This document shows, piece by piece, positions 1 to 64,000 of a stretch of 64,000 bases of DNA. The number at the start of each line of letters is the position of its first letter. Position 1 is the stretch's first letter. The position numbers were made by a program, and so were the translations under genes. The notes beneath the pieces are model-generated. The model saw nothing but the letters and a program-made list of their open reading frames with translations, did not search any database and was not told the DNA's origin. This DNA is from Mariniblastus sp. Lineage in GTDB: Bacteria; Planctomycetota; Planctomycetia; Pirellulales; Pirellulaceae. Where the stretch lies: contig JAKVBF010000003.1 in assembly GCA_022447555.1 (NCBI GenBank), positions 38,279 to 102,278 on the forward strand, in the 5' to 3' direction.

Positions 1-348
1 ATCGTCCCAATTATTTTTGCTCCGGCGATCGCCCTTCTCGGTTTGATGGAACCCGGGTTCGAGGGATCCTTGTTGTGCTTTTTCGCAGGGGTGGGATTCG
101 CGGCAATGACCCCTGTGACGATCAGTCTGGGGCAGCGAATGATGCCCTCCCATACTAGCTTGGCGTCTGGTTTGATGTTGGGAGGTGCTTGGGCGATCGC
201 ATCGATCGGTCCGCGAATCGCCGAACTGACCGTCCAGTCATATGGTCTGTCTGTCGCGTTTTTAGTGATTGCAGCCATGTTGGTCGCTTCAGGACTGTCG
301 GCGGTGGGGATTAAGCGATCTTCCATGAGCGCCTCCAAATCTCCGTGA
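1..348 (+). CDS. MFS transporter, C-terminal fragment (Fsr-like)
   Basis: The frame is open from the first base of the window, so the gene starts upstream and only its last 115 codons are present. The protein is very hydrophobic and covers about three to four C-terminal transmembrane helices. Between helices it has GQRMMPSHTSLASGLMLG, which resembles the loop of fosmidomycin-resistance (Fsr) type MFS exporters. A short Ser/Lys-rich cytoplasmic tail follows. The substrate cannot be inferred from this fragment. No terminator is obvious in the 215 bases before the next gene. Confidence 0.75.
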   Translation: MVPIIFAPAIALLGLMEPGFEGSLLCFFAGVGFAAMTPVTISLGQRMMPSHTSLASGLMLGGAWAIASIGPRIAELTVQSYGLSVAFLVIAAMLVASGLSAVGIKRSSMSASKSP

Positions 349-563
349 TTTTTTCAGATGATGCCTGGCAAGACGAAGGCAGACTCGGTGTACCTTGGAG
401 GTGTCTGTGGGTGAGATCCAGCTTTTAAGAGAGAATGAGAGCATTATCGAGTTGTTTCAGCGGCACGATGGAATTCCACGGCAGGTTGAATTACGATCAA
501 CATAGGGGTTTCGTTACCCTAAATCTCGAAAACATTAACCACCGATTTTTTTGGTAAAGCAAG

Positions 564-3512
564 ATGAATGACAGGCGTATGTGCCTAATGGCAACTGCAT
601 TGATTGCGTTTTTTTTCTATCCCTTGGGGGGGGTAGCTCAGGATTCATGGTTCAAAGACTTTCGGTGGCGTGAAGTCGGACCCACCGCAACCGGAGGTCG
701 AGTTACGGATATTGATGTAGATATCAATGATCCGCACCATATCTTTGTAGCCAGTGCATCGGGTGGGCTATGGGAGACCGTCAACAACGGAACGACTTGG
801 AAATGCATCTTTGAAAATGAGGGCACTCTTTCGATTGGTGACATTGCGATTGACCCGCAGGATGCCAAAACGATTTGGATTGGCTCGGGAGAAGCCAATA
901 ACCAGCGCAGTTCGTTGTGGGGAGATGGTGTTTATAAATCAATAGATGGAGGCGATTCGTGGAACAATACGGGTTTGAAAGAAACGCACCACATTGGCAG
1001 GGTGGTTGTCGACCCTACTGATTCAGATGTCGTTTTCGTGGCGGCCTTGGGAAGACTTTACTCGGATAATGAAGAACGTGGCTTGTTCCGCACGCGCGAT
1101 GGCGGGGAAACTTGGGAAAAAGTTCTCTACGTATCTCCGCAGGTCGGAGTGGCCGATGTTGTGATCGATCCGGAAAACCCCAGCAATCTTTTAGCGGCTA
1201 CCTATGAGCGTCAACGTCGGGCATGGAATTTCGATGGCGCGGGGCCCGGTTCGGGTATTTATAAATCGACCGATGGTGGCGACTCGTGGAAAAAAGTCCA
1301 AGGCGGCCTTCCTGTTGGCGAAATCGGCCGCATTGGACTTGCTATCTATCCCGGTAATTCGAAGGTTGTTTATGCCACCGTGTCGAATCAGAATCCGGCA
1401 CCCCGTCGAAGTCGCTCAGTGCGTGGGATGGAGTCAGATACAAAAACAGGGGCGGAAAAATCAACAACCTCTAAGATATCGGAAGAGCAGAAGCAACCGA
1501 CGTCCGAGACGAGCGAAATAGTCTCTACCAAACTTGGTTTCAGTGTGGAGTTATTTGAAATTGGTGCGGCCGTAAAAGATGTGCAGCGAGGAAGCGCTGC
1601 GGAGAGTGAAGGGATAAGAAGCGGTAACAAGATCGTCTCGATTGGGGGGATTTACACGGAAAATGTTAACCAAATAAAAATGACCCTTGAGCATCTCAAA
1701 GATGGAGATCGAGTAACCGTCGTCACTGAGAAGGGCGGTAAAGAGACGCCAGCGACCCTTATAGCATCACAGAAAATAGCTGCCATACCTGGCCGTCCAA
1801 TCGGAGGTGAAATTTATCGATCGGAGGACGCCGGAGAGACGTGGGAAAAAGTAAATCAATCGGCGGTGGGCGGCAATCCAGCTTACTACTACGGGCAAAT
1901 CCGCGTGGACCCTGTTGATGATCAACGGGTCTATGTTTTAGGAGTTCCCGTATACGTCTCATCGAATGGTGGACAAACCTTTTCCTCGGACGGAGCTCGT
2001 TCGGTTCATGTGGATCACCACGCTTTATGGATCAATCCCAAAAATCCCAATCATCTTATGTTGGGGAATGATGGAGGTTTTCATATCAGTTATGACGGAG
2101 CCAAAACATGGGACTATGTTTACAACCTACCCCTTGCTCAGTTCTACGCGATTGGGGTTGATCAACAGGAACCCTATCACATTTATGGTGGGTTGCAAGA
2201 TAATGGTTCTTGGGGTGGACCGTCAAAATCGAGCGGAAGCGTTGGTAGGCAGGATTGGTACCGCGTTGGTGGAGGTGATGGTTTTTATGTTCAGGTAGAT
2301 CCCGATGACTCGAATATCATCTTCAGTGAGTCCCAGTTCGGAGCGATCTCTCGAAGAGATCGTGAGACAGGAGTGAGTCGCTCGATTCGACCTCCGCAGA
2401 CCGCGGGAGCGAATCACCGGTACAATTGGAATTCGCCGATCCTGATGTCAACGCACGATCCCCGCGTGATCTATTTCGGTGGTAATAAATTATTCAAATC
2501 ATTCAACCGAGGTGATGATTGGATAGAAGTCAGTCAAGATCTGACTACGGCAAATCCAGAACGAATAGCTGGCAATGTGCCTCATTGCACGATCACTACG
2601 ATTGCCGAGTCCCGAAAGGATAAGAAGCGTCTGATGGTCGGCACCGATGACGGAAAGGTGCAAGTCACGGTCGACGGGGGTGAAACCTGGATTGATGTGA
2701 CTCGTAATTTCCCATTCCAACCCACCAACTGGTGGTGCAGTCGTGTCGCATTCTCGCATGAGGATCGGGAGACTGCCTATGCGACGTTCACCGGGTATCG
2801 GGAAGATGATTTTCGCCCATTCGTATTCAAGACTACGGATTCTGGCGAGACCTGGGAGTCGATTGCTGGAGACTTGCCAGAGGGTCCTGTCAACGTCATC
2901 AAACAGGATCCGGTCAATGCAACAACACTTTATGTAGGAACGGAATTTGGCGTCTTTGTCTCTTTGGATGATGGGAAAACCTGGAACGGTTTACAGCAAG
3001 GTCTACCTCGGGTTTCGGTGCAGGATCTGTTGGTTCATCCTCGCGATGGCGATCTCGTGATCGGTACGCATGGACGCGGTATCTACGTCCTGGATAACGT
3101 CATGCCATTTCAGGAATTTGATGACGAGAAAAAACGAGATTCCAGATTGTATCCGGTTCGAGATTGGACCAGGCCATCCGGTGGCAGCTCTAGTATGTTC
3201 GCCGGAGATCGAAAGCGTTTGGCCGCAAGCCCTCAACCTGGTGTTGCGATTTGGTATCAACTTGAACAAGCGGTAAAGAAGGAAGATTTTGATTTGATCA
3301 TAAGAGATTCATCAGGGAAAAAAATCGCTTCATTATCGGGGAGCCTAGATCCGGGTTTGCACCGTATCTATTTTCCACAACCACGACAGTCATCACGAGG
3401 CGGCCGAGGTAGCGGGCGACGCCGTGGTGGCGCCTCTGCTCGCGCAGGCGATTATACCGTTGAAATGAAAGTGGGTGACAAGACGATGGAGGAGGCATTC
3501 GAGATAAAGTAG
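564..3512 (+). CDS. Secreted VPS10/sortilin-type BNR-repeat beta-propeller with inserted PDZ domain
   Basis: This 982-residue protein begins with a Sec signal peptide (hydrophobic residues 8-25, likely cleaved after GGVA). The body consists of BNR/Asp-box repeats of the form S-x-D-x-G-x-T/S-W (for example around residues 126-133, 177-184, 235-242, 419-426 and several after 480). These define the sialidase/VPS10 propeller fold, often annotated as glycosyl hydrolase BNR repeat. Residues about 322-402 are a PDZ-like domain (GAAVKDVQRGSAAESEGIRS, then GDRVTV), preceded by a Ser/Lys/Glu-rich linker and dropped into the propeller. The tail is Arg/Gly-rich. No catalytic residues can be assigned, and binding or scaffolding outside the cytoplasm is more likely than hydrolysis. 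Relatives are common in planctomycetes, but their function is not established. Confidence 0.85.
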   Translation: MNDRRMCLMATALIAFFFYPLGGVAQDSWFKDFRWREVGPTATGGRVTDIDVDINDPHHIFVASASGGLWETVNNGTTWKCIFENEGTLSIGDIAIDPQDAKTIWIGSGEANNQRSSLWGDGVYKSIDGGDSWNNTGLKETHHIGRVVVDPTDSDVVFVAALGRLYSDNEERGLFRTRDGGETWEKVLYVSPQVGVADVVIDPENPSNLLAATYERQRRAWNFDGAGPGSGIYKSTDGGDSWKKVQGGLPVGEIGRIGLAIYPGNSKVVYATVSNQNPAPRRSRSVRGMESDTKTGAEKSTTSKISEEQKQPTSETSEIVSTKLGFSVELFEIGAAVKDVQRGSAAESEGIRSGNKIVSIGGIYTENVNQIKMTLEHLKDGDRVTVVTEKGGKETPATLIASQKIAAIPGRPIGGEIYRSEDAGETWEKVNQSAVGGNPAYYYGQIRVDPVDDQRVYVLGVPVYVSSNGGQTFSSDGARSVHVDHHALWINPKNPNHLMLGNDGGFHISYDGAKTWDYVYNLPLAQFYAIGVDQQEPYHIYGGLQDNGSWGGPSKSSGSVGRQDWYRVGGGDGFYVQVDPDDSNIIFSESQFGAISRRDRETGVSRSIRPPQTAGANHRYNWNSPILMSTHDPRVIYFGGNKLFKSFNRGDDWIEVSQDLTTANPERIAGNVPHCTITTIAESRKDKKRLMVGTDDGKVQVTVDGGETWIDVTRNFPFQPTNWWCSRVAFSHEDRETAYATFTGYREDDFRPFVFKTTDSGETWESIAGDLPEGPVNVIKQDPVNATTLYVGTEFGVFVSLDDGKTWNGLQQGLPRVSVQDLLVHPRDGDLVIGTHGRGIYVLDNVMPFQEFDDEKKRDSRLYPVRDWTRPSGGSSSMFAGDRKRLAASPQPGVAIWYQLEQAVKKEDFDLIIRDSSGKKIASLSGSLDPGLHRIYFPQPRQSSRGGRGSGRRRGGASARAGDYTVEMKVGDKTMEEAFEIK

Positions 3513-3677
3513 TCGTTGACTGTTGGCGGTCGGCTCGGTCGTCGCGATGAAAGATATTGGGAATGCTACCATGTTTTTTCCAGGTAGATTGGCTCCACAA
3601 GACGGTCTGTTTTGCTACAGTGTGATCAAGTAGATTGCTTTAGCTGTTTTGAGATCGCGACAACCACAGGGGTGCAG

Positions 3678-5144
3678 GTGGCCGAAGACCAAACCGAAAC
3701 ACCGTTTCTGCAAGCGATAGTTCCAATTCTCATTCTCGTAACGTTGATCCTTTATGGTTTGATCGTTAGGCCATTGTGGTTGGGTGAAACACCAATCCCA
3801 CTGGAAATCATTTTCATTCTTGCAGCGGCGATAACCGTGGCTCAGCTTTTTATGCTCGGTCACCGTTGGCAAGATATCCAGTCATCAATTGTGACTAAGT
3901 TGTGTCGGGCATTACCGGCGTTTTTTATCCTGTTTTGCATCGGCTTGATCATTGCCAGTTGGATCATATGTGGGACCATACCCATGTTGGTCGCTTGGGG
4001 TTTGGAGATCATTGACCCGAATTACCTCTACTTGGTCGCTTTTCTGGCGCCGGTGGTGTTTTCAACGTTGACCGGCACCTCGTGGGGTTCGGTAGGAACC
4101 ATCGGTGTTGTGATTCTCGGTATCGCAACTGCATTAGAGGCGAATCTAGGAATCACAGCCGGAGCCATCATTGGAGGGGCCTATTTCGGGGATAAGATGT
4201 CGCCTCTCTCCGACACAACCAATCTGGCCGCATTGGCGGCCGACGTGGATCTTTTCGAGCATATTCGGTCGATGATGCTGACAACTATCCCATCAGCGAT
4301 CATGGCCGCTTTGGTTTACTTTGTGATGGGGTTCATTGATCCTCCCCAAACGAGTGCCGATGATTTGGAAACGGTGAATACTTATCTGGTGGGATTGCGT
4401 TCGATTTTCCACTTTGGTTGGTTGCTTTTACTCCCTCCTGTGATTGTTCTAATCGGGTCGTTGCAAAGATTGCCAACGGTTCCGGTATTGATTTCCTCCG
4501 TAATGGTAGCCTGTATTTTGGCTTGGGGTCTGCAGCCCTTTACGTTCACCGACATTGTTAACTCGATCTATAAAGGATTTGATGCGTCCAGCATGGTGAC
4601 CTGGGTCGATAACGTGCCAGCTGAAGTGGGCGTGCTACTGGATCGGGGCGGGCTTTACGCTTTGAATGACGCGATCATCACTGCTTTCATGGTGTTTGTT
4701 TTTATTGGGGCGATGGAGCATATTCGAGCAATGCCTACTGTGGTGAATCGTTTATTGGCAGGGGTACATTCAGCCCGGTCCACCATTCTGACAACTCTGC
4801 TTGCAACTGGAGTCACCAACGCACTCACGTCCAACCAGTACGCGACCAGTTTTATTGTGGGGGATGCATTTAAGAGCAAGTACGATCGGCTGGGGGTGCC
4901 TAGGAAAGTTCTTTCCCGTTCGCTGGAGGACGCAGGCACGATGATTGAAACACTCATTCCTTGGACAGCAGCTTCCCTGTTTATGGGTGCTACCTTGGGG
5001 ATTTCCTTCTCGGACTACTGGCACTGGCAACTTCTATCCTTGATCAATCTCGTTGTGGCCGGTTTTCTGGCGTCTACTGGGATCGGCTGCTTCTTGAATC
5101 CCGCCATCAAACCAATTGGTGGGAAAAAGCTAAAAGAGCATTAG
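3678..5144 (+). CDS. nhaC: NhaC-type Na+/H+ antiporter family protein
   Basis: This polytopic membrane protein has about 11-12 hydrophobic segments. It carries the NhaC-family block TGTSWGSVGTIGVV followed by GGAYFGDKMSPLSDTTNLAA, which forms the ion-binding core, and the later motif TGVTNALTSNQYATSFIVG. It would exchange Na+ for H+ (or a small substrate such as malate/lactate in related subfamilies) across the cytoplasmic membrane. I placed the start at GTG 3678 because an AGGGG Shine-Dalgarno lies 5 bases upstream. The frame is open back to TTG 3612, but that extension is Cys-rich and unlike the family. No partner gene is adjacent. Confidence 0.85.
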   Translation: MAEDQTETPFLQAIVPILILVTLILYGLIVRPLWLGETPIPLEIIFILAAAITVAQLFMLGHRWQDIQSSIVTKLCRALPAFFILFCIGLIIASWIICGTIPMLVAWGLEIIDPNYLYLVAFLAPVVFSTLTGTSWGSVGTIGVVILGIATALEANLGITAGAIIGGAYFGDKMSPLSDTTNLAALAADVDLFEHIRSMMLTTIPSAIMAALVYFVMGFIDPPQTSADDLETVNTYLVGLRSIFHFGWLLLLPPVIVLIGSLQRLPTVPVLISSVMVACILAWGLQPFTFTDIVNSIYKGFDASSMVTWVDNVPAEVGVLLDRGGLYALNDAIITAFMVFVFIGAMEHIRAMPTVVNRLLAGVHSARSTILTTLLATGVTNALTSNQYATSFIVGDAFKSKYDRLGVPRKVLSRSLEDAGTMIETLIPWTAASLFMGATLGISFSDYWHWQLLSLINLVVAGFLASTGIGCFLNPAIKPIGGKKLKEH

Positions 5145-5356
5145 GTCCATCTGATCGGATCTTAGCTTCGGCCGACTCAAAGGGCCGACTCCGGTTCTAT
5201 TTCGCTTTTCTTCAGAGATGCTTGTCCCTGCTGATGTTGCCTAAGTCGGTTCTCATTAAGTGCTTCAACGACCGTTTGCGACGATTATGCTCTTTATGAT
5301 GACGAGGTTCTTACCGGGCCTTATAAAAATAACCTAAATCGCAAATTTTACCGACA

Positions 5357-5384
5357 TTGCGCCAGCGGCGCGTAATTTTATACA
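5357..5384 (+). promoter_or_regulatory. Candidate sigma-70 promoter for the Cys-rich protein
   Basis: TTGCGC, a 16-base spacer and TATACA lie 35 bases upstream of the ATG at 5419. The spacer overlaps a small GC palindrome (GCGCC-AGC-GGCGC). The downstream gene has a GGAG ribosome-binding site. The match is by eye only. Confidence 0.45.
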
Positions 5385-5418
5385 GGTGAATTTAGACAAT
5401 CTCTAACTGGAGCAAACA

Positions 5419-5943
5419 ATGTTACGATTAGCATCTCTTTTTGTACTCGGCGTCGTTCTTTCGATGCCATGTTTCGCATCTGCACATAATGATTGCGGTG
5501 TGGATCAAGCAGCTGAATCTTGTGATTCTTGTTGTCGAACTCGGATCAAATTGGTTCGCGAATGTAAAGAAGTTACTCGCTGTAAGCGAGAATGCGTTAC
5601 CGACGAATGTGGCAACAGCTCAATGAAGTTCGTTCGTTGTACGAAGACAGTATCTCGAATCAAACTTGCTCGTGTTGCTGTAGAACCACGATGTGATCTC
5701 GACAACAACTGCGGTTGCGATAGCACAGAAAACACTTGCGGTTGTGAGCCAGCTGCTGATGCAGGTTGCGGATGTGAGCCAGCGGATGCTGGTTGCGGTT
5801 GTGATTCAGGTCACTTCAGCCGAATCCGTCATCACTTTGCTCGCAAGCACCGCGGCTGTGACCAAACAGCTGACGCTGGTTGCGGTTGTGAGCCAGCAGC
5901 TGATGCTGGTTGCGGTTGTGATCCTGGTTGTGGTTCTAACTAG
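5419..5943 (+). CDS. Secreted cysteine-rich repeat protein
   Basis: This 174-residue protein begins with a signal peptide (hydrophobic 4-21, cleavage near ASA-HN). The mature part has an N-terminal Cys region (CDSCCRTRIKLVRECKE...CKRECVTDECG). It is followed by a Cys-Gly-Cys repeat array of units such as DAGCGCEPA(A), present about five times, interrupted by a basic stretch RIRHHFARKHRG. The repeats are near-identical at DNA level, so they arose by local duplication. Ribosome-binding site GGAG is 7 bases before ATG, and the gene ends in its own terminator, so it is monocistronic. The protein is probably heavily disulfide-bonded or metal-binding in the envelope. I do not recognise a named family. 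Confidence 0.8.
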   Translation: MLRLASLFVLGVVLSMPCFASAHNDCGVDQAAESCDSCCRTRIKLVRECKEVTRCKRECVTDECGNSSMKFVRCTKTVSRIKLARVAVEPRCDLDNNCGCDSTENTCGCEPAADAGCGCEPADAGCGCDSGHFSRIRHHFARKHRGCDQTADAGCGCEPAADAGCGCDPGCGSN

Positions 5944-5974
5944 ATCCAACAACTCATACGATTTATTATTATTG

Positions 5975-6008
5975 AAGGCGGTCCGGCAATTGCTAGGCCG
6001 CCTTTTTT
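5975..6008 (+). terminator. Rho-independent terminator of the Cys-rich gene
   Basis: The stem AAGGCGG/CCGCCTT, extended by a further CC/GG after one bulged T, is followed by six T residues. It lies 31 bases after the stop at 5943. It also marks the point where the decayed GH16 gene on the other strand breaks off. Confidence 0.9.
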
Positions 6009-6529
6009 ACGTCGGCTTGGGTCCGTTTTCACCGGTCTGCTCAGAGCGAGAGGTTCTGGCCATGAGCGGAATGAATCGGCTTGGTTCCGATCGTCTCGTC
6101 GCCCCGATTTTCCATGATATCGATTTCACCCCGACTGGGGCAATTCGAAGTGTCTCCAAGTAACCAGGTCGCAGGCCACATTCCTTTGGATGTCGGTTAC
6201 TTTGCGCGTACAACCCAGCGTCCATCTTTCTGGACGGCCGTACTGGTGACTAAGCCGCTGCGATAGGGTCAGCCGCGGGAGGCTACGTTTTCGGAAGTGA
6301 TAACCAAGTTGTCGCTCTATCGTGCGACCTGACTTGGTAGGTAATCCTGCAAAGAGTTGTTGGTCGTATTGGCTATCGTCCACAATCCATTGTTGATCGA
6401 GTCGCCTCAAAAATCATCTTGCCAACTCAATTGGTAGCCAGATACGTTTGGTTGGGCGTTGGCGACGGTTGCCAGCAGAGTCAAAAGACATGCCGCGGGA
6501 ATGAAGGTGAGTGAGGATGCAAATCTCAT
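6005..6529 (-). pseudogene. Decayed GH16 (laminarinase-type) endo-beta-glucanase
   Basis: Reading minus from ATG 6529 gives a signal peptide (MRFASSLTFIPAACLLTLLA, ending VANAQ) and then the GH16 landmarks in order. These are YQLSWQDDF, DNLVITSE, PYRSGLVTS, GRWVVRAK, GMWPATWLLGD and the catalytic motif GEIDIMENRGDETIG, whose two Glu and Asp are intact. The single frame is broken by five stops: TGA 6409-6407, TAG 6319-6317, TGA 6271-6269, TAA 6199-6197 and TGA 6043-6041. There is no frameshift anywhere. The C-terminal third of a normal GH16 domain (roughly 250 residues) is missing, and the sequence runs into the terminator of the neighbouring gene. The gene lies 120 bases behind the clan GH-A glycosidase, at the end of the sugar operon, where a secreted glucanase would belong. 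AGGA lies 9 bases upstream of the ATG. Confidence 0.85.
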
Positions 6530-6648
6530 TAGATCACGTTCCTGAAAGGATGATATTGGGGGTCACAAGTGGTTAAGAGAAACGAGGTCGGGAGAGCAGA
6601 TTTTCTAATTTTATGAATCGGTCTTCTGTTTAAAAAAAGAGAGATCGG

Positions 6649-8484
6649 CTATTCATAAACCACTCGATCGATGTAGAACTTCAGCGGCTCCCCTTGGCCT
6701 GCGACCACCCAAAAGAAACCAGTCTTGATTCGTTGAAGTTCCATCTTGGAGAGATCAAAGGTTACTTGTCGCCATTCGGTTTCCAGTCGTACTTCCATCT
6801 CTTTTTTGGCGGTATCATAGTATTCCTTATCGCGCCCGATGAGGCCGAAACCAAATTTGACCTGCTCACCCCCCTTGTCACCCCGGACCCAGAACGTCAA
6901 CTTTTTTGCGCCAGTCAGGTCGAGTCCACCTAGTTGATCACCCCAGTCATTACCCGGATTTTGCCAAACGATCCCTCCCCACCCATTGGTCTTTTGAAAT
7001 TCGCATTGCATGCATGTTTTCCCCGACTTCGGCTGGATGATTGAGTTAGTGGCTAGTTGAATTGCCGCGGTGTCACCCATCCACCCTGTGGGTTCGTAGG
7101 CGCCGGGTTCTTCATCTTCGTCATAAACCACATACGGAAGCGTTACTTTAGTTCCGGTTTTCGCTGGCGGTTTGCCATCAACCCGCACTACGACATTTCC
7201 CACGGCTCCGCCCTGCCCATCATCCACATAGGCATAAATCCGATATAGACCACTCGTTTCAGGCATCTTAACGGTGGCTCCATCGTAGCTCGAAACTTTA
7301 AATCTGCCGGGTATTGAGGACGGTGTCGCTTGGGCATCCCCGCCTGTCACGTATTGTTGCGAATCGGGTAATAAAACCCATGTGGTATTAAGCGTTGCTC
7401 CTTCGGGATCTCTTGCTTTTAAAGTGATTTTCACCAAATCATTTGCTTTGACATTATTGGGTCCGTCAATTTTTAATTCATCGATGACTGGGCTTAAGTT
7501 GGTGAGTGGCTCGCCCTTCCAGAGCTTTGCCATCGCATCAACGGCAGCTGTTTTCTTTCCATTGGGTAAAAGCATCCCAAACCATGTTGGGGTTGCTTCC
7601 TGTTTGTTACCCCACAGGAAGGCATAGGATCCAAGGCAGAATTGCTTGTCCTGTTTAAAACTACGAAAAGATTCGGCATAGGTTTTCGCCTTGGCATTGC
7701 TGGTCGGCTCGTCGATCGAGTCAAGGTTGTTTTTTCCAACTTCCCAAGTGCCCTTTGGGCCAAACTCGGTCACGATGTATGGCTTAGTGCCACCGATTTT
7801 GCGATAACGTTCCGGGATGGAGCTGGCGCCAGCGTACGAGTTGATTCCGATGATATCTAAACTGGGGCAGTATTCATGAATGGCGGGGATTTTGTTTCCA
7901 CCAATTTCTGCGATGACGCTCATCACAGGGTGATCGGGATCTTCACGCTTGATTCTCTGACATAAGTCCTCAACGTGCTTCCATATCTTTGGATTATCGC
8001 CCGCTTCGTAGCCTTCCATCTCATTTCCGATTCCCCAAACTAATACGGCAGGATGGTTTTTAAATTTTCGCACCGCTTCCAATACAACTTCAGCTTGTTT
8101 TGCGACGAGTTCATCATTGTTGTAGTCAAACCCGTGACGTTCATGCTCCAGCCAGATTCCGAAAGCCACAGTGAGGCCATTTTTTTGAGCTTCGTCCAGT
8201 AAAGCTTGGGTTTTTTCGTCCGCGCCCCAAGATCGAATGGAATTACCGCCGCACGTGGCTAACAAGGTCAGAGATCCGTCCCCCCCTGCCCCGTTGATGT
8301 AGTAGGGTTTTCCGTTTCGAAATAATTGCCAATTGCCATCGATCTGTTTTAATTCGACGTGATTGGCGTCGCGTGATTTTGTTTCTGACCCATCATAAGC
8401 CAGAGAACAAAGCGTCCATGTCAAAGTAAGTGAGATAGCTATCGCAGCCGTCAGTCGGATGGGTCTGTTGATGATGTGAAGCAT
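6649..8484 (-). CDS. Exported clan GH-A glycoside hydrolase with C-terminal beta-sandwich
   Basis: This 611-residue protein has a signal peptide (hydrophobic 11-28). Residues about 45-330 form a TIM-barrel glycosidase of the GH2/GH5-like clan GH-A. The acid/base is probably E155 in WGIGNEMEG, and the nucleophile E240 in IVTEFGPKG. A linker domain (about 335-440, PEGATLNTTWVLLPD...) resembles Ig/cadherin-like modules. Residues about 450-611 look like a carbohydrate-binding jelly roll (GGLDLTGAKKLTFWVRGD, ending FYIDRVVYE). It would cleave a glycan outside the cytoplasm. The company of a glucan-phosphorylase-like protein and a GH16 remnant suggests beta-1,3-glucan, but this is inference. It begins 28 bases after the phosphorylase gene and is probably co-transcribed with it. 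Confidence 0.8.
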   Translation of the reverse strand: MLHIINRPIRLTAAIAISLTLTWTLCSLAYDGSETKSRDANHVELKQIDGNWQLFRNGKPYYINGAGGDGSLTLLATCGGNSIRSWGADEKTQALLDEAQKNGLTVAFGIWLEHERHGFDYNNDELVAKQAEVVLEAVRKFKNHPAVLVWGIGNEMEGYEAGDNPKIWKHVEDLCQRIKREDPDHPVMSVIAEIGGNKIPAIHEYCPSLDIIGINSYAGASSIPERYRKIGGTKPYIVTEFGPKGTWEVGKNNLDSIDEPTSNAKAKTYAESFRSFKQDKQFCLGSYAFLWGNKQEATPTWFGMLLPNGKKTAAVDAMAKLWKGEPLTNLSPVIDELKIDGPNNVKANDLVKITLKARDPEGATLNTTWVLLPDSQQYVTGGDAQATPSSIPGRFKVSSYDGATVKMPETSGLYRIYAYVDDGQGGAVGNVVVRVDGKPPAKTGTKVTLPYVVYDEDEEPGAYEPTGWMGDTAAIQLATNSIIQPKSGKTCMQCEFQKTNGWGGIVWQNPGNDWGDQLGGLDLTGAKKLTFWVRGDKGGEQVKFGFGLIGRDKEYYDTAKKEMEVRLETEWRQVTFDLSKMELQRIKTGFFWVVAGQGEPLKFYIDRVVYE

Positions 8485-8511
8485 TCGATACTCTCTGTTT
8501 GAGATAAATGT

Positions 8512-11500
8512 CTAGCTTTGGTCGGCCAGACAAAACACGATTTTGGAAATATTCCCGTTTCTAGAAAAGACGTCGGCGGATTCAGAGCGAGGCAGGAGGT
8601 TGCCTTGAATGGTTTGCGACTCGCCATCTTTGAATGAGAGAGTGATTTGATGCGATTTTCCAGAACGATAGATAATGGGAATCTGGCAAAACGTGAATCC
8701 AAATTCGCCTTGGGCAACGGGGATTTCGGAAGCTTGGTTGTCAGTGTCAACAAACGATAAAACACCTGAGTCGGCTTGTAATTCAATCGATTCAAACATG
8801 GTGGGAGTGAATTGGATTTCACCATTTTTTACCGTGATGCCCAATTCGCCAAAACGACAGAGAATGTCTTCTTTCACTTGACCCGTCATACCGGGCTGTT
8901 GAACGCCTGCATGCTTGGGTGTATGCGAATACGGATCTGTTGGGAAAGCACCGTATTCATCGGGAGATTTGTCGACACCCAGTCCATCTCGTATTTTGCG
9001 GTAATGGTATAGTAATTCGGTCGCCGATACAGAGTCCCCTATCGACTGAGCGAAAGTGTAATTTTCTTGAACAGCTAATGCCAGTTTGGAAACCATATGC
9101 CAATAGATACTCCCCAGACCTTCATAGGCAAAAAAAGTGCCGGAACGCCCGGTGAACTGGTGGTGGTGAAAGGTGGCTTCATAAAGGGAGTAAAGGGCTT
9201 GGTGTTCTTCGGTGTTCCACTTGGTAGCGTCTTGGCGGGATTCCAGTAGAGCTAACGCACATTTTAAATCGTTGACATTTCGGAGGTTGGCAGCGAAGTG
9301 AAATCCATCATTGGCGTTCTGGCGGATAATGGATAAATCATTTTGTGCCAATAAATCTGATAGTATTTTTGAACCCCAAACGGCATCGGCATTTACCGAG
9401 TTCTTTTCCATGAAACGGGGTAGTTTGCGATCGGGGTAAAGCGTGTAGCTTTGCTGATCCGCACGGAAAATGGCGCTGTTTTGAAGCGCCTCCAGAACAC
9501 TGACCGCCTGAGCCGGGCTCAATGCAGTTGAGCTTAACACTGCAACTTGACCCTCTAGCATTTCATCGAGGTGACCTATTGTCAGGGAGTCGTTTTGAAG
9601 CGAAATCAGATTGTAAGCGTGATATAGTCCGTCTGACCGAAGGTTAGATTGGATCGTCTGGTCAAGAGTGCACAAGGCAAGAGCACAACACTCTAATAGC
9701 TCGCCTCGGCTGACCGAGATTTGTCCATGACCCAATTCAAAATCGTAGCAGTGTGAGCGGTAGCGATCACCAGCCGTTTGTAATTCGTCTACGATTTGCT
9801 TCCGCACGTCATCTGATATCTTGGATTCTTGAAAGGCGGGACCATGTTTTCTGAGTGTTGCGGTCACGCCCGCCATGAATTCATGAATTTCCGGTTTGAG
9901 CGAAAAAGTATCATCACCCATTTTGGGCAACCAATTTATTAGGTATTCAAAGAAACGTCGTAAATAGCAGACAGTGACTACCGACGCTCCCTGCCCAACC
10001 AGAGCATTGTTGGCATCGTTCCACTCGGGACGCTGCGTATTAAGCCAGATGCCGGCTTCGGGAATCAAATTAGATAGCTTTACCAAACCACTGAGTAATA
10101 TTTTTTCCAGCAGTGTCGCTCGAACTCGTTGTCCGTCAGATTCGAGAAGTTGGCCGTCAGCGCCTTGCTCCTTGACGCGGTTTTCGATTTTAGAGGCGAG
10201 TTGTTGATCATAAGTGATCGTTTCACGGGGGTTGCTCAGTATTTGCTCATACTTGCCAATTCTGTAGGGAACATTGGCGAAGACGCAGCCGGGATGGTTG
10301 AGGTAGGGATCCAGCGATTTTGGATCAAAACGGCGAGCCGCTTCGACTAACTTGAGAAGATAGATGATTTGGTGGTCGCCCCAGTATCCAATATTTGCCC
10401 ATGGGTCTGAGGGGTCTGGTTTTTCCCAATCAAAACCATCTTTTGAAATTCGATAGGCGTTATAACCATCTGCCGTGGACGCGTTCACAAACCTCAGGAT
10501 CATTCCGGGTAGGAAGTGGGGGAACGAGTGCCCCAGGGCTTCCCAGTTTTGAAAAAGATCTCGCCAGTTACCTTGGTATTGAATTTTTGGCGTCCCATCC
10601 GCATGCCTTACGTCAATTGAGAAATCATTCCAAGGTCTGGTCGGATCACCGTGCCTGCGACTGAAAGTGATGGGCAGATACTCGGCCGCAATACGTGTCA
10701 AATCCAGATCTTTTCTCGCAATGGCTTGCTGGAGCAGGTCATCAAACCGCATGGTTGGGTTAAGTGTCTGTAACCAGTTTCGATGAGCGTTGTAAACCTG
10801 ATGGTTATGGTTCCCTACGTGACGTGCAAAATCGCAGCTTGTGATCATGTAGCCATCTAAGGGAATTCCGCCCCGCATCACGTTGAACGTAGTGTTAGCT
10901 CTGTGGCGATGCGATCTCAACATTTGCGCACTGCATTGGATTCCATCGCTACTGGAAATAATTCGATCGAGCTGCAACCTGTTTTGATGGACATCTTCAC
11001 GGAGGGTGTTCGGCATCGAATCACCGGACTGCAATTCAGTTTCTAGGGAGACCAGCTCGGAATGATCTATATCTACATCACTGGCCAGGCACCAACTTTT
11101 TGAGTCTCCTGGTGGTAGTTCCAGCGAAGTACATGCTAAGAAATGGCCCCTTTTTCCGCGAATGTCGTTTTCGGTTGTCACCGGCTGGCCCATCAGAAAT
11201 TGTGGCACCTGATCGTTGGAAAGTAGGATTTCAGCCTGCTCCAATCCGGTTTGCCACGCCACTGTTGCTTTGAGTCCCTCGCAGGGTTCGCTGCGATCGG
11301 TCGGGATGGAGCTCAAATAATAAACACCGATCTGTGAGTCACTGAGTAATTCGTTTTTTTTGTAAGCGTCAGCCAGATTGCTGAATCGCAGCTGAAATCC
11401 ACTTGGTAAGCAAGATGGCAGAATGTTTGCTAATCCATCAAGCACGCGCAGTGACTGACTGGCGTTTCCCCAATTGACCAAGTGACAATTTCGGATAAAA

Positions 11501-12003
11501 CCGAAACGATCCCCCGTTGCCCAGCCGTAACGAAAAAGCAATTCAAGAGAGTGATTGATCTCTTCGAAATAGACCCGGTTGCCAGCCAGATTCTTGTAGA
11601 TGTTTTGTGATCGAATGTGCTCAGGATTGGGTGTTCCAAAAGGCTCCCAATTGGAAACCACTCCATCCGGGGTGGTGGACTGAATGATGGTAGAGGGTCC
11701 ACTGCTGCCCGCCATGTCGATCAGTTTGTCCGCAGAATAGTAAGGGAACAAAGCGGAGTGAGGGTTCGTTCGACCCGCCGTAATAGCTCCATTGCTGGCC
11801 ACAAACATCCAGTGATTACTGGCACTAACCAGAGACATGAAAAACGGTGGCATCAGGTCAGAGTTTGAAATCTGATAAAAAGATTCGCCATCCAGTTCAA
11901 TGTAGTCGCCTGACACAGCTCTGTGGTTAAACGCCTGGTCTCTTAACCGGCCAAGGTTAAAAGAAGATTTTTTGATGGTCGGTCGTGTTTGTTGGGATCC
12001 CAT
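8512..12003 (-). CDS. Large glycoside phosphorylase, clan GH-Q (GH94/GH149/GH161-like)
   Basis: This 1163-residue cytoplasmic protein has no signal peptide. The N-terminal part (about 1-380) is a beta-sandwich with NHWMFVASNGAITAGR and NPHSALFPYYSADKLID. Next comes an (alpha/alpha)6 barrel with PITFSRRHGDPTRPWNDF, WGDHQIIYLLKLVEAARRF and WLNTQRPEWNDANNALVG. The last of these resembles the DWND region that carries the general acid in GH94 phosphorylases. Such enzymes split beta-glucosides with phosphate to glucose-1-phosphate. A length above 1100 residues fits the beta-1,3-oligoglucan phosphorylase families GH149/GH161 better than cellobiose phosphorylase (about 800). I chose ATG 12003, 8 bases after the transporter stop. 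A TTG at 12063 would overlap the transporter gene. The family number needs a profile search. Confidence 0.75.
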   Translation of the reverse strand: MGSQQTRPTIKKSSFNLGRLRDQAFNHRAVSGDYIELDGESFYQISNSDLMPPFFMSLVSASNHWMFVASNGAITAGRTNPHSALFPYYSADKLIDMAGSSGPSTIIQSTTPDGVVSNWEPFGTPNPEHIRSQNIYKNLAGNRVYFEEINHSLELLFRYGWATGDRFGFIRNCHLVNWGNASQSLRVLDGLANILPSCLPSGFQLRFSNLADAYKKNELLSDSQIGVYYLSSIPTDRSEPCEGLKATVAWQTGLEQAEILLSNDQVPQFLMGQPVTTENDIRGKRGHFLACTSLELPPGDSKSWCLASDVDIDHSELVSLETELQSGDSMPNTLREDVHQNRLQLDRIISSSDGIQCSAQMLRSHRHRANTTFNVMRGGIPLDGYMITSCDFARHVGNHNHQVYNAHRNWLQTLNPTMRFDDLLQQAIARKDLDLTRIAAEYLPITFSRRHGDPTRPWNDFSIDVRHADGTPKIQYQGNWRDLFQNWEALGHSFPHFLPGMILRFVNASTADGYNAYRISKDGFDWEKPDPSDPWANIGYWGDHQIIYLLKLVEAARRFDPKSLDPYLNHPGCVFANVPYRIGKYEQILSNPRETITYDQQLASKIENRVKEQGADGQLLESDGQRVRATLLEKILLSGLVKLSNLIPEAGIWLNTQRPEWNDANNALVGQGASVVTVCYLRRFFEYLINWLPKMGDDTFSLKPEIHEFMAGVTATLRKHGPAFQESKISDDVRKQIVDELQTAGDRYRSHCYDFELGHGQISVSRGELLECCALALCTLDQTIQSNLRSDGLYHAYNLISLQNDSLTIGHLDEMLEGQVAVLSSTALSPAQAVSVLEALQNSAIFRADQQSYTLYPDRKLPRFMEKNSVNADAVWGSKILSDLLAQNDLSIIRQNANDGFHFAANLRNVNDLKCALALLESRQDATKWNTEEHQALYSLYEATFHHHQFTGRSGTFFAYEGLGSIYWHMVSKLALAVQENYTFAQSIGDSVSATELLYHYRKIRDGLGVDKSPDEYGAFPTDPYSHTPKHAGVQQPGMTGQVKEDILCRFGELGITVKNGEIQFTPTMFESIELQADSGVLSFVDTDNQASEIPVAQGEFGFTFCQIPIIYRSGKSHQITLSFKDGESQTIQGNLLPRSESADVFSRNGNISKIVFCLADQS

Positions 12004-12010
12004 GTCGCTA

Positions 12011-13501
12011 TTACTGTTTCTCGGTTTTCTGAGTCGCTTTTCGTTCTTGAAGCTCGGACTCAATCTGCCGTAACAGATTTGAGTTGATGTTATAGAAGAA
12101 CATAATACCGCATGCGGAAATGAGGAATACCGCGGGCATCACACTCATCATCGAGATGATTCCAGCGATTGTCTCTTCCGTTTGGGGTTGAGGAATATTA
12201 TCGACAGGGCTGACAAAGGCACAATAAGCCAGTGCCCAACCGGGTACTGCAGCTCCCAGAGCGCTGCCAAGTTTTTGCGAGAAAGTGGCGGCCGCAAAAA
12301 CCAGTCCGGTCGCCCGACGATGTGTCATCCACTCGGAGTAGTCTGCAACGTCTGCATACATGGCCCATAGTAAAATCGGCATAGGACCACTGATGAAGGC
12401 GCCAAAAGCGTGGAGTCCGTACATTAGTTGCCATTGATCGGGCTCTAAGAAATAGAATCCTCCCATGCATAATGCGTTCCCCAGCATAACCAAAATCATT
12501 AATAACTTGTTGCCAAATATTCGTACCAGCGGCTTGGTCATGAACATACCTGCGATTCCAAATACCGTTCCAACCGCGAAGAAGTTTCCAAATGACTTGA
12601 CATCAAACCATAAATCAACATCGCCGAAGTCAGTGTAGTAAATAAAATAATAGGCGGTGGCGCTACCACGGGTCCAACCAGCCAGGATTTGGAAGAGTCC
12701 GACAAACAGCAGGACAATCCATGGCCGGTTTTTAATCAAGTCACGGACGTCCTGGCCAAAAGATGAGTTCTTTTTCTGCTCGGGAACAACCCGTTCTTTG
12801 GTGGTCAAGAAAGTGATCGTAAACAAGATGACAGCAGCCAGAGCATAGACAACGACCGTCCAGAAGAATCCGGTTTGTGGGTCGGCTGCCACAACCTCGG
12901 CGGTCCCATCGACAATGGTCGTTTTTGTACCACCAAAAAATTTCACCATCGGAAGTGTGCAAAGTTGAACGGCCAGACCACCGATGAATGCGAGGACGAA
13001 ACGGTAAGCCGATACGGTGGTCCGCTCCAGGGAGTTTGGTGAAATCACTCCCAACAAAGCGCCGTAGGGGATATTGATCGCTGTATAGGCCATGAACACT
13101 AGCGTGTAGGTAATGTAGGCATAGATCAGCTTGCCATTGTATGAGAGGTCTGGTGTGTAAAACGTCAAGATACCAGTAGCGGCAAACGGTACAGCCATCC
13201 AAATTAAGTATGGTCGAAAACGTCCCCAAGCGGTGCGGGTTCTGTCGGAGAGGAAGCCCACTAACGGATCATTGATCGCATCCCAAATCTTGGTGACAAA
13301 AAACATGGTTGCCGCGGCAGCCGGCAACAGTCCAAATACCTCCGTGTAAAAATACAACTGGAAGTTTTCAAACAGCTTCCAATAAAGATTGGATGCCGTG
13401 TCACCTAACCCGTAGCCTACCTTTTCGCCGACCGAAAGTGGTGGTGATTCGGGAGACCCCGTTTGATTCAATGGGGAGTCATTTTGAGAGGTTGAGCTCA
13501 T
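12011..13501 (-). CDS. GPH-family sugar:cation symporter (MFS)
   Basis: This 496-residue protein has 12 predicted membrane segments. The N-terminal signature GYGLGDTASNLYWKLFENFQ and the loop DAINDPLVGFLSDRTRTAWGRFRPYL are typical of the glycoside-pentoside-hexuronide (MelB/XylP) family. It would import oligosaccharides with Na+ or H+. It is the first gene of the operon transporter - phosphorylase - GH-A glycosidase - GH16 remnant, which suggests that the imported sugar is a beta-gluco-oligosaccharide for phosphorolysis. The promoter must lie in 13502-13669. No strong Shine-Dalgarno is visible. Confidence 0.85.
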   Translation of the reverse strand: MSSTSQNDSPLNQTGSPESPPLSVGEKVGYGLGDTASNLYWKLFENFQLYFYTEVFGLLPAAAATMFFVTKIWDAINDPLVGFLSDRTRTAWGRFRPYLIWMAVPFAATGILTFYTPDLSYNGKLIYAYITYTLVFMAYTAINIPYGALLGVISPNSLERTTVSAYRFVLAFIGGLAVQLCTLPMVKFFGGTKTTIVDGTAEVVAADPQTGFFWTVVVYALAAVILFTITFLTTKERVVPEQKKNSSFGQDVRDLIKNRPWIVLLFVGLFQILAGWTRGSATAYYFIYYTDFGDVDLWFDVKSFGNFFAVGTVFGIAGMFMTKPLVRIFGNKLLMILVMLGNALCMGGFYFLEPDQWQLMYGLHAFGAFISGPMPILLWAMYADVADYSEWMTHRRATGLVFAAATFSQKLGSALGAAVPGWALAYCAFVSPVDNIPQPQTEETIAGIISMMSVMPAVFLISACGIMFFYNINSNLLRQIESELQERKATQKTEKQ

Positions 13502-13669
13502 GTTTCGATTTCGCTTGTGTTAATGCGTCCCAACGATCCTGTTGGAACAAGAAAAAAGACGGGCTCGCATGGCGAAAACCGTCGTGGTTTACTCGGTTCT
13601 TAACCGTCGATCCTAACTCCATTTGAGCGAGGAGAATCCCAACGGTTTGAATTAGAGTATAGCTGAGAG

Positions 13670-14179
13670 CTAGTTGGTAGGGCCGTCGCCCCGCCCTTGA
13701 CCCGCACTCGCTTTTCCATCCAGAAGCTGTTGATACTCATCTGCTTCGACTTCGCGAGCTGAGACATTTAGAAATGCGACCGTCCGCTTTCCATCAACCC
13801 CGATTTTTTCAAAGATAACCGGATCAGATGAGCCATAGGGGCTACCTTTAAGCCCGTAGCGAATTTCAAAGGGTTCGCCGTCTCGCTCTGAAACAAACAG
13901 TGAATCGACATCGCTGGCACTCACGCCCATGGGCGAGAGGGTTTCGGAAGGAGTTTCTTTGATGGCAGCTTTAAATTCAGCTTCATCTTTCGGGCCTTCA
14001 AATTTTGGCGCCGACTTCATTTGAATCATCAAATACAAATTGGAAAGGCGTTTTGCATTACTGTCATTGGCTGCTTGCATGGCAGCTTCAGGAGTCGTTG
14101 CGCCACCACAACCCAGTTGTATCAATAGCAGGGAAGCAATTCCCGAGTAAAAAACACTTTGGAGTACCGTCTTAGACAT
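13670..14179 (-). CDS. Small lipoprotein, partner of DUF1559 protein
   Basis: This 169-residue protein begins with a signal peptide ending in the lipobox LGCG (Cys at about residue 24), so it should be a lipid-anchored envelope protein. The mature part is short and hydrophilic with a compact C-terminal domain (GEPFEIRYGLKG, DGKRTVAFLNVS) and a Gly/Arg tail. It lies directly downstream of a DUF1559 pseudopilin-like gene on the same strand, separated by a hairpin. The same arrangement recurs at 26.9-28.3 kb, so the two products may act together. I do not recognise a named family. Confidence 0.7.
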   Translation of the reverse strand: MSKTVLQSVFYSGIASLLLIQLGCGGATTPEAAMQAANDSNAKRLSNLYLMIQMKSAPKFEGPKDEAEFKAAIKETPSETLSPMGVSASDVDSLFVSERDGEPFEIRYGLKGSPYGSSDPVIFEKIGVDGKRTVAFLNVSAREVEADEYQQLLDGKASAGQGRGDGPTN

Positions 14180-14215
14180 TGGTTAATTCCGTTTTAAATC
14201 CGTTAATAATCCCGT

Positions 14216-14246
14216 TGTTCCGCCCGGATTTTAACCGGGCAGAACA
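14216..14246 (-). promoter_or_regulatory. Intercistronic hairpin between pseudopilin and lipoprotein genes
   Basis: TGTTC-C-GCCCGG, a 7-base loop, then CCGGGC-A-GAACA form an 11-pair stem with one mismatch. It lies 60 bases past the DUF1559 stop and 36 before the lipoprotein start. There is no U-tract on the coding strand, so it looks more like an mRNA processing or stability element than a terminator. Confidence 0.55.
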
Positions 14247-14306
14247 GCTCGATATAGTGATTGAAAAGACTAGGTAGCTACCTGAGTAACGACCATTGGT
14301 TTCGGT

Positions 14307-15335
14307 TTAGAGATCTTCAGTTGAGTAGGTTGTGCCATCCGCGCGTTTACCCATTGAATCGAGGATGGACAGGTCAGCCGAACGCGAAATACTTCGTGTT
14401 GAACCGTCACCCATGGCAGCACAAATGATCGCTGGGTGTGCAGAACCGAAACCGTATTCTTCCGAATAGCCATCTTGAGTTCCCTGATTTCGGACGTTTT
14501 CAGTATCACCCAAAACACGTACTTCCCAGATGTCGTCGGTTCCAGTCAATGGACCGAACATACGCATACAGGTCCAGTCGGTTCCTTGGAAGTAACCATT
14601 CTTGTCCCACCAAAAGGCCCAAGATCCACCCGGTACAGTCCAGTTCTCAGCCGGTACAGCTTTTTCAGCCATTAGGATCGTGTTTGAAGTGCCGTCGATG
14701 ATGGAACCGAAACCGGTAGGTGTACATTTCACATAGCCACCGTTCCAGTTGTTGTGACATCCGCGAGTCAAGATTCCGGTCCAGACGCGTTCTGTCTCGT
14801 TGGAAATCATATCTTCGTAGTCACGCCATTGGAAACCGTTCCAGCCGCCGCCATTCCAGTTCGCCAGAACACCGGCGTAGTCTGCACAATGGATTGTGAT
14901 CCAGCCTTGGTTGGCAAAACGAGCACTTCGAGATGGGCAATTGAATGCAGGAATTGCCTTTGTGGAAATACCGTTGGTCGGATCCGTGAAACCGAATGTT
15001 TTGCGGCTGTCACTCAAATTGTTTTGTTCCATGTAAGGCAAAATTTGGAACATCCAGCTGCCGTTTTCTGCGGTGCCAAATGGTTGGTTGCCTTCGCTCC
15101 AAAAACTAGAGGCAGAACCACCGGTTGTTGGGTAGTGGCCGAGAGCCGATTCGTAGTTGTGACAAGCAAGTGCGTTTTGACGCATGTTGTTCATGCAGGT
15201 GGTTCGCCGAGCCGCTTCGCGAACTTGCTGAACCGCTGGCAACAACATACCGATGAGAATGCCAATAATGGCGATGACGACAAGCAATTCAACGAGTGTG
15301 AATGCCTTCCTCTGAGAGGTTGAGTGGAGTTTCAT
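14307..15335 (-). CDS. DUF1559 family pseudopilin-like protein
   Basis: This 342-residue protein has a type IV pilin/type II secretion pseudopilin N-terminus: [20 protein letters not shown] with cleavage expected before FTLVE. The stretch [18 protein letters not shown] follows. The C-terminal H-x9-DG signature of planctomycete DUF1559 proteins is present (HPAIICAAMGDG). The middle is rich in Gly, Asn, Trp and Cys. It should be processed by a prepilin peptidase and displayed on, or moved through, the envelope. AGGAT lies 8 bases before the ATG. It is followed by a hairpin and a lipoprotein gene. Planctomycete genomes carry many paralogues, and their role is unknown. Confidence 0.9.
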   Translation of the reverse strand: MKLHSTSQRKAFTLVELLVVIAIIGILIGMLLPAVQQVREAARRTTCMNNMRQNALACHNYESALGHYPTTGGSASSFWSEGNQPFGTAENGSWMFQILPYMEQNNLSDSRKTFGFTDPTNGISTKAIPAFNCPSRSARFANQGWITIHCADYAGVLANWNGGGWNGFQWRDYEDMISNETERVWTGILTRGCHNNWNGGYVKCTPTGFGSIIDGTSNTILMAEKAVPAENWTVPGGSWAFWWDKNGYFQGTDWTCMRMFGPLTGTDDIWEVRVLGDTENVRNQGTQDGYSEEYGFGSAHPAIICAAMGDGSTRSISRSADLSILDSMGKRADGTTYSTEDL

Positions 15336-15952
15336 TGCAAGATCCTATAAAAATAACCAACATGCCGGCTTTGGTACCGGTTTCAAATCTGACCCAGATT
15401 TTTTCCATTTTGATCCTCGTGTCAAGATAATAAAAGACTTATCACAACCCTTCTGATACTTTTGGGGTTGGTATTTAAACATTGTTTTTTGGTCATCAAA
15501 GTTTTCCGAACTAATGTATGGTTAATTCTGTTTTAAGGTCCTATTAAGGTTGAATTTATCCCCTTTGTGATTTTATGAGAATTTTATCATAATGTCGTAT
15601 TTTCGTCCATTTAAAACATAAAATGGCGTTTATTAGCCCTTTACTGTGGGGCGAGTTCGGTGTGGGTTGGGCTCTGAACCGAATTCATTTTGTGTCCGTA
15701 AAATGGGAGCCGTTGGTTCGGTTCAGGAAGCGAAATAAAAGATTTCGTTATCACTGAGTTGACCGGTCAAGCTACGTCAAGCAAAACTTAAGGCTCGATT
15801 ACTTGCCTCGTTGATACGGTTTAAATCGGCGGATTGACGGGTTGGTTTCATGGCGGTTTAATGCCGGCAGCAATGGTTTGATTAGGCCTTAGTCGTGCCG
15901 GTTTGAGTGGGTTGTCAACTCAGCATTATCTGAGGGCATTGGATTGAGTCGC
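15336..15952. other. Divergent control region between pseudopilin and lacI-type genes
   Basis: This 617-base gene-free stretch is A/T-rich near the pseudopilin side. It holds an inverted repeat TTATGA-N8-TCATAA at 15573-15592 and the palindrome described separately at 15759-15770. It must contain the promoters of both divergent genes. No coding frame or RNA gene was seen. Confidence 0.5.
15759..15770. promoter_or_regulatory. Candidate LacI-family operator
   Basis: TTGACCGGTCAA is a perfect 12-base palindrome with the central CG typical of LacI/GalR operators. It is 182 bases upstream of the regulator's start, a plausible autoregulatory site. I did not find a second exact copy before the sugar operon, so its use elsewhere is not supported. 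Confidence 0.4.
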
Positions 15953-16957
15953 ATGAGTGAAAAGAAAATAACGATTCAGGATATTGCCAGAACTGCAGGG
16001 GTTTCAAAGAGTACGGTTTCTCGAGTTCTGAACAACTCAACACCTGTAAACGAAGGCAAACGCCGGTTGGTGCTAGAAGCAATGAAAGGCTTAGATTTTA
16101 AGCCGAACGTTTTCGCACGTAGTCTTGCCGGTGGTTGTTCTATGACCATTGGAGTGATCACGCAGAAAATGGATAGTCCCTTTTTCTCGATGGTCACGAC
16201 GGGTTTGATTGAAGGGTTGACTGGATCAGATTACTCGCCCATTTTTGTCGACGGTCAGTGGCGCCCCGATCAGCAAAAAGCTGCAATTAATACATTGCTC
16301 GATCGGAATGTTGATGGCCTGATCATGTTGGGTGGAGATCTTGAATCCGAAGTATTGACGGGGCTAGTTGGGGAAAAGCCAACGGTGATTGTCGCCAAAC
16401 AGTTAGAAGGCTGGCAAGACCACAGTGTGGCGATCGATAATTTCGAAGCGGCCCGCCGGGCTGTGCAATATCTGCTTGATCAAGGCCATCAAAAAATCGC
16501 ACACATCGGCGGGATCCTCGGGCATGATGATGCACAAGCACGATATAAGGGCTACTTCGCGGCGATGCAGCAGGCTGAGATTAAATCTTTTGATGATCTG
16601 TTCGTTGAGGGAGATTTTAGCAGTATGTCCGGTGTCTTGGCCGTGGAAAACCTCTTATCGCGAGGAATTTCTTTCACCGCAATTTTTGCGGCTAACGACG
16701 AAATGGCATACGGAGCCAGATTGGCTTTGTACCGGCAAGGAATTCGGGTGCCAGATGATGTTTCGATCGTTGGCTTCGACGATCAGCCCAATTCAGCCTA
16801 TATGACCCCTCCTCTAACGACAGTCGCGCAACCAGCTGTTGAGATGGGCATTGCGACGGCCAGAATCATCCTCGGTAAATTGAACCATTCGGAATATGAA
16901 GTCCCCGTCTTGCCAGCCCAGTTGGTCATTCGAGAATCGGTTGCCCGAATCGACTAG
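15953..16957 (+). CDS. LacI/GalR-family transcriptional regulator
   Basis: This 334-residue protein starts with the canonical LacI helix-turn-helix (ITIQDIARTAGVSKSTVSRVLN) and hinge region (KRRLVLEAMKGLDFKPN). A periplasmic-binding-protein-like effector domain follows, with IGVITQKMDSPFF, FAANDEMAYG and DDVSIVGFDDQPNSAYMTPPLTTV. It should bind operator DNA as a dimer or tetramer and respond to a sugar. The sugar operon and glgX on either side are the natural targets. I use ATG 15953 rather than TTG 15944. The stop overlaps the glgX stop from the other strand (shared CTAG). Confidence 0.9.
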   Translation: MSEKKITIQDIARTAGVSKSTVSRVLNNSTPVNEGKRRLVLEAMKGLDFKPNVFARSLAGGCSMTIGVITQKMDSPFFSMVTTGLIEGLTGSDYSPIFVDGQWRPDQQKAAINTLLDRNVDGLIMLGGDLESEVLTGLVGEKPTVIVAKQLEGWQDHSVAIDNFEAARRAVQYLLDQGHQKIAHIGGILGHDDAQARYKGYFAAMQQAEIKSFDDLFVEGDFSSMSGVLAVENLLSRGISFTAIFAANDEMAYGARLALYRQGIRVPDDVSIVGFDDQPNSAYMTPPLTTVAQPAVEMGIATARIILGKLNHSEYEVPVLPAQLVIRESVARID

Positions 16958-19041
16958 CTGGTGAGTCGACGTTGTGCCAAGAAAACGGCGGTTGATTTAC
17001 TTGATACTAAATAGTGATTACCCAATGGAGGGCCGCTTCCATCCGGAAAGATTTCATGAAACTCGGGAAGTGAAGTGTCAAGAAAAAGATTCCAAAGCTC
17101 TGACTGGATGATTTCCGGGATGGCAAATCGGTGAGCATCTGACGTGCTGTTGAAAAGGAAGAGGAGGTCGTTGCCTGAGCTGATCGTTTCATCATGGTCC
17201 GTAGGAGTCCTCAGGAGGCAGCTAATCGGTAGTTCGTCGGATTCCCACTGGACATCTAATCCGAAAACGTTGAACCAGCGAACGTCCTTGATGCCTGCTT
17301 CGCTCGCTTGTCCTGTTAGGAATTCGGACTGTCGTAAGCTTGGCTGATTTTGTCGGAAATGAATCAGGATACGCGTGAAACGTAGCATCGCTTCATTCCT
17401 TTTCGCCAGTGACCAATCGAGCCAAGAGACATCATTATCTTGGCAATAGGCATTATTGTTCCCTTTTTGCGTGCGGCGGAATTCGTCGCCCGCTACAAGC
17501 ATCGGAACGCCCTGACTCAGCACGAGAGTCGTCATTAGATTTTTGATTTGCCGGATGCGAAGTTGTTCGATAGCGGGGTCTTTGGTTGGTCCTTCGGTAC
17601 CAAAATTCTGACTGAAATTGTTGTTGTCGCCATCGTTGTTATTTTCACCATTGGCCAGATTGTGTTTGTTCTGATAGCTGACCAAGTCGTTTAGGGTGAA
17701 TCCGTCATGCGATGTGATGAAATTGATGCTCGCCGAAGGTGAACGACCTTGGGATTGATAGAGGTCTGCTGAACCGGCCAAACGGGTTGCCAGTGCGTTA
17801 CGCATGCCAGCATCGCCTCGCCAGTATCGGCGAATATCGTCTCGATATTTACCATTCCATTCCGACCATCGCTCGTTGCCAAATTCACCAATTTGATACG
17901 CTCCCGCAGCATCCCAGGCTTCGGCGATGAGTTTTGTGTCGGCCAAAAGCGGATCTTCACTGATCGATTCGATCAGTGGAGGTTGAGGTAGTAAATTGCC
18001 ATTTTGATCTCTGCTGAGCACCGATGCCAAGTCGAATCGAAAACCATCCACGTGATAGTGTTGCACCCAATATCGGAGGCATTGCAGGATCATTTCACTA
18101 CAAATCGGGTGATTACCGCTGACACTGTTTCCGCATCCAGAATAGTTGCGATAGCGACTGGGATCGGATTCCAGAATGTAATAGACGGGGTTGGCCAAGC
18201 CTTTTAGGCTGAGAACAGGGCCGAGATGATTCCCTTCGCACGTATGGTTAAACACGACATCCAAAATCACTTCGATGCCGGCAGTATGGAACGATTTGAT
18301 CATTTCCTTGAATTCCTGAACTTGCCCTCCCGGTTGCTGATCATGTGAGTAGCCCCGATGCGGGGCAAAAAAAGCGATCGGATCATAACCCCAGTAGTTT
18401 GCGTGTTCGCTTTGAGAGCCATCAAATGCGTTGGTCGGAAACTCATGAATCGGCATGAGTTCGACTGCGGTGACGCCCAAGGACTGGAGATAGGGTATTT
18501 TTTCGGTCAGTCCGAGGTAGGTTCCGGGGTGTTTTACTTGGCTGCTTGGATCTTGTGTGAAGCCACGAACGTGCAACTCGTAGATAACCGATTTGGCCAT
18601 GTCCTGTTTCAAGTGGCGATCACCCTCCCAGTCGAATTGATCGTCCACCACCACGCATTTAGGCGGGCGGCAAATCCCATCCAGCATGGGTTGGAATTGA
18701 CCTGCCAAGGCTTTGGCATAAGGGTCAATCAGGCGCTGGTTGGCATCGAATCGAAGTCCTCGAGATAGATCCTTAGGACCACTGGCTTGGAAATGGTACA
18801 ATTGTCCAGACTTCAGGTCAGGAACGAAACGACTCCAGACATCTCCGATACGATCGCTCACAGGGTCAAAATCAAGGGTTTTAAAAGGCTCGAGGTCATC
18901 AATTTCGTGGTACAGTAAAACGCGCATCCCGGTCGCGTCTCGGCTGAAAACATCGAATTGTACGCCCTCACGTTGCAGGCTGGCGCCGTAGGACAAGGAA
19001 GGTTTCAGTGGCTGCTCTGTGGGATTGAAGTGCATGGCCAT
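16954..19041 (-). CDS. glgX: Glycogen debranching enzyme GlgX (GH13 isoamylase type)
   Basis: This protein of about 695 residues has the CBM48-like N-terminal domain and a GH13 TIM barrel. Visible motifs are DVVFNHTCEGNHLGP (region I), DGFRFDLASVL (nucleophile Asp), LIAEAWDAAG (acid/base Glu) and FITSHDGFTLNDLVSYQNKHN (region IV and the GlgX-typical extension). It hydrolyses alpha-1,6 branches of glycogen or limit dextrins in the cytoplasm. Possible starts are GTG 19047, ATG 19041 and ATG 19035, and I chose the middle one. It is convergent with the lacI-type gene and their stop codons overlap, so control by that regulator is possible but unproven. Confidence 0.92.
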   Translation of the reverse strand: MAMHFNPTEQPLKPSLSYGASLQREGVQFDVFSRDATGMRVLLYHEIDDLEPFKTLDFDPVSDRIGDVWSRFVPDLKSGQLYHFQASGPKDLSRGLRFDANQRLIDPYAKALAGQFQPMLDGICRPPKCVVVDDQFDWEGDRHLKQDMAKSVIYELHVRGFTQDPSSQVKHPGTYLGLTEKIPYLQSLGVTAVELMPIHEFPTNAFDGSQSEHANYWGYDPIAFFAPHRGYSHDQQPGGQVQEFKEMIKSFHTAGIEVILDVVFNHTCEGNHLGPVLSLKGLANPVYYILESDPSRYRNYSGCGNSVSGNHPICSEMILQCLRYWVQHYHVDGFRFDLASVLSRDQNGNLLPQPPLIESISEDPLLADTKLIAEAWDAAGAYQIGEFGNERWSEWNGKYRDDIRRYWRGDAGMRNALATRLAGSADLYQSQGRSPSASINFITSHDGFTLNDLVSYQNKHNLANGENNNDGDNNNFSQNFGTEGPTKDPAIEQLRIRQIKNLMTTLVLSQGVPMLVAGDEFRRTQKGNNNAYCQDNDVSWLDWSLAKRNEAMLRFTRILIHFRQNQPSLRQSEFLTGQASEAGIKDVRWFNVFGLDVQWESDELPISCLLRTPTDHDETISSGNDLLFLFNSTSDAHRFAIPEIIQSELWNLFLDTSLPEFHEIFPDGSGPPLGNHYLVSSKSTAVFLAQRRLTS

Positions 19042-19357
19042 AAACACTGGCCGATTTTCCGAAAATTTGCAATCGGTGACTCCTAATTCATTTAAACTGA
19101 CATGCCTTCGCGCCTACGGGGTCGATCTTTTTACTAGGCATCTTCGGTTTCTTTCGAGGAATTAAACAATCGGAGATCATTGAGATGCTTTTTTTGATGT
19201 TAAAGAATGCCTCTCCAGGGCAGCCCAATCGGCAACTCTTCGCCCCCGGTAGAGGATTAATGCAGATGTCGTCGTGTCTAGGCGGTTGCTGTAAAATGTG
19301 ACATCGGCGAAACTATTCGTTTCACCTATTTCCACAGTCCACGTGCCGGTCCAGTTC
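19042..19357. other. Intergenic region between glgX and purM
   Basis: Divergent promoters for glgX (minus) and purM (plus) must lie here. TAAAAT near 19291-19296 could be a -10 element for purM. I see no coding frame, repeat or RNA structure that stands out. Confidence 0.4.
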
Positions 19358-20422
19358 ATGAGTGGTCTTTCCTATAAAGATTCAGGCGTCGACCTCGACG
19401 TATACAACGAAGCGATGAAGCGATTGCCTTCGTTGATGCACCGAACGTTTTCCCCCCGAGTTCGGCAACTTGACGGAGGTTTCGCCGGTTTGTTTCAGTT
19501 GGATTTTGATAATCGTTTATTTCGACGAAATTATGAAGATCCAGTAATGGTTGCCTGTACCGATGGTGTAGGGACCAAGCTGAAAGTGGCTCAAATGGCC
19601 GGCCGAAATGATTCTGTGGGGATCGATTTGGTAGCCATGTGTGTCAATGACGCCATCTGCTGCGGTGCCGAACCACTGTTCTTTCTCGACTATGTGGCCA
19701 TGAGTAAAGATGATCCGGTGGTTCTCGAGCAGATCGTTAAAGGAATCAGTGATGGTTGTCTCCAGTCAGATTGTGCACTGTTAGGTGGAGAAACCGCTAT
19801 CATGCCGGATCTTTATCAGCCGGGCGATTATGATCTGGCAGGGTTTTGTGTGGGGGTTGTGGAACGTAAGCATCTAATCGATGGCAAGGCCATAGTCCCT
19901 GATGACGTGGTGATCGGTGTGGCATCGAGTGGGATCCATTCGAATGGCTTTAGTCTTGTTCGGAAGATTGTTTTCGAGGCGGCCGAAAAGAAATTGACTG
20001 ATGCTTTCGATGATCTGCGAACTTTTGAAGACGTCCTACTTGAACCCACAGTGATCTATGCCAAGGCAATCCGCCAAGTTCTCAATTACTATAAAGTCAA
20101 AAATGTAGTTCATGGAATTGCCCATATTACAGGTGGGGGATTAGCGGAAAACATTGAGCGGATTCTTCCCGATAAAGTGGCGGTGGAAGTCGATGGCTCA
20201 AGTTGGGAACGTCCCCCCATTTTCGACTGGCTACAGGAAGCCGGTAATGTCGCGACTGATGAAATGTTTCGCGTATTCAATATGGGTATCGGCCTAGCGT
20301 TGATCGTTAGCCCCTACTACGCAGATGTGATCCGCCGCATGCTCGACCAAAACGGTCTTGATAATTGGTTGATTGGATCCGTTGGAGTGGGCGATAAGTC
20401 CGTTTCTGTGGCGAACCTCTAA
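19358..20422 (+). CDS. purM: Phosphoribosylformylglycinamidine cyclo-ligase (AIR synthase)
   Basis: This 354-residue protein carries out the fifth step of purine synthesis, ATP-dependent ring closure of FGAM to AIR. It has the PurM opening [18 protein letters not shown], the ATP-binding [10 protein letters not shown], the metal/phosphate loop [35 protein letters not shown]-like sequence and the C-terminal [16 protein letters not shown]. The frame is open 20 codons further up (19298), but ATG 19358 gives the family's normal N-terminus. It stands apart from purH (61.9 kb) and is convergent with the DsbD-like gene, 15 bases away. Confidence 0.93.
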
Positions 20423-20437
20423 CAGACAGCTTGCTAT

Positions 20438-22876
20438 CTAGTTCTGCCCCATTCCCATTGCAATGATGGCTTGGTTCGGTGTTTTCTTAGTGGCGGCGGG
20501 CGTCTGAGCATCGGATGCTTTAATTTTTTCCAGCTCGGCAATCACACCGCCCGCAGTAATTAAACCAGAAAAGGTAAGCGGTTCCTTTAGTTCGGGCGCG
20601 TAGATGGCGTAAAACGGAATGGCTTTTTGGCTATTTCCTAATTCCACGAGTTGCTGTTCCACCTCGGGCGATTTTGATTTATCGGCCTTTAAGGCGACAA
20701 TGTTGTTTTTAGCAAAAAAGCTGTAAGTGCTTCGGACGTTTAAGGCAACTGCCTCGTTTAGATCACATGTCGCTCAGTTTGGGCCCGTGAAGTCAATGAA
20801 TACGATTCGACTCTCTGCTTGTAATTCTCCTAGTCTCGCTTTCGAAAATTCTTGCCAATTAAGTTCATACTTTGGAGGTATGAGGAAGTTAAAGGAAAGC
20901 AGAGTTCCAAAGCTAAGAATTCCTATGCCCCAGGCCCAAGCTTTTAATTTCTCGGGTAGTTCGGCGGCCAATGACGTCCGTCCGATCCACCAACACGCGA
21001 GCGAAATGAAGAGGAGAGTCGTCAGTACGGCAACCATGTACTCAGACCAAGGTTCTTCGGTAAATGCCGCTAAAAGAAAAACGACGGTGCCCATTAGAAC
21101 AAATCCGGTGACCTGTTTGAACGTATTCATCCAGGCACCGGGACGGGGTAGCCACTTGATCGCACCTGGAAAGAGACCAATTAAAAGGTAAGGTGAAGCC
21201 ATCCCTAAACCAAGGAAGGTGAAAACGGCATAGGCGACCCACGCAGGTTGGCCCGCGATAATCGTCGTCGCTGGGACAAGTAGTGGGCCTGTGCATGGTG
21301 TGGCTAAAATAGTGGTTAAAATTCCCAGGAAATAGGCTCCCATGAGTCCTTCTTCTTCAGCCATTTTCCCCGCTCCGCCAGATAAACCTGGGATGGGTAT
21401 TTCCCAAACTCCCAACATGCTTAATCCAAATGCAAAGACGACCGACGTGATGATGATCGAGCCCATCATGCTCTTCGTTAGCCAGTCTCCCCAGCCCATT
21501 CCGAAAAAAGCAGCGAGTGTTGCCAACACCCAAAATACGGTCATCAAGCCCAACGCAAAGATCAGGTTCAACATGAAAATTTTAAAACGGCTTTCGCCTG
21601 CCTGTTGGACAAACGACATCACCTTGAGGCCAATTACAGGTAAGACGCATGGCATTGCATTTAAGATCAGGCCGGCCACGAAGGCCATTAAAAGATAGGT
21701 AGAGAGCGTGGCTGGAGAAATTTTCGGTACCGTCCCTGCGGCGGTGTCAGCCGTTTCCCAATAGGTTTTGGAGGCTTTACTGACCGCAACAGTGGTTGCA
21801 TCTGCGACTTCGAACGTGATTGCAACGGGCTCACCGACGATCGGGTTGTCAGCGACTTTAATTGGAACTTGGAACTGTATTGTTTGCGGGCGGTCACAGG
21901 CCTCATCGCAAACTTGGTAAACCATGACTCCATTCAAGGTGATGTTACCATAGCTATCCGCCGGGGCCGTTAGATCAACCGTCCAGGTGACACGATTCTC
22001 GTGATAATATTGGACGGGTTCTTCTTTTAACCCAAACGCGTGTTCGATTGGTTCTTCTGAAGGTGACGGCCATGATGTTGTCCAGCCAGACTTGCGAGGG
22101 AAGTAAAGCATCGTTGGAATGCTAGAGCGTTTCTCTGCTTTACTTTTTTCAAGCTTGTAGATGTGCCAACCCGGATCCATTACGGCCGTTATTTTAAGTT
22201 GTGTTGTGCCTCCCGGAGCAACCGCCGAATCGACCAGCTGTCCTGAAATTTCTGCATGCCCGTTCGGGGCTCGGAATATGGTTTCACCCGGCTCTGAGGA
22301 TTCCACCGTGTACTGGGAAAAGGCTGCTTCAACGGTCGAGATACTGGGATCAAATGGAATACAACCGGCCTTATCATTGCACACTTGGCCGTCGATCCGC
22401 ACTTTGATTTCGAGCTTTTTTTCATCCACTCCATCCGATAATTGAATGGGTGCGGTCCATGTCACGGCCCCGGAGAATTCCTCGACGGCCTGATCAAGAA
22501 CATTCTTTTTGGGGACGGGATCAACATTTGGAACGAATGGCCCAGTCACCTTAAATTGTTCTGATTCGGTGACTTTGAATTTTGTGGGAGATTGGCCATC
22601 CAGCTTCTTCTGTGAATAGCCATGCCATTCCGGTTTAATTTGCAATGTAACATTTAGGTGTCCATTCCGACTCGCTTCGTTCATGGTGAAATCGCCCTCG
22701 AACGCATATTCGGGTGTCGCATCAAACCCACCCCCGAAACCATCGCCAAATCCAGGTAAATCCTGAAGCAGTAAGCCTTCGGAGGTTTCGGTTTGCGCGA
22801 GCGTCAAATTCAGAGGTAAGCACGGGCCACAGGAAAGCAAGGCTACGATGCACACTGAAACGAGAAATTTGATCAT
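20438..22876 (-). CDS. dsbD: DsbD-type thiol:disulfide reductase, probable UxxC selenoprotein
   Basis: Read through one TGA, this gene encodes 812 residues. It has a signal peptide (1-27) and two periplasmic DsbD-alpha-like domains with Cys pairs (GQVCNDKAGC; YQVCDEAC). An eight-helix membrane domain carries the two redox Cys motifs NAMPCVLPVIGLK and ATPCTGPLL. A C-terminal thioredoxin domain follows. That domain reads FIDFTGPN, then TGA (codon 701), then ATCDLNE. In DsbD relatives this spot is the first Cys of CxxC, so the motif becomes UxxC. The frame continues 111 codons with the expected cis-Pro region (KAIPFYAIYAP) and ends at 20438. It would pass electrons from cytoplasmic thioredoxin to extracytoplasmic partners. 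The alternative is a nonsense mutation or base error at Cys. No selA/B/C/D genes are in this window. Confidence 0.85.
20736..20757 (-). promoter_or_regulatory. Candidate bacterial SECIS hairpin
   Basis: On the mRNA strand AGGC-AGTT-GCCT forms a 4-pair stem with a 4-base loop. It is extended by ACG/CGT below a 4-base one-sided bulge. The apical loop starts 23 bases after the TGA and has G as its second base. Both fit the usual bacterial SECIS rules (loop roughly 16-37 bases downstream, G among the first two loop bases). The hairpin is small, so by itself it is weak evidence. Confidence 0.6.
20774..20776 (-). other. Probable selenocysteine (TGA) codon
   Basis: This TGA is in frame with both flanking parts of the DsbD-like gene (the distance from the start codon is a multiple of three). 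It precedes ATC, so that the pair spells U-x-x-C at the thioredoxin active site. TGT/TGC differs from TGA by one base. Confidence 0.8.
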
Positions 22877-23079
22877 ACTATTCCATGCGAGAAAATGATT
22901 GGTGGTCAGATGGGGAGGGCTCGGGAGATATTTGTGAGTTTGGATTGGAATGACCCTAACATAGCTCTTGTAATTGATAGGCGAATTGTATCAATATTAT
23001 GACAGAAGCTCTATGGAATAAAGCAAAGGAGCCACATGTCGGTTTGGGGACATGAATGACCCGTCCAATCAGAGTATTT

Positions 23080-23634
23080 CTAGCGACGTTGTTTTGCTAC
23101 GGGGTCACTTTTGTTAGCCTCGCGACGCTCAAAGAAGCCCATGAATTTGGCCGCCATTATCTTGCCGTGAATCGGAATACAAAACCCCTGATCGGAACAC
23201 ATTTGGCCCGTGAATCTCACCACGGGCTTGATTTCGGATGGATTAACGTTCACCCCAAGCTCAATGGGGACGTAAAACTGAACGACTTCGTAATGTTTTT
23301 CGATACGAGCCTCGAAAAGGGGGTCTTTTTCGATAACCTTAGGTGTTTTGTCAGCTTTGAATTTATCAAGCATTCTAAATTGCTTGGATTGGGCAATCTC
23401 GATCAAGGAGCCCGGTCGATCCTCAGGTTGGTAGATTCCATAGATATAACATCCGGCGGGCAACTGTGCTTTGACGATCAGATACCCTTGGTTCGTACCT
23501 GATTGAATATGATAACGTGCATCAAAGCGCGGCTCATCCTCGCTCAGCTGGCCGATAACTTGATTGTTTAGGCTCAGTAGAGTCAGGCTGGTTAGCATTA
23601 AAAATAAAAAGAATGATTTATAATGATGGAACAA
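23080..23634 (-). CDS. Secreted DsbD N-terminal-domain-like protein
   Basis: This 184-residue protein has a signal peptide (hydrophobic 8-25). Its body matches the alpha-like domain seen in the neighbouring DsbD protein: KAQLPAGCYIYGIYQPE, VVQFYVPIELG, and the Cys pair MCSDQGFCIP near the end. It lacks the membrane and thioredoxin domains. It lies 203 bases upstream of the DsbD-like gene on the same strand. A role as an electron acceptor or partner of that reductase is likely but inferred. The start is TTG 23634, with AGGA about 10 bases upstream. An internal ATG at 23598 would shorten the signal peptide. Confidence 0.7.
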   Translation of the reverse strand: MFHHYKSFFLFLMLTSLTLLSLNNQVIGQLSEDEPRFDARYHIQSGTNQGYLIVKAQLPAGCYIYGIYQPEDRPGSLIEIAQSKQFRMLDKFKADKTPKVIEKDPLFEARIEKHYEVVQFYVPIELGVNVNPSEIKPVVRFTGQMCSDQGFCIPIHGKIMAAKFMGFFERREANKSDPVAKQRR

Positions 23635-23878
23635 AGGTTGTCACTTCCTGTGAAAGCCTAGATGGGTTGATGGCCGACCACCTTGTCAGGCAGGGATTAC
23701 AAATCAGTGTCCCCATTGAATGCACAATCAAGGCCGCGAAGGCTACCAGTAACTGGCTTATCGGTTCAACGTCATTTCATCTGTTTTTACCAGCAATGAT
23801 CGATGAATATCGTATATGCTATCATTTCGATTTACCGTTTGGTTTGGTTTCCATTTAGCCCGAGTTGGGTTGTCAATT

Positions 23879-24226
23879 ATGAAACTTGTCATTGCCGTGA
23901 TTCAGCCCACTAAATTGAGGGCTGTGAAGCAGGCTTTGGTCCATGCTGGCGTCGAGAGGATAACCATTTGTGATTCTCAAGAATTTGCGAAGCACGTCGG
24001 TCGCGAACCACTCTATCGGGGTATGGAATATCGTGCGAATATTTTAAGGAAGGTAACGCTCGAGATAGCAGTGAATGATGATTACCTAGAGCGCACTCTT
24101 CAGGTGATCGAGCATGTCGCCAAGACCGGGAGTCAGGGAACCGATGGAGACGGAAAGATATTTGTATTAAATATGGATAATGCGATTCAGATCGCTCCCG
24201 AGACACGTGGCCCAGGGGCAATTTAA
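23879..24226 (+). CDS. glnB: P-II family nitrogen-regulatory signal protein
   Basis: This 115-residue protein has the P-II fold (MKLVIAVIQPTKLRAVKQAL at the N-terminus and DGKIFVLNMDNAIQIAPETRG at the C-terminal strand). The T-loop is EFAKHVGREPLYRGMEYRAN, which keeps the Tyr of the EY motif that is uridylylated in enterobacterial GlnB but is otherwise diverged. It would sense 2-oxoglutarate and ATP/ADP. I start at ATG 23879; upstream in-frame sequence looks non-coding. The stop overlaps by one base the start of the next gene (TAATG), so the two are translationally coupled. No amtB or glnA is near. Confidence 0.88.
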   Translation: MKLVIAVIQPTKLRAVKQALVHAGVERITICDSQEFAKHVGREPLYRGMEYRANILRKVTLEIAVNDDYLERTLQVIEHVAKTGSQGTDGDGKIFVLNMDNAIQIAPETRGPGAI

Positions 24227-24564
24227 TGATTGTTTTCGTGACACAAGATTTGATGATTTTATCCGCTGCACGTTCTGTTCTACCTGAGAGTAGCTCATTG
24301 AAACAGGTGGCATCCGTTACGCGGCTGAAGGCGTTGATTACTGAGACCTCAGTTAGGGTATTGTTGGTCGATTTGCAAACGCCGGGTTTGGATCTTGACG
24401 CATTGGCTGCGGCGCATGCGAGTTTGGAACCGACGCCTAAAATGGTGGCGTTTGCCCAACATGTGAATATTGCGTTGCTGGAGGAAGCCAAGAAAAGATT
24501 GCCTCATGTCCTGACGCGAGGGCAGTTTAATTCAAAACTGCCTGAAATTCTCGCACAAGATTAA
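24226..24564 (+). CDS. Small receiver-like protein coupled to P-II
   Basis: This 112-residue soluble protein looks like a degenerate response-regulator receiver. It has a hydrophobic first strand (MIVFVTQDLMILSAARSVL), a possible phospho-acceptor position in VLLVDLQTPGLD, and a later strand KMVAFAQHV. The acidic pair after strand 1 and the conserved Lys are not convincing, so it may not be phosphorylated. It is coupled to the P-II gene through a TAATG overlap, which suggests a shared job in nitrogen signalling. The family name is not certain. Confidence 0.65.
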   Translation: MIVFVTQDLMILSAARSVLPESSSLKQVASVTRLKALITETSVRVLLVDLQTPGLDLDALAAAHASLEPTPKMVAFAQHVNIALLEEAKKRLPHVLTRGQFNSKLPEILAQD

Positions 24565-24621
24565 CGCCGTTGGGTCGTCGCATTGCGATGGATGATTCGC
24601 TGAAAAGGTGCGAGGTTTGTG

Positions 24622-25521
24622 CTAAGCAGCCTGATCAAGTTTCTCGGCACAATCCGACTCTAAGGCTACGACAGAAATACCAACTTGATTTGCGTATGCC
24701 ACCAACTCAGATTGATCCAATACGATCGTCTTACTGGCCTCAACCGCGAGGACACTCGCCCCAGCGTCTTTCATCGTCTGAATGGTTCCAACCCCAACAG
24801 TTGGGACATCGAAACGCATGTCCTGTTGGGGTTTAGCGACTTTGACAACGGTGAACCCGCCAGCTGAGCAAAGTTGTCCTGCCCGACGGATGCATTCATC
24901 TGTTCCCTCGACGGCCTCGACAGCCAGCACGGCTCTTCCCTTGACGGCAATGGATTGGCCGATGTCCAGTCGCCCCATTTCCTTTGCCATTTCCCAGGCA
25001 AATTTAATGTCCAATAATTGAGCCTGACTGGGAGATTTACGAGTTAAAGTTCCGCGTTTCACAAGCAGCTCCGGTGCAAAATCGGTAGCGGGTGAGAATT
25101 GAATTCCATTGGAAGCGTATAGTTCGGTGACAATGGTCAGTAGGGTGTCGTCACGACGATCTTTCTTTTTTGTGAAATAGACTGGGTAGAAATACTTCAT
25201 GCATTCCCAGTCTGGGAGGTGTTTGATGAGATGGAATTTTTGGAACAGCAGGGTTTTAAAAATCTTTCCAGCCATTGTGGCGGAGTGGACGCCGCATCGC
25301 TTGAGAAAGCGAACTTGAGAGCCCATTCGAGCCATCCCGAACCACTCAAATTCATCACAAATATTTTCTAGTTCTGGATCGGCATGTCCATAAATACCGC
25401 AGCAATAAACTTGATAGCCGGCGGTCTTTAAGGCGATCGCGACCTGAATTGGGAAGCGGCCCCAGCCAGCGACCAGTCCAATTCGTTTTTCGGACTTATG
25501 GGATGTAGTGCTATTCGTCAT
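24622..25521 (-). CDS. lpxI: UDP-2,3-diacylglucosamine pyrophosphatase LpxI
   Basis: This 299-residue protein (DUF1009/LpxI family) hydrolyses UDP-2,3-diacylglucosamine to lipid X and UMP, an alternative to LpxH. The sequence shows the family opening RIGLVAGWGRFPIQVAIALK, the central ATMAGKIFKTLLF and the C-terminal VKVAKPQQDMRFDVPTVGVGTIQTM. It is downstream of and in line with lpxD. ATG 25521 lies 22 bases past the lpxD stop. An ATG at 25554 would overlap lpxD by 11 bases and add a Ser/Arg-rich lead. The gene supports a lipid A-like outer-membrane pathway. Confidence 0.9.
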   Translation of the reverse strand: MTNSTTSHKSEKRIGLVAGWGRFPIQVAIALKTAGYQVYCCGIYGHADPELENICDEFEWFGMARMGSQVRFLKRCGVHSATMAGKIFKTLLFQKFHLIKHLPDWECMKYFYPVYFTKKKDRRDDTLLTIVTELYASNGIQFSPATDFAPELLVKRGTLTRKSPSQAQLLDIKFAWEMAKEMGRLDIGQSIAVKGRAVLAVEAVEGTDECIRRAGQLCSAGGFTVVKVAKPQQDMRFDVPTVGVGTIQTMKDAGASVLAVEASKTIVLDQSELVAYANQVGISVVALESDCAEKLDQAA

Positions 25522-25543
25522 CCTTGACCTTTGGCTTCCCAAT

Positions 25544-26638
25544 TCAAGCGGCATTCTGACGGGGCGGCTTAGGTGCGTCGCCGTTCTGATGGAAAGCCGA
25601 TTGTTCAGCTTCCAGTTGGTGGATTGTTTTCTGCAACGATTTTAGCTTCTTCCGCATCTCGGGAAGTTTGGCAATCAAAGCATGGCTTTGCATACTCTCT
25701 CTCGCTGTAACAGCCGGCGCTCCAGCGTAAACTTGCCCTCCCTTTAGATCATGCATGACACCTGATTTGGCACATAATACTGAGTCGGTACCAATGGACA
25801 GGTGATCCCCAATTCCGACTTGTCCAGCCATCACAACACGATCGCCAGTAGACGAGCTGCCTGCGATTCCAACTTGTGAGCAGAGTAAATTGGCTTCACC
25901 AATTTGGCAGTTGTGAGCAATCATCACTTGATTGTCAATTTTTGAACCCTGCCCCACTTTAGTAGACTCGTAAGTTCCTCGATCAATCGTGGTATTTGCT
26001 CCTACTTCGACATCTGATCCTATTTCAACGTTCCCTAGCTGAGCGGATAGGGTGTGCCCCGTTTTGGTTGTGCGATAACCAAAACCGTACGCGCCTAAAA
26101 TTGCTCCTGCATGAATAATACTACGATCGCCTACAATTGTGTTTTCATACAGGACTGCGTTGGGGTAGATCTTCACGTTGGTCCCAACGACTGTGTTTTC
26201 CAAAAGGGTCACATTAGGAAAGATCACACTCCCGCATCCAATCGTGACCCCATCTGCGATGTGAGCTCCGGGATGTATTTCTACATCCTCGGAAATTCTC
26301 GCTGAAGGACTGACATAAGCTGCGGGACTGACACCAATACGTTTGCGTTGTATCGGAGGTCGAAATAACTGGACGATTGTTGCAAATGCGGATTCAGGAT
26401 CGTCGACACACAGAACAGTTTTGTTGTTAAGATCGGATGCCGCAAGTTGAAGTTCTGCTGCTACAACAGCGACCATCGATTCACATTTTAGGAACTTTTC
26501 GAAGTGTTTTCTATTCGTCGCGAAGGTTATTTCGCGGTGGCTTGCTAGGTTTATACTGGCAGCCGCAAAAACTTCTAGGTTTTCGTTTCCAATGATCGTC
26601 GCAGACACATGACTTGCAATCTCATTTAATCGCTTCAT
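25544..26638 (-). CDS. lpxD: UDP-3-O-acylglucosamine N-acyltransferase LpxD
   Basis: This 364-residue protein has an N-terminal LpxD domain (ITFATNRKHFEKFLKCE). A left-handed beta-helix of hexapeptide repeats then runs from about residue 105 to 300, with YENTIVGDRSIIHAGAILGAYGFGY and MIAHNCQIGEANLLCSQVGIAGSSSTGD, which contains the catalytic His (AHNCQIG). A C-terminal helical tail follows. It transfers the N-linked acyl chain in lipid A synthesis. It is the first gene of an lpxD-lpxI pair. Confidence 0.93.
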   Translation of the reverse strand: MKRLNEIASHVSATIIGNENLEVFAAASINLASHREITFATNRKHFEKFLKCESMVAVVAAELQLAASDLNNKTVLCVDDPESAFATIVQLFRPPIQRKRIGVSPAAYVSPSARISEDVEIHPGAHIADGVTIGCGSVIFPNVTLLENTVVGTNVKIYPNAVLYENTIVGDRSIIHAGAILGAYGFGYRTTKTGHTLSAQLGNVEIGSDVEVGANTTIDRGTYESTKVGQGSKIDNQVMIAHNCQIGEANLLCSQVGIAGSSSTGDRVVMAGQVGIGDHLSIGTDSVLCAKSGVMHDLKGGQVYAGAPAVTARESMQSHALIAKLPEMRKKLKSLQKTIHQLEAEQSAFHQNGDAPKPPRQNAA

Positions 26639-26822
26639 GATCAGGCGTCCTTTCCCGAAGCTGATAATCTATATAACCGAGGAAATGATAGGTTTTTAGA
26701 AAGATTCAGACCAGAGCAGTTTTGGTTATTGTTGGAAGGATGATTTCATCCATTGAGCGGCTTACCGCCCCCTTTGCGGGAGTGCTTAATGGGGCTTTTA
26801 GAGGTGGTACCCGCCAGCGCAT

Positions 26823-26857
26823 AAAAAAAGCGTGCAGCTCAAAGCCACACGCTTTTA
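26823..26857 (-). terminator. Rho-independent terminator after the small lipoprotein gene
   Basis: The stem AAAAGCGTG/CACGCTTTT (26826-26834 with 26848-26856) is followed on the minus strand by a run of T. It lies 29 bases past the lipoprotein stop. Confidence 0.85.
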
Positions 26858-26885
26858 TATGAACTTTGTCAGATGTACTTAGGCT

Positions 26886-27074
26886 TTACTCGAAAGAAGC
26901 GCTAATTCCACTGTTTGGATCATCTGTGTCTGTATTTCCAGTCGCTGCTGGAGGAAGAGTACGATCGGATTCGTCAACTTTCTTGACTTCACCTGGACCG
27001 CCACCGCAGGCTGCAAAGCTTGCGACAAACATTGCTAAACAGCACATCGTCATGATTTTTTGGAATGTCTTCAT
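26886..27074 (-). CDS. Very small lipoprotein, partner of DUF1559 protein
   Basis: This 62-residue lipoprotein has the signal peptide MKTFQKIMTMCCLAMFVASF with lipobox FAAC followed by GGGPGEVKKVDESDRTLPPA and a short acidic tail. An AGGTGGG ribosome-binding site precedes ATG 27074. The open frame further upstream is out of place. It sits behind a DUF1559 gene and is separated from it by a terminator-like hairpin, echoing the pair at 13.7-15.3 kb. Confidence 0.75.
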   Translation of the reverse strand: MKTFQKIMTMCCLAMFVASFAACGGGPGEVKKVDESDRTLPPAATGNTDTDDPNSGISASFE

Positions 27075-27107
27075 CGTGATTTCCCACCTCTTAAATTGGA
27101 GTGTCCT

Positions 27108-27139
27108 AAAAAAATTGGGGTGTGCGAAACGCACACCCC
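27108..27139 (-). terminator. Strong hairpin/terminator between DUF1559 gene and lipoprotein gene
   Basis: A perfect 10-pair stem GGGGTGTGCG/CGCACACCCC with a 3-base loop is followed on the minus strand by AA and seven T. It is 28 bases past the pseudopilin stop and 34 before the lipoprotein start. It could act as a partial terminator that sets a high pilin-to-lipoprotein ratio. Confidence 0.85.
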
Positions 27140-27167
27140 GCTTTATTAAACTACGTCGGCAATCGAC

Positions 27168-28313
27168 TTAGAGTTCGATATCATAATCTTGGTCACCATC
27201 ACGAGAACCAAAGACGGCATAGATAGTCGTCCAGTCAGTGGTTCGTGTTAGGTTGTGAACTGATGCGTCAGCAAAAGCGAAGTTAACGCCTGCTGGATGC
27301 ATAGAACCAGTTCCCCAAGCCTTTGCGTACTTGGCGTTACCAAGGATGGTGTTACGAGGATCGTATCCACCTGGGTAGTTTGGAGTTGGGCCGTAGCCTA
27401 GTGGTGGAGTGGCTTTCCAGCCAACACTTCCACGACCACGCATAGATGCACCAGTGATCCACATGCAGGTAGTACTTCGATCAGGAATACCAGTAGTAGC
27501 ATCCATAGTGATCGATCCAATGTTCTCACCGAACATGACGCTGTTAGAAGTTCCATCAGGAACAGTTTCCAGAGTCGACTTCTCACGTGGAGTCATGACA
27601 CCAGCGTAAGCACCCAGCTCGCCAACACGGTTACGTCCACCAGAGCTTGCACCCAGGATAGAACCGTAGTTAGTACGGCCAACTTCGTCACTTCGGCCGT
27701 TTGGCTCTGAAGGCCAGTACCATGTTAGGATACCAACGTAATCCTGGTTCAAGTCGCCAGCATTGCCGGAAACGTAAACAGGAGCAATAACGCCAGCAGC
27801 TTGAGCTGGAGTATCGTTAATTACGTCAGAAGGACATGTGAAGTGAGGGATCTCCATGTATGCCAAAGTCCAGTGATCGATGATGTTAGCGTAGCTCGTG
27901 TAAATAGGATCATCGTTGGCATCGACGTACGTCGTAAGATTCTTGTGGTAGTTGAATGCAAACGGGTCGTACAACTCAGAAACAGCTTGTAGCTCCATGA
28001 ACGGCATGACCATTGCAAGAGCTGATGACTGCTGGTTCATCCAGTAGTAATCTTCGTGTGATGAATTCAAGAATTCAGAACCCCAGCTAGATGCACCTTT
28101 GTGGCACAAAGACGCTGGTGGCAGACGCTTGTAAGCATCATGGTAGTTGTGAGCCGCAACGGCCAACTGACGAATTCGGTTAGCACAGTCGGTACGACGT
28201 GCTGCTTCACGAACCTGTTGAACGGCTGGCAAAAGCATACCAATAAGGATACCGATGATGGCGATGACCACCAAAAGTTCAACAAGGGTGAAACCCTTAC
28301 GAGAAACTGACAT
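27168..28313 (-). CDS. DUF1559 family pseudopilin-like protein
   Basis: This 381-residue protein has the prepilin motif [21 protein letters not shown] and then the [19 protein letters not shown] stretch shared by this family. The C-terminal signature here reads [12 protein letters not shown] (H-x9-DA rather than DG). The body is rich in Asn, Gly and Tyr and would form the extracytoplasmic beta-rich domain. I start at ATG 28313 because GGGAGTG lies upstream and pilin leaders are short. The frame is open for 59 more codons without family resemblance. It is about 40% longer upstream of the HxD motif in insert-like loops than a typical pilin. Confidence 0.9.
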
Positions 28314-28433
28314 AAAACACTCCCTTAATGAGGAACAAAAAAAACAAATGGTCCGCGAAACTGCAATGTACTGATTTATGAAAGGTTTCGCGAAAAAACT
28401 CAAATTCTTAATAAAGTCTATTCTAATAGTTTG

Positions 28434-28473
28434 TCGTTGCAAGCCCGTAAATCTCGTTGCAAGCCCGTAAATC
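28434..28473. repeat. Perfect 20-base tandem duplication upstream of DUF1559 gene
   Basis: TCGTTGCAAGCCCGTAAATC occurs twice, head to tail, 121-160 bases upstream of the pseudopilin start. It may be a recent slippage product or a doubled protein-binding site in the promoter region. Confidence 0.85.
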
Positions 28474-28490
28474 AAAAAACCATTAAACAC

Positions 28491-29246
28491 CTTTAATGTT
28501 GCTTAAATTCACCAAAAAAGGGGTGTTTGGACGTCCAAATCTGGTGGTCTAGGTCTTGTGAGTCAAATGGGCAGCGATTTATTCTTTTAAAGCCCGTGTT
28601 TTTGGAAATCGCGGTTCTTTCTTGAAGGTAAAGTCGAGGGTGGTATTGGCTGCGCTTATTTCAACTTGGATGATTATTGGAAAAGTTAAGAAGATGTTTA
28701 TTTTTAACAATGTTTTCATGTCTAAAGGGACGTGTTTTTGACTGAATTTGTTTCAGAAGCGTATGGTTTACAACGTCAATAAGGGATCTATTGGAGCGTG
28801 GGTCAGATCCTAGGCAGATGGTAGTACAAAACGAGCCCTGTTTCTGTTTTCCACCCGTGTCCGGAGGGGCAAACGCGTAGGAGCACAGGAAAGGGAGCAA
28901 AACACAAAATTCTTTAGGTTCCGAAGCGCCGATAGAAGGGTTTCGCGAGATTACACTTGAGTCGAACACGATTCTTCGCAAGCGGCCGGGTCGGGTCAAT
29001 GCTTGGCGTGATGTTCGTGATCGACGGAGACCAGTCGAAATACAATGCTTACAGAGATTCCTCTGGCAAACGGGGCGGAAAGTCGTAAAGTTCGCCCGAA
29101 ATCACTCTATCTGTTTTAGTAGGGTAGTTTTCTCACGGTGAATTAGCCGAATTCGTATAAATCCCCTTCAACCAATCGTGGTTTCACCTTAGAATCCGCG
29201 ATTCAAAGTTAACAGTTTGCTCAGAGCGCCGGATAGTTGTGGATCC
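28491..29246. other. Long gene-free region upstream of rpmI
   Basis: These roughly 750 bases separate the DUF1559 gene from rpmI. A 112-codon minus frame (28661-28999) exists but has no signal peptide, no family resemblance and an odd composition, so I do not call it. No tRNA cloverleaf was recognised. infC, the usual upstream neighbour of rpmI, is absent. Confidence 0.5.
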
Positions 29247-29453
29247 ATGTCCAACAAAATGAAAACCCATAAGGGTACGAAAAAGAGATTTCGATTGACG
29301 GCTACAGGCAAGGCAAAGCATCGCCCTGCCGGAACCAGTCATCGGAATGTTCGCGTCAGTCAAAAGCGTAAGCGAAACTTGCGAGGCACCACGGTTTTGG
29401 ACGAGGCCATGGAGAAAACTGTCCAACAATCGTTGGGTAAATACAGCAACTGA
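29247..29453 (+). CDS. rpmI: 50S ribosomal protein L35
   Basis: This 68-residue basic protein has the L35 pattern SNKMKTHKGTKKRFRLTATG and later HRNVRVSQKRKRNLRGT. It binds 23S rRNA in the large subunit. ATG 29247 gives the family's usual N-terminus; in-frame sequence further upstream does not fit. It is followed by rplT after 120 bases, and together they are part of the ancient infC-rpmI-rplT cluster without infC. Confidence 0.93.
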   Translation: MSNKMKTHKGTKKRFRLTATGKAKHRPAGTSHRNVRVSQKRKRNLRGTTVLDEAMEKTVQQSLGKYSN

Positions 29454-29494
29454 TTGATCTGCTTTACGTCAAGCATTTCTAAATGAACGAAACT

Positions 29495-29509
29495 TCGGCA
29501 ATTTGCCGA
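29495..29509. repeat. Inverted repeat in the rpmI-rplT spacer
   Basis: TCGGCAA-T-TTGCCGA is a 15-base perfect inverted repeat with a single central base. It lies 65 bases before the rplT start. It could be a protein site rather than an RNA hairpin, since the loop is too small to fold as is. Confidence 0.5.
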
Positions 29510-29573
29510 CATTCAAGTTCGTGGGTACCAAACACCAAGCTTTCTTGGGGCCTAACGGGCTGAAGGAAATAAA

Positions 29574-29930
29574 ATGAGAACTACCAAGGGTGCGGCGCGT
29601 AACCGGGCGAAGAATCGTCTTTTTAAAAGGGCCAAAGGATATCGCGGCGGTCGCGGAAATCTTCTTAGGACCGTCAAGGAAACACTCGTTCGAGCAGGTG
29701 TTTATGCCTATCGAGATCGAAAAGTCCGTAAGCGAGACTTTCGTCGTCTCTGGATTACGCGGATCAATGCTGCCTGTCGAATGCGGGGAATGCGGTACAG
29801 CCTGTTTATCAATGGCTTGTCCAAAGCGGGCGTGGAACTAGATCGTAAATCACTAGCCGAAATTGCGGTCTGTGATCCGGCCGGGTTTGACGCCATTGTC
29901 GAAACGGCCCGCGAAGCTTTGGCAACCTAG
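29574..29930 (+). CDS. rplT: 50S ribosomal protein L20
   Basis: This 118-residue basic protein has the L20 signature [20 protein letters not shown], then [23 protein letters not shown] and [17 protein letters not shown]. It is needed early in 50S assembly and in many bacteria represses its own operon. GAAGGAA is a good ribosome-binding site just before ATG. A terminator follows. Confidence 0.95.
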
Positions 29931-29975
29931 TTGGTTGTTGTCGTATCGCGTTCCGATGCTCAAAAATGATAGTAT

Positions 29976-30004
29976 AAAGGAAAGGCCACGGTCTTTCCTT
30001 TTTT
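29976..30004 (+). terminator. Rho-independent terminator after rplT
   Basis: The stem AAAGGAAAG/CTTTCCTTT encloses an 8-base loop and is followed by a T run. It lies about 45 bases past the rplT stop. pheS therefore probably has its own promoter between 30005 and 30107. Confidence 0.85.
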
Positions 30005-30107
30005 CGTATCGAGATGAGACCAGCCGAAATCAAAGTTTTGTTGAATTAACCTATACTGAATCTTTTAACCGATCCCTTTCACTGAACCTCTATTTCCGTC
30101 AGTCGCC

Positions 30108-31139
30108 ATGTCACTACAGCAGTTTATCGAACAACTCGACGACCTTGCCGGTTCCGCTCGTCAGGCATTTATGGCGGCGGCGGATTCTGAACAATTGGAA
30201 TCCGCTCGTATTGAATTTACTGGAGCTAAAAACGGACAGTTCAAATTAATCCAAAAGCAGTTGGGCTCCATTGAACGAGGGGATAAGCCGCTTGCGGGAA
30301 AGCGGCTCAATGAAGTCAAGCAGGAGATTCAAAACGCCTTTGATGAGGCGGCTGAACGACTCGCTGGTGGGCAAGTGGATGGCGAACGGGATCCAAAGGT
30401 CGATGCTACATTGCCAGGTCCGGTCCAGCGGATCGGCCGTCTGCATCCGATTACTCAAACGATCAATGAGTTGAAAGACATCATGGGTCGGTTGGGGTTC
30501 ACGCCAGCGGAAGGTCCCGAAATCGAAGATGATTGGCATAATTTTAAAGCGCTTAATATTCCGGATATCCATCCGGCGCGGGATCCGCTTGATAATTTTT
30601 ACCTCTCGACAGCCCGGCACTCAGCTCCCTCTTTGGGAGACAATCCCCTACTGATGCGAACTCAAACCAGTACGGTTCAAATTCGCGTGATGGAAAATCG
30701 TCAGCCACCTATACGGATCATTTCTCTGGGGCGGGTGTATCGGCCCGATACGGCGGATGCAACGCACTTTCCAATGTTTCACCAAATGGAAGGTTTGATG
30801 ATTGATGAAGGTGTCAATCTGTCGGATCTGAAAACGGTTTTGAAATTGTTCGCTACCAGTTACTTGGGAGATGAAGTGCCGATCCGGATTCGCCCTTCGT
30901 TTTTCCCGTTTACGGAGCCGAGTGTCGAAGCGGACTATTATTGGAATGGGAAATGGGTTGAGTTTGGGGGTGCCGGAGTCGTCGACCCGAATGTACTAAG
31001 TGCCGTTGGATATGATCCGGACAAGGTGACCGGGTTTGCATTTGGTTTGGGTGTCGAACGCCTCTGTATGATTCGCCACCAAATCACTGATATCCGCTAC
31101 CTGTACACCAATGATGTCCGTTTCCTACAGCAGTTTTAG
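30108..31139 (+). CDS. pheS: Phenylalanyl-tRNA synthetase alpha subunit
   Basis: This 343-residue class II aminoacyl-tRNA synthetase subunit has an N-terminal coiled coil (about 1-90). The catalytic domain carries [19 protein letters not shown] (motif 1 area), [13 protein letters not shown] with FRxE-like motif 2 around [25 protein letters not shown], and motif 3 [16 protein letters not shown]. It charges tRNA-Phe as an alpha2-beta2 complex with PheT, encoded 125 bases downstream. Confidence 0.95.
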
Positions 31140-31264
31140 TCTGGAACTCAAGCTGCCGGTTTCCACGGACTCGAGGGTTCGCGAACTGAGGCCAGCCAGC
31201 TAATACGTTACGATCCGAATTCAATACCAAACGTTCACTCAATTTCTTGTAAAGACAAAACGCC

Positions 31265-33313
31265 ATGATTGTTTCCTGGAAATGGCTCGCTCAATACGTC
31301 GACCTTAATATGGTGCATGATGAACTCGTCGATCGTTTGACGATGTCTGGACTGAACCACGAAGGCACTGAAGAAATAGGTGGAGATCAGGCGATTGATC
31401 TCGAAGTCACCAGTAACCGCCCCGACTGCTTGGGTCATATTGGCGTGGCTCGCGAGGTGGCGGTTCTCTATCAACAACCTTTGACTTTGCCAACGCCTGC
31501 TCCCAAAGAACAGGGAGATGCTATTTCAAGCGTTTGCGATGTGAAAATTGAGTGCCCAGATTTATGTTACCGTTACACGGCACGACTCATCCGCGGGGTG
31601 AAGGTGGGGCCCAGCCCGGAATGGCTGGTAGACCGATTGGAGACGATTGGTGTTGCCTCGGTCAATAACGTTGTGGACGCTACCAATTTTGTCATGTTTG
31701 AATCGGGACAGCCCCTCCACGCCTTTGATTTTTCTAAGGTTCGCGAGGGGAAAATCCGGGTTCGCCAGCCTCGTGCAGATGAGCAAATGGAAGCGATTGA
31801 TCATCGCCAGTATGCTCTGCAGCCTGGAATGTGCTTGATTGCCGATGCGCAGGAGGCGTTGGCGATTGGGGGTGTCATGGGCGGGGCTGATTCAGAGGTG
31901 GGAACTGAGACGACTGATATTCTTATCGAGGCGGCACATTTTAATCCACTGTCGGTGCGCAATACCGCCCGAACGTTGAACCTTCACAGTCCATCATCTT
32001 TCCGTTTTGAACGAACCATTGATTCCTATAATCTTGACTGGGCTAGCCGTCGCTGTTGCGAAATCATTTTAGAGATCGCTGGCGGTGAATTAGCAGCGGG
32101 GCAGATTGACACGGGCGAGATGCCATCTGCGAGTAAGGCCATCACCTTGCGTTTGCCGCAGTTGGAGCGGATTTTAGGAATATCGATTCCGGCAGACTTT
32201 GTTGGCAAAACTCTGGTTGATCTTGGTATGACCCTTGAGCGCGAGACTACGGACTCGTTGACTCTCATCCCTCCCAGCTGGCGTCACGATTTGACCCGTG
32301 AGATCGATTTGGTGGAAGAGGTAGGTAGAATTTACGGCTATGACAAGGTCCCCGATACGGCGCGAGTCCCAATGACTGCATCCTATCGTCCTAAAATAGA
32401 TCGTGTTTTGGATCGCATTCGTACGGCGATGACAGGAGCCGGTTTTGATGAGGCTCTCACAGCCAGCTTTGTACCGGAGCCGTGGTCCGATGCGATTAGC
32501 CCTTGGACCGACCAGCCGGCCTTAGTGAGTACTCAGCCCATGCTGGGTGTACTCGAAAAGTCATCCCAGAACATTGGCGCTGTGGACATGATGCGGCGGA
32601 GTTTGATTCCTAGTCTACTGGAGGCTCGACGAATCAACGAATATCGCTCGAATCGGACGATTGAACTGTTTGAAACAGCCAAGATTTACTTACCCAAAGG
32701 GGAGAATGAGATTCCCGATCAGCCGACGATGATGGGTCTGGTCAGCGGACGAGATTTTTATCAGGTGAAGGCAATCATTTCAGAGGTCGTCGCTCGTTTG
32801 AACCCTCTTCAACGGGTCGATCTCGTTCCCTGTGATCATGGATTGTTGGATACCGATTTATCAGGTGAGTTACGAATTGGCGAACAATTTTTGGGTATTA
32901 TAGGGCAGGTATCTGAAGCTGGTAAAAAGACATTTGGCTTACGATCGCCTGCAGTTGTGGCTGAATTTAACTTGGAAGTTCTGGAGCAGATAGCAGTCTT
33001 AATTCCGATTCATAAGAACCAAAGCCCGTTTCCGCCGATTTCGCGTGATTTTAATTTCGTGCTAGACGAGAGCGTGCGTTGGGCAGAACTAGAGTCTACG
33101 GTGCGCGAAGCGGCTGGTGGGTTGCTTGAGTCGGTTCAATACCGAGAGACGTTTCGAGATGAAGCCAAAGACGGGGCGAGCAAGAAAAGAGTTCTGCTTT
33201 CAGTGGTGCTTCGGTCGGCCAATGAGACACTGACGGGTGAAACCGCTGAGCAAGTCAGTGGTCAAATCGTCGCGGCTTGTGAAAGACAGTTGGCGGCAGA
33301 GTTGCTCTGTTGA
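31265..33313 (+). CDS. pheT: Phenylalanyl-tRNA synthetase beta subunit, short form
   Basis: This 682-residue protein begins MIVSWKWLAQYVDL and passes straight to AIDLEVTSNRPDCLGHIGVAREVA. It therefore lacks the EMAP-like tRNA-binding domain (about 110 residues) that interrupts this place in E. coli PheT (795 residues). The B3/B4 editing domain (QPLHAFDFSKV, VMGGADSEV), B5 (SWRHDLTREIDLVEEVGRIYGYD), the catalytic-like core and the C-terminal anticodon-binding ferredoxin fold (PISRDFNFVLDESVRWAEL) are present. Confidence 0.93.
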   Translation: MIVSWKWLAQYVDLNMVHDELVDRLTMSGLNHEGTEEIGGDQAIDLEVTSNRPDCLGHIGVAREVAVLYQQPLTLPTPAPKEQGDAISSVCDVKIECPDLCYRYTARLIRGVKVGPSPEWLVDRLETIGVASVNNVVDATNFVMFESGQPLHAFDFSKVREGKIRVRQPRADEQMEAIDHRQYALQPGMCLIADAQEALAIGGVMGGADSEVGTETTDILIEAAHFNPLSVRNTARTLNLHSPSSFRFERTIDSYNLDWASRRCCEIILEIAGGELAAGQIDTGEMPSASKAITLRLPQLERILGISIPADFVGKTLVDLGMTLERETTDSLTLIPPSWRHDLTREIDLVEEVGRIYGYDKVPDTARVPMTASYRPKIDRVLDRIRTAMTGAGFDEALTASFVPEPWSDAISPWTDQPALVSTQPMLGVLEKSSQNIGAVDMMRRSLIPSLLEARRINEYRSNRTIELFETAKIYLPKGENEIPDQPTMMGLVSGRDFYQVKAIISEVVARLNPLQRVDLVPCDHGLLDTDLSGELRIGEQFLGIIGQVSEAGKKTFGLRSPAVVAEFNLEVLEQIAVLIPIHKNQSPFPPISRDFNFVLDESVRWAELESTVREAAGGLLESVQYRETFRDEAKDGASKKRVLLSVVLRSANETLTGETAEQVSGQIVAACERQLAAELLC

Positions 33314-33336
33314 GTTCGAGTGGAGGAGTTCTGTAG

Positions 33337-33441
33337 TTGAGTCGACACGTGCTAGTTCTGGCCTTGGTTATATGCATTGCCATATCAATGCAGGCCGCAG
33401 GTGAATCCAATTCTTCTGTTCGATCGAACATCCGTTGGTGA
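33337..33441 (+). CDS. Possible 34-residue exported leader peptide coupled to glycosyltransferase
   Basis: This short frame starts at TTG 33337 behind an excellent GGAGGAG ribosome-binding site with 8-base spacing. It encodes a basic start, a hydrophobic core (VLVLALVICIAISM) and QAAGESN, a signal-peptide-like peptide. Its TGA overlaps the ATG of the next gene (TGATG at 33439-33443), a classical coupling arrangement. It could be a leader that sets translation of the glycosyltransferase, or simply its Shine-Dalgarno relay. Confidence 0.45.
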   Translation: MSRHVLVLALVICIAISMQAAGESNSSVRSNIRW

Positions 33442-34766
33442 TGAATTCTGGAAATATTGAAAAAATCGTTTACCTGACATCCGGGGCTGCCGGCATGTAT
33501 TGCGGTAGTTGCATGCACGATAATACGCTGGCGCGCGCATTGAACTCGCGTGGTTGGGACGTGCAACTCCTACCCACCTACACTCCCATTAGAACGGATG
33601 AGACCGATGTCAGCGTCGACCAAGTTTTTTTCGGTGGTATTAATATATTTTTACAGCAGAAGATTCCGTTGCTCCGGCATGTTCCGGCAATGTTGGACCG
33701 ATTTTTGGATCGTCCGTGGTTGATTCGAAAAGTGACGTCGCGAGCCTTGGAAACGGATCCGACGACTCTTGGTAAACTTGCCAATTCGATGTTACAAGGG
33801 ATGGAGGGGAATCAACGAAAAGAAGTCATTCGGCTATGCGACTGGTTAGCTTTAGAAGCTCAGCCTAGCCTGATCATGTTTACGAACATCTTGATTGGAG
33901 GCTGTATTCCGGAGATTAAAAAGCGATTAGGTGTCCCCGTTCTTGTGACATTGCAGGGAGATGACGTCTTTCTCGATAGTTTACCAGAACCCTATCGAGA
34001 GCAATGCATTGCTAAAATCAAGCAGCTATGTGAGCAAGTCGATGGCTTCTTGGTTCACTCGGAATTTTACAAGTCTTATATGACAGATTATTTTTCAATC
34101 GACCCTGCCAAGATCCAAGTCACGCCTTTGGGTATCGATGTTGAAGATTTCATCAATTTCCCTACCCAGGATTCTTCACGAAATGAATTGCATTTGGGTT
34201 ATTTGGCTCGGATGTCTCCCGAGAAAGGGTTGCATCATTTGGTCGATGCATTCATCGAGTTGCGACGGAGTGGCCAATTCCCAAATGTTCAATTGAAATT
34301 AGCCGGCTGGATGGGACCGCAGCATCAGATGTATGTGGACCAGCAGTTTCAAAAACTTGTGGCAGCAGGGTTGGGAGGAGAGTTTCATTATTTGGGAGCT
34401 CTTGATCGGCCCAGCAAATTAGATTTCCTTGCTTCTTTGGATCTTTTTTCGGTGCCCACCGAGTTTCTCGAGCCAAAAGGCCTCTATCTTCTAGAAGCAA
34501 TGGCATCGGGTGTACCGGTGGTGCAACCCGATCATGGCAGTTTTCCCGAATTGATTTCAGAGTCGAGGGGAGGTTTGCTATACGAGGCTGGTAATACGGC
34601 GGATTTAGTGGGCCGCTTGCGGGAGCTAGTTGAAGATCGCGAACATCGCCATGCTCTTGCATTGGCAGGCCGGCAATTTGTTCTTGAGCATCGTAATGCA
34701 GAGCAGATGTCACGTTCGACAGAACGTATTTTAAACGATTGTCTCGCCGTCTCTCGCGGCGATTGA
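33441..34766 (+). CDS. Family 4-type glycosyltransferase
   Basis: This 441-residue GT-B protein has an N-terminal acceptor domain with TSGAAGMYCGSCMHDNTLA (Gly-rich, several Cys). The C-terminal donor domain has LGYLARMSPEKGLHHLVDAF, VPTEFLEPKGLYLLEAMASGVPVVQPDHGSFPEL and a GGLLYE ending, the EX7E-like region of GT4 enzymes. It would move a sugar from an activated donor to an envelope polysaccharide or lipid. I start at ATG 33441, which overlaps the stop of a small upstream frame; GTG 33438 and TTG 33435 are in frame. Confidence 0.85.
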   Translation: MNSGNIEKIVYLTSGAAGMYCGSCMHDNTLARALNSRGWDVQLLPTYTPIRTDETDVSVDQVFFGGINIFLQQKIPLLRHVPAMLDRFLDRPWLIRKVTSRALETDPTTLGKLANSMLQGMEGNQRKEVIRLCDWLALEAQPSLIMFTNILIGGCIPEIKKRLGVPVLVTLQGDDVFLDSLPEPYREQCIAKIKQLCEQVDGFLVHSEFYKSYMTDYFSIDPAKIQVTPLGIDVEDFINFPTQDSSRNELHLGYLARMSPEKGLHHLVDAFIELRRSGQFPNVQLKLAGWMGPQHQMYVDQQFQKLVAAGLGGEFHYLGALDRPSKLDFLASLDLFSVPTEFLEPKGLYLLEAMASGVPVVQPDHGSFPELISESRGGLLYEAGNTADLVGRLRELVEDREHRHALALAGRQFVLEHRNAEQMSRSTERILNDCLAVSRGD

Positions 34767-34805
34767 GTCTTAAGGGTCACCTTGAAACTGGATGTCGGGG
34801 ACGAA

Positions 34806-34931
34806 CTAGCTGATGAAGATCGTAAGCCCGAATGCCAAGGCGAATCCGAGTCTGATGGAGCGAGCTGCGTTGCGAATCAGTTTTTCGTTTCCCTGCACGA
34901 ATGCAAAGCCAGCCCCAATTAATGGTGTCAC
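34806..34931 (-). CDS. Possible 41-residue hydrophobic protein
   Basis: From GTG 34931 (AAGGG eight bases upstream) the minus strand encodes a short peptide, starting TPLIGAGFAFVQGNEKLIR. A hydrophobic C-terminal helix (LGFALAFGLTIF) follows. It starts 33 bases after the BRCT-MerR-TPR gene and would be in its transcript. The composition looks coding, but the size is too small to be sure, and it could equally be the remnant of a larger membrane protein. Confidence 0.35.
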   Translation of the reverse strand: MTPLIGAGFAFVQGNEKLIRNAARSIRLGFALAFGLTIFIS

Positions 34932-34964
34932 CAGAGAAACCCTTGACGACTACAAAAGGGGCAG

Positions 34965-36188
34965 TCAGCCTGGGTCGCTTCCATCCATCTGCTTGACCCC
35001 GAGTCGTTCGCGGGCTTCATCCGACCAAGGACTCTTGGGAGCCAGCTCTAAAAAACGCCGCCAATGGAAGTCGGCTTCATCAAGTCGCTGCATCTCGTCG
35101 AGCAAACGCGCCATGTGGTACTGCACGTCGGGGTAGTCTTCGTGGTGCTCGAGGGCTCCTTTAAACGCGGAGTGGGCGAGTTCCAGTTGGCCTAGTTCTA
35201 CCAGAACGCAACCTAAGCTGGCTCGAGCTTCCACAAACGTTTCGTCCATTTCTACGGCGACGAAGTAACGTTCGCGGGCGCCTGCGAGATCATCTTGTTG
35301 ATATAATAACTCGGCTAGGCGAAAACAAGTGTCCGGGTTGGGACCAAATGCTAATCCCATCGCGCGATAAACCTCTGCCGCCGATTCGAGATCGTCATCA
35401 TCCTCGCATTGTACTGCCAGTTCTAAGAATTCATCCGGAGTCGATAGTAAATCGATCGACCTTCGTTCTGTCTCAAATGACTCAAACGAGAGCAATTCAG
35501 CTGTCTCGCTAGTGACTGCTGTCGTTTGCGGGTCGAAATCAAGTAGCTTTTGGCCGCTTGGCTCGACCAACCCTTCCCCGTGTTGGAGCAGTAAATTTTT
35601 GCCTTCAACAATCACGCTCAATTGTGAAAGAGGGCGATCGATATTGGGGTACAAATTCGCCAACGACATCAACTTTGATTCGATCGTGTCAGGGGAAGCT
35701 CCCGCCGAAACCAGTTTCGCAATTCGTCGTGCTGAAGAAACTTCTTGGAAGTCGAAGTAGGGTAATTTGTGAACTTGACGAGAGGGTGTGATCAAGCCAC
35801 GTCGGTGCCAACGTCGGATGGTCACGATGGAGACATCTAGCAGGTGAGCCAACATCGCAGGGGTGTACAGCCGTTTGGCATCCAGCTCTTCATCAACCAA
35901 GCCTAGCTGTTGCCAGAGTTCGGTTTCTGAAATAACGGTCATCCGCCCGTCGCTTACTGCCTGCAGAATTTTTGGGTCAATTTGATTTTCGAAGTCACCA
36001 ATCGGTAACTCGTCAGCCCCCAACACGATCAAATCGACCGTGGCATCAATCGGGTCGACCATCACGCCGCCATGATCGCGCACCAACCGTCTGGCTTCTT
36101 TACGATTCACCCCGCCAAGTTTCCCCACGAAGCCAACCCTTCGGTCGGCGATTGGTGAAATCGATGATGTTCTTTGAGTGGTGCTCAT
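34965..36188 (-). CDS. BRCT-MerR-TPR domain protein
   Basis: This 407-residue protein combines three parts. Residues about 15-95 look like a BRCT domain (RRVGFVGKLGGVNRKEARRL, VDLIVLGADELP). Residues about 120-190 are a MerR-type winged helix (YTPAMLAHLLDVSIVTIRRW, GLITPSRQVHKLPYFDF). The C-terminal half holds TPR repeats (AAEVYRAMGLAFGPNPDTCFRLAELLYQQDDLAGARERYF and the next two units). I start at ATG 36188; the upstream open frame is not like the family. It may be a DNA-binding regulator that senses or docks proteins through TPRs. The target is unknown. Confidence 0.8.
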   Translation of the reverse strand: MSTTQRTSSISPIADRRVGFVGKLGGVNRKEARRLVRDHGGVMVDPIDATVDLIVLGADELPIGDFENQIDPKILQAVSDGRMTVISETELWQQLGLVDEELDAKRLYTPAMLAHLLDVSIVTIRRWHRRGLITPSRQVHKLPYFDFQEVSSARRIAKLVSAGASPDTIESKLMSLANLYPNIDRPLSQLSVIVEGKNLLLQHGEGLVEPSGQKLLDFDPQTTAVTSETAELLSFESFETERRSIDLLSTPDEFLELAVQCEDDDDLESAAEVYRAMGLAFGPNPDTCFRLAELLYQQDDLAGARERYFVAVEMDETFVEARASLGCVLVELGQLELAHSAFKGALEHHEDYPDVQYHMARLLDEMQRLDEADFHWRRFLELAPKSPWSDEARERLGVKQMDGSDPG

Positions 36189-36416
36189 GGTGACGAATTC
36201 GAACGCTTGTTGTAAGGCCTTTCGGGCGACGTGACACTCCGGTGAATCTCGCTGATCCCGTGGGCGGAGAGTCCATTTTGGGTGATTCAAGTAATAGAAT
36301 CTAGCCAGACTCTTGAAACTGGCAACGGTGAAACCGATGATTTTCTAAAACCCTTGCCCGATTGTTGAAAAGCTGTCGGCGGGTGGTGGACAACTTGTCA
36401 ATGGAGCCGGCAAAAT

Positions 36417-37964
36417 TTACTGGTCGTCCGATTTAGACGGACCGTTCAGATTAGGAGCTGCGTCGGCTGCTTCAGTTTTTTGAGGTTCTGGTTTGGCCTT
36501 CTGCTTCGTGTCCGCAAATGTATCTAATGATCCACTGGTCGCGATTGCTTCACTCTCCGGAGTTACCGCATTCTCGGGTTTAGGAGTGACTGGAGTCATT
36601 TCCGTTGTCTTCTCACTCGTCCCTGTGTTCGTTTCAGGGATAAGCACCGACCGTGGTTTGGCCGAGTTCGAATCTGCGGGGTCAAGAAAGATAGGTTTGC
36701 CGTGATAGATTTTTGGCTGAGTTTCTTCTGTTACGGGTGATTCGATACGGCGAACGACCGTCGACAAGACTTCCCGTTGCTCATCCAAGCTCGGGGTGGT
36801 ACCAGGATCTTGGGTGATGATATTTCCCCATGCATCGACCGCAACTCGTTTCAGAACCGTCCGTGGAATGGTTTGTATCACCTCGTAATCAACTCGCTTA
36901 GCGACCGTTTTGGGAATCTTGATTTCGCGTGTTTCGGCGACCCATTTGCAGGTGGATACCTCATAGGGTTCAACTTGTTCGACCCGTTCATAGGTTACCT
37001 CGCTGACGGGTACCTTTCGAACCCGCTCTTCGTCCAGGTAGGTGGTTTTTTGAATGGGTACTTTTTCCGTCCGAATTTTTACAATGGGTTTCTGAAAGGT
37101 CACTGGGATCTCACGAACTTGGATTGTCTTGGTCATCTTCTGGATTTGGATAGGAACACGACGTGTTTCAACCACTTCCTCGTAGGTTGTGATTTCAACC
37201 GGGGTTTGCCGTTGAACAGTTTGAGGAACGTACTCGGTGCGATTGACAACTTGAGGTGTGAGCGTGGGAGCCATTGTCCGTTGTATTTCGAGTTCCGGTT
37301 GGACGGTCCACACCAATCCTGGATCGGTATAAAGCACTTGTCCAGTATTTGGATCGACGTAATAGCCGGGGGTCACGCCACCCAAACGCCTGCCGCCGGC
37401 CGATGGGTTCGCGACCCATTGTGCTTCGGTGAAAATCGATGGTACATATTGTGTTTCGGATACGTTCATCGGTTGGTAGATGACCACGTTTTCTGTTTTC
37501 AGCATTTTTTTTGTGGTTGGTTTGCGAACCACATGTCGTTCTTCACGGTACTCCGTTTCGACGACGGGTTTTTCCACCCAGTAACGTTGCTCCCGCATTT
37601 CGGTTACCGTCTCGTAGGTGGTTTCACGTATCTCACGCTCTTCATAGGTTGTTTCCACAACAGGGCGGCGAACGATGTATTTTTCTTCGCGCTCACCGGT
37701 TTTGTAGATCGGTTTGAGGACCGTTGTCTTGCGTTCTCGAGTCTCGGTTTGCCAAACCGGTTTGTAGGAGGTGATTTGTTGGGTTTCGTAGACGGTTTCG
37801 TTGACCCACCGCGACTGCGTGGTCGGGACCGTCTCGTAGACGGTTTGGGGTAAGTATTGGTAGGTGACACAATCCGTTTGGGCTACCGCTGTGGACACGC
37901 CCAACATGAGCAGTGCAAACAATGCGCAACGGCGGATGCGATGAACGGTTTTTGCCAATGACAT
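36417..37964 (-). CDS. YTV-type repeat protein of the planctomycete cell surface
   Basis: This 515-residue protein has a signal peptide (hydrophobic 16-29, ending AVAQ). The body has many short Tyr/Thr/Val/Arg/Glu repeats such as YETVPTTQSRWVNETVYET, PVVETTYEEREIRET, PVEITTYEEVVETRRVPI and KTTYLDEERVRKVPV. A Pro/Gly region in the middle (GGVTPGYYVDPNTGQVL) and a Thr/Pro/Lys-rich tail complete it. This pattern resembles the YTV proteins reported from Rhodopirellula cell walls. AAGGGAT precedes ATG 37964. Three Cys are conserved-looking in the mature part. The product is probably structural, in the envelope. Confidence 0.75.
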   Translation of the reverse strand: MSLAKTVHRIRRCALFALLMLGVSTAVAQTDCVTYQYLPQTVYETVPTTQSRWVNETVYETQQITSYKPVWQTETRERKTTVLKPIYKTGEREEKYIVRRPVVETTYEEREIRETTYETVTEMREQRYWVEKPVVETEYREERHVVRKPTTKKMLKTENVVIYQPMNVSETQYVPSIFTEAQWVANPSAGGRRLGGVTPGYYVDPNTGQVLYTDPGLVWTVQPELEIQRTMAPTLTPQVVNRTEYVPQTVQRQTPVEITTYEEVVETRRVPIQIQKMTKTIQVREIPVTFQKPIVKIRTEKVPIQKTTYLDEERVRKVPVSEVTYERVEQVEPYEVSTCKWVAETREIKIPKTVAKRVDYEVIQTIPRTVLKRVAVDAWGNIITQDPGTTPSLDEQREVLSTVVRRIESPVTEETQPKIYHGKPIFLDPADSNSAKPRSVLIPETNTGTSEKTTEMTPVTPKPENAVTPESEAIATSGSLDTFADTKQKAKPEPQKTEAADAAPNLNGPSKSDDQ

Positions 37965-38418
37965 AATCTTATCCCTTGAAATCTTAGATTGCCGACACAA
38001 CCAGCGGGCGGCAAGACGACGGAACCTTTCGCTCTATAATATTCAAAAACGGTCGCCTTCACCACAAACTACTTGCTCGTAAATCCAACGAATGTAATAA
38101 CTTTGCCGGTCCGTTAGAGATCTAGCCAACAGGGTGGTTTGGATAACTTGGTGTCAAAGGTGTTTTTCAATCTAAATTAAAGGCAGTGGTTTACTGATTT
38201 TGTTTGGACCTCAATGTTGTTAGCATTAAGTACGTACGCTAATCTTCCTAACCCTTAAATTTTAACGCGTTTTAAGTGATGTCAATGATCAGCCCCCGCG
38301 GCAGCGTCGACCCCCAGCTTCTCATCTCCCAAGTTGATTGGTTGTATAAATATAGTGGCCAACGAACCATGAGTTGCCGTCTAGTCAGTCTCGGCGATGC
38401 GTTCCAAAGGGCGGTCTG
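37965..38418. other. Divergent intergenic region between YTV gene and lipoate ligase gene
   Basis: Promoters for both neighbours must lie in these 454 bases. They are A/T-rich around 38160-38290. I see no coding frame on either strand that looks real, and no RNA gene. Confidence 0.4.
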
Positions 38419-39141
38419 ATGCAACTGCTTGAATTGACATTGGATGGCTCGCTTGCAAATATTGCGTTGGATGAAGCGTTGTTGGAGGCAGCTGAGAATG
38501 GGTCGGTAGATCAAGAGCTCCTCCGGCTTTGGCAACCCACAGAGCCGATGGTGGTGGTAGGGCGTAGTTCATCTGTTTCCGACGAAGTGAATCTGGATTA
38601 TTGCCAAAAAAATAAAATCCCCGTCGTCCGAAGGTGTAGCGGTGGAGCGACCATTGTGGCCGCCAAAGGTTGTTTGATGTACGCGGTTCTGCTCAGTTAT
38701 CAACAGCGGCCGGAGTTGCGAATGTTGGAGCAGGCTCATCAGTTCGTGATGTCCCGGTTAAGTGAAGCGGCGGGTTCTTTAGGGGTAGTTTTGAAGCTTC
38801 AAGGCATTTGTGATTTAACGCTTGCTGACCGTAAGGTTTCGGGCAATGCTTTGCGCTGTAAAAAGAATTGGATGATTTATCATGGAACGTTACTATGTGA
38901 AATGGATCTCGATTTAATTTCGAATTGCCTTGGGCAACCTCGCCGCCAACCGGCCTATCGGGAGGGTCGTTCTCACGCCGAATTCGTGGGGCAGTTGCCG
39001 GTGTCTACGGAAGCCTTATCCACCGCATTGGTGGAATCTTGGCAGGCTCATCAGCGGACCTCTCTTTGGCCACGAGAGCGAACTGCTGAATTGGTTGCAG
39101 AAAAGTATTCCGCCTATGACTGGAACCACAAAGTCGTTTAA
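38419..39141 (+). CDS. lplA: Lipoate-protein ligase A family protein
   Basis: This 240-residue protein is of the BPL/LplA/LipB fold. It has NIALDEALLEAA, the substrate-binding VVRRCSGGATIVAAKGCLMYAV (RRxSGGG-like) and the catalytic-Lys region DLTLADRKVSGNALRCKKNWMIYHGTLL. It would attach lipoate or octanoate to E2/GcvH domains. It lacks the separate C-terminal accessory domain of E. coli LplA. I chose ATG 38419, which gives the normal family N-terminus. The gene is convergent with the VWA protein. Confidence 0.88.
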   Translation: MQLLELTLDGSLANIALDEALLEAAENGSVDQELLRLWQPTEPMVVVGRSSSVSDEVNLDYCQKNKIPVVRRCSGGATIVAAKGCLMYAVLLSYQQRPELRMLEQAHQFVMSRLSEAAGSLGVVLKLQGICDLTLADRKVSGNALRCKKNWMIYHGTLLCEMDLDLISNCLGQPRRQPAYREGRSHAEFVGQLPVSTEALSTALVESWQAHQRTSLWPRERTAELVAEKYSAYDWNHKVV

Positions 39142-39146
39142 CGTTT

Positions 39147-41441
39147 TTAGACAAGTCCCCATTTCTTTCTCAGATACCATTCGAAAGAAAGTAGGCCTGC
39201 GAATAAGATTAAATAGAGTAGGGCATCGGGGAAGGAATCCCCCAATTGCCACTTGAGAGGGATCTCAATTTTCATTTGTTTTGGATTCGCAATGATTTCA
39301 TCGAGCACTTCTGCTAATTCAGTCGGTGCCAAAGCTTGGCCCCCATGTTTCTCCGTTTGACTCGCCAGTCGCTGCATTTGCTCGGGGTCTGCCGCGGAGA
39401 TTGCCTTCTCTTTATCTCGGTCGATGACGATGAACTCCGCGATCGCTTTGCCAATTTCTGTTTCGTTACGTATTCCAGTAACTTCAATTTGATAGTCTCC
39501 CGGGTTTCCTAGCGTTTCTCGTTCGAGTTCACCACGGTCGATGTCGCCTTCCGGAGTGAGTGTCACAGGAACGGATGTTTGATCAGGTTGAATTAAGTTG
39601 GCCTTCAACTGATAGTCTTTGTCATCCATTCGGTCGCCAATGCCCGTTGTGAAATCAATGAATGCATTGGGCTGAAATCGCCGTTCCGGCAGGTCAATCC
39701 AAACCGTATCGCTTTCCACACCGTCCTTCGCGGCAAGCCATAAAATGATCTGTCGCCAAAACGTGTTGTGCTCGTCTCGCTTACCGCTAAAAACCCATCG
39801 CCAAGTTGAGTCACCGGCGAATGCAAGCACTCGGCCGCCAATCCGACCGCTTACCAGAATGGGGCGTCCCGATTCGGTCTCAAGTAAAATTTCCGCCTGA
39901 TCTTTGACTCCGAAGAAACGATTAGCTCCCTTGAGAGGTGGCATGCTTTTCCAACTTTGAGTTACGTCTTCTTCGTTGGAAAGGGTGGTGATGAAGTGCT
40001 TTCGAGTCGGGATTAGTTTCAGCTCTCTATCTAAGTGATACTCTTTGCGAAGCGGTGCCGGAGGGAATTCCTGATTTGCCCCTGGATCCATTTTTACAGG
40101 CAAGATGTCAGCGAGCGGAGTGTGATAATAGCGTCCCGGTCCAAAACTATGATAGCCTCCCAACATCATCAGCCCGGCCCCTCGGTCGATCGCCATTTCT
40201 AGAGCCTTGAGATTTCCGGTTTGCGTATCAGGATTGAATAATGCTCTCGCATCCACATCCCCTAAAATGATTACATCAAAATTTGGGTCTTGTAAATATT
40301 GTGTGATTTGACCTCCCAGTGGCCAACTAGTCTCGCGTGTCCGCCTGTCATTGGGAACGGGTACGTATACCAGCTCAAAACCTTGCGCTGCGCGACGTAG
40401 CGCGTTGCGAAGTTCTCGTTGTTCCCACCAAGAATTGTTTCCGGAAAGGTACAGGATCCGGACTCCACCCTCATAAACCGTTAGAAAAGAAGGGAGATCG
40501 TTATTGCGTCTGGCGACTTCACCGTTCTGAGGTTCCGCCAGCACTCGCAAACGGAATTGGCCGGGTTCCGGAGGGATGTAGCTGAGAGAAATCTGTTGTT
40601 GTTCATAAGCTTCTGTGGGTTGGAATATTTGGGTGTCAACAACTTGTTCATTCCCAGTCGAATCCGTGACCAACAATTGGATCGGTATATCCTGATTGGC
40701 GAAACCTCGCGCGACGACCGTTGCATTTACTCCCAGCTCGTTTTTCACAGCGATCCGATGCTGCTCAGCCAGGCTCGTGACGGCAATGTCAGCAACCTGT
40801 CCGGTGTCTCCCCGCAAGCCTAACGTGATGGCATACAGTGGGACTTGCATATCATCCAAAGTGGATGCCGCTTCGGTAATTTCGATTTCCGGGTCAACGG
40901 CATTTTGGACTCCATCACTGGCCAGAATCATGCCGATCAAGCGCTCATTGCGTACATCTTGACTGAGCTTGAAAACCGCGGAGCCGATATCCGTCTCAGC
41001 CCCTCTCGGTGTTGTCGGAAGAACGACCTCGCCATCTTTTTCTAGGGGTTGGGGGCCGTTGGAAAAACCATAGAAACGGACGTCAACTTGCTGTTCTTTC
41101 AATTTGTCAAGTCGTTCAATATTTTGGTTCAACATGTCGACAATTGCTTGCCAGCGAGATGAATCGTCTGCTTCATGGGGCAATTGCATCGAGCGGCTCG
41201 TGTCCAGTAAGAACAGTAGAACCGCAGACTGGGTTTGCTCTGTTTGTTGGATACAGCCAGGGCGAAGCATGGCCAGTAGCGCCATCAAGACGACCCCGAG
41301 TCGAATCAGCGTTAATTTTATTTTTTTGGAGGCCGTGATTTTGGAGAACGCTGGACCGATCAATAACATACCCACCATCATGATCGCAACGATTGCCATC
41401 ATGCTAAAAGGTAGTATTGGTTGGAGGGTCCAAGCAGACAT
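39147..41441 (-). CDS. Membrane VWA protein with glutamine-amidotransferase-like domain
   Basis: This 764-residue protein has two N-terminal helices (residues 8-32, 44-60) and a VWA domain with the MIDAS motif DTSRSM. It has ILASDGVQNAV and a long beta-sandwich stretch. A class I amidotransferase-like segment follows (FDVIILGDVDARALFN, GLMMLGGYHSFGPG) without a clear catalytic Cys. A C-terminal helix (DALLYLILFAGLLSFEWYLRKKW) anchors it. It is last in the moxR operon, 8 bases behind its neighbour. It resembles the large periplasmic-facing VWA proteins of planctomycete and Bacteroidetes Bat-like clusters. Confidence 0.82.
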   Translation of the reverse strand: MSAWTLQPILPFSMMAIVAIMMVGMLLIGPAFSKITASKKIKLTLIRLGVVLMALLAMLRPGCIQQTEQTQSAVLLFLLDTSRSMQLPHEADDSSRWQAIVDMLNQNIERLDKLKEQQVDVRFYGFSNGPQPLEKDGEVVLPTTPRGAETDIGSAVFKLSQDVRNERLIGMILASDGVQNAVDPEIEITEAASTLDDMQVPLYAITLGLRGDTGQVADIAVTSLAEQHRIAVKNELGVNATVVARGFANQDIPIQLLVTDSTGNEQVVDTQIFQPTEAYEQQQISLSYIPPEPGQFRLRVLAEPQNGEVARRNNDLPSFLTVYEGGVRILYLSGNNSWWEQRELRNALRRAAQGFELVYVPVPNDRRTRETSWPLGGQITQYLQDPNFDVIILGDVDARALFNPDTQTGNLKALEMAIDRGAGLMMLGGYHSFGPGRYYHTPLADILPVKMDPGANQEFPPAPLRKEYHLDRELKLIPTRKHFITTLSNEEDVTQSWKSMPPLKGANRFFGVKDQAEILLETESGRPILVSGRIGGRVLAFAGDSTWRWVFSGKRDEHNTFWRQIILWLAAKDGVESDTVWIDLPERRFQPNAFIDFTTGIGDRMDDKDYQLKANLIQPDQTSVPVTLTPEGDIDRGELERETLGNPGDYQIEVTGIRNETEIGKAIAEFIVIDRDKEKAISAADPEQMQRLASQTEKHGGQALAPTELAEVLDEIIANPKQMKIEIPLKWQLGDSFPDALLYLILFAGLLSFEWYLRKKWGLV

Positions 41442-41449
41442 GTTGAAAA

Positions 41450-43855
41450 CTAACTTGAATAAAAACGATTTGACATGAGGTGCTCCACAATTAGCGTGAC
41501 CGCCAGCATGATCAACAAAATGGGATAAAATTCTTGACCCACTCGTGCAGTTCCCTGCTGACGTTGAATCTGATTTCGCTCTCGAGCCAACTGGTACCTC
41601 TCAAAGCCTAGAACCTCGTCAATCTCAACGGGATCAATACGAGTCAAATCCGTTTCTGCGGGCTCTAAGTTGACGCTGAATCCTCGGAGAACGGTTTCGC
41701 CACGCTGGCCTCTTAGTCGGTATTGGCCAGGTGTATTGGTGAATCGATATTTTACCGTATTGTCTATAGAGACGATTTTGGTTGGAGATTGTTCGGTGCG
41801 AGGAGTGAAGACTCGATAGGAATCTGGGTATTTTCGAATATCATTGCGCAGAACCCCTGTTTGGCCCACGTCAATATTTAGCTTCTCGTAAGAGCTTTGG
41901 ACGACGTACTCGCTGATTTTCCCAACCAGTTTCCAGGCCGGCCAGCAGTACCCGGTGAACAGATAATTCCATGGTAACGCTCGATCGGTAGGGCGAGGTG
42001 GGTCGGTGATGGGTGTGGTCATGATCAGCACGCGTCCTTGACCAAGGGTTCGACTGATGACTGCGGGTAGGCCGGTGCTATAACGAACAACGGTCTCAGT
42101 CGGTAATTCGTTGGCAAGACCATCGGGCGTGATTTCCCAATGATTCAAAACCGGGTGATCGCCCCACGGAACGGCGTCCTCACGATCTCGGAATGGTTCC
42201 AAGATCGGATTTGAAAAATTATCTGGGCTCAGATAAAGCGGGTTATCTTGTTTTCTACGCCATTGTCGCGTGATCTTCCCCGTCAACAATTTCTCAGCTG
42301 TAGTAGTTAGGAAAGAGGGGTCGACACCTCCCTGAATGGCAGCGTTATGACCGAGGAAAATGGCTAGTCCGCCGCCCTGCGCGACATATTGTTCGAGGTC
42401 TTGCCAAAGGCCTTGATTGAGAGGTTTTGGATCGAGCAGGAAGATGGCTTGAAAGTCGTCGAGGTCGTATTTCGATACGTCTGACTGCTTGGCAACGGTA
42501 CAGCGATAGATTGCGGTCCCTTTTTCTAATTCTCGATAGGGTGCCAAAAGATCAACCAAGTTTCCCGGGTTCACATTGTCGGGGTGGAGGACCAGCACAT
42601 CCCATGCTGGGCGAACATCGACCGTGAAGTAACGGGTGTTATCAACCTTCAATCCATCTTCTCCGATGATTTCGACGGTACCATGATGAACCCCTTGGGG
42701 GAGAGGACCCGGGTATTGGAATTGAACCGGGGTTTGCGAGTCTGCCCGGATGTCGACCTGTTTGCTCAGTTGCCAAAATTTCTTGGGCACGAGAACTTTC
42801 CCGTCTCGCATGGCAGGGCGGATTCCCTGATCATCAGGCTGTTCAATTTTCATCACGACGTTCCGCTGAGCGGCGTCGCCAATCCGCGTGATTTCTGTGT
42901 TGATTTCGATTGGACTGGCGGTGGTGATTGTATTCTCTTCCAGAAACAGCCCCCCGATGGAAAAGTCTTGGGGCTCGTTCGTGCCAACATCAATGACAAA
43001 CGCAGCGATGTCTTCGTTATCTTTCAACTGTTTCAAGACGGTGCTGGTTTCACCACCGGTCCAACCGCGACGTGTGAGGTCCGTGATGACATACAATTCT
43101 TTTCGTTCCAGTTCGGAATCTTTGAGTAGTTTTAGTCCGATGCTTAAAGATTCTGGGATGAAAGAACTCTCGTAACTAGTATCTAGTGTCTCAATACGTT
43201 TTTTAGCCGCTCCCACATCGACCGAATAAAAAGGCTGGTCTCCATCGGTGGCTAAAACACAGACGTCGCTGCTGGAGGGAAGCTGTTCGGCGAGCCAAAT
43301 CCCCATTTCCCTTGCTTTTTCGAGATTTTTCTTTCCGTTGATCTGATAATCCATCCGTGGGGAGGTGTCGATCAAAATGACCGCTGCGACTGGTGCCTGC
43401 GAGTCCCCGATAAGCTGGGGAGAATCGGAGGAAATTAATCGAATGATCGAATAACCGCCAAATAATAGTTGGCCCAAGAGCAGGGTAGCGAGCGCGGAAA
43501 TCAGGAGGCCGTTTCGTTTTCGAGTCCCGTAATATGCGACCGCCAGTGCTAGTCCAACGACCAAGCTGGTGCACCCTAAACCACCGATTGTCAGCCATTG
43601 ACCAAAATTTCGAGAAGCGACCGAAGGGCCGGCCAAGGCAGCAGCCATCAACAGGATTAATAAGCACCTCAGTAACAACAAGAGCAGGTGCCGAAGACGC
43701 ATTCGACTTCGGTTGCTTATTTCGTGTTGTCGGACAAACTTAAGCGCAGGGAAAGATAAGACTTTTGGTTTGGGCTGCATCATGAAGTGTAGAATAATCG
43801 GTAAGCTCAGTAACATCGCTCCGATGCCGAGTACCATAGCATTGGCCCAAATCAT
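41450..43855 (-). CDS. BatA/VWA-domain membrane protein
   Basis: This 801-residue protein opens with the BatA N-terminal domain (LGIGAMLLSLPIILHFMMQPKPKVLSFPALKFV...LLLLRCLLILLMAAALAGP). Two more helices follow (71-115), then a VWA domain (AVILIDTSPRMDY, ELYVITDLTRRGW). After that come beta-sandwich repeats, an amidotransferase-like region (GGGLAIFLGHNAAI) and a C-terminal anchor. It is directly adjacent (one base) to the DUF58 gene, which suggests coupled translation. It is a paralogue in architecture of the downstream protein. Confidence 0.85.
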   Translation of the reverse strand: MIWANAMVLGIGAMLLSLPIILHFMMQPKPKVLSFPALKFVRQHEISNRSRMRLRHLLLLLLRCLLILLMAAALAGPSVASRNFGQWLTIGGLGCTSLVVGLALAVAYYGTRKRNGLLISALATLLLGQLLFGGYSIIRLISSDSPQLIGDSQAPVAAVILIDTSPRMDYQINGKKNLEKAREMGIWLAEQLPSSSDVCVLATDGDQPFYSVDVGAAKKRIETLDTSYESSFIPESLSIGLKLLKDSELERKELYVITDLTRRGWTGGETSTVLKQLKDNEDIAAFVIDVGTNEPQDFSIGGLFLEENTITTASPIEINTEITRIGDAAQRNVVMKIEQPDDQGIRPAMRDGKVLVPKKFWQLSKQVDIRADSQTPVQFQYPGPLPQGVHHGTVEIIGEDGLKVDNTRYFTVDVRPAWDVLVLHPDNVNPGNLVDLLAPYRELEKGTAIYRCTVAKQSDVSKYDLDDFQAIFLLDPKPLNQGLWQDLEQYVAQGGGLAIFLGHNAAIQGGVDPSFLTTTAEKLLTGKITRQWRRKQDNPLYLSPDNFSNPILEPFRDREDAVPWGDHPVLNHWEITPDGLANELPTETVVRYSTGLPAVISRTLGQGRVLIMTTPITDPPRPTDRALPWNYLFTGYCWPAWKLVGKISEYVVQSSYEKLNIDVGQTGVLRNDIRKYPDSYRVFTPRTEQSPTKIVSIDNTVKYRFTNTPGQYRLRGQRGETVLRGFSVNLEPAETDLTRIDPVEIDEVLGFERYQLARERNQIQRQQGTARVGQEFYPILLIMLAVTLIVEHLMSNRFYSS

Positions 43856-43856
43856 A

Positions 43857-44750
43857 TTAAAACCTCGTCTTGCGGCTATGGAGGTATTCGATCAGAGCGG
43901 TATCAAACTGCATGCTGGTGTCAATCGGGACATAGTCAATGCCGCTTTTCCGACAATCGATTGCAAGGTTTCTACGGAACTCTTCGATCGCTTCGCAGTA
44001 CTCTTTACGAAAACCATCCGCATCCACTTTTATCTCATCACCACTTTCAGGATCATGCAGTTCACAGGGGCCGTTAAAAGGAAAGTTGACCTCAGCTTCG
44101 TCGAGAATATGAAATAGTATGACGTCGTGGCCTCCATGACGCAGGCGATGCAATGAATCGAATATGGAATCATCGTCGACCAGTAGGTCTGAAAATATCA
44201 TTACCAAGCTGCGCTGCTTGAGCATGGCTGCCATTTGCCCCAAGCTGTCCGAGAAGTTCGTATTACCATTGGGTCGAATCCGGGAAAGCAGTGAGATTAA
44301 ATTACCGAGCTGGGTCCGCTTGGAACGTGGAGGAAGACTTTCTCGTATCTTGTCATTAAAGGTAATCAGCCCTACCGGATCTTGCTGGGAAACCATTAAG
44401 TATGCGAGTGCGGCAGCCAAGCAGACGGAGTAATCAAATTTGGTTAATTCCTGCCGGTAGGTGTAGCCCATGGATTGACTGAGATCCATCACCAGATAGC
44501 CGGTGATATTCGTTTCCGCTTCGAATTTTTTGACATAGTACTTGTTGGTTTTTGCATAGACCTGCCAGTCGATATCTTTGGGATCATCACCGTGACTGTA
44601 TTTTCGATGTTCGCTGAATTCGACACTGAATCCTTGGTACGGACTGGCGTGCAACCCGTGCAAGAAACCTTTGACGACAAATTGAGCGCGCATATCTAGC
44701 CGCTTGATCTGGTTGATCACTTCTGGCTTAAGATACTTTTCGACAGACAT
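43857..44750 (-). CDS. DUF58 domain protein
   Basis: This 297-residue cytoplasmic protein has the DUF58 core (GLHASPYQGFSVEFSEHRKYSHGDDPKDIDWQVYAKTNKYYVKKFEAETNITG). A VWA-like metal site follows in DLSQSMGYT, with VMIFSDLLVDDDS. Members are found beside MoxR ATPases and are thought to be their clients or partners in assembling VWA complexes. It begins 72 bases after moxR. It is length-typical, with no oddities. Confidence 0.93.
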   Translation of the reverse strand: MSVEKYLKPEVINQIKRLDMRAQFVVKGFLHGLHASPYQGFSVEFSEHRKYSHGDDPKDIDWQVYAKTNKYYVKKFEAETNITGYLVMDLSQSMGYTYRQELTKFDYSVCLAAALAYLMVSQQDPVGLITFNDKIRESLPPRSKRTQLGNLISLLSRIRPNGNTNFSDSLGQMAAMLKQRSLVMIFSDLLVDDDSIFDSLHRLRHGGHDVILFHILDEAEVNFPFNGPCELHDPESGDEIKVDADGFRKEYCEAIEEFRRNLAIDCRKSGIDYVPIDTSMQFDTALIEYLHSRKTRF

Positions 44751-44822
44751 GGTAGACCTTGCACAATCGGAAATGGCTTCCGATTAAACGGACGCAGACA
44801 ATGGCTGAGTTACTTTGCTGCT

Positions 44823-45842
44823 TTATTTGGCGAACTTGGAAATGTCTGGTTCAGGGATAACTGAAAGTAAGCGTTTGATTATATCTTCGTTCGTCATGCC
44901 CTCTGCCTGAGCCTGAAAATTACAGCTCACGCGATGACGGAGAACAGGCAGTGCCACTCTCTGGATATCGGAGATTGCAACTGAAAAACGTCCGTCCATC
45001 GCCGCAATCGCCTGACCGCCAGAGATCAAAAACTGACCCGCTCGTGGGCCTGCCCCCCAGTCCACCAGTTCACGCACAAAGTCCGGCGCGGATTCGTCTT
45101 TGGGGCGCGTTGCTCGCACGAGGCAGGAGACATATTTGATGATGTAATCGGAAACCGCAACGCTTCCTACCAGCTTCTGAAGGTTGACGATCGCTTTAGC
45201 CGAAAGTACTTTGCGAACTTCTTGCTTTTCCCCTTTGCTACTGGCAGTCAGAATCTGTTCCTCTTCGTCGGCCGTTGGGTAGCCTACTTTGATGTTAAAC
45301 ATGAAACGATCTAACTGGGCTTCTGGTAGCGGGTAGGTGCCCTCCTGCTCGATTGGGTTTTGCGTTGCGATCGTGAAAAACGGTTTTGAAAGGTGGTAGG
45401 TTTCTCGACCGACGGATACCTCTCGCTCTTGCATTGCCTGGAGTAATGCCGCTTGAGTTTTGGGAGGTGTCCGGTTTATTTCGTCTGCCAGCAAAATGTT
45501 GGTGAACACGGGGCCCTCAACAAATCGAAATTGCCTCCGGCCTTGATCATCTTCGTCCAGAACATTCGTCCCGGTGATGTCTGATGGCATCAGGTCTGGA
45601 GTGAATTGGATTCTTTTGAAGCTGACATCCAAAATTCTAGCAATGGTGCTGACCATCAGCGTTTTGGCCAATCCGGGAACTCCTTCAAGCAGGCAGTGAC
45701 CGCGGGTGAAAATAGCCGCAAACACTTGCTCAATAACTTCATCTTGCCCCACGATTACTTTGTGTAACTCTTGGAGCATCAGCTGGCGATGTTGGCTGAA
45801 TTCCTGTAGTACGTCACCTAAACTGCGTTGTTTGCTTGTCAC
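44823..45842 (-). CDS. moxR: MoxR-family AAA+ ATPase
   Basis: This 339-residue AAA+ ATPase (AAA_3 plus lid) has Walker A LLEGVPGLAKT, Walker B ILLADEINRTPPKTQAALLQAMQE, sensor 1 IATQNPIEQEGTYPLPEAQLDRF and the lid region with RATRPKDESAPDFVRELVDWGAGPRAGQ. It acts as a chaperone for metal or cofactor insertion into VWA partners encoded downstream. The start is GTG 45842. It is first in the four-gene moxR-DUF58-BatA-VWA operon. Confidence 0.95.
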   Translation of the reverse strand: MTSKQRSLGDVLQEFSQHRQLMLQELHKVIVGQDEVIEQVFAAIFTRGHCLLEGVPGLAKTLMVSTIARILDVSFKRIQFTPDLMPSDITGTNVLDEDDQGRRQFRFVEGPVFTNILLADEINRTPPKTQAALLQAMQEREVSVGRETYHLSKPFFTIATQNPIEQEGTYPLPEAQLDRFMFNIKVGYPTADEEEQILTASSKGEKQEVRKVLSAKAIVNLQKLVGSVAVSDYIIKYVSCLVRATRPKDESAPDFVRELVDWGAGPRAGQFLISGGQAIAAMDGRFSVAISDIQRVALPVLRHRVSCNFQAQAEGMTNEDIIKRLLSVIPEPDISKFAK

Positions 45843-46211
45843 GCGAACCCTTTTCGGAGAATTTATTTATGGCTACAACGAGGAAACGGCAACGAGAATC
45901 CGCTAACGCTAGGATCGAGGAGCAAATACCCGTTGGTCGTTATCGGTAGATTGTATGTTTCCGGCGGGAGATCAGCAACGATATGAGTTCGCGTTGCTCA
46001 GCTATTTTCCTACGGTTAAACTTACATCGATCGCTTAGGGCCTTGGGTAACTTGGACGGTTGGAGAGATTGGACATATCTGGAAATCGGTATTTCATACC
46101 CAGGCTTGTCCAGACATCTTAATTAGACACTTTTCAGATTGATTGAGGTGGTTGACGCGGTAATCCGCGACCCGACCGAAGTCAGTGTTTTACAAGAAAT
46201 GAAAATTTAGC
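45843..46211. other. Divergent intergenic region between moxR and the DUF4159 gene
   Basis: This 369-base region should hold the promoters for both divergent units. I found no coding frame, clear hairpin or repeat in it. Confidence 0.4.
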
Positions 46212-48554
46212 ATGTACCGATTCAAAATGGTATTTGTGTCGGCCATCCTATTGATTGGGATCGGCCAGCATGAGCGAACGTGTCAGGCTCAGGATGATTT
46301 AACGGCTGAGCAGGTGCGCGAGTCAATCAAGCGGGGTGTGAACTTTCTAAAAAATAGCCAGCAAGATGGACGTTGGCCTAGGTACCGGCAATACACCGGC
46401 GGCACTACGGCTTTGGCAACACTTGCCTTGCTCAACGCGGGAGTTCCTGAAACGGATCCCGCTTTACAGAAGTCAATTCGAATTCTGTTGAATATACCAA
46501 GTGAGACAACTTATGTTGTCTCGTTGAGAGTCATGGCTCTGGCAATGGCAGATCCACAAGGCAAGAAATATAAAACGGATATTACCCGAGACGTTCAATG
46601 GCTATTGGCTAGGCAGGTTCCCAGTGGCCCCTATCAAGGCGGCTGGGGATATAATGATTTAAATCGGTCTCTGGGTAGCGCTGATTCGTCCAACACTCAG
46701 TTTGCTTTACTGGCCTTGCACGAGGGTTCAATGTTGGGCATCGATATTCCTAAGCGACATTGGGAGGAAGCTGTCCAATATTGGAAGAATCATAGCAACG
46801 AGCAACGAGGGGGATTTACCTACACTCTTAGGAATCAGACCGTTACGGGAAGTATGACCTGCGCTGGAATTTCATCATTGATCATCGCGAATGAAAATCT
46901 GGCAGATACCAGTCAGTATTTGAGCGGAGATCGAATTATCTGCTGTCGTTCCAGTGAGGAATCGGAGATGGTCAACGATTCCATTGAGTGGTTGGCACGA
47001 AATTTTTCAGTTCGTGGAAATCCGATCGGTCGCGGTAGGGGTAATTCCAAAACCCAGTTTTATTACCTTTATGGTATGGAAAGAGCTGGCCGACTATCGG
47101 GTCGACGTTTTTTTGGACCCCATGATTGGTATCGTGCTGGTGTGGTGCAGTTGATACGTCAACAAGCAATGAATGGTTCTTGGAAAGGAAATGGTTCGGG
47201 AGAAGAGGATCCCAATATTGCCACATCACTGGCTTTGCTTTTTTTGTCCAAAGGTAAGCGGCCAGTTGCGATTGGCAAACTGAAATTTGGGATTGGTGAG
47301 GATTGGAATCTGCATCCCAAAGGTGTCCATTTCTTGACGCGAGAGTTGGAAGCTCAATGGAAAACCAAATTAAATTGGCAGACGATCAAGAGTGAAAATG
47401 CGACCGTTCAAGATCTGTTGGAAGCGCCCGTTTTATTCCTTTCCGGTAAAGAACAGTTGGATTTGGGCGCGAGGCAGAAGCAAGAGTTGAAAAAATTCAT
47501 CGAAAGTGGAGGTTTTATTTTCGCAGAATCATCTCAAGGAGACGGTTGTGGTGACGCCATGTTTGATCAATTGTTTCGTGAATTGATGGTAGATTTGTTC
47601 CCTGAGAGCAAACTGGAACCACTCCAGCAGGATCACCCTATTTGGAATTCTCATTTCCCGCTATTGCCTCGTTCGGATTGGCCTATTTTAGGCTTACAGG
47701 CATGTTGCCGGACAAGCGTCGTGTACGTGCCTCGGTCGCTGAGCTGCCGCTGGCAGTTGAACCAAGCGAACGTTTACAAGAAATTACCAGAGCGAGCTCA
47801 AGACGAGGTACGGTACGCGACTAAGATCGGAGTAAATGTGGTGTCCTACGCGACAGGGCGCGAATTGCGAGACAAATTAGATGTGCCCTTGGTGGCGACC
47901 GATTCGAACCCCGAGTTTACGGATCGGATTTTGGTGCTTCCTAAAATCTCTCACACGGGCGGAGCGGATGACGCTCCCAACGCTTGGCGGAATATTCTCA
48001 ATCGAGTCAATCAAATCGGGCTGCCGGTTGATACCCAAAAGAAAATGATTCGCCCGTTAATGGAGGAATTAGCGGATCACCCATTTGTCTTCATGCATGG
48101 TCGCAACCGATTTCGGTTTTCAGAAAAAGAACGTCAACAGCTCAAGGAGTTTCTGCAAGTGGGAGGTTTGCTATTTTGCGACTCGATCTGTAGCTCTGCG
48201 GCCTTCACTAACGCCTTCCGAGGCGAGATGCAGAAAATGTTTCCTGATAACCCACTGATACCGATTCCTCCGGAGCATTCCATATGGAGCGACCAGAAAT
48301 TTGGTGGTTACTCTTTACCGAGTGTGACGATTACCAAACCGGATCGGTCCGCAGGAGGAGGCTTTCAAAGACGAAAAACACCACCTCGGTTGGAGGGGAT
48401 TCTGATCGACGGTCATTATGCCGTTATTTTTTCTCCCTTTGATTTGAGTTGTGCGATGGAGAATTCTTCCGTTTCCCAGTGTGAAGGCTACACCCGAGAA
48501 GATGCCACTCGCATCGCGATCAACGTGTTACTGTACGCTTTGTATCGGGACTAG
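46212..48554 (+). CDS. Secreted alpha/alpha-toroid plus double DUF4159 protein
   Basis: This 780-residue protein has a signal peptide (residues 1-27). Residues about 30-370 form a squalene-cyclase/prenyltransferase-like toroid of repeats (GVNFLKNSQQDGRWPRYR, GGTTALATLALLNAG, GGWGYNDLNRSLGSADSSNTQFALLAL, GSWKGNG). Residues about 400-530 (FLSGKEQLDLGARQKQELKKFIESGGFIFAE) and 610-780 (FVFMHGRNRFRFSEKERQQLKEFLQVGGLLFCD, ending NVLLYALYRD) both look like DUF4159, a flavodoxin/amidotransferase-like fold. It is divergent from the moxR operon, and this protein type typically sits next to it. Its function is unknown. Confidence 0.82.
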   Translation: MYRFKMVFVSAILLIGIGQHERTCQAQDDLTAEQVRESIKRGVNFLKNSQQDGRWPRYRQYTGGTTALATLALLNAGVPETDPALQKSIRILLNIPSETTYVVSLRVMALAMADPQGKKYKTDITRDVQWLLARQVPSGPYQGGWGYNDLNRSLGSADSSNTQFALLALHEGSMLGIDIPKRHWEEAVQYWKNHSNEQRGGFTYTLRNQTVTGSMTCAGISSLIIANENLADTSQYLSGDRIICCRSSEESEMVNDSIEWLARNFSVRGNPIGRGRGNSKTQFYYLYGMERAGRLSGRRFFGPHDWYRAGVVQLIRQQAMNGSWKGNGSGEEDPNIATSLALLFLSKGKRPVAIGKLKFGIGEDWNLHPKGVHFLTRELEAQWKTKLNWQTIKSENATVQDLLEAPVLFLSGKEQLDLGARQKQELKKFIESGGFIFAESSQGDGCGDAMFDQLFRELMVDLFPESKLEPLQQDHPIWNSHFPLLPRSDWPILGLQACCRTSVVYVPRSLSCRWQLNQANVYKKLPERAQDEVRYATKIGVNVVSYATGRELRDKLDVPLVATDSNPEFTDRILVLPKISHTGGADDAPNAWRNILNRVNQIGLPVDTQKKMIRPLMEELADHPFVFMHGRNRFRFSEKERQQLKEFLQVGGLLFCDSICSSAAFTNAFRGEMQKMFPDNPLIPIPPEHSIWSDQKFGGYSLPSVTITKPDRSAGGGFQRRKTPPRLEGILIDGHYAVIFSPFDLSCAMENSSVSQCEGYTREDATRIAINVLLYALYRD

Positions 48555-48584
48555 GGTAAAACGCCACCGTGTCTGACCGCGGAT

Positions 48585-49841
48585 CTATCGAGAGTTGGTG
48601 GTTCGTTTCTTAAGGCGTTCAGTGAACAGGTACACAAGACAAATAGAAACTATGATCCCGAACATGGTTTTGATGGTGAATGGATAGGGCTCCAATCCTT
48701 TCGCGCGGGAGGTGGTAACCATGAAGCCGATGATAGGCATTCCGACCAATACGCCTGCATCGTACATCCCGAGAATTAATTGGGTTGCAACGCCACGGTG
48801 AATGACGGGAAATTGATTCGTGCAGGCAGCGATCACGGATGGGAAAATAAACGAGTGAGCCAAACCTCCAGCGGTCGCGGGTAACCAGAAACCGGTTTCG
48901 TTTTGGAGAGGTAGGTAAAGGAGCATGCTCAGCGCCATGAATCCAAAGCCCAGTAGAATGGTGATCGGCAATCCGAGGGCCTGAGGTGCTCGTCGAAAAA
49001 TCAGTCGACTAACAAACGCCGTTACGTTGTAAATGATAAAGAATGATTTGATATTGTCGATGTTGAGTGATTCGGCGAAGGGGGATAGGTAAGTCCCGGG
49101 GAATCCAATGGTGAGTCCCATCAGCATTCCGACCACCAAGATGAAGCCTGGGTTGTTTTTCCAAATGATCCGGATGGGGTTCTCGGCTTGCTTTTTTAGC
49201 GGTTGTGTTAGGGTGCGGCTTCGTTTCGCAAATTGGCAAGCGAGCAGCGCCAGTAACATCGAAAGAGTTGCCATGGAGGCGGCCACGTAAAACATTCTGG
49301 TGACTTGGACGGATCTGAGAACCTGGCTGGAAAATAGCCAGTCGCCAATGGTCGGGCCAATGGCCATCCCCACGAATCCGCTCGATCCAATCACTCCGAT
49401 CACTTCAGCGATTCGTTGGTGGGGTGCCTGCAATGAGATGAAGCTCAGCCATGCGCCGAAGGTGCCCGCTAAACTCGTAGCGAATAGACATCTGGCGAGA
49501 TAGACCTCGATACCTGTCACCGAATCAATTTTAATATGCCAGAGAATGGCAAGGATTTCACCGGCAATCGAGACGATCCAGATGACACCTGGTCCAAATC
49601 GGTCGATCGCAACACCTTGAATCAAGCGGCACGCGATCGCTCCAACGGACGCCATGCCGACGATCCATCCTAAATGCCATTCATCTCCGCCGAGTAGCTC
49701 AACAAAGTCTGCGTAGCGAAATAGCAGGCTGACCGCGATCAATTGAAAGACATTGGCTAAAAATGCAAAGAGGAGGGAGACGTTATAGACCCGCCTATTC
49801 CGAGAGGAATCCGAGCGACGCGGTTCGGTGAGATTGTTCAT
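48585..49841 (-). CDS. MFS transporter
   Basis: This 418-residue protein has 12 membrane segments. The loop between helices 2 and 3 is RLIQGVAIDRFGPGVIW, an MFS signature. It carries LATSLAGTFGAWLSFISLQAPHQRIAEVIGVIGSSGFVGMAIGPTIGDWLF, of which the second half is typical of helix 4-5. The substrate is not predictable. It starts 49 bases after the threonine dehydratase stop on the same strand, possibly as an operon with it. Confidence 0.82.
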   Translation of the reverse strand: MNNLTEPRRSDSSRNRRVYNVSLLFAFLANVFQLIAVSLLFRYADFVELLGGDEWHLGWIVGMASVGAIACRLIQGVAIDRFGPGVIWIVSIAGEILAILWHIKIDSVTGIEVYLARCLFATSLAGTFGAWLSFISLQAPHQRIAEVIGVIGSSGFVGMAIGPTIGDWLFSSQVLRSVQVTRMFYVAASMATLSMLLALLACQFAKRSRTLTQPLKKQAENPIRIIWKNNPGFILVVGMLMGLTIGFPGTYLSPFAESLNIDNIKSFFIIYNVTAFVSRLIFRRAPQALGLPITILLGFGFMALSMLLYLPLQNETGFWLPATAGGLAHSFIFPSVIAACTNQFPVIHRGVATQLILGMYDAGVLVGMPIIGFMVTTSRAKGLEPYPFTIKTMFGIIVSICLVYLFTERLKKRTTNSR

Positions 49842-49890
49842 GAGCGGGCTGTTCTGGAATCACCCAAGAAAAACGTGTCCTGATCAACGG

Positions 49891-50868
49891 TTACCATGGC
49901 AAATTGTCGAGGTCGACATTCCCGCCACTGACGATGATTCCGATGTTTCGATCGGGTTCCAAATCCATCAACTTGGGGCTCATGACCGCAGCCAATGCAA
50001 CGGCAGAACTAGGTTCCATTAAGACTTTCGTTCGTTCCAGAAATAGTTTCATCGCCGCAATGGTTTCCTCGTCACTAACCGTAACGATCTGGCGTACGAT
50101 ATCGCGGATGAAGGGCCAGGTTAATTTTCCCATACTCGTTAGCAAACCATCGGAAATAGTTCTTGGATTGGTTTGGGGCAGCAGCTTTCGGACTTCCTTT
50201 GAACGAAACGCATCATCGGCCCCCTCGGGCTCAGCTCCTACGATTCGACATCGTCTCGAAGTGGCTGAAACGGTGACGCAAGTCCCACTCATCAATCCGC
50301 CGCCGCCGATGGGGGCGACCATCAAGTCAAGATTGGGTACCTGTTGCAGGAATTCAAGCGCGGCAGTTCCTTGGCCGGCAATGATTCGGACATCATTAAA
50401 TGGAGGGATCATCGTTGCACCGGTCTCAGCTTGAATACGGTCCGCATATTCAAGTCGGGAATCTAAATTAGGTTCGCATTCAATCACTCTTCCACCATAT
50501 CCGATCACCGCTCTACGTTTGATCACTGATGCTGAGCTGGGCATGACAATGTGCGCCTGCGTACCGAAGATTTGAGCGGCCCGGGCTAGGGCTGCAGCAT
50601 GATTTCCGGAACTGTGGGTCACGACACCTTTGGCCAGTTCATCGGGAGACATCTGGGCCAAAGCATTTACCGCACCGCGGAATTTAAACGCTCCGGTCTT
50701 TTGAAGATTTTCACATTTAAAGAACAGGTTGTGACCGACCAAACGGTCCAGCGATTGACAAGTAAGGACAGGAGTTCGATGGGCAAAGGGAGCGATGTTT
50801 TTAGCTGCCGTTTTGACGTCTGCCAATTGAACAATATCGGTCGGTTTAAAGTGAACTTTCAGTGTCAT
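49891..50868 (-). CDS. Threonine/serine dehydratase (PLP-dependent)
   Basis: This 325-residue fold-type II PLP enzyme has HRTPVLTCQSLDRLVGHNLFFKCENLQKTGAFKFRGAVNA with the Schiff-base Lys in FKFRGA. Other landmarks are SSGNHAAALARAA, the phosphate loop PIGGGGLMSG and the C-terminal GIIVSGGNVDL. It deaminates threonine (or serine) to a 2-oxo acid. It is as short as catabolic TdcB or serine racemase types, with no ACT regulatory domain as in IlvA, so a catabolic role is more likely. An MFS gene follows. Confidence 0.9.
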   Translation of the reverse strand: MTLKVHFKPTDIVQLADVKTAAKNIAPFAHRTPVLTCQSLDRLVGHNLFFKCENLQKTGAFKFRGAVNALAQMSPDELAKGVVTHSSGNHAAALARAAQIFGTQAHIVMPSSASVIKRRAVIGYGGRVIECEPNLDSRLEYADRIQAETGATMIPPFNDVRIIAGQGTAALEFLQQVPNLDLMVAPIGGGGLMSGTCVTVSATSRRCRIVGAEPEGADDAFRSKEVRKLLPQTNPRTISDGLLTSMGKLTWPFIRDIVRQIVTVSDEETIAAMKLFLERTKVLMEPSSAVALAAVMSPKLMDLEPDRNIGIIVSGGNVDLDNLPW

Positions 50869-51085
50869 TTTGATTCAGTGTCTAACTCAGAAGCTGGATG
50901 TCTCGCACCCAGTTTAACGAACATTGTCATTTATGATAATCTCATCTGGGGCAAGGATCTCTAAAACAATCGAGGTAAATTTAGGGGGTGCCTGCGGGAA
51001 TGCAGACCACTTGCGAGACAGCATTGGGGACGAATTTTGCGTAATCCACTCGTGATTGTCATGCGCGGGACCTGGTTTTGTGGGC

Positions 51086-51646
51086 TCAGATAGATGGGGT
51101 GAATTCTAATAAATTGTGTACGATGTTGGCGGTCAGTCCCCAGATTTCCCGGTCCAGATAATCGTAAAAATAGACGGTTCTTTGTGATTGATTCATCCTG
51201 TGGATTCGTTGGCGAGGTTTCATTTGCTGGAGATGTTTTAGAGAAACGGTAAAAGCCTCTTGGACCTCAGATAGGTTCAACATCAGCTTTTGTGGCCACG
51301 CCACGATAGCGACTACGGGGGTGACGACGAAGCCTGCTGGAGAGGTTTGGTCGTCCAGTTGCCCTAAAACATTCTGAGGGGAGATACCGATTTCTTCATG
51401 CATCTCTCGGACGGCAGCTTGGACGGGGGTCTCGTGCCGCTCGAGCGTTCCACCGGGGAAAGCAATTTGGCCGGCGTGATGGTTCAGTCGTTTAGAGCGG
51501 ACAGTAAATAATAGTTTCCAGCCAGACTCAGATTCTAATAAGGGAACCACTACAGCGGCAGGACGATTATCTCCAGTCTGTAGCTCTTGGCGAGGACGAC
51601 TCAGGAGTCTTCCTTGTAATTGGATCTTGAATTCAGCAGAGTTCAT
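51086..51646 (-). CDS. Nudix hydrolase, CoA pyrophosphatase type
   Basis: This 186-residue protein has the Nudix box GGTLERHETPVQAAVREMHEEIGI (G-x5-E-x7-REUxEExGU). The UPF0035/NUDT7-8-like block LLFTVRSKRLNHHAGQIAFPGG before it marks CoA diphosphatases. It would split CoA or acyl-CoA to phosphopantetheine and ADP. It is monocistronic and divergent from rsfS. Confidence 0.88.
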   Translation of the reverse strand: MNSAEFKIQLQGRLLSRPRQELQTGDNRPAAVVVPLLESESGWKLLFTVRSKRLNHHAGQIAFPGGTLERHETPVQAAVREMHEEIGISPQNVLGQLDDQTSPAGFVVTPVVAIVAWPQKLMLNLSEVQEAFTVSLKHLQQMKPRQRIHRMNQSQRTVYFYDYLDREIWGLTANIVHNLLEFTPSI

Positions 51647-51863
51647 GACGATTCCGGGGGAGTTGTTTGTTTCCCTTGGGCCGACTTCCAGGGAACCTTA
51701 ACTGTTGGGGAATGAATAAGAGTTGTCGATATCTTATCTCGATTTCGAAATCGAACGCAATTTCAGCAAGTAAAAATCGCCTGCAATGATCGGATCGGGC
51801 AAACCGACACCTTGGTTATCTGGTTCTCGGTGCGTACAATACCGACAGCTGTCTTTGAACACG

Positions 51864-52301
51864 ATGAAAATTCTGCAGGAATCCATTTTGACAGAAGATC
51901 AACCCTCCGGTGGTGCCCGCGACCGAGTGAATCCACAACGTAGCCTTGAACTGGCACTGGCCGCTGCGCGGACTGCTGCTGAGAATCAAGGGACAGGCGT
52001 TGTTGTTTTGGATATGAGTAAGCAGTCAGCCATGTTTGATTACTTTGTTATCGCGACGGGTACCAGTCGACGACAGCTGCATGCAATGAGCGAAGAAATT
52101 GATCACAAGCTTGAAGACGATTTGAACGACAAGCGAATGAATGTTGATGGCTATGATGAGAGCCGCTGGATCGTGCTGGATTACGGAACGGTCGTGATTC
52201 ATCTGTTTGATCAAGAAACGAGAGACTTTTACAGTTTGGAGTCATTGTGGGCCGATGCAAATCCTGTTGATCTGACCGATACACTAGCCGGTATTCGTTA
52301 A
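51864..52301 (+). CDS. rsfS: Ribosomal silencing factor RsfS
   Basis: This 145-residue protein is of the RsfS/Iojap family: ALAAARTAAENQGTGVVVLDMS, DYFVIATGTSRRQLHAMSEEID, WIVLDYGTVVIHLFDQETRDFYSLESLWADA. It binds L14 and blocks subunit joining in starvation. ATG 51864 is preferred over the longer frame from 51786. Its end overlaps the mobA end from the other strand by 4 bases. Confidence 0.93.
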   Translation: MKILQESILTEDQPSGGARDRVNPQRSLELALAAARTAAENQGTGVVVLDMSKQSAMFDYFVIATGTSRRQLHAMSEEIDHKLEDDLNDKRMNVDGYDESRWIVLDYGTVVIHLFDQETRDFYSLESLWADANPVDLTDTLAGIR

Positions 52302-52963
52302 TTTTTGAGTGGATCATCAAATCCAGCTGGTGCCGTAAATCCGAGCTTCTCTAAAACCTGCAGGTATTGGTCGGGGTAATTAACGTTAGCCAATGACGTC
52401 AATTCTTGATCAACCGAGCGAAGGGTATCCACCGGTATTCTGTTTGCGTGAAACTCCTTGGAGAGTTCCGATACTCGAAGTTGCGGGTTTTTTATCAACT
52501 CATCAATTCGCTTATGTAACTTACATTGGTAGATCGCTGTCATGCCGTAGACCCGTTCGGCTTGGTAGGGAATCACGGCTTCAAATCCATCGGAGTGTTG
52601 CAATAGGTTTTCGGCGACCTGGGGCACTAGTTCTGGTACGTCACAGGCTGTCACGAAGCCCCATTGTAGACCTTGGCGTTCTAGATATTCCAAGCCTCCA
52701 CGGATTCCCTCAAGCGGTCCACAATTGTGGTTTTTATCCCGGATGATGGCCGGAAGGTTTTCCAGATCTGGATAGGTCTGCCCATCAACGCCGGCGATCA
52801 CGATCTCGGAGGATATTTGGCGACAGATACGGACGGTTCGCTGTAAAAGGCTCTCGTCACCAAACGGAAGCTTCCATTTGGGATAGCCCATTCGCTGACT
52901 TTGTCCCCCTGTGAGGATGACCACGCCGAGTGATCGATTTGACGTTTGTTGTGGGTTGGGCAT
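52298..52963 (-). CDS. mobA: Molybdenum cofactor guanylyltransferase
   Basis: This 221-residue nucleotidyltransferase has LGVVILTGGQSQRMGYPKWKLPFGDESLLQ (LxGGxSxRMGxxK), the metal-binding DVPELVP and CGPLEGIRGGLEYL. It adds GMP to molybdopterin to make MGD. I start at ATG 52963; an upstream in-frame ATG at 53011 would collide with the divergent fhcC gene. It is divergent from the formylmethanofuran dehydrogenase-like subunit gene, an enzyme family that includes MGD-dependent members. Confidence 0.88.
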   Translation of the reverse strand: MPNPQQTSNRSLGVVILTGGQSQRMGYPKWKLPFGDESLLQRTVRICRQISSEIVIAGVDGQTYPDLENLPAIIRDKNHNCGPLEGIRGGLEYLERQGLQWGFVTACDVPELVPQVAENLLQHSDGFEAVIPYQAERVYGMTAIYQCKLHKRIDELIKNPQLRVSELSKEFHANRIPVDTLRSVDQELTSLANVNYPDQYLQVLEKLGFTAPAGFDDPLKN

Positions 52964-53031
52964 CTTGGAAATTACCAGTTGCTGAGGTAGCCTGAGATAC
53001 TTAATTATCAATGATTATTGGGCGATTAACG

Positions 53032-53895
53032 ATGGCAATTCGGCTGCGACTCCACGATTCCCAATCAAATACTCCGGTCCGTGTAGGGGGGGTCTTGCCT
53101 GGTGTCGTCGATTCTGGTCCCGATTCGTTGAAACGGATGCCTGTATGGTTAGGTAATCGGCAAGTAGATTTGGGAGAGGTTTTTGAGGTCACGTCTGAAT
53201 TGGTAGCCGATTTGGATACAGAAGAGGGGCCTGAGCGTCACTGTTGGCAAGGTGATCTGAGATGTGTTCATGAAATTGGAGCTGGTTTGCAGCAAGGGCG
53301 TGTGCAGATTCAGGGTGACGCGGGCCGGCATATTGGCGCTCAAATGCGAGGCGGTTTGTTAGAGGTGGATGGGGACGTTTCTGATTTCCTTGGGGTGGAA
53401 ATGCAGGGCGGCCAAATTCGTGTGATGGGCAATGCGGGAGATTGGACGGGCGCTGTATACCCGGGAACTCGTTCCGGTATGAATCGTGGAGAAATTTTGG
53501 TCGATGGCAATGCGGGAGCCGGCACGGGTCAGGGTATGCGTCGAGGAATCATTCTGATTCAGGGAACCGCCGGACCTCAGGTTGGATGGAACATGAGAGG
53601 TGGAACCATCCTAGTCGGCAAAGGGATCGAAGGTCCATTCGGCACAGGAATGATTCGGGGGACTGTTATTACCATTTCTGATTCCGCGGACTCTTTACTA
53701 AAAAATCTGGGACCTACCTTTCGCTCTGGAGGTCGGATTTCGTTGCCCATGATCGGTCTTATGAAGCGTTGGTTCGCTAAACATGGCAGGCGTTCTGAAT
53801 CAATCGAACGCCTCCTAAATTCCCCGACCTATAAGATGTTCCACGGTGACATTCTAAAAGGAAGTCGAGGTGAGGTATTGGTGGCCGAATCTTAA
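53032..53895 (+). CDS. fhcC: Formylmethanofuran dehydrogenase subunit C / Fhc complex subunit C
   Basis: This 287-residue protein is a beta-helix of Gly-rich repeats (IQGDAGRHIGAQMRGGLLEVDGD, MGNAGDWTGAVYPGTRSGMNRGEILVDGNAGAGTGQGMRRG, GWNMRGGTILVGKG). This matches FwdC/FmdC/FhcC and the C-terminal domain of glutamate synthase. In planctomycetes it belongs to the formyltransferase/hydrolase complex of H4MPT-linked formaldehyde oxidation. The A, B and D subunits are not in the window. ATG 53032 or ATG 53011 may be the start. Confidence 0.88.
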   Translation: MAIRLRLHDSQSNTPVRVGGVLPGVVDSGPDSLKRMPVWLGNRQVDLGEVFEVTSELVADLDTEEGPERHCWQGDLRCVHEIGAGLQQGRVQIQGDAGRHIGAQMRGGLLEVDGDVSDFLGVEMQGGQIRVMGNAGDWTGAVYPGTRSGMNRGEILVDGNAGAGTGQGMRRGIILIQGTAGPQVGWNMRGGTILVGKGIEGPFGTGMIRGTVITISDSADSLLKNLGPTFRSGGRISLPMIGLMKRWFAKHGRRSESIERLLNSPTYKMFHGDILKGSRGEVLVAES

Positions 53896-53962
53896 GCCTT
53901 CCACGCTCGCGACTTGAAAAGGTGTGGGCTCTTCAGAGAAGGCGTCTACCCGCCCAACGGAC

Positions 53963-54976
53963 CTAGTCCCCACCGGGATAGTTGTATTGTTCGTTGTCAG
54001 GATCGAAGTCTTTATCGGTAAGTCCTCTATTCAATTGGATATCATTGTAGATGTACTTCTCGAGAAGAGGCGCCACCCCACCCGGTTTCTCCGGCCATAA
54101 GTAGCCTTCGTAAGCGATGGGTAAGCTGCGTTGGTCATCAATAAAGATTCGGGCCTTATGGAAGTCGATATCTGATAGCTTTTCGGGGTAAACAATTTCT
54201 AGCATCGTGCAGGTGCGGTCTCCAACTGAAACATTGCGTTGGACATGCACTTCGCATTTGTCGTTTTTTAATCCTTCCTCTCCTTTCTCAAGCATCTTCT
54301 TAAGGAGATTCTTCATTCCAATATCACGAATCGTGTACCGATTGCCCTTCATTGCTAGGGCTCCCTCGGGATCCAGTTTGAATCGGATCAGATTCGCCAG
54401 TCCGGAGAGGTGGGCGATGATTTTATCTTCGTTCTCCCCAGAGACCCAGATTGCTTCTTGGCCGGCGGAACTGCGTGGTTTTAAAAACAAAGTATAGACT
54501 GAAAAGGGAACTTTGATTTCTTCACGCGCCTGCTCGTGGCGGATTTTGATCCGCATGTATTTTTCTTCACCGAGCTTGCCGTCAGCGCGTGTCTGAGAAA
54601 CGACCGTGGCTTCGTAATCCGCCACGTTTTTTTCCATTTCATCGTGAGCCGCTTTGGCTACCTCTAGAAGAGGAAGTAGGGGATGTTCGGCAGCGGCAAT
54701 GGCCTCTGCATTAATTCCAGCTGTGACGCCGGTTGGCTCAATGGGCTGCTCAGAGGTTAGGGCGGTTCCGTCCGTGACAATTTTCACGGGTTCGGTCAGT
54801 TGAGAATTGATCTTGGCGGCGAAGTTTATCTGGTAGATTTTGTGGGCGGCAAAGGCCCCACATAAGATCAAGCCAACGAGCAGGAAACTCTTCCCAAGGC
54901 ATCCCCATCCGGACCGTGATGACTCTTCCGATTTAAGATCTTGCGAATTGTCACTTGGGGCTGAGCTCGTCATCAA
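53963..54976 (-). CDS. DUF1571 family membrane-anchored protein
   Basis: This 337-residue protein has an N-terminal anchor (KSFLLVGLILCGAFAAHKIY, residues about 29-48) and a DUF1571 domain exported to the periplasm. Typical blocks are DYEATVVSQTRADGKLGEEKYMRIKIRHE, FSVYTLFLKPRSSAGQEAIWV, VHVQRNVSVGDRTCTMLEIVYPE and ARIFIDDQRSLPIAYEGYLWPE. The fold resembles LolA/outer-membrane lipoprotein-sorting proteins, so lipid or lipoprotein handling is a guess. It is last in the tex-DUF3144-hypothetical-DUF1571 group, 19 bases behind its neighbour. Confidence 0.85.
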   Translation of the reverse strand: MMTSSAPSDNSQDLKSEESSRSGWGCLGKSFLLVGLILCGAFAAHKIYQINFAAKINSQLTEPVKIVTDGTALTSEQPIEPTGVTAGINAEAIAAAEHPLLPLLEVAKAAHDEMEKNVADYEATVVSQTRADGKLGEEKYMRIKIRHEQAREEIKVPFSVYTLFLKPRSSAGQEAIWVSGENEDKIIAHLSGLANLIRFKLDPEGALAMKGNRYTIRDIGMKNLLKKMLEKGEEGLKNDKCEVHVQRNVSVGDRTCTMLEIVYPEKLSDIDFHKARIFIDDQRSLPIAYEGYLWPEKPGGVAPLLEKYIYNDIQLNRGLTDKDFDPDNEQYNYPGGD

Positions 54977-54995
54977 AAATCACTAGTCAATAAGG

Positions 54996-55478
54996 TTAGC
55001 GGGCGGCGAATTGTTCCGCGTACTGTAGGATCCAAGTATCTATTTTTTTGGTGAATTCGTCACCATCAGTTTCCGGGATATCCTTGAAGTGATTCCAGTT
55101 GAAGATTTCTTTGTTCTGGATGGTCCCTTTTCCGGAAATGTTGACGACATTGAATTCGTTGAGAGGCCGTACAGTGAGTTCCAAACGACTGAAAAAAGAA
55201 CCGCTTTTCCCAGCCGCGGAGCGTGTGATATCATCGCGGGCAATGGCCCCTCCCCAACCCCGGTCTCCGTAGAGGGTTTCATATTCAAAACCAGGGAAAT
55301 GTTCAATTAACTTTTTCAGTGACTTTTCGATGTGATCCGATAAATTCAACCTGTATTCGTTGTGACGATTCTTTAGTTCTTCGCGCGACAGTTTCTTTTG
55401 CTGTTGGTCGCCCTTGCGTTGCGAACTTCTCTCCTCACCGCGGTCGATTGCTTTCTTAAGTTCTTGCTCAAAATCCAT
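54996..55478 (-). CDS. Conserved-looking hypothetical protein
   Basis: This 160-residue soluble protein has a charged N-terminal helix (FEQELKKAIDRGEERSSQRKGDQQQKKLS). A compact alpha/beta part follows: FPGFEYETLYGDRGWGGAIARDD, SRLELTVRPLNEFNVVNISGKG, and a C-terminal helix with TWILQYAEQFA. I do not recognise the family. I use ATG 55478 rather than TTG 55487. It is in an operon between DUF3144 and DUF1571. Confidence 0.75.
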   Translation of the reverse strand: MDFEQELKKAIDRGEERSSQRKGDQQQKKLSREELKNRHNEYRLNLSDHIEKSLKKLIEHFPGFEYETLYGDRGWGGAIARDDITRSAAGKSGSFFSRLELTVRPLNEFNVVNISGKGTIQNKEIFNWNHFKDIPETDGDEFTKKIDTWILQYAEQFAAR

Positions 55479-55534
55479 TAGTCGCAATATTTTTGGTTAA
55501 AGGTTGCAGTAAAAATGCTTCATGGCGATGGCGA

Positions 55535-55855
55535 TTATTCGATCTCATCCGCCTCGAAATAGTCATCAAAGTTCTCTTGATAATCTTTTAGGTTTTCTTC
55601 CATCATTAAGCGGAACTGTTCGACGAAGTAATCCGCCGCTTCGTCTCGCTTGATATCCATGTCGGCGGGATCTTCGGCCGAAGATGCTACCACAAAGGCA
55701 CTGAAACGAGAGGCGGCATAAAGTAGGGCGGCACTCACTTTACCAGCGTCGTTTGACAGTTCGCATAGATTGTTAGCGCTTTCAATAAACGTATCTGCAA
55801 GATCCCAGAATTCCTCGTCGGGCCCCTGTTTGTCGTCTTCTTTACTTTCACTCAT
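55535..55855 (-). CDS. DUF3144 family protein
   Basis: This 106-residue acidic protein matches the DUF3144 pattern: FWDLADTFIESANNL, KVSAALLYAASRFSAFVVASSAED and EAADYFVEQFRLMMEENLKDY. It is all helical with no signal peptide. Its start codon lies inside the end of tex (ATGAGTGA, 8-base overlap), so translation is coupled. The function is not known. Confidence 0.88.
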   Translation of the reverse strand: MSESKEDDKQGPDEEFWDLADTFIESANNLCELSNDAGKVSAALLYAASRFSAFVVASSAEDPADMDIKRDEAADYFVEQFRLMMEENLKDYQENFDDYFEADEIE

Positions 55856-58800
55856 TGTTTTCTTTCGGGTCTTCGGATTTCTTGTCGTCAGATTTCTTGT
55901 CGTAGAACTGACTGAGATCTGAGAATGATCGCATAGGTGCCGAGCCCGTTAGCATGTCGTCGGTAATTGGTTTCACCGGTTTCGGAGGTCGGCGACGAGT
56001 TTTTTCGTAACGATTTTTAAATCGCGTTTTTTGGTCGGGGGCACGGCCGCCCCGGCGGTGAGGTCGTTTTCCACCGGTGGCCGATGAACGAACTTGGCTC
56101 GGTTTCCCTCGTGCAGTACTCCGCTTACCTGAGTGAGGTTTTTTTGATCCCGGACGAATGGCAGTTAATTTGACTCTTCGCTGAGAGGCATCAACCTCGG
56201 TAACCCAAACTTGCAGTACATCGCCCACTGCAAAAAACTGATGGGGGTCGCGAATATATCGGTTGGCCAACTGGCTGACGTGGACGAGGCAGCTTGTTCC
56301 AAGTCCGATATCAACGAAGACGCCAAAGTCGACCACATTAACGACCTGTGCGTCCAACTGCAACTCGGATTTCAGTTCATCAAATTTAAGAATTCCTTTT
56401 CGGAAAACCGGTCGATTAACTTTGTTTCGAGGATCGTAGCTGGGGCGGCAGAGTATCTGCAAGATGTCTTTTACCAGCATTCTTCCAACATTGTTTTCCG
56501 AGGCCAATTCTGCGATATCAAGTTCTCGAATGGAGCGTACGATCTCTTTGCGGCGTTGGACGACTTCAGGCGACAGCTGAGGCGAATTTTTTTGTCGTGA
56601 GGCCGCAATCTCTTTGGGTTCCTCGGTTTTGGGTTCCTCATTGGTCTGAGATGCCGTGCCATCGGTCTCAGACTTGTTTTCACTAAGTCCGTCCTGAGAG
56701 AGTGGCGATTCCATATCCGAGGGATTTGATTCGGACTTCGATTTCGTGTTCTCCTCTGTTGGGAGCCTCAGTGCAGTCGTTTCCGTTTCCACTTCCCGGT
56801 CGGCGGCCTTGACGGCTTCTGTTTTATTTGGCAACTCGGAAACAGATGGCTCCGCACCTACTGCTTCATGAGCAGCTTGGGTGGGCTTGGGAAATAGTTC
56901 TGGTAGCGAGGCACTAACACGCTGGATCACGGTTTCGACAAGTGGATAGCTTTCTGGATGAATGGCTGTGGAATCAAGGGGTTGCTCCCCATCTCGGATT
57001 CTTAGAAAGCCGGCCGATTGGACGAAAGTTGCATCACCAAAACCGGCAACTTGTTTTAGATCACTCCGGTTTTTGAATGGTCCGTTGGCTTCGCGGTATT
57101 CAAAGACACGACGAGCTGTCAGTTGATTCAATCCAGAGACATACCTTAACAACGATGGGCTTGCCGTGTTCACGTTGACGCCTACTCGATTCACGCAAAA
57201 TTGAACCACTTCATCAAGTGAGTCGCTGAGATGTTTGGCTTTGACATCATGTTGGTACATGCCAACACCAATATTGGCGGGGCTGATCTTCACAAGCTCG
57301 GAGAGCGGATCCATCAGCCGTCGGCCAATCGAAACGGCGCTGCGAACGGCTGGCGATAGATCTGGTAGTTCTTCACGTCCAATTTCACTGGTCGAATAAA
57401 AGCTGGCACCGGCCTCGTTGACCATTGCATACTTGAGGCTGGTTTCTGCAAAATTGCATGCAATGAGATCTGAAACCATATGCTCTGCTTCACGGCATGC
57501 CGCTCCGTTGCCAATCGCAATCAGGTCAATTTCATGTTTGGTTACAAGCTCATTGATTTTTTCAGAACTAGTTGTTTTTCTCTGTTGATTTCCGACCACA
57601 AATATGTGTGCTGATTCTAGGATTTTTCCACAAGTGTCAATCGCAACGACGGAACAGCCTCGCTTGTAACCAGGATCGATTGCCAGAATTCTTTGGTTTT
57701 GTACCGGAGCTTGGAGCAACAAGTTCTTGAGATTGTGCGCAAAAACGGTAACGGCTTGCCGCTCCGCGGCATCGGTTAATTCGCGGCGAACCTCTCTCTC
57801 TAGGCTTGGCATGATCAAGCGGTGCAGTGCGTCTTTGACGCAGCTTTTCATGAATTCTGCATTGGGGTGTTTCGCGGGCACCAGACTCTCATCCGCAGCG
57901 GCGGTTAGTGTGTCATCATCAACTTTGATTTTCACCTTTAGTTTGCCAGCTCGTTCTCCTCGATTGACTGCCAGAACGCGGTAGTGAGGGATGTTTTTGA
58001 GTGGCGTCTCAAAGTCGTGATAGTCTTTGAATGGATCGTCAGCCGGCTTCTTTTTCTTCTTTTTTTTCTTCTTCTTCTTCACATCCCCAGTCGTCTCTGA
58101 TTTAGCCGGTGGAACGCCTCCCGCTTCAAGCGGTTCAGCCATCGGGCTTTCCGGAGCGGATTCTAATGTCGGATTTAGCACTTTTTCCTCGGTTTCCATT
58201 TCCAAGGATTCTGTTTTCTTTTCCGTGGTTACTGATTGGGATAGCAGACTTTCTGCGTCCGTTTGTATTTCCACGGGCTCCGGAGCGGTTTCCGACTCGG
58301 ACGAGGTTGTTAATGGTTCCATCTCACTGCCGGTCCCTCTGTCGGGCTCTTGGGCCACGGGTAACAGAGAAGCGGTGACGGTAGACTCTTTCGATGGCTC
58401 ATCATCTTGAGCCCCCTCTTTAATTGACGCTTTGGAAGGAGACTTGGTTGCAGCGGCCTCAGAGGGTGACGCGACCGTCTCTTTTTTTACCTCTAATGTT
58501 TCGACCAGTTTGGTTGCGAGTTTCCCCGAGTCCCAGATCAGGGTTCGTAATGTTGCTCGTACGTCACCCTGTTCGGCAAATTTCTCGGCGAGTAGATGTC
58601 CGACTCCTTTAATCACTTCGTCGACGGATGTAAGGCCTTTGTCGACTCGCACAAAATCGGTGGCTCGTGCGGCTAAGTCAAATTCAGAGGAACGCCCCTC
58701 AAAGACTTCTTGCGCCAATGGCTCCAAACCACCTTGTTTGGCGAGCGTCGCTCGGTTTTGTTTCTTTGGCTTGAACGGTAGGTAGAGATCCTCGAGTTCC

Positions 58801-59087
58801 CGAGAAGATGAGGAAGCTTTAATTGTTTCCGCCAAAGCGTCGTCTAGTTTTCCCTGCGATTCGATCGACTTCAGAATGAAGGCGCGTCGTTCGTCAATTG
58901 CTCGAATTTTTAGAACGCGTTGTTGAATTAACTGTAACGCCTCCTCGTCCAATCCGCCGGTTTCGTCTTTGCGGAATCGAGTCACAAACGGAATCGTGTT
59001 TCCGTCGTCCAGTAGTTTTAAAGCCGCTTCGATTTGCTCAACAGGCTTTTTTAAATCGCGCGCGATCGCCGCGAGATCATTGACCAT
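55848..59087 (-). CDS. tex: Tex-family RNA-binding transcription accessory protein with two acidic insertions
   Basis: The 1079-residue protein contains every Tex part. These are the N-terminal helical domain (PFVTRFRKDETGGLDEEALQLIQQR, LEDLYLPFKPKKQNRATLAK), the YqgF/RNase H-like domain (ILAIDPGYKRGCSVVAIDTCGKI, AIGNGAACREAEHMV), helix-hairpin-helix (NTASPSLLRYVSGLN) and C-terminal S1 (AQVVNVVDFGVFVDIGLGTSCLVHVSQLA). Normal Tex is about 720-780 residues. Extra length comes from two Ser/Glu/Thr/Pro-rich insertions (about residues 203-356, including a run of 11 Lys, and about 760-870) and a basic Arg/Lys/Gly tail. It is thought to influence transcription and RNA handling. Confidence 0.93.
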   Translation of the reverse strand: MVNDLAAIARDLKKPVEQIEAALKLLDDGNTIPFVTRFRKDETGGLDEEALQLIQQRVLKIRAIDERRAFILKSIESQGKLDDALAETIKASSSSRELEDLYLPFKPKKQNRATLAKQGGLEPLAQEVFEGRSSEFDLAARATDFVRVDKGLTSVDEVIKGVGHLLAEKFAEQGDVRATLRTLIWDSGKLATKLVETLEVKKETVASPSEAAATKSPSKASIKEGAQDDEPSKESTVTASLLPVAQEPDRGTGSEMEPLTTSSESETAPEPVEIQTDAESLLSQSVTTEKKTESLEMETEEKVLNPTLESAPESPMAEPLEAGGVPPAKSETTGDVKKKKKKKKKKKPADDPFKDYHDFETPLKNIPHYRVLAVNRGERAGKLKVKIKVDDDTLTAAADESLVPAKHPNAEFMKSCVKDALHRLIMPSLEREVRRELTDAAERQAVTVFAHNLKNLLLQAPVQNQRILAIDPGYKRGCSVVAIDTCGKILESAHIFVVGNQQRKTTSSEKINELVTKHEIDLIAIGNGAACREAEHMVSDLIACNFAETSLKYAMVNEAGASFYSTSEIGREELPDLSPAVRSAVSIGRRLMDPLSELVKISPANIGVGMYQHDVKAKHLSDSLDEVVQFCVNRVGVNVNTASPSLLRYVSGLNQLTARRVFEYREANGPFKNRSDLKQVAGFGDATFVQSAGFLRIRDGEQPLDSTAIHPESYPLVETVIQRVSASLPELFPKPTQAAHEAVGAEPSVSELPNKTEAVKAADREVETETTALRLPTEENTKSKSESNPSDMESPLSQDGLSENKSETDGTASQTNEEPKTEEPKEIAASRQKNSPQLSPEVVQRRKEIVRSIRELDIAELASENNVGRMLVKDILQILCRPSYDPRNKVNRPVFRKGILKFDELKSELQLDAQVVNVVDFGVFVDIGLGTSCLVHVSQLANRYIRDPHQFFAVGDVLQVWVTEVDASQRRVKLTAIRPGSKKPHSGKRSTARGKPSQVRSSATGGKRPHRRGGRAPDQKTRFKNRYEKTRRRPPKPVKPITDDMLTGSAPMRSFSDLSQFYDKKSDDKKSEDPKENNE

Positions 59088-59544
59088 CTAAATTACCACG
59101 CTCAATTTTAGAACGATGTTGCCGACGGTTTTCGGGAACTTTTGCCGACAGTGAAAAACTTATTGTTTCAAACAATTCAGTACATTGCCAGTGCTACCTT
59201 CATGATAGGGGAATTCGGCCTCTGAACGTTATTACCCATGGTTCAGCAAATTCTCACTAGTTGGATCCTGACCGAGGCGTGGAGCGACCAATATTGACGA
59301 CAATCCGGGGCTTTAACCAGTGTATTTTATGTGTTTTAGGAGAGGCGAAGGATGAATTCTTAAAAGCCGCTGGTTTAATCGCCGCGTGAAAATTTGGAAA
59401 TTTCGCGTATACCGGGGTCATATAAGCCTGCTAGGTCCCTCGTACGGAAGTGATTGAGTAAACAGGTTTGGCAATTTGCGAACAAACCGATAAGAGGGTT
59501 CCATTCGGTGAGTTGACGGCAAAGTGAGACGGGTCCCTAAAAAT
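59088..59544. other. Intergenic region upstream of tex
   Basis: This 457-base stretch lies between the tex start and the terminator of the Met/Cys-rich gene. Two copies of TTGCCGAC occur 23 bases apart (59119, 59142) close to the tex start. I see no gene. Confidence 0.4.
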
Positions 59545-59576
59545 AAAGAACCGCTGCTTTTAAGCAGCGGTTCTTT
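59545..59576 (-). terminator. Rho-independent terminator of the Met/Cys-rich gene
   Basis: A perfect 15-base inverted repeat AAAGAACCGCTGCTT/AAGCAGCGGTTCTTT surrounds two loop bases. It lies 28 bases past the stop at 59605. The minus side continues with A/T-rich sequence. Confidence 0.88.
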
Positions 59577-59604
59577 CAATGTTCATACTTTGCTAATCAA
59601 AAGA

Positions 59605-60216
59605 CTAATCGCAGCAAGCTTTACGACGCATCATGACCATCCGGCGAGGCTTGCAGCATTCTATCTCGCAATCTGCAGTCGGGGCAACTGCGGCAGTTTC
59701 CGTCATCTCAGGCATTTCCATGGCCATGGCTGTTTCACAAGGGTTGCAGTCCATTTCGGCTTTACAAGCTCGTCGAGCACGCATCCGAGACATCATGCCC
59801 ATTCGTTCCGGCTTACAGCAAGGATCACAAGGATCGCAACTGGCAGTTTCGACCGTTTCGCAAGCCATTTCTGTTTCGCAACAACGGCGAGCACGCATGC
59901 GATCCATCATGCTCATCATGCTCATCATGCTCATGCGTTGAGGCTTGCAGCAAGGGTCACAGGAAGCTACTTCACAAGTGTTACATGTCGTTTCGCAACA
60001 GCGACGATCACGCATGCGGGTCATAAAGCTCATACGTTTCTTGCTGCATGGATCACATGGATCACAGCAGGGGGTATCACAGTCGCTGCCTACGACAGCT
60101 TCTGGTGCCACTGGTGCTTCAACAACGCCATCAGCTGGTTGTGGCGTTTCCTGTGCGAATGCAGTTCCAGCGACAAAAAGCATTGCGATTGCGAGTGAAA
60201 GAACGTTCCGTTTCAT
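59605..60216 (-). CDS. Secreted Met/Cys-rich repeat protein
   Basis: This 203-residue protein has a signal peptide (MKRNVLSLAIAMLFVAGTAFA). The mature chain opens with an acidic/Pro part and then has four repeats of CDPCxxCCKPxRM(S/G)MM...RMRxRR(A/C)C. Cys pairs and Met runs alternate with Arg. A tandem 9-base repeat at 59907-59935 encodes SMMSMMSMM. GGAGG precedes ATG 60216. It recalls the other Cys-rich secreted protein at 5.4 kb in size and style but not in sequence. Metal binding or disulfide cross-linking in the envelope is plausible. I do not recognise a family. Confidence 0.8.
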   Translation of the reverse strand: MKRNVLSLAIAMLFVAGTAFAQETPQPADGVVEAPVAPEAVVGSDCDTPCCDPCDPCSKKRMSFMTRMRDRRCCETTCNTCEVASCDPCCKPQRMSMMSMMSMMDRMRARRCCETEMACETVETASCDPCDPCCKPERMGMMSRMRARRACKAEMDCNPCETAMAMEMPEMTETAAVAPTADCEIECCKPRRMVMMRRKACCD

Positions 60217-60924
60217 CTGGGTGTAGCCTCCGAAAATATGGCGCTTTTTGTTGTGCCCAAAATGGGCGTAAATTTCAGCTGTCGATAAGTCTATCAATCT
60301 TCAACCTGCCATCAACCGCCCAAACGACGTTATTTGCCTGAAAAGCAATTTATCTATAATCGGAAGATTAAATCATTTTTTACCTGAACCTCCAGACAGC
60401 ACGACCTTGATAAAGGGAGTTTGGGAGTTTGGGTGGTTTTGGAGGTTTGCGTTGGTGCGGCGGTGTGGTGTGTCGCACAGATAAGCGTTTGGAAGGGCGT
60501 GTTTGTCATCAAACAAATCCGCTAATGATCCATTCGATGGTGGTTCCGATCTTGCTTGCTGCCACTTCGAACTCTAGATGGTGCTTTTCGTCCCGGACTG
60601 TGGCAAAACACCGCGCTCAACGAAACTTTTTTTGAGGTTTGCGTTGTTTTGATCGCCAGTCGTCAAAAAACGGTCTTGGCATGCCAATTGCAACCTACGT
60701 TTGGCCCATCTTCGCTGGTGTTTTCTTATCTCGTTTTGAGGAGGCCGTTCTATGTTCGACAAGCAATCTGAGAAGCGTTTTCTACAAGCGTCTTCCTATG
60801 AAAAAGAATCCGCGTTGGCGATTAGGCTGGAGATTTGGCTAGCTCAAGAACTTCACCGACTGGAAATGGATTATAGCGATTTTGTAACAACCAGATCCAA
60901 CCGAAACTTTTTCAAAAACCAACG
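60217..60924. other. Gene-free region upstream of the Met/Cys-rich gene
   Basis: About 700 bases without a convincing frame. It holds a G-rich stretch at 60415-60450 with three GGG runs in an AGTTT-spaced repeat. On the plus strand it has a promoter-like TTGCCT-N15-TATAAT (60334-60360) that points into the empty region. I see no RNA fold that I can name. Confidence 0.4.
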
Positions 60925-61830
60925 CTAGTTGTTTTCCCGTGGTTTAGAGTGCTGAAGAGCGAGTAACTGGTCCGTCTGCTTACTACCAATGAGACGATGC
61001 AAAAGATTGTAGGGGCGCTGGCCTAAAACTTTTCGCTTCACAGAGGGCAGTGGATTCACTTTCCTTCCGCAAGCGAGGCAAGTGGTTTGGTCTACGGCCA
61101 TTTCTTTTAAGCAAGTTGGGCAGTGTGATTCGATTCGCCAGTGCACTCCGTCGGAGTGGCCGGCAGGAATCAAATCGGTCTCCAACTGTAGGTCATAATC
61201 GAGGCATTGTTTTACCGCTGCCGAGAGTTCTAATAGATTTTGATCGGGAGTGGTGGTGGCGGAAAGTCGTTTCATCAGAGCGTTTAAAATCTGTTCAAGA
61301 TGTTTTAGGCGAGCGCCTTGCCAGCGATGAATTTGCCATAGCCCGTACCAGCTAGGCGTCACTCGATTACCATCATCGAGGGTGAGCTGAATACCCTGCT
61401 CGTCGAGGGCCGCCTGAACCTCTTGTATGTAATCGATCTCTTCAAAACGAGCAGGTAGCCAGCCGTAACATCCAGCCCAAATGGAAGTGTCCGAGGGTTG
61501 GGCGGTGGATGCACTCCGTTGGCAAGCATTTGCGTGGCATCTGTGGCAGCAGGTTTCGACGTGCTCTAAGCCGCCGAATACCTCACAAATTTCTTCGACG
61601 AAAAACCCTTTTGCTGTGTCGACAGACTCATTCAGTTCGGGGTGAATACAAATGCCTTGAACGACTCGCCGTTGACGAATTCCATGTGATAGTTCTCTCA
61701 AGCCGCGAAGCTGACGAAACGTCATGTCCGGCAGGTCACTTTCAGAGAGTTCTCTCAGGGGGCAATCGAATCGTATCGCCCATCGTACGAATGGAGGAGT
61801 CGGTCCCAAGATGGCCGCGGATCGTTTCAT
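60925..61830 (-). CDS. Hypothetical protein with C-terminal zinc ribbon
   Basis: This 301-residue soluble protein has a Cys/His cluster near residues 93-103 (CCHRCHANAC). A C-terminal zinc ribbon follows: CPTC at about 238 and CLAC at about 252, in CPTCLKEMAVDQTTCLACGRK. A helical middle carries WYGLWQIHRWQGARLKHLEQILNAL. No signal peptide or membrane helix is visible. It is 20 bases behind purH on the same strand, so probably co-transcribed. I do not recognise the family. Confidence 0.7.
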   Translation of the reverse strand: MKRSAAILGPTPPFVRWAIRFDCPLRELSESDLPDMTFRQLRGLRELSHGIRQRRVVQGICIHPELNESVDTAKGFFVEEICEVFGGLEHVETCCHRCHANACQRSASTAQPSDTSIWAGCYGWLPARFEEIDYIQEVQAALDEQGIQLTLDDGNRVTPSWYGLWQIHRWQGARLKHLEQILNALMKRLSATTTPDQNLLELSAAVKQCLDYDLQLETDLIPAGHSDGVHWRIESHCPTCLKEMAVDQTTCLACGRKVNPLPSVKRKVLGQRPYNLLHRLIGSKQTDQLLALQHSKPRENN

Positions 61831-61850
61831 TCAACCAACCCCGCGTCCAA

Positions 61851-63428
61851 TCAGTGTCGAAAATGTCGCGTGCCAGTTAAAACAAGTGGGATCCTATGAT
61901 GGTTGCACGCAGCAATGACTTCGTCGTCACGTACTGACCCACCGGGCTGAATGATTCCAGCGATCTTGGCCCGGGCAGCCACTTCGATTGAATCGGGGAA
62001 GGGGAAAAACGCATCGGATGCGAGCACGCTGCCAGCCGCCCGATCCCCCGCTTTTTTGATCGCGATTTCAACGGAATCGACTCGGCTCATTTGTCCTGCA
62101 CCTACCCCAACCAGCGAGCAGTTGTTACTGAGCGTGATTGCGTTAGATTTGACAAATCGCACCATATGCCAGCCAAACATCAACTCTTTCATCAATGATT
62201 CGTCCGGTTTTTGCTCGGTTACCGATTTCCAGTCATTGGGATTGTCTGTCTGACTATCTGAGTCCTGTACTAGCATTCCGCCCAGCAGTTGTCGGATCTC
62301 CCATCCCGGTTGGGCCGTGGCCAACTGCCCGACTTGCAAGAGTCGCACATTCTTTTTCCATTTGGGGCGAGTTTTAAGAATCCCTAATGCTTCAGCTTGA
62401 AAATTGGGAGCGACAATCGCCTCGATAAAGAAATCACCTTCCGCCAATAGGTTGGCGGTGTCCAGATCGACGATTCGATTGAACGCGATGACCGAACCAA
62501 AGGCGCTGAGCGGATCCCCTGCCAAACCAGCTTTGCAGGCCATTGCGAGTGTTTCAGACGTTGCTGCGCCGCATGGGTTGTTGTGCTTGATCACGGAGCA
62601 GGCGGGAGCGTCGAGAGACCTGACCATGGCCAACGCGCTGTCCAGATCTAATAGGTTGTTATAGGAAAGTTGTTTTCCATTTAGTTGACGCGCATTAATC
62701 AGGTTGGCATCGGGACAGTTTTCGAGGCTGTATAGAGCTGCGCTCTGATGGCTGTTTTCGCCGTAACGCAAGTTGGCTTGCCGGTTGAGACTAAACTGTA
62801 GTGTGGTTGGGAAAACTTCGCCCTCGGTTTGCCCAGAGAAATACTCTGCAATGGTCTTGTCGTATACGGCCGTGTGTTGAAAAGCTTTGGACATTAATTC
62901 ACGACGTAATCGCGTGGTGGTTTTTCCGTCGGTTTGAATCTCTTCCAGCACGGACCAATATTGTTCTGGGTCGGTCACTACGGTCACAAAGTCGTAGTTT
63001 TTAGCCGCAGCCCGAACGAGGCTAGGCCCCCCGATGTCGATCTGCTCGATGGCTTCCTGCATCAGCACATTAGGTCGAGCGATGGTTGCCGCGAACGGAT
63101 ATAGATTGACCACCACGAGATCAAAAGAAGCGATCTCGTGCGCTTGCATTGCGGCGGTATCCGCTTCGTTATTTCGGCGGGCAAGGATGCCAGCGAAGAT
63201 CTTGGGGTGAAGTGTTTTAACTCGCCCGTCCATCATTTCGGGAAAGCCTGTGTAAGTTGCAACATCTGTGACGGGTACATCTGAATTCTCAAGGTGTCGG
63301 CGAGTGCCGCCGGTGCTGAAAATCTCAATTCCTGCATCCACCAATCCTTTCGCAAAGTCGACCAGTCCCATTTTGTTACTGACACTGATCAAAGCGCGTT
63401 TAATTTTTGGTGATTCCATTTGCGACAC
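61851..63428 (-). CDS. purH: Bifunctional AICAR transformylase / IMP cyclohydrolase
   Basis: This 525-residue protein catalyses the last two steps of purine synthesis. The N-terminal MGS-like IMP cyclohydrolase domain has RALISVSNKMGLVDFAKGLVDAGIEIFSTGGT and VKTLHPKIFAGILARR. The AICAR transformylase part has LRYGENSHQSAALY, SVIKHNNPCGAA and the C-terminal SDAFFPFPDSIEVAARAKIAGIIQPGGSVRDDEVI. Length is typical. A terminator-like hairpin lies 78 bases upstream. Confidence 0.95.
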   Translation of the reverse strand: MSQMESPKIKRALISVSNKMGLVDFAKGLVDAGIEIFSTGGTRRHLENSDVPVTDVATYTGFPEMMDGRVKTLHPKIFAGILARRNNEADTAAMQAHEIASFDLVVVNLYPFAATIARPNVLMQEAIEQIDIGGPSLVRAAAKNYDFVTVVTDPEQYWSVLEEIQTDGKTTTRLRRELMSKAFQHTAVYDKTIAEYFSGQTEGEVFPTTLQFSLNRQANLRYGENSHQSAALYSLENCPDANLINARQLNGKQLSYNNLLDLDSALAMVRSLDAPACSVIKHNNPCGAATSETLAMACKAGLAGDPLSAFGSVIAFNRIVDLDTANLLAEGDFFIEAIVAPNFQAEALGILKTRPKWKKNVRLLQVGQLATAQPGWEIRQLLGGMLVQDSDSQTDNPNDWKSVTEQKPDESLMKELMFGWHMVRFVKSNAITLSNNCSLVGVGAGQMSRVDSVEIAIKKAGDRAAGSVLASDAFFPFPDSIEVAARAKIAGIIQPGGSVRDDEVIAACNHHRIPLVLTGTRHFRH

Positions 63429-63505
63429 GTTTCAGCCTCAAAGATCGAGATAATAATTACTTGTCAGGCGTCTGACCGAATTGCAATACCGGTTTCCTGC
63501 CCAAG

Positions 63506-63536
63506 AAAAAACCACTTCACACAATGAGCGAAGTGG
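63506..63536 (-). terminator. Terminator-like hairpin in front of purH
   Basis: CCACTTC-N11-GAAGTGG is followed on the minus strand by six T. It lies 78 bases upstream of the purH start and in the purH direction. It could be an attenuator for purH or the second of two terminators for the gene upstream. Confidence 0.75.
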
Positions 63537-63638
63537 TGTTGTTGAGTTTTGATTATTTCGAATGGATGGCTGAGCCGCAACCGGGTATTGCCGACGCTGC
63601 GCGGCAATATTGAAATGGGTGCTTTGCAATGGGATAAC

Positions 63639-63671
63639 AAAAAACAGCCGCCCGAGGTTCGAGCGGCTGTT
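63639..63671 (-). terminator. Rho-independent terminator after the repeat-tailed gene
   Basis: The stem AACAGCCGC/GCGGCTGTT encloses 11 loop bases, and a T run follows on the minus strand. It lies about 55 bases past the stop of the partial gene at the window's end. Confidence 0.85.
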
Positions 63672-63725
63672 GCAAAGTGCTACTTGTTCTTTCGATTGGT
63701 TCTCGAATAGAACGACGGTGAAAAC

Positions 63726-64000
63726 TTAGTTGCCACCTGATTTGAAGGGGTCGTCGGAGCCACCTGATTTGAAGGGGTCTTCGGAGCCGCCTGATTTAAA
63801 GGGGTCATTGGCTCCACCGGATTTAAATGGGTCTGACTTGTCATCATCCGTTTTCTTTTGGGGGGTCATTTTGAATGGGTCATCATCAATTCCAGCCTTG
63901 AATGGATCCTTTGAGGGTTCCTTAGTCTGAAAAGGATTGTCTTGGTCGGCTTTTTGGGCGTCAGATTTCTTGGCTTCCGTTGCGTGGAAGAATGGAAATT
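63726..64000 (-). CDS. C-terminal fragment with DPFK-SGG repeats
   Basis: On the minus strand the last 90 or so codons of a gene that begins outside the window are visible. The chain is hydrophilic and made of repeats DPFKSGG (four copies at the very end: GGANDPFKSGGSEDPFKSGG and its neighbours). More diverged DPFK units occur upstream (KDPFKAGIDDDPFKM). The part closest to the window edge contains FPFFHATEAKKSDAQKADQ. It is probably an extended, unstructured tail. Nothing can be said about the missing N-terminus. Confidence 0.65.
   Translation of the reverse strand, partial: FPFFHATEAKKSDAQKADQDNPFQTKEPSKDPFKAGIDDDPFKMTPQKKTDDDKSDPFKSGGANDPFKSGGSEDPFKSGGSDDPFKSGGN

Follow-up and report, generated by a model that had tools for sequence, protein, structure and literature searches.

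We identified a planctomycete DsbD-type gene in which an in-frame TGA, at the first position of the catalytic motif, is very probably read as selenocysteine (Sec), giving a full-length UxxC reductase; judging from the sequence evidence below, we put the probability of this reading at roughly 0.96. The gene (denoted Sec-DsbD; 20438–22876, minus strand) lies in a 64,000-nucleotide stretch of a Mariniblastus sp. genome, which we refer to as the window. With TGA translated as Sec, it encodes 812 residues and stops at TAG. The translation holds a single TGA (codon 701; 20774–20776, minus strand), with 700 codons on its 5' side and 111 on its 3' side before the TAG, just as a first-pass annotation of the sequence had reported. 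In the translation of the minus-strand frame 22876–20438, the surrounding residues read FIDFTGPN-U-ATC-DLNEAVALN, which places the TGA at the first position of a UxxC motif (U-A-T-C). The annotation had written this context as GPN-TGA-ATC, which is correct if ATC stands for the residues A-T-C but not if it stands for codons, which read GCG ACA TGT. The segment KAIPFYAIYAP, which it had placed downstream, is present in the translation. Its warning that the standard code would cut the protein at residue 700, with loss of the gamma domain, was borne out by the open reading frame calls in the window, and standard-code calling truncates the gene in the same way in two orthologues (L070 and L083). 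Its proposal that the TGA is read as Sec is supported by the sel genes, by homologues with Sec or Cys at the site, by conservation of the TGA, and by purifying selection downstream.

The protein carries the three parts by which we recognized a DsbD: a DsbD_N domain with two cysteines, a membrane domain with two cysteines predicted to be redox active, and a gamma domain, in which the usual CxxC appears as UxxC with Sec in place of the first cysteine. The DsbD_N-type sequence (PF11412; 63.4 bits against a Pfam cut-off of 25) forms two stretches within 21842–22690 (minus strand), the best at residues 63–180 and the second, by reading, at about residues 205–345; the motif CNDKAGC was read in the translation. 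The DsbD_TM domain (PF02683; 77.4 bits against a cut-off of 27.1) covers residues 394–603 (21068–21697, minus strand), where we read the cysteine motifs PCVLP and TPCTGP, and the membrane part also matches the CcdA structure 5vkv (E = 1.4e-6). The thioredoxin-like gamma region begins near residue 674 and extends as far as the stop (20438–20857, minus strand); it is interrupted by the TGA, which is spanned by the Thioredoxin_7 match (PF13899; residues 674–761, 30.1 bits against a cut-off of 27). A profile of the gamma domain built from 17 sequences (10 Sec and seven Cys) finds the gamma domain of Escherichia coli DsbD (2fwe; E = 7.8e-8), and the TGA column aligns to the first cysteine of its CxxC. 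An AlphaFold model of the 130-residue gamma domain, with cysteine at position 701, had a mean pLDDT of 89.7, and its top Foldseek matches were the DsbD gamma structures 4ip1, 1uc7, and 2fwg (TM-score 0.70–0.71). The score against PRK00293.1, an NCBIfam DsbD subfamily, was 103.7 bits, under the curated cut-off of 330, and we therefore do not file the protein under that subfamily.

At E 0.001, Sec-DsbD is the only full-length DsbD in its own genome (4.19 Mb, 97.5% complete), in a search that more divergent CcdA-like proteins, and genes lying in the 2–3% of the genome absent from the assembly, may escape. The sole other DsbD match in that genome is a small adjoining gene upstream (184 aa; 23080–23634, minus strand), with a CxxxxxC motif and a DsbD_N score of 20.3 bits, which falls short of the cut-off of 25; its product is possibly a separate electron acceptor. 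A similar gene, judged by reading, adjoins Sec-DsbD in L070 (6364–6987) and L083 (935–1492). The window and these two loci share the order glgX-like gene, purM, Sec-DsbD, small DsbD_N-like gene, and P-II gene, assigned by family searches in the window and by reading in the other two. Elsewhere in the window are two pseudopilin-like proteins (14307–15335 and 27168–28490, both minus strand); pseudopilin-like proteins of this sort are typical of planctomycetes.

A search for selA, selB, selC, and selD in the same genome, which the first-pass annotation had suggested, found all four: selA at 569 bits (cut-off 268), selB at 357.9 bits (cut-off 242), selC, the tRNA-Sec gene, at 68.6 bits (cut-off 47), and selD at 273.2 bits (cut-off 125). 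There were 12 further tRNA-Sec matches below the cut-off in this genome. Specificity was gauged on 14 control genomes, all of which gave a tRNA-Sec match at E 0.001 and five of which exceeded the Rfam cut-off; matches of 47–52 bits also pass it, both as second matches and in a genome with a Cys-type gene (G018). Because the Rfam cut-off discriminates poorly, we relied only on tRNA-Sec matches of at least 64 bits. In the source genome, SelD forms the C-terminal portion of a 733-aa protein (L052, 1393–3594, minus strand), whose N-terminal part resembles, by reading, an NADH dehydrogenase (FAD/NAD) domain.

In SelB systems, decoding of UGA competes with termination, and one could imagine a dual product that supplements the Sec reading: a functional short DsbD lacking the gamma domain at low selenium and the Sec form at high selenium. 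The truncated form would retain its N-terminal and transmembrane domains, but E. coli DsbD requires its gamma domain, and we consider a working short form unlikely.

Homologues were common among relatives. In a scan of the order, at least 274 of 296 genomes had a match at E 1e-30, and the loci read show TGA at the site in at least 11 of them (G000, G109, G039, G085, G067, G057, G074, G264, G060, G041, and G027). A twelfth TGA genome (G285) has the codon in a divergent paralogue (L195); G018, for which the scan listed one TGA, has Cys at the active site and was counted as Cys. A scan of named genomes for the TGA pattern returned at least 116 stretches, and from the 116 listed we recovered at least 49 DsbD genes with the TGA. 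This number is a lower bound because the filter was strict: a gene qualified only if a DsbD membrane motif preceded the TGA site and 40 or more open codons followed it. The 49 genes came from Planctomycetota (35), Verrucomicrobiota (10), and Kiritimatiellota (two, on two contigs of one isolate), with two more whose titles name no phylum. One candidate (L095) passed the first motif filter but showed no match to DsbD and was removed ahead of the count; at another locus (L109) the match extends over just 21 residues.

Closer to the window, the orthologues from Mariniblastus metagenome-assembled genomes keep the TGA at 78.5% (L070) and 76.8% (L083) identity over about 800 residues, and two loci found in genomes belonging to the window's genus (L174 and L175) encode proteins identical to those of L070 and L083 over the region used for the tree. 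Within the genus, 25 of 28 genomes had a match at E 1e-20. The window-type Sec gene was found in four of the genomes scanned (G000, G299, G300, and G315) and a second Sec type in six (G313, G309, G311, G318, G296, and G314); Cys-type genes were also seen in G296 (L198) and G317 (L183). A divergent DsbD paralogue (∼33%–36% identity) occurs in 16 genus genomes. It is itself an instance of a Sec/Cys switch inside one genus, with the TGA at the corresponding position in 13 of the 16 (Sec rows within L185–L200) and Cys in two (L184 in G310 and L189 in G267); the copy in G306 was left out of this split since its match ends before the site. Among these 13, the paralogue match in G317 holds further stops, two TGA and one TAG in all.

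Among the order-scan genomes in which the codon was read, selB exceeded its cut-off in 10 of 12 Sec genomes versus 10 of 25 Cys genomes (one-sided Fisher P = 0.015, kinship ignored), with G285 and G267 entering the comparison through the divergent paralogue; tRNA-Sec matches of at least 64 bits were found in 10 of 11 Sec genomes. The two Sec genomes with no selB above the cut-off were G057 (70% complete), which also had no clear tRNA-Sec, and G074 (65% complete). In the genus scan, selB was above the cut-off in 25 of 28 genomes; G315 (80% complete), G318 (89%), and G320 (71%) had no selB at E 1e-60, yet carry TGA-type genes.

Downstream from the TGA lies a SECIS-like hairpin, GAGGC-AGUU-GCCUU (20742–20755, minus strand), at offsets 21–34 from the U of UGA. 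Its stem has 5 bp, one of them G-U, and its loop, which begins 23 nt past the UGA, has a G at position 2. A G in the loop and a search range of 16–37 nt are usual in work on bacterial SECIS elements. We approached the SECIS question with a rule-based hairpin search that required a stem of at least 5 bp, a loop of 3–7 nt, a G in the first two loop positions, and a loop start 22–25 nt after the UGA, the last of these having been fixed after the first hairpin results. Under the full rule, 67 of the 69 distinct Sec genes had a hairpin, versus none of 27 Cys homologues; without the position rule, the counts were 68 of 69 and six of 27. When the genes were recoded synonymously (500 runs) with codons drawn from all rows, 15 of 69 qualified on average and never more than 25; with codons from Cys rows only, the average was 14.7 and the highest count 24. 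With the position rule lifted, the mean was 22.1 and the maximum 34. When 3' halves were exchanged between rows (300 runs), an average of 17.2 of 41 qualified and at most 24, against an observed 39 of 41. The stems vary in both sequence and encoded residues (GAGGC/GCCUU, UGAGAG/CUCUCA, UUAGAACG/UGUUCUAA, GAGAACA/UGUUCUC, and CGAAAAG/CUUUUCG). When only the window sequence is considered, 19% of synonymous recodings equal its hairpin score, and the window RNA segment in isolation prefers another fold (z-scores of −0.5 and −1.3). In a fixed-register pair count covering 63 of the 69 rows, the observed percentage paired was reached by 180 of 500 shuffles, the covariation score by 43, and the number of both-side changes by three. 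The stem occupies three different registers, and the recoding and half-swap controls therefore replace this count.

Several loci define the edges of the hairpin set. One DsbD gene from Verrucomicrobiota (L133) has the active-site TGA but no qualifying hairpin, which would fit either another SECIS geometry or decay. Two loci that match DsbD by BLAST but have no upstream membrane motif (L076 and L123) lie outside the 69 rows, although the former was included in an earlier 45-row set, and one Cys locus (L037) failed the motif rule and is absent from the 27 Cys rows. In a Cys gene from G279 (L012), the sequence GTCGCCTTGAA after the Cys codon is identical to the 3' arm region in Sec genes such as L062, and its 5' arm differs from theirs; this is a possible SECIS remnant.

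These data also bear on whether the TGA might instead be read as Trp or Cys, through a variant code or natural suppression, with no Sec involved. Cys stands at this column in other homologues, so insertion of Cys would also work. However, TGA ends six of the 31 other open stretches of at least 250 codons in the window (not all of which need be genes), including an lpxD-like gene at 25544; the genome has a full sel gene set; and the hairpin tracks TGA, not TGC or TGT. We regard a reading as Trp or Cys as highly improbable.

Sequence downstream from the TGA is well conserved. Between the window and L070, 79 of 111 aligned residues are identical, with a dN of 0.21 and a dS of 2.3 (near saturation); between the window and L083, 74 of 111 are identical, with a dN of 0.27; and L070 and L083 differ by a dN of 0.12 and a dS of 0.87. 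The codons 3' of the TGA are under purifying selection, and the disabling changes in close relatives that the first-pass annotation had named as grounds against Sec are absent, the frame being intact. A nonsense mutation or pseudogene, in which the protein would stop at residue 700 and the sequence beyond it would decay, is suggested by the stop that the standard code places at the TGA and by the still intact transmembrane part, but a downstream dN well under dS, the recurrence of the same codon in many lineages, and the conserved hairpin make it scarcely credible. Finally, although the assembly is a draft in 62 contigs, a TGC or TGT misread as TGA is so very unlikely that we set it aside, because the same TGA appears in separate assemblies, both same-genus metagenome-assembled genomes and many further genomes, and TGA genes carry the hairpin whereas Cys genes do not.

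Homologues include both kinds of active site that the annotation had proposed to look for, Sec and Cys, and we asked how the two are arranged in a phylogeny with 99 protein rows, of which 72 are Sec and 27 Cys (active-site residue masked). The tree was inferred with a quick method, has some long branches, and holds two genes twice as differently cut loci (L186/L202 and L188/L201), each of which the hairpin count takes once. It implies at least five Sec/Cys changes, of which four are forced by the starred branches. Two sister pairs stand out: G109 (Sec) with G279 (Cys), at a support of 99, and G264 (Sec) with G129 (Cys), at a support of 98. In the first pair, G109 has selB, and G279 has no SelB above the cut-off; the best tRNA-Sec match in G279 (50.7 bits, 86 nt) exceeds the Rfam cut-off, yet it resembles the second matches of 47–52 bits and 85–87 nt, unlike those of 64–76 bits and 95–96 nt. 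On the other hand, three genomes with Cys at the site (G129, G267, and G310) have kept SelB and a strong tRNA-Sec, and loss of the machinery is therefore not needed for a change to Cys. Close Sec/Cys sister pairs of this kind could be used to measure how Sec affects a transmembrane electron relay, and the Sec-DsbD family as a whole offers a SECIS alignment that can be counted cleanly against matched Cys genes.

Returning to Sec insertion as the preferred reading, we infer the following scheme. During translation, SelB with Sec-tRNA(Sec) would bind the hairpin that lies 23 nt downstream from UGA701 and insert Sec, so that the ribosome would continue through the 111 C-terminal residues. The product would be a full-length transmembrane thiol:disulfide reductase whose gamma domain has Sec as the attacking residue, at the N-terminal cysteine position of the motif. 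In E. coli, DsbD takes electrons from thioredoxin in the cytoplasm and hands them over the membrane to acceptors in the periplasm. By analogy, electrons in the window protein may pass from cytoplasmic thioredoxin to the two transmembrane cysteines, on to a selenenylsulfide in the gamma domain, and then to the periplasmic N-terminal domain or domains and putative clients. A wider picture builds on Sec-DsbD being the sole full-length DsbD found: in these planctomycetes, reducing power would reach the envelope through one selenoenzyme, thiol homeostasis there would depend on selenium, and lineages would shift between Sec and Cys, some of them tracking the Sec machinery. This picture is tentative and may well not hold.

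We take cd02953 to be the gamma domain of DsbD. A survey of marine GOS metagenomes (PMC2398784) describes, in its main text, a UxxC selenoprotein of 22 sequences assigned to cd02953, Trx-like 2 (thiol disulfide interchange protein). It shares its UxxC selenoprotein nature with the window protein, a likeness drawn from the motif and the description, and probably includes the Sec-DsbD family or close kin; the survey is of metagenomes, and its main text has no occurrence of DsbD, Planctomyc, or Verrucomicrob, whereas the full-length DsbD architecture is a feature of the window protein. Similarly, the catalogue of Zhang et al. 2006 (PMC1794560) includes, in the part consulted, a thiol:disulfide interchange selenoprotein in Syntrophus aciditrophicus and two Geobacter species, and a 2026 review (PMC13188914) gives a UxxC entry, WP_011366075.1, in the part consulted. 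By description, this protein likewise has UxxC in a thiol:disulfide interchange protein; the review entry is under PF13098, whereas the window protein matches PF13899. UxxC thiol:disulfide interchange selenoproteins are thus already known, having been catalogued in 2006 and 2008. Planctomycete selenoproteins are reported in the part consulted of PMC4807772, whose supplementary table may list a full-length DsbD selenoprotein from these phyla; we found no description of one in the portions of the literature covered, and deep-Sep (PMC12013277) has no occurrence of Planctomyc, Verrucomicro, disulfide, apical loop, or Dsb.

The top NCBIfam match of the window protein is TsoB (NF045694), a rhodanese/DsbD fusion-like selenoprotein, across residues 368–743, a span that takes in the membrane part and the beginning of the gamma domain. 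The match reaches 150.5 bits against a curated cut-off of 805, and Pfam finds no rhodanese domain. TsoB has two Sec residues in a UxxxxU motif, as given in the part consulted of PMC13188914, whereas the window protein has UxxC and a single TGA. With E. coli DsbD it shares the order of DsbD_N, DsbD_TM, and thioredoxin-like domains, and its gamma domain matches the E. coli structures 2fwe, 1uc7, and 1vrs by profile and fold; it differs in having predicted Sec for the first gamma cysteine and two DsbD_N stretches. Sequence comparison makes a firm case for a full-length DsbD form of the putative selenoprotein, spread over Planctomycetota and Verrucomicrobiota with a conserved SECIS, and against the literature covered it is these features that are new.
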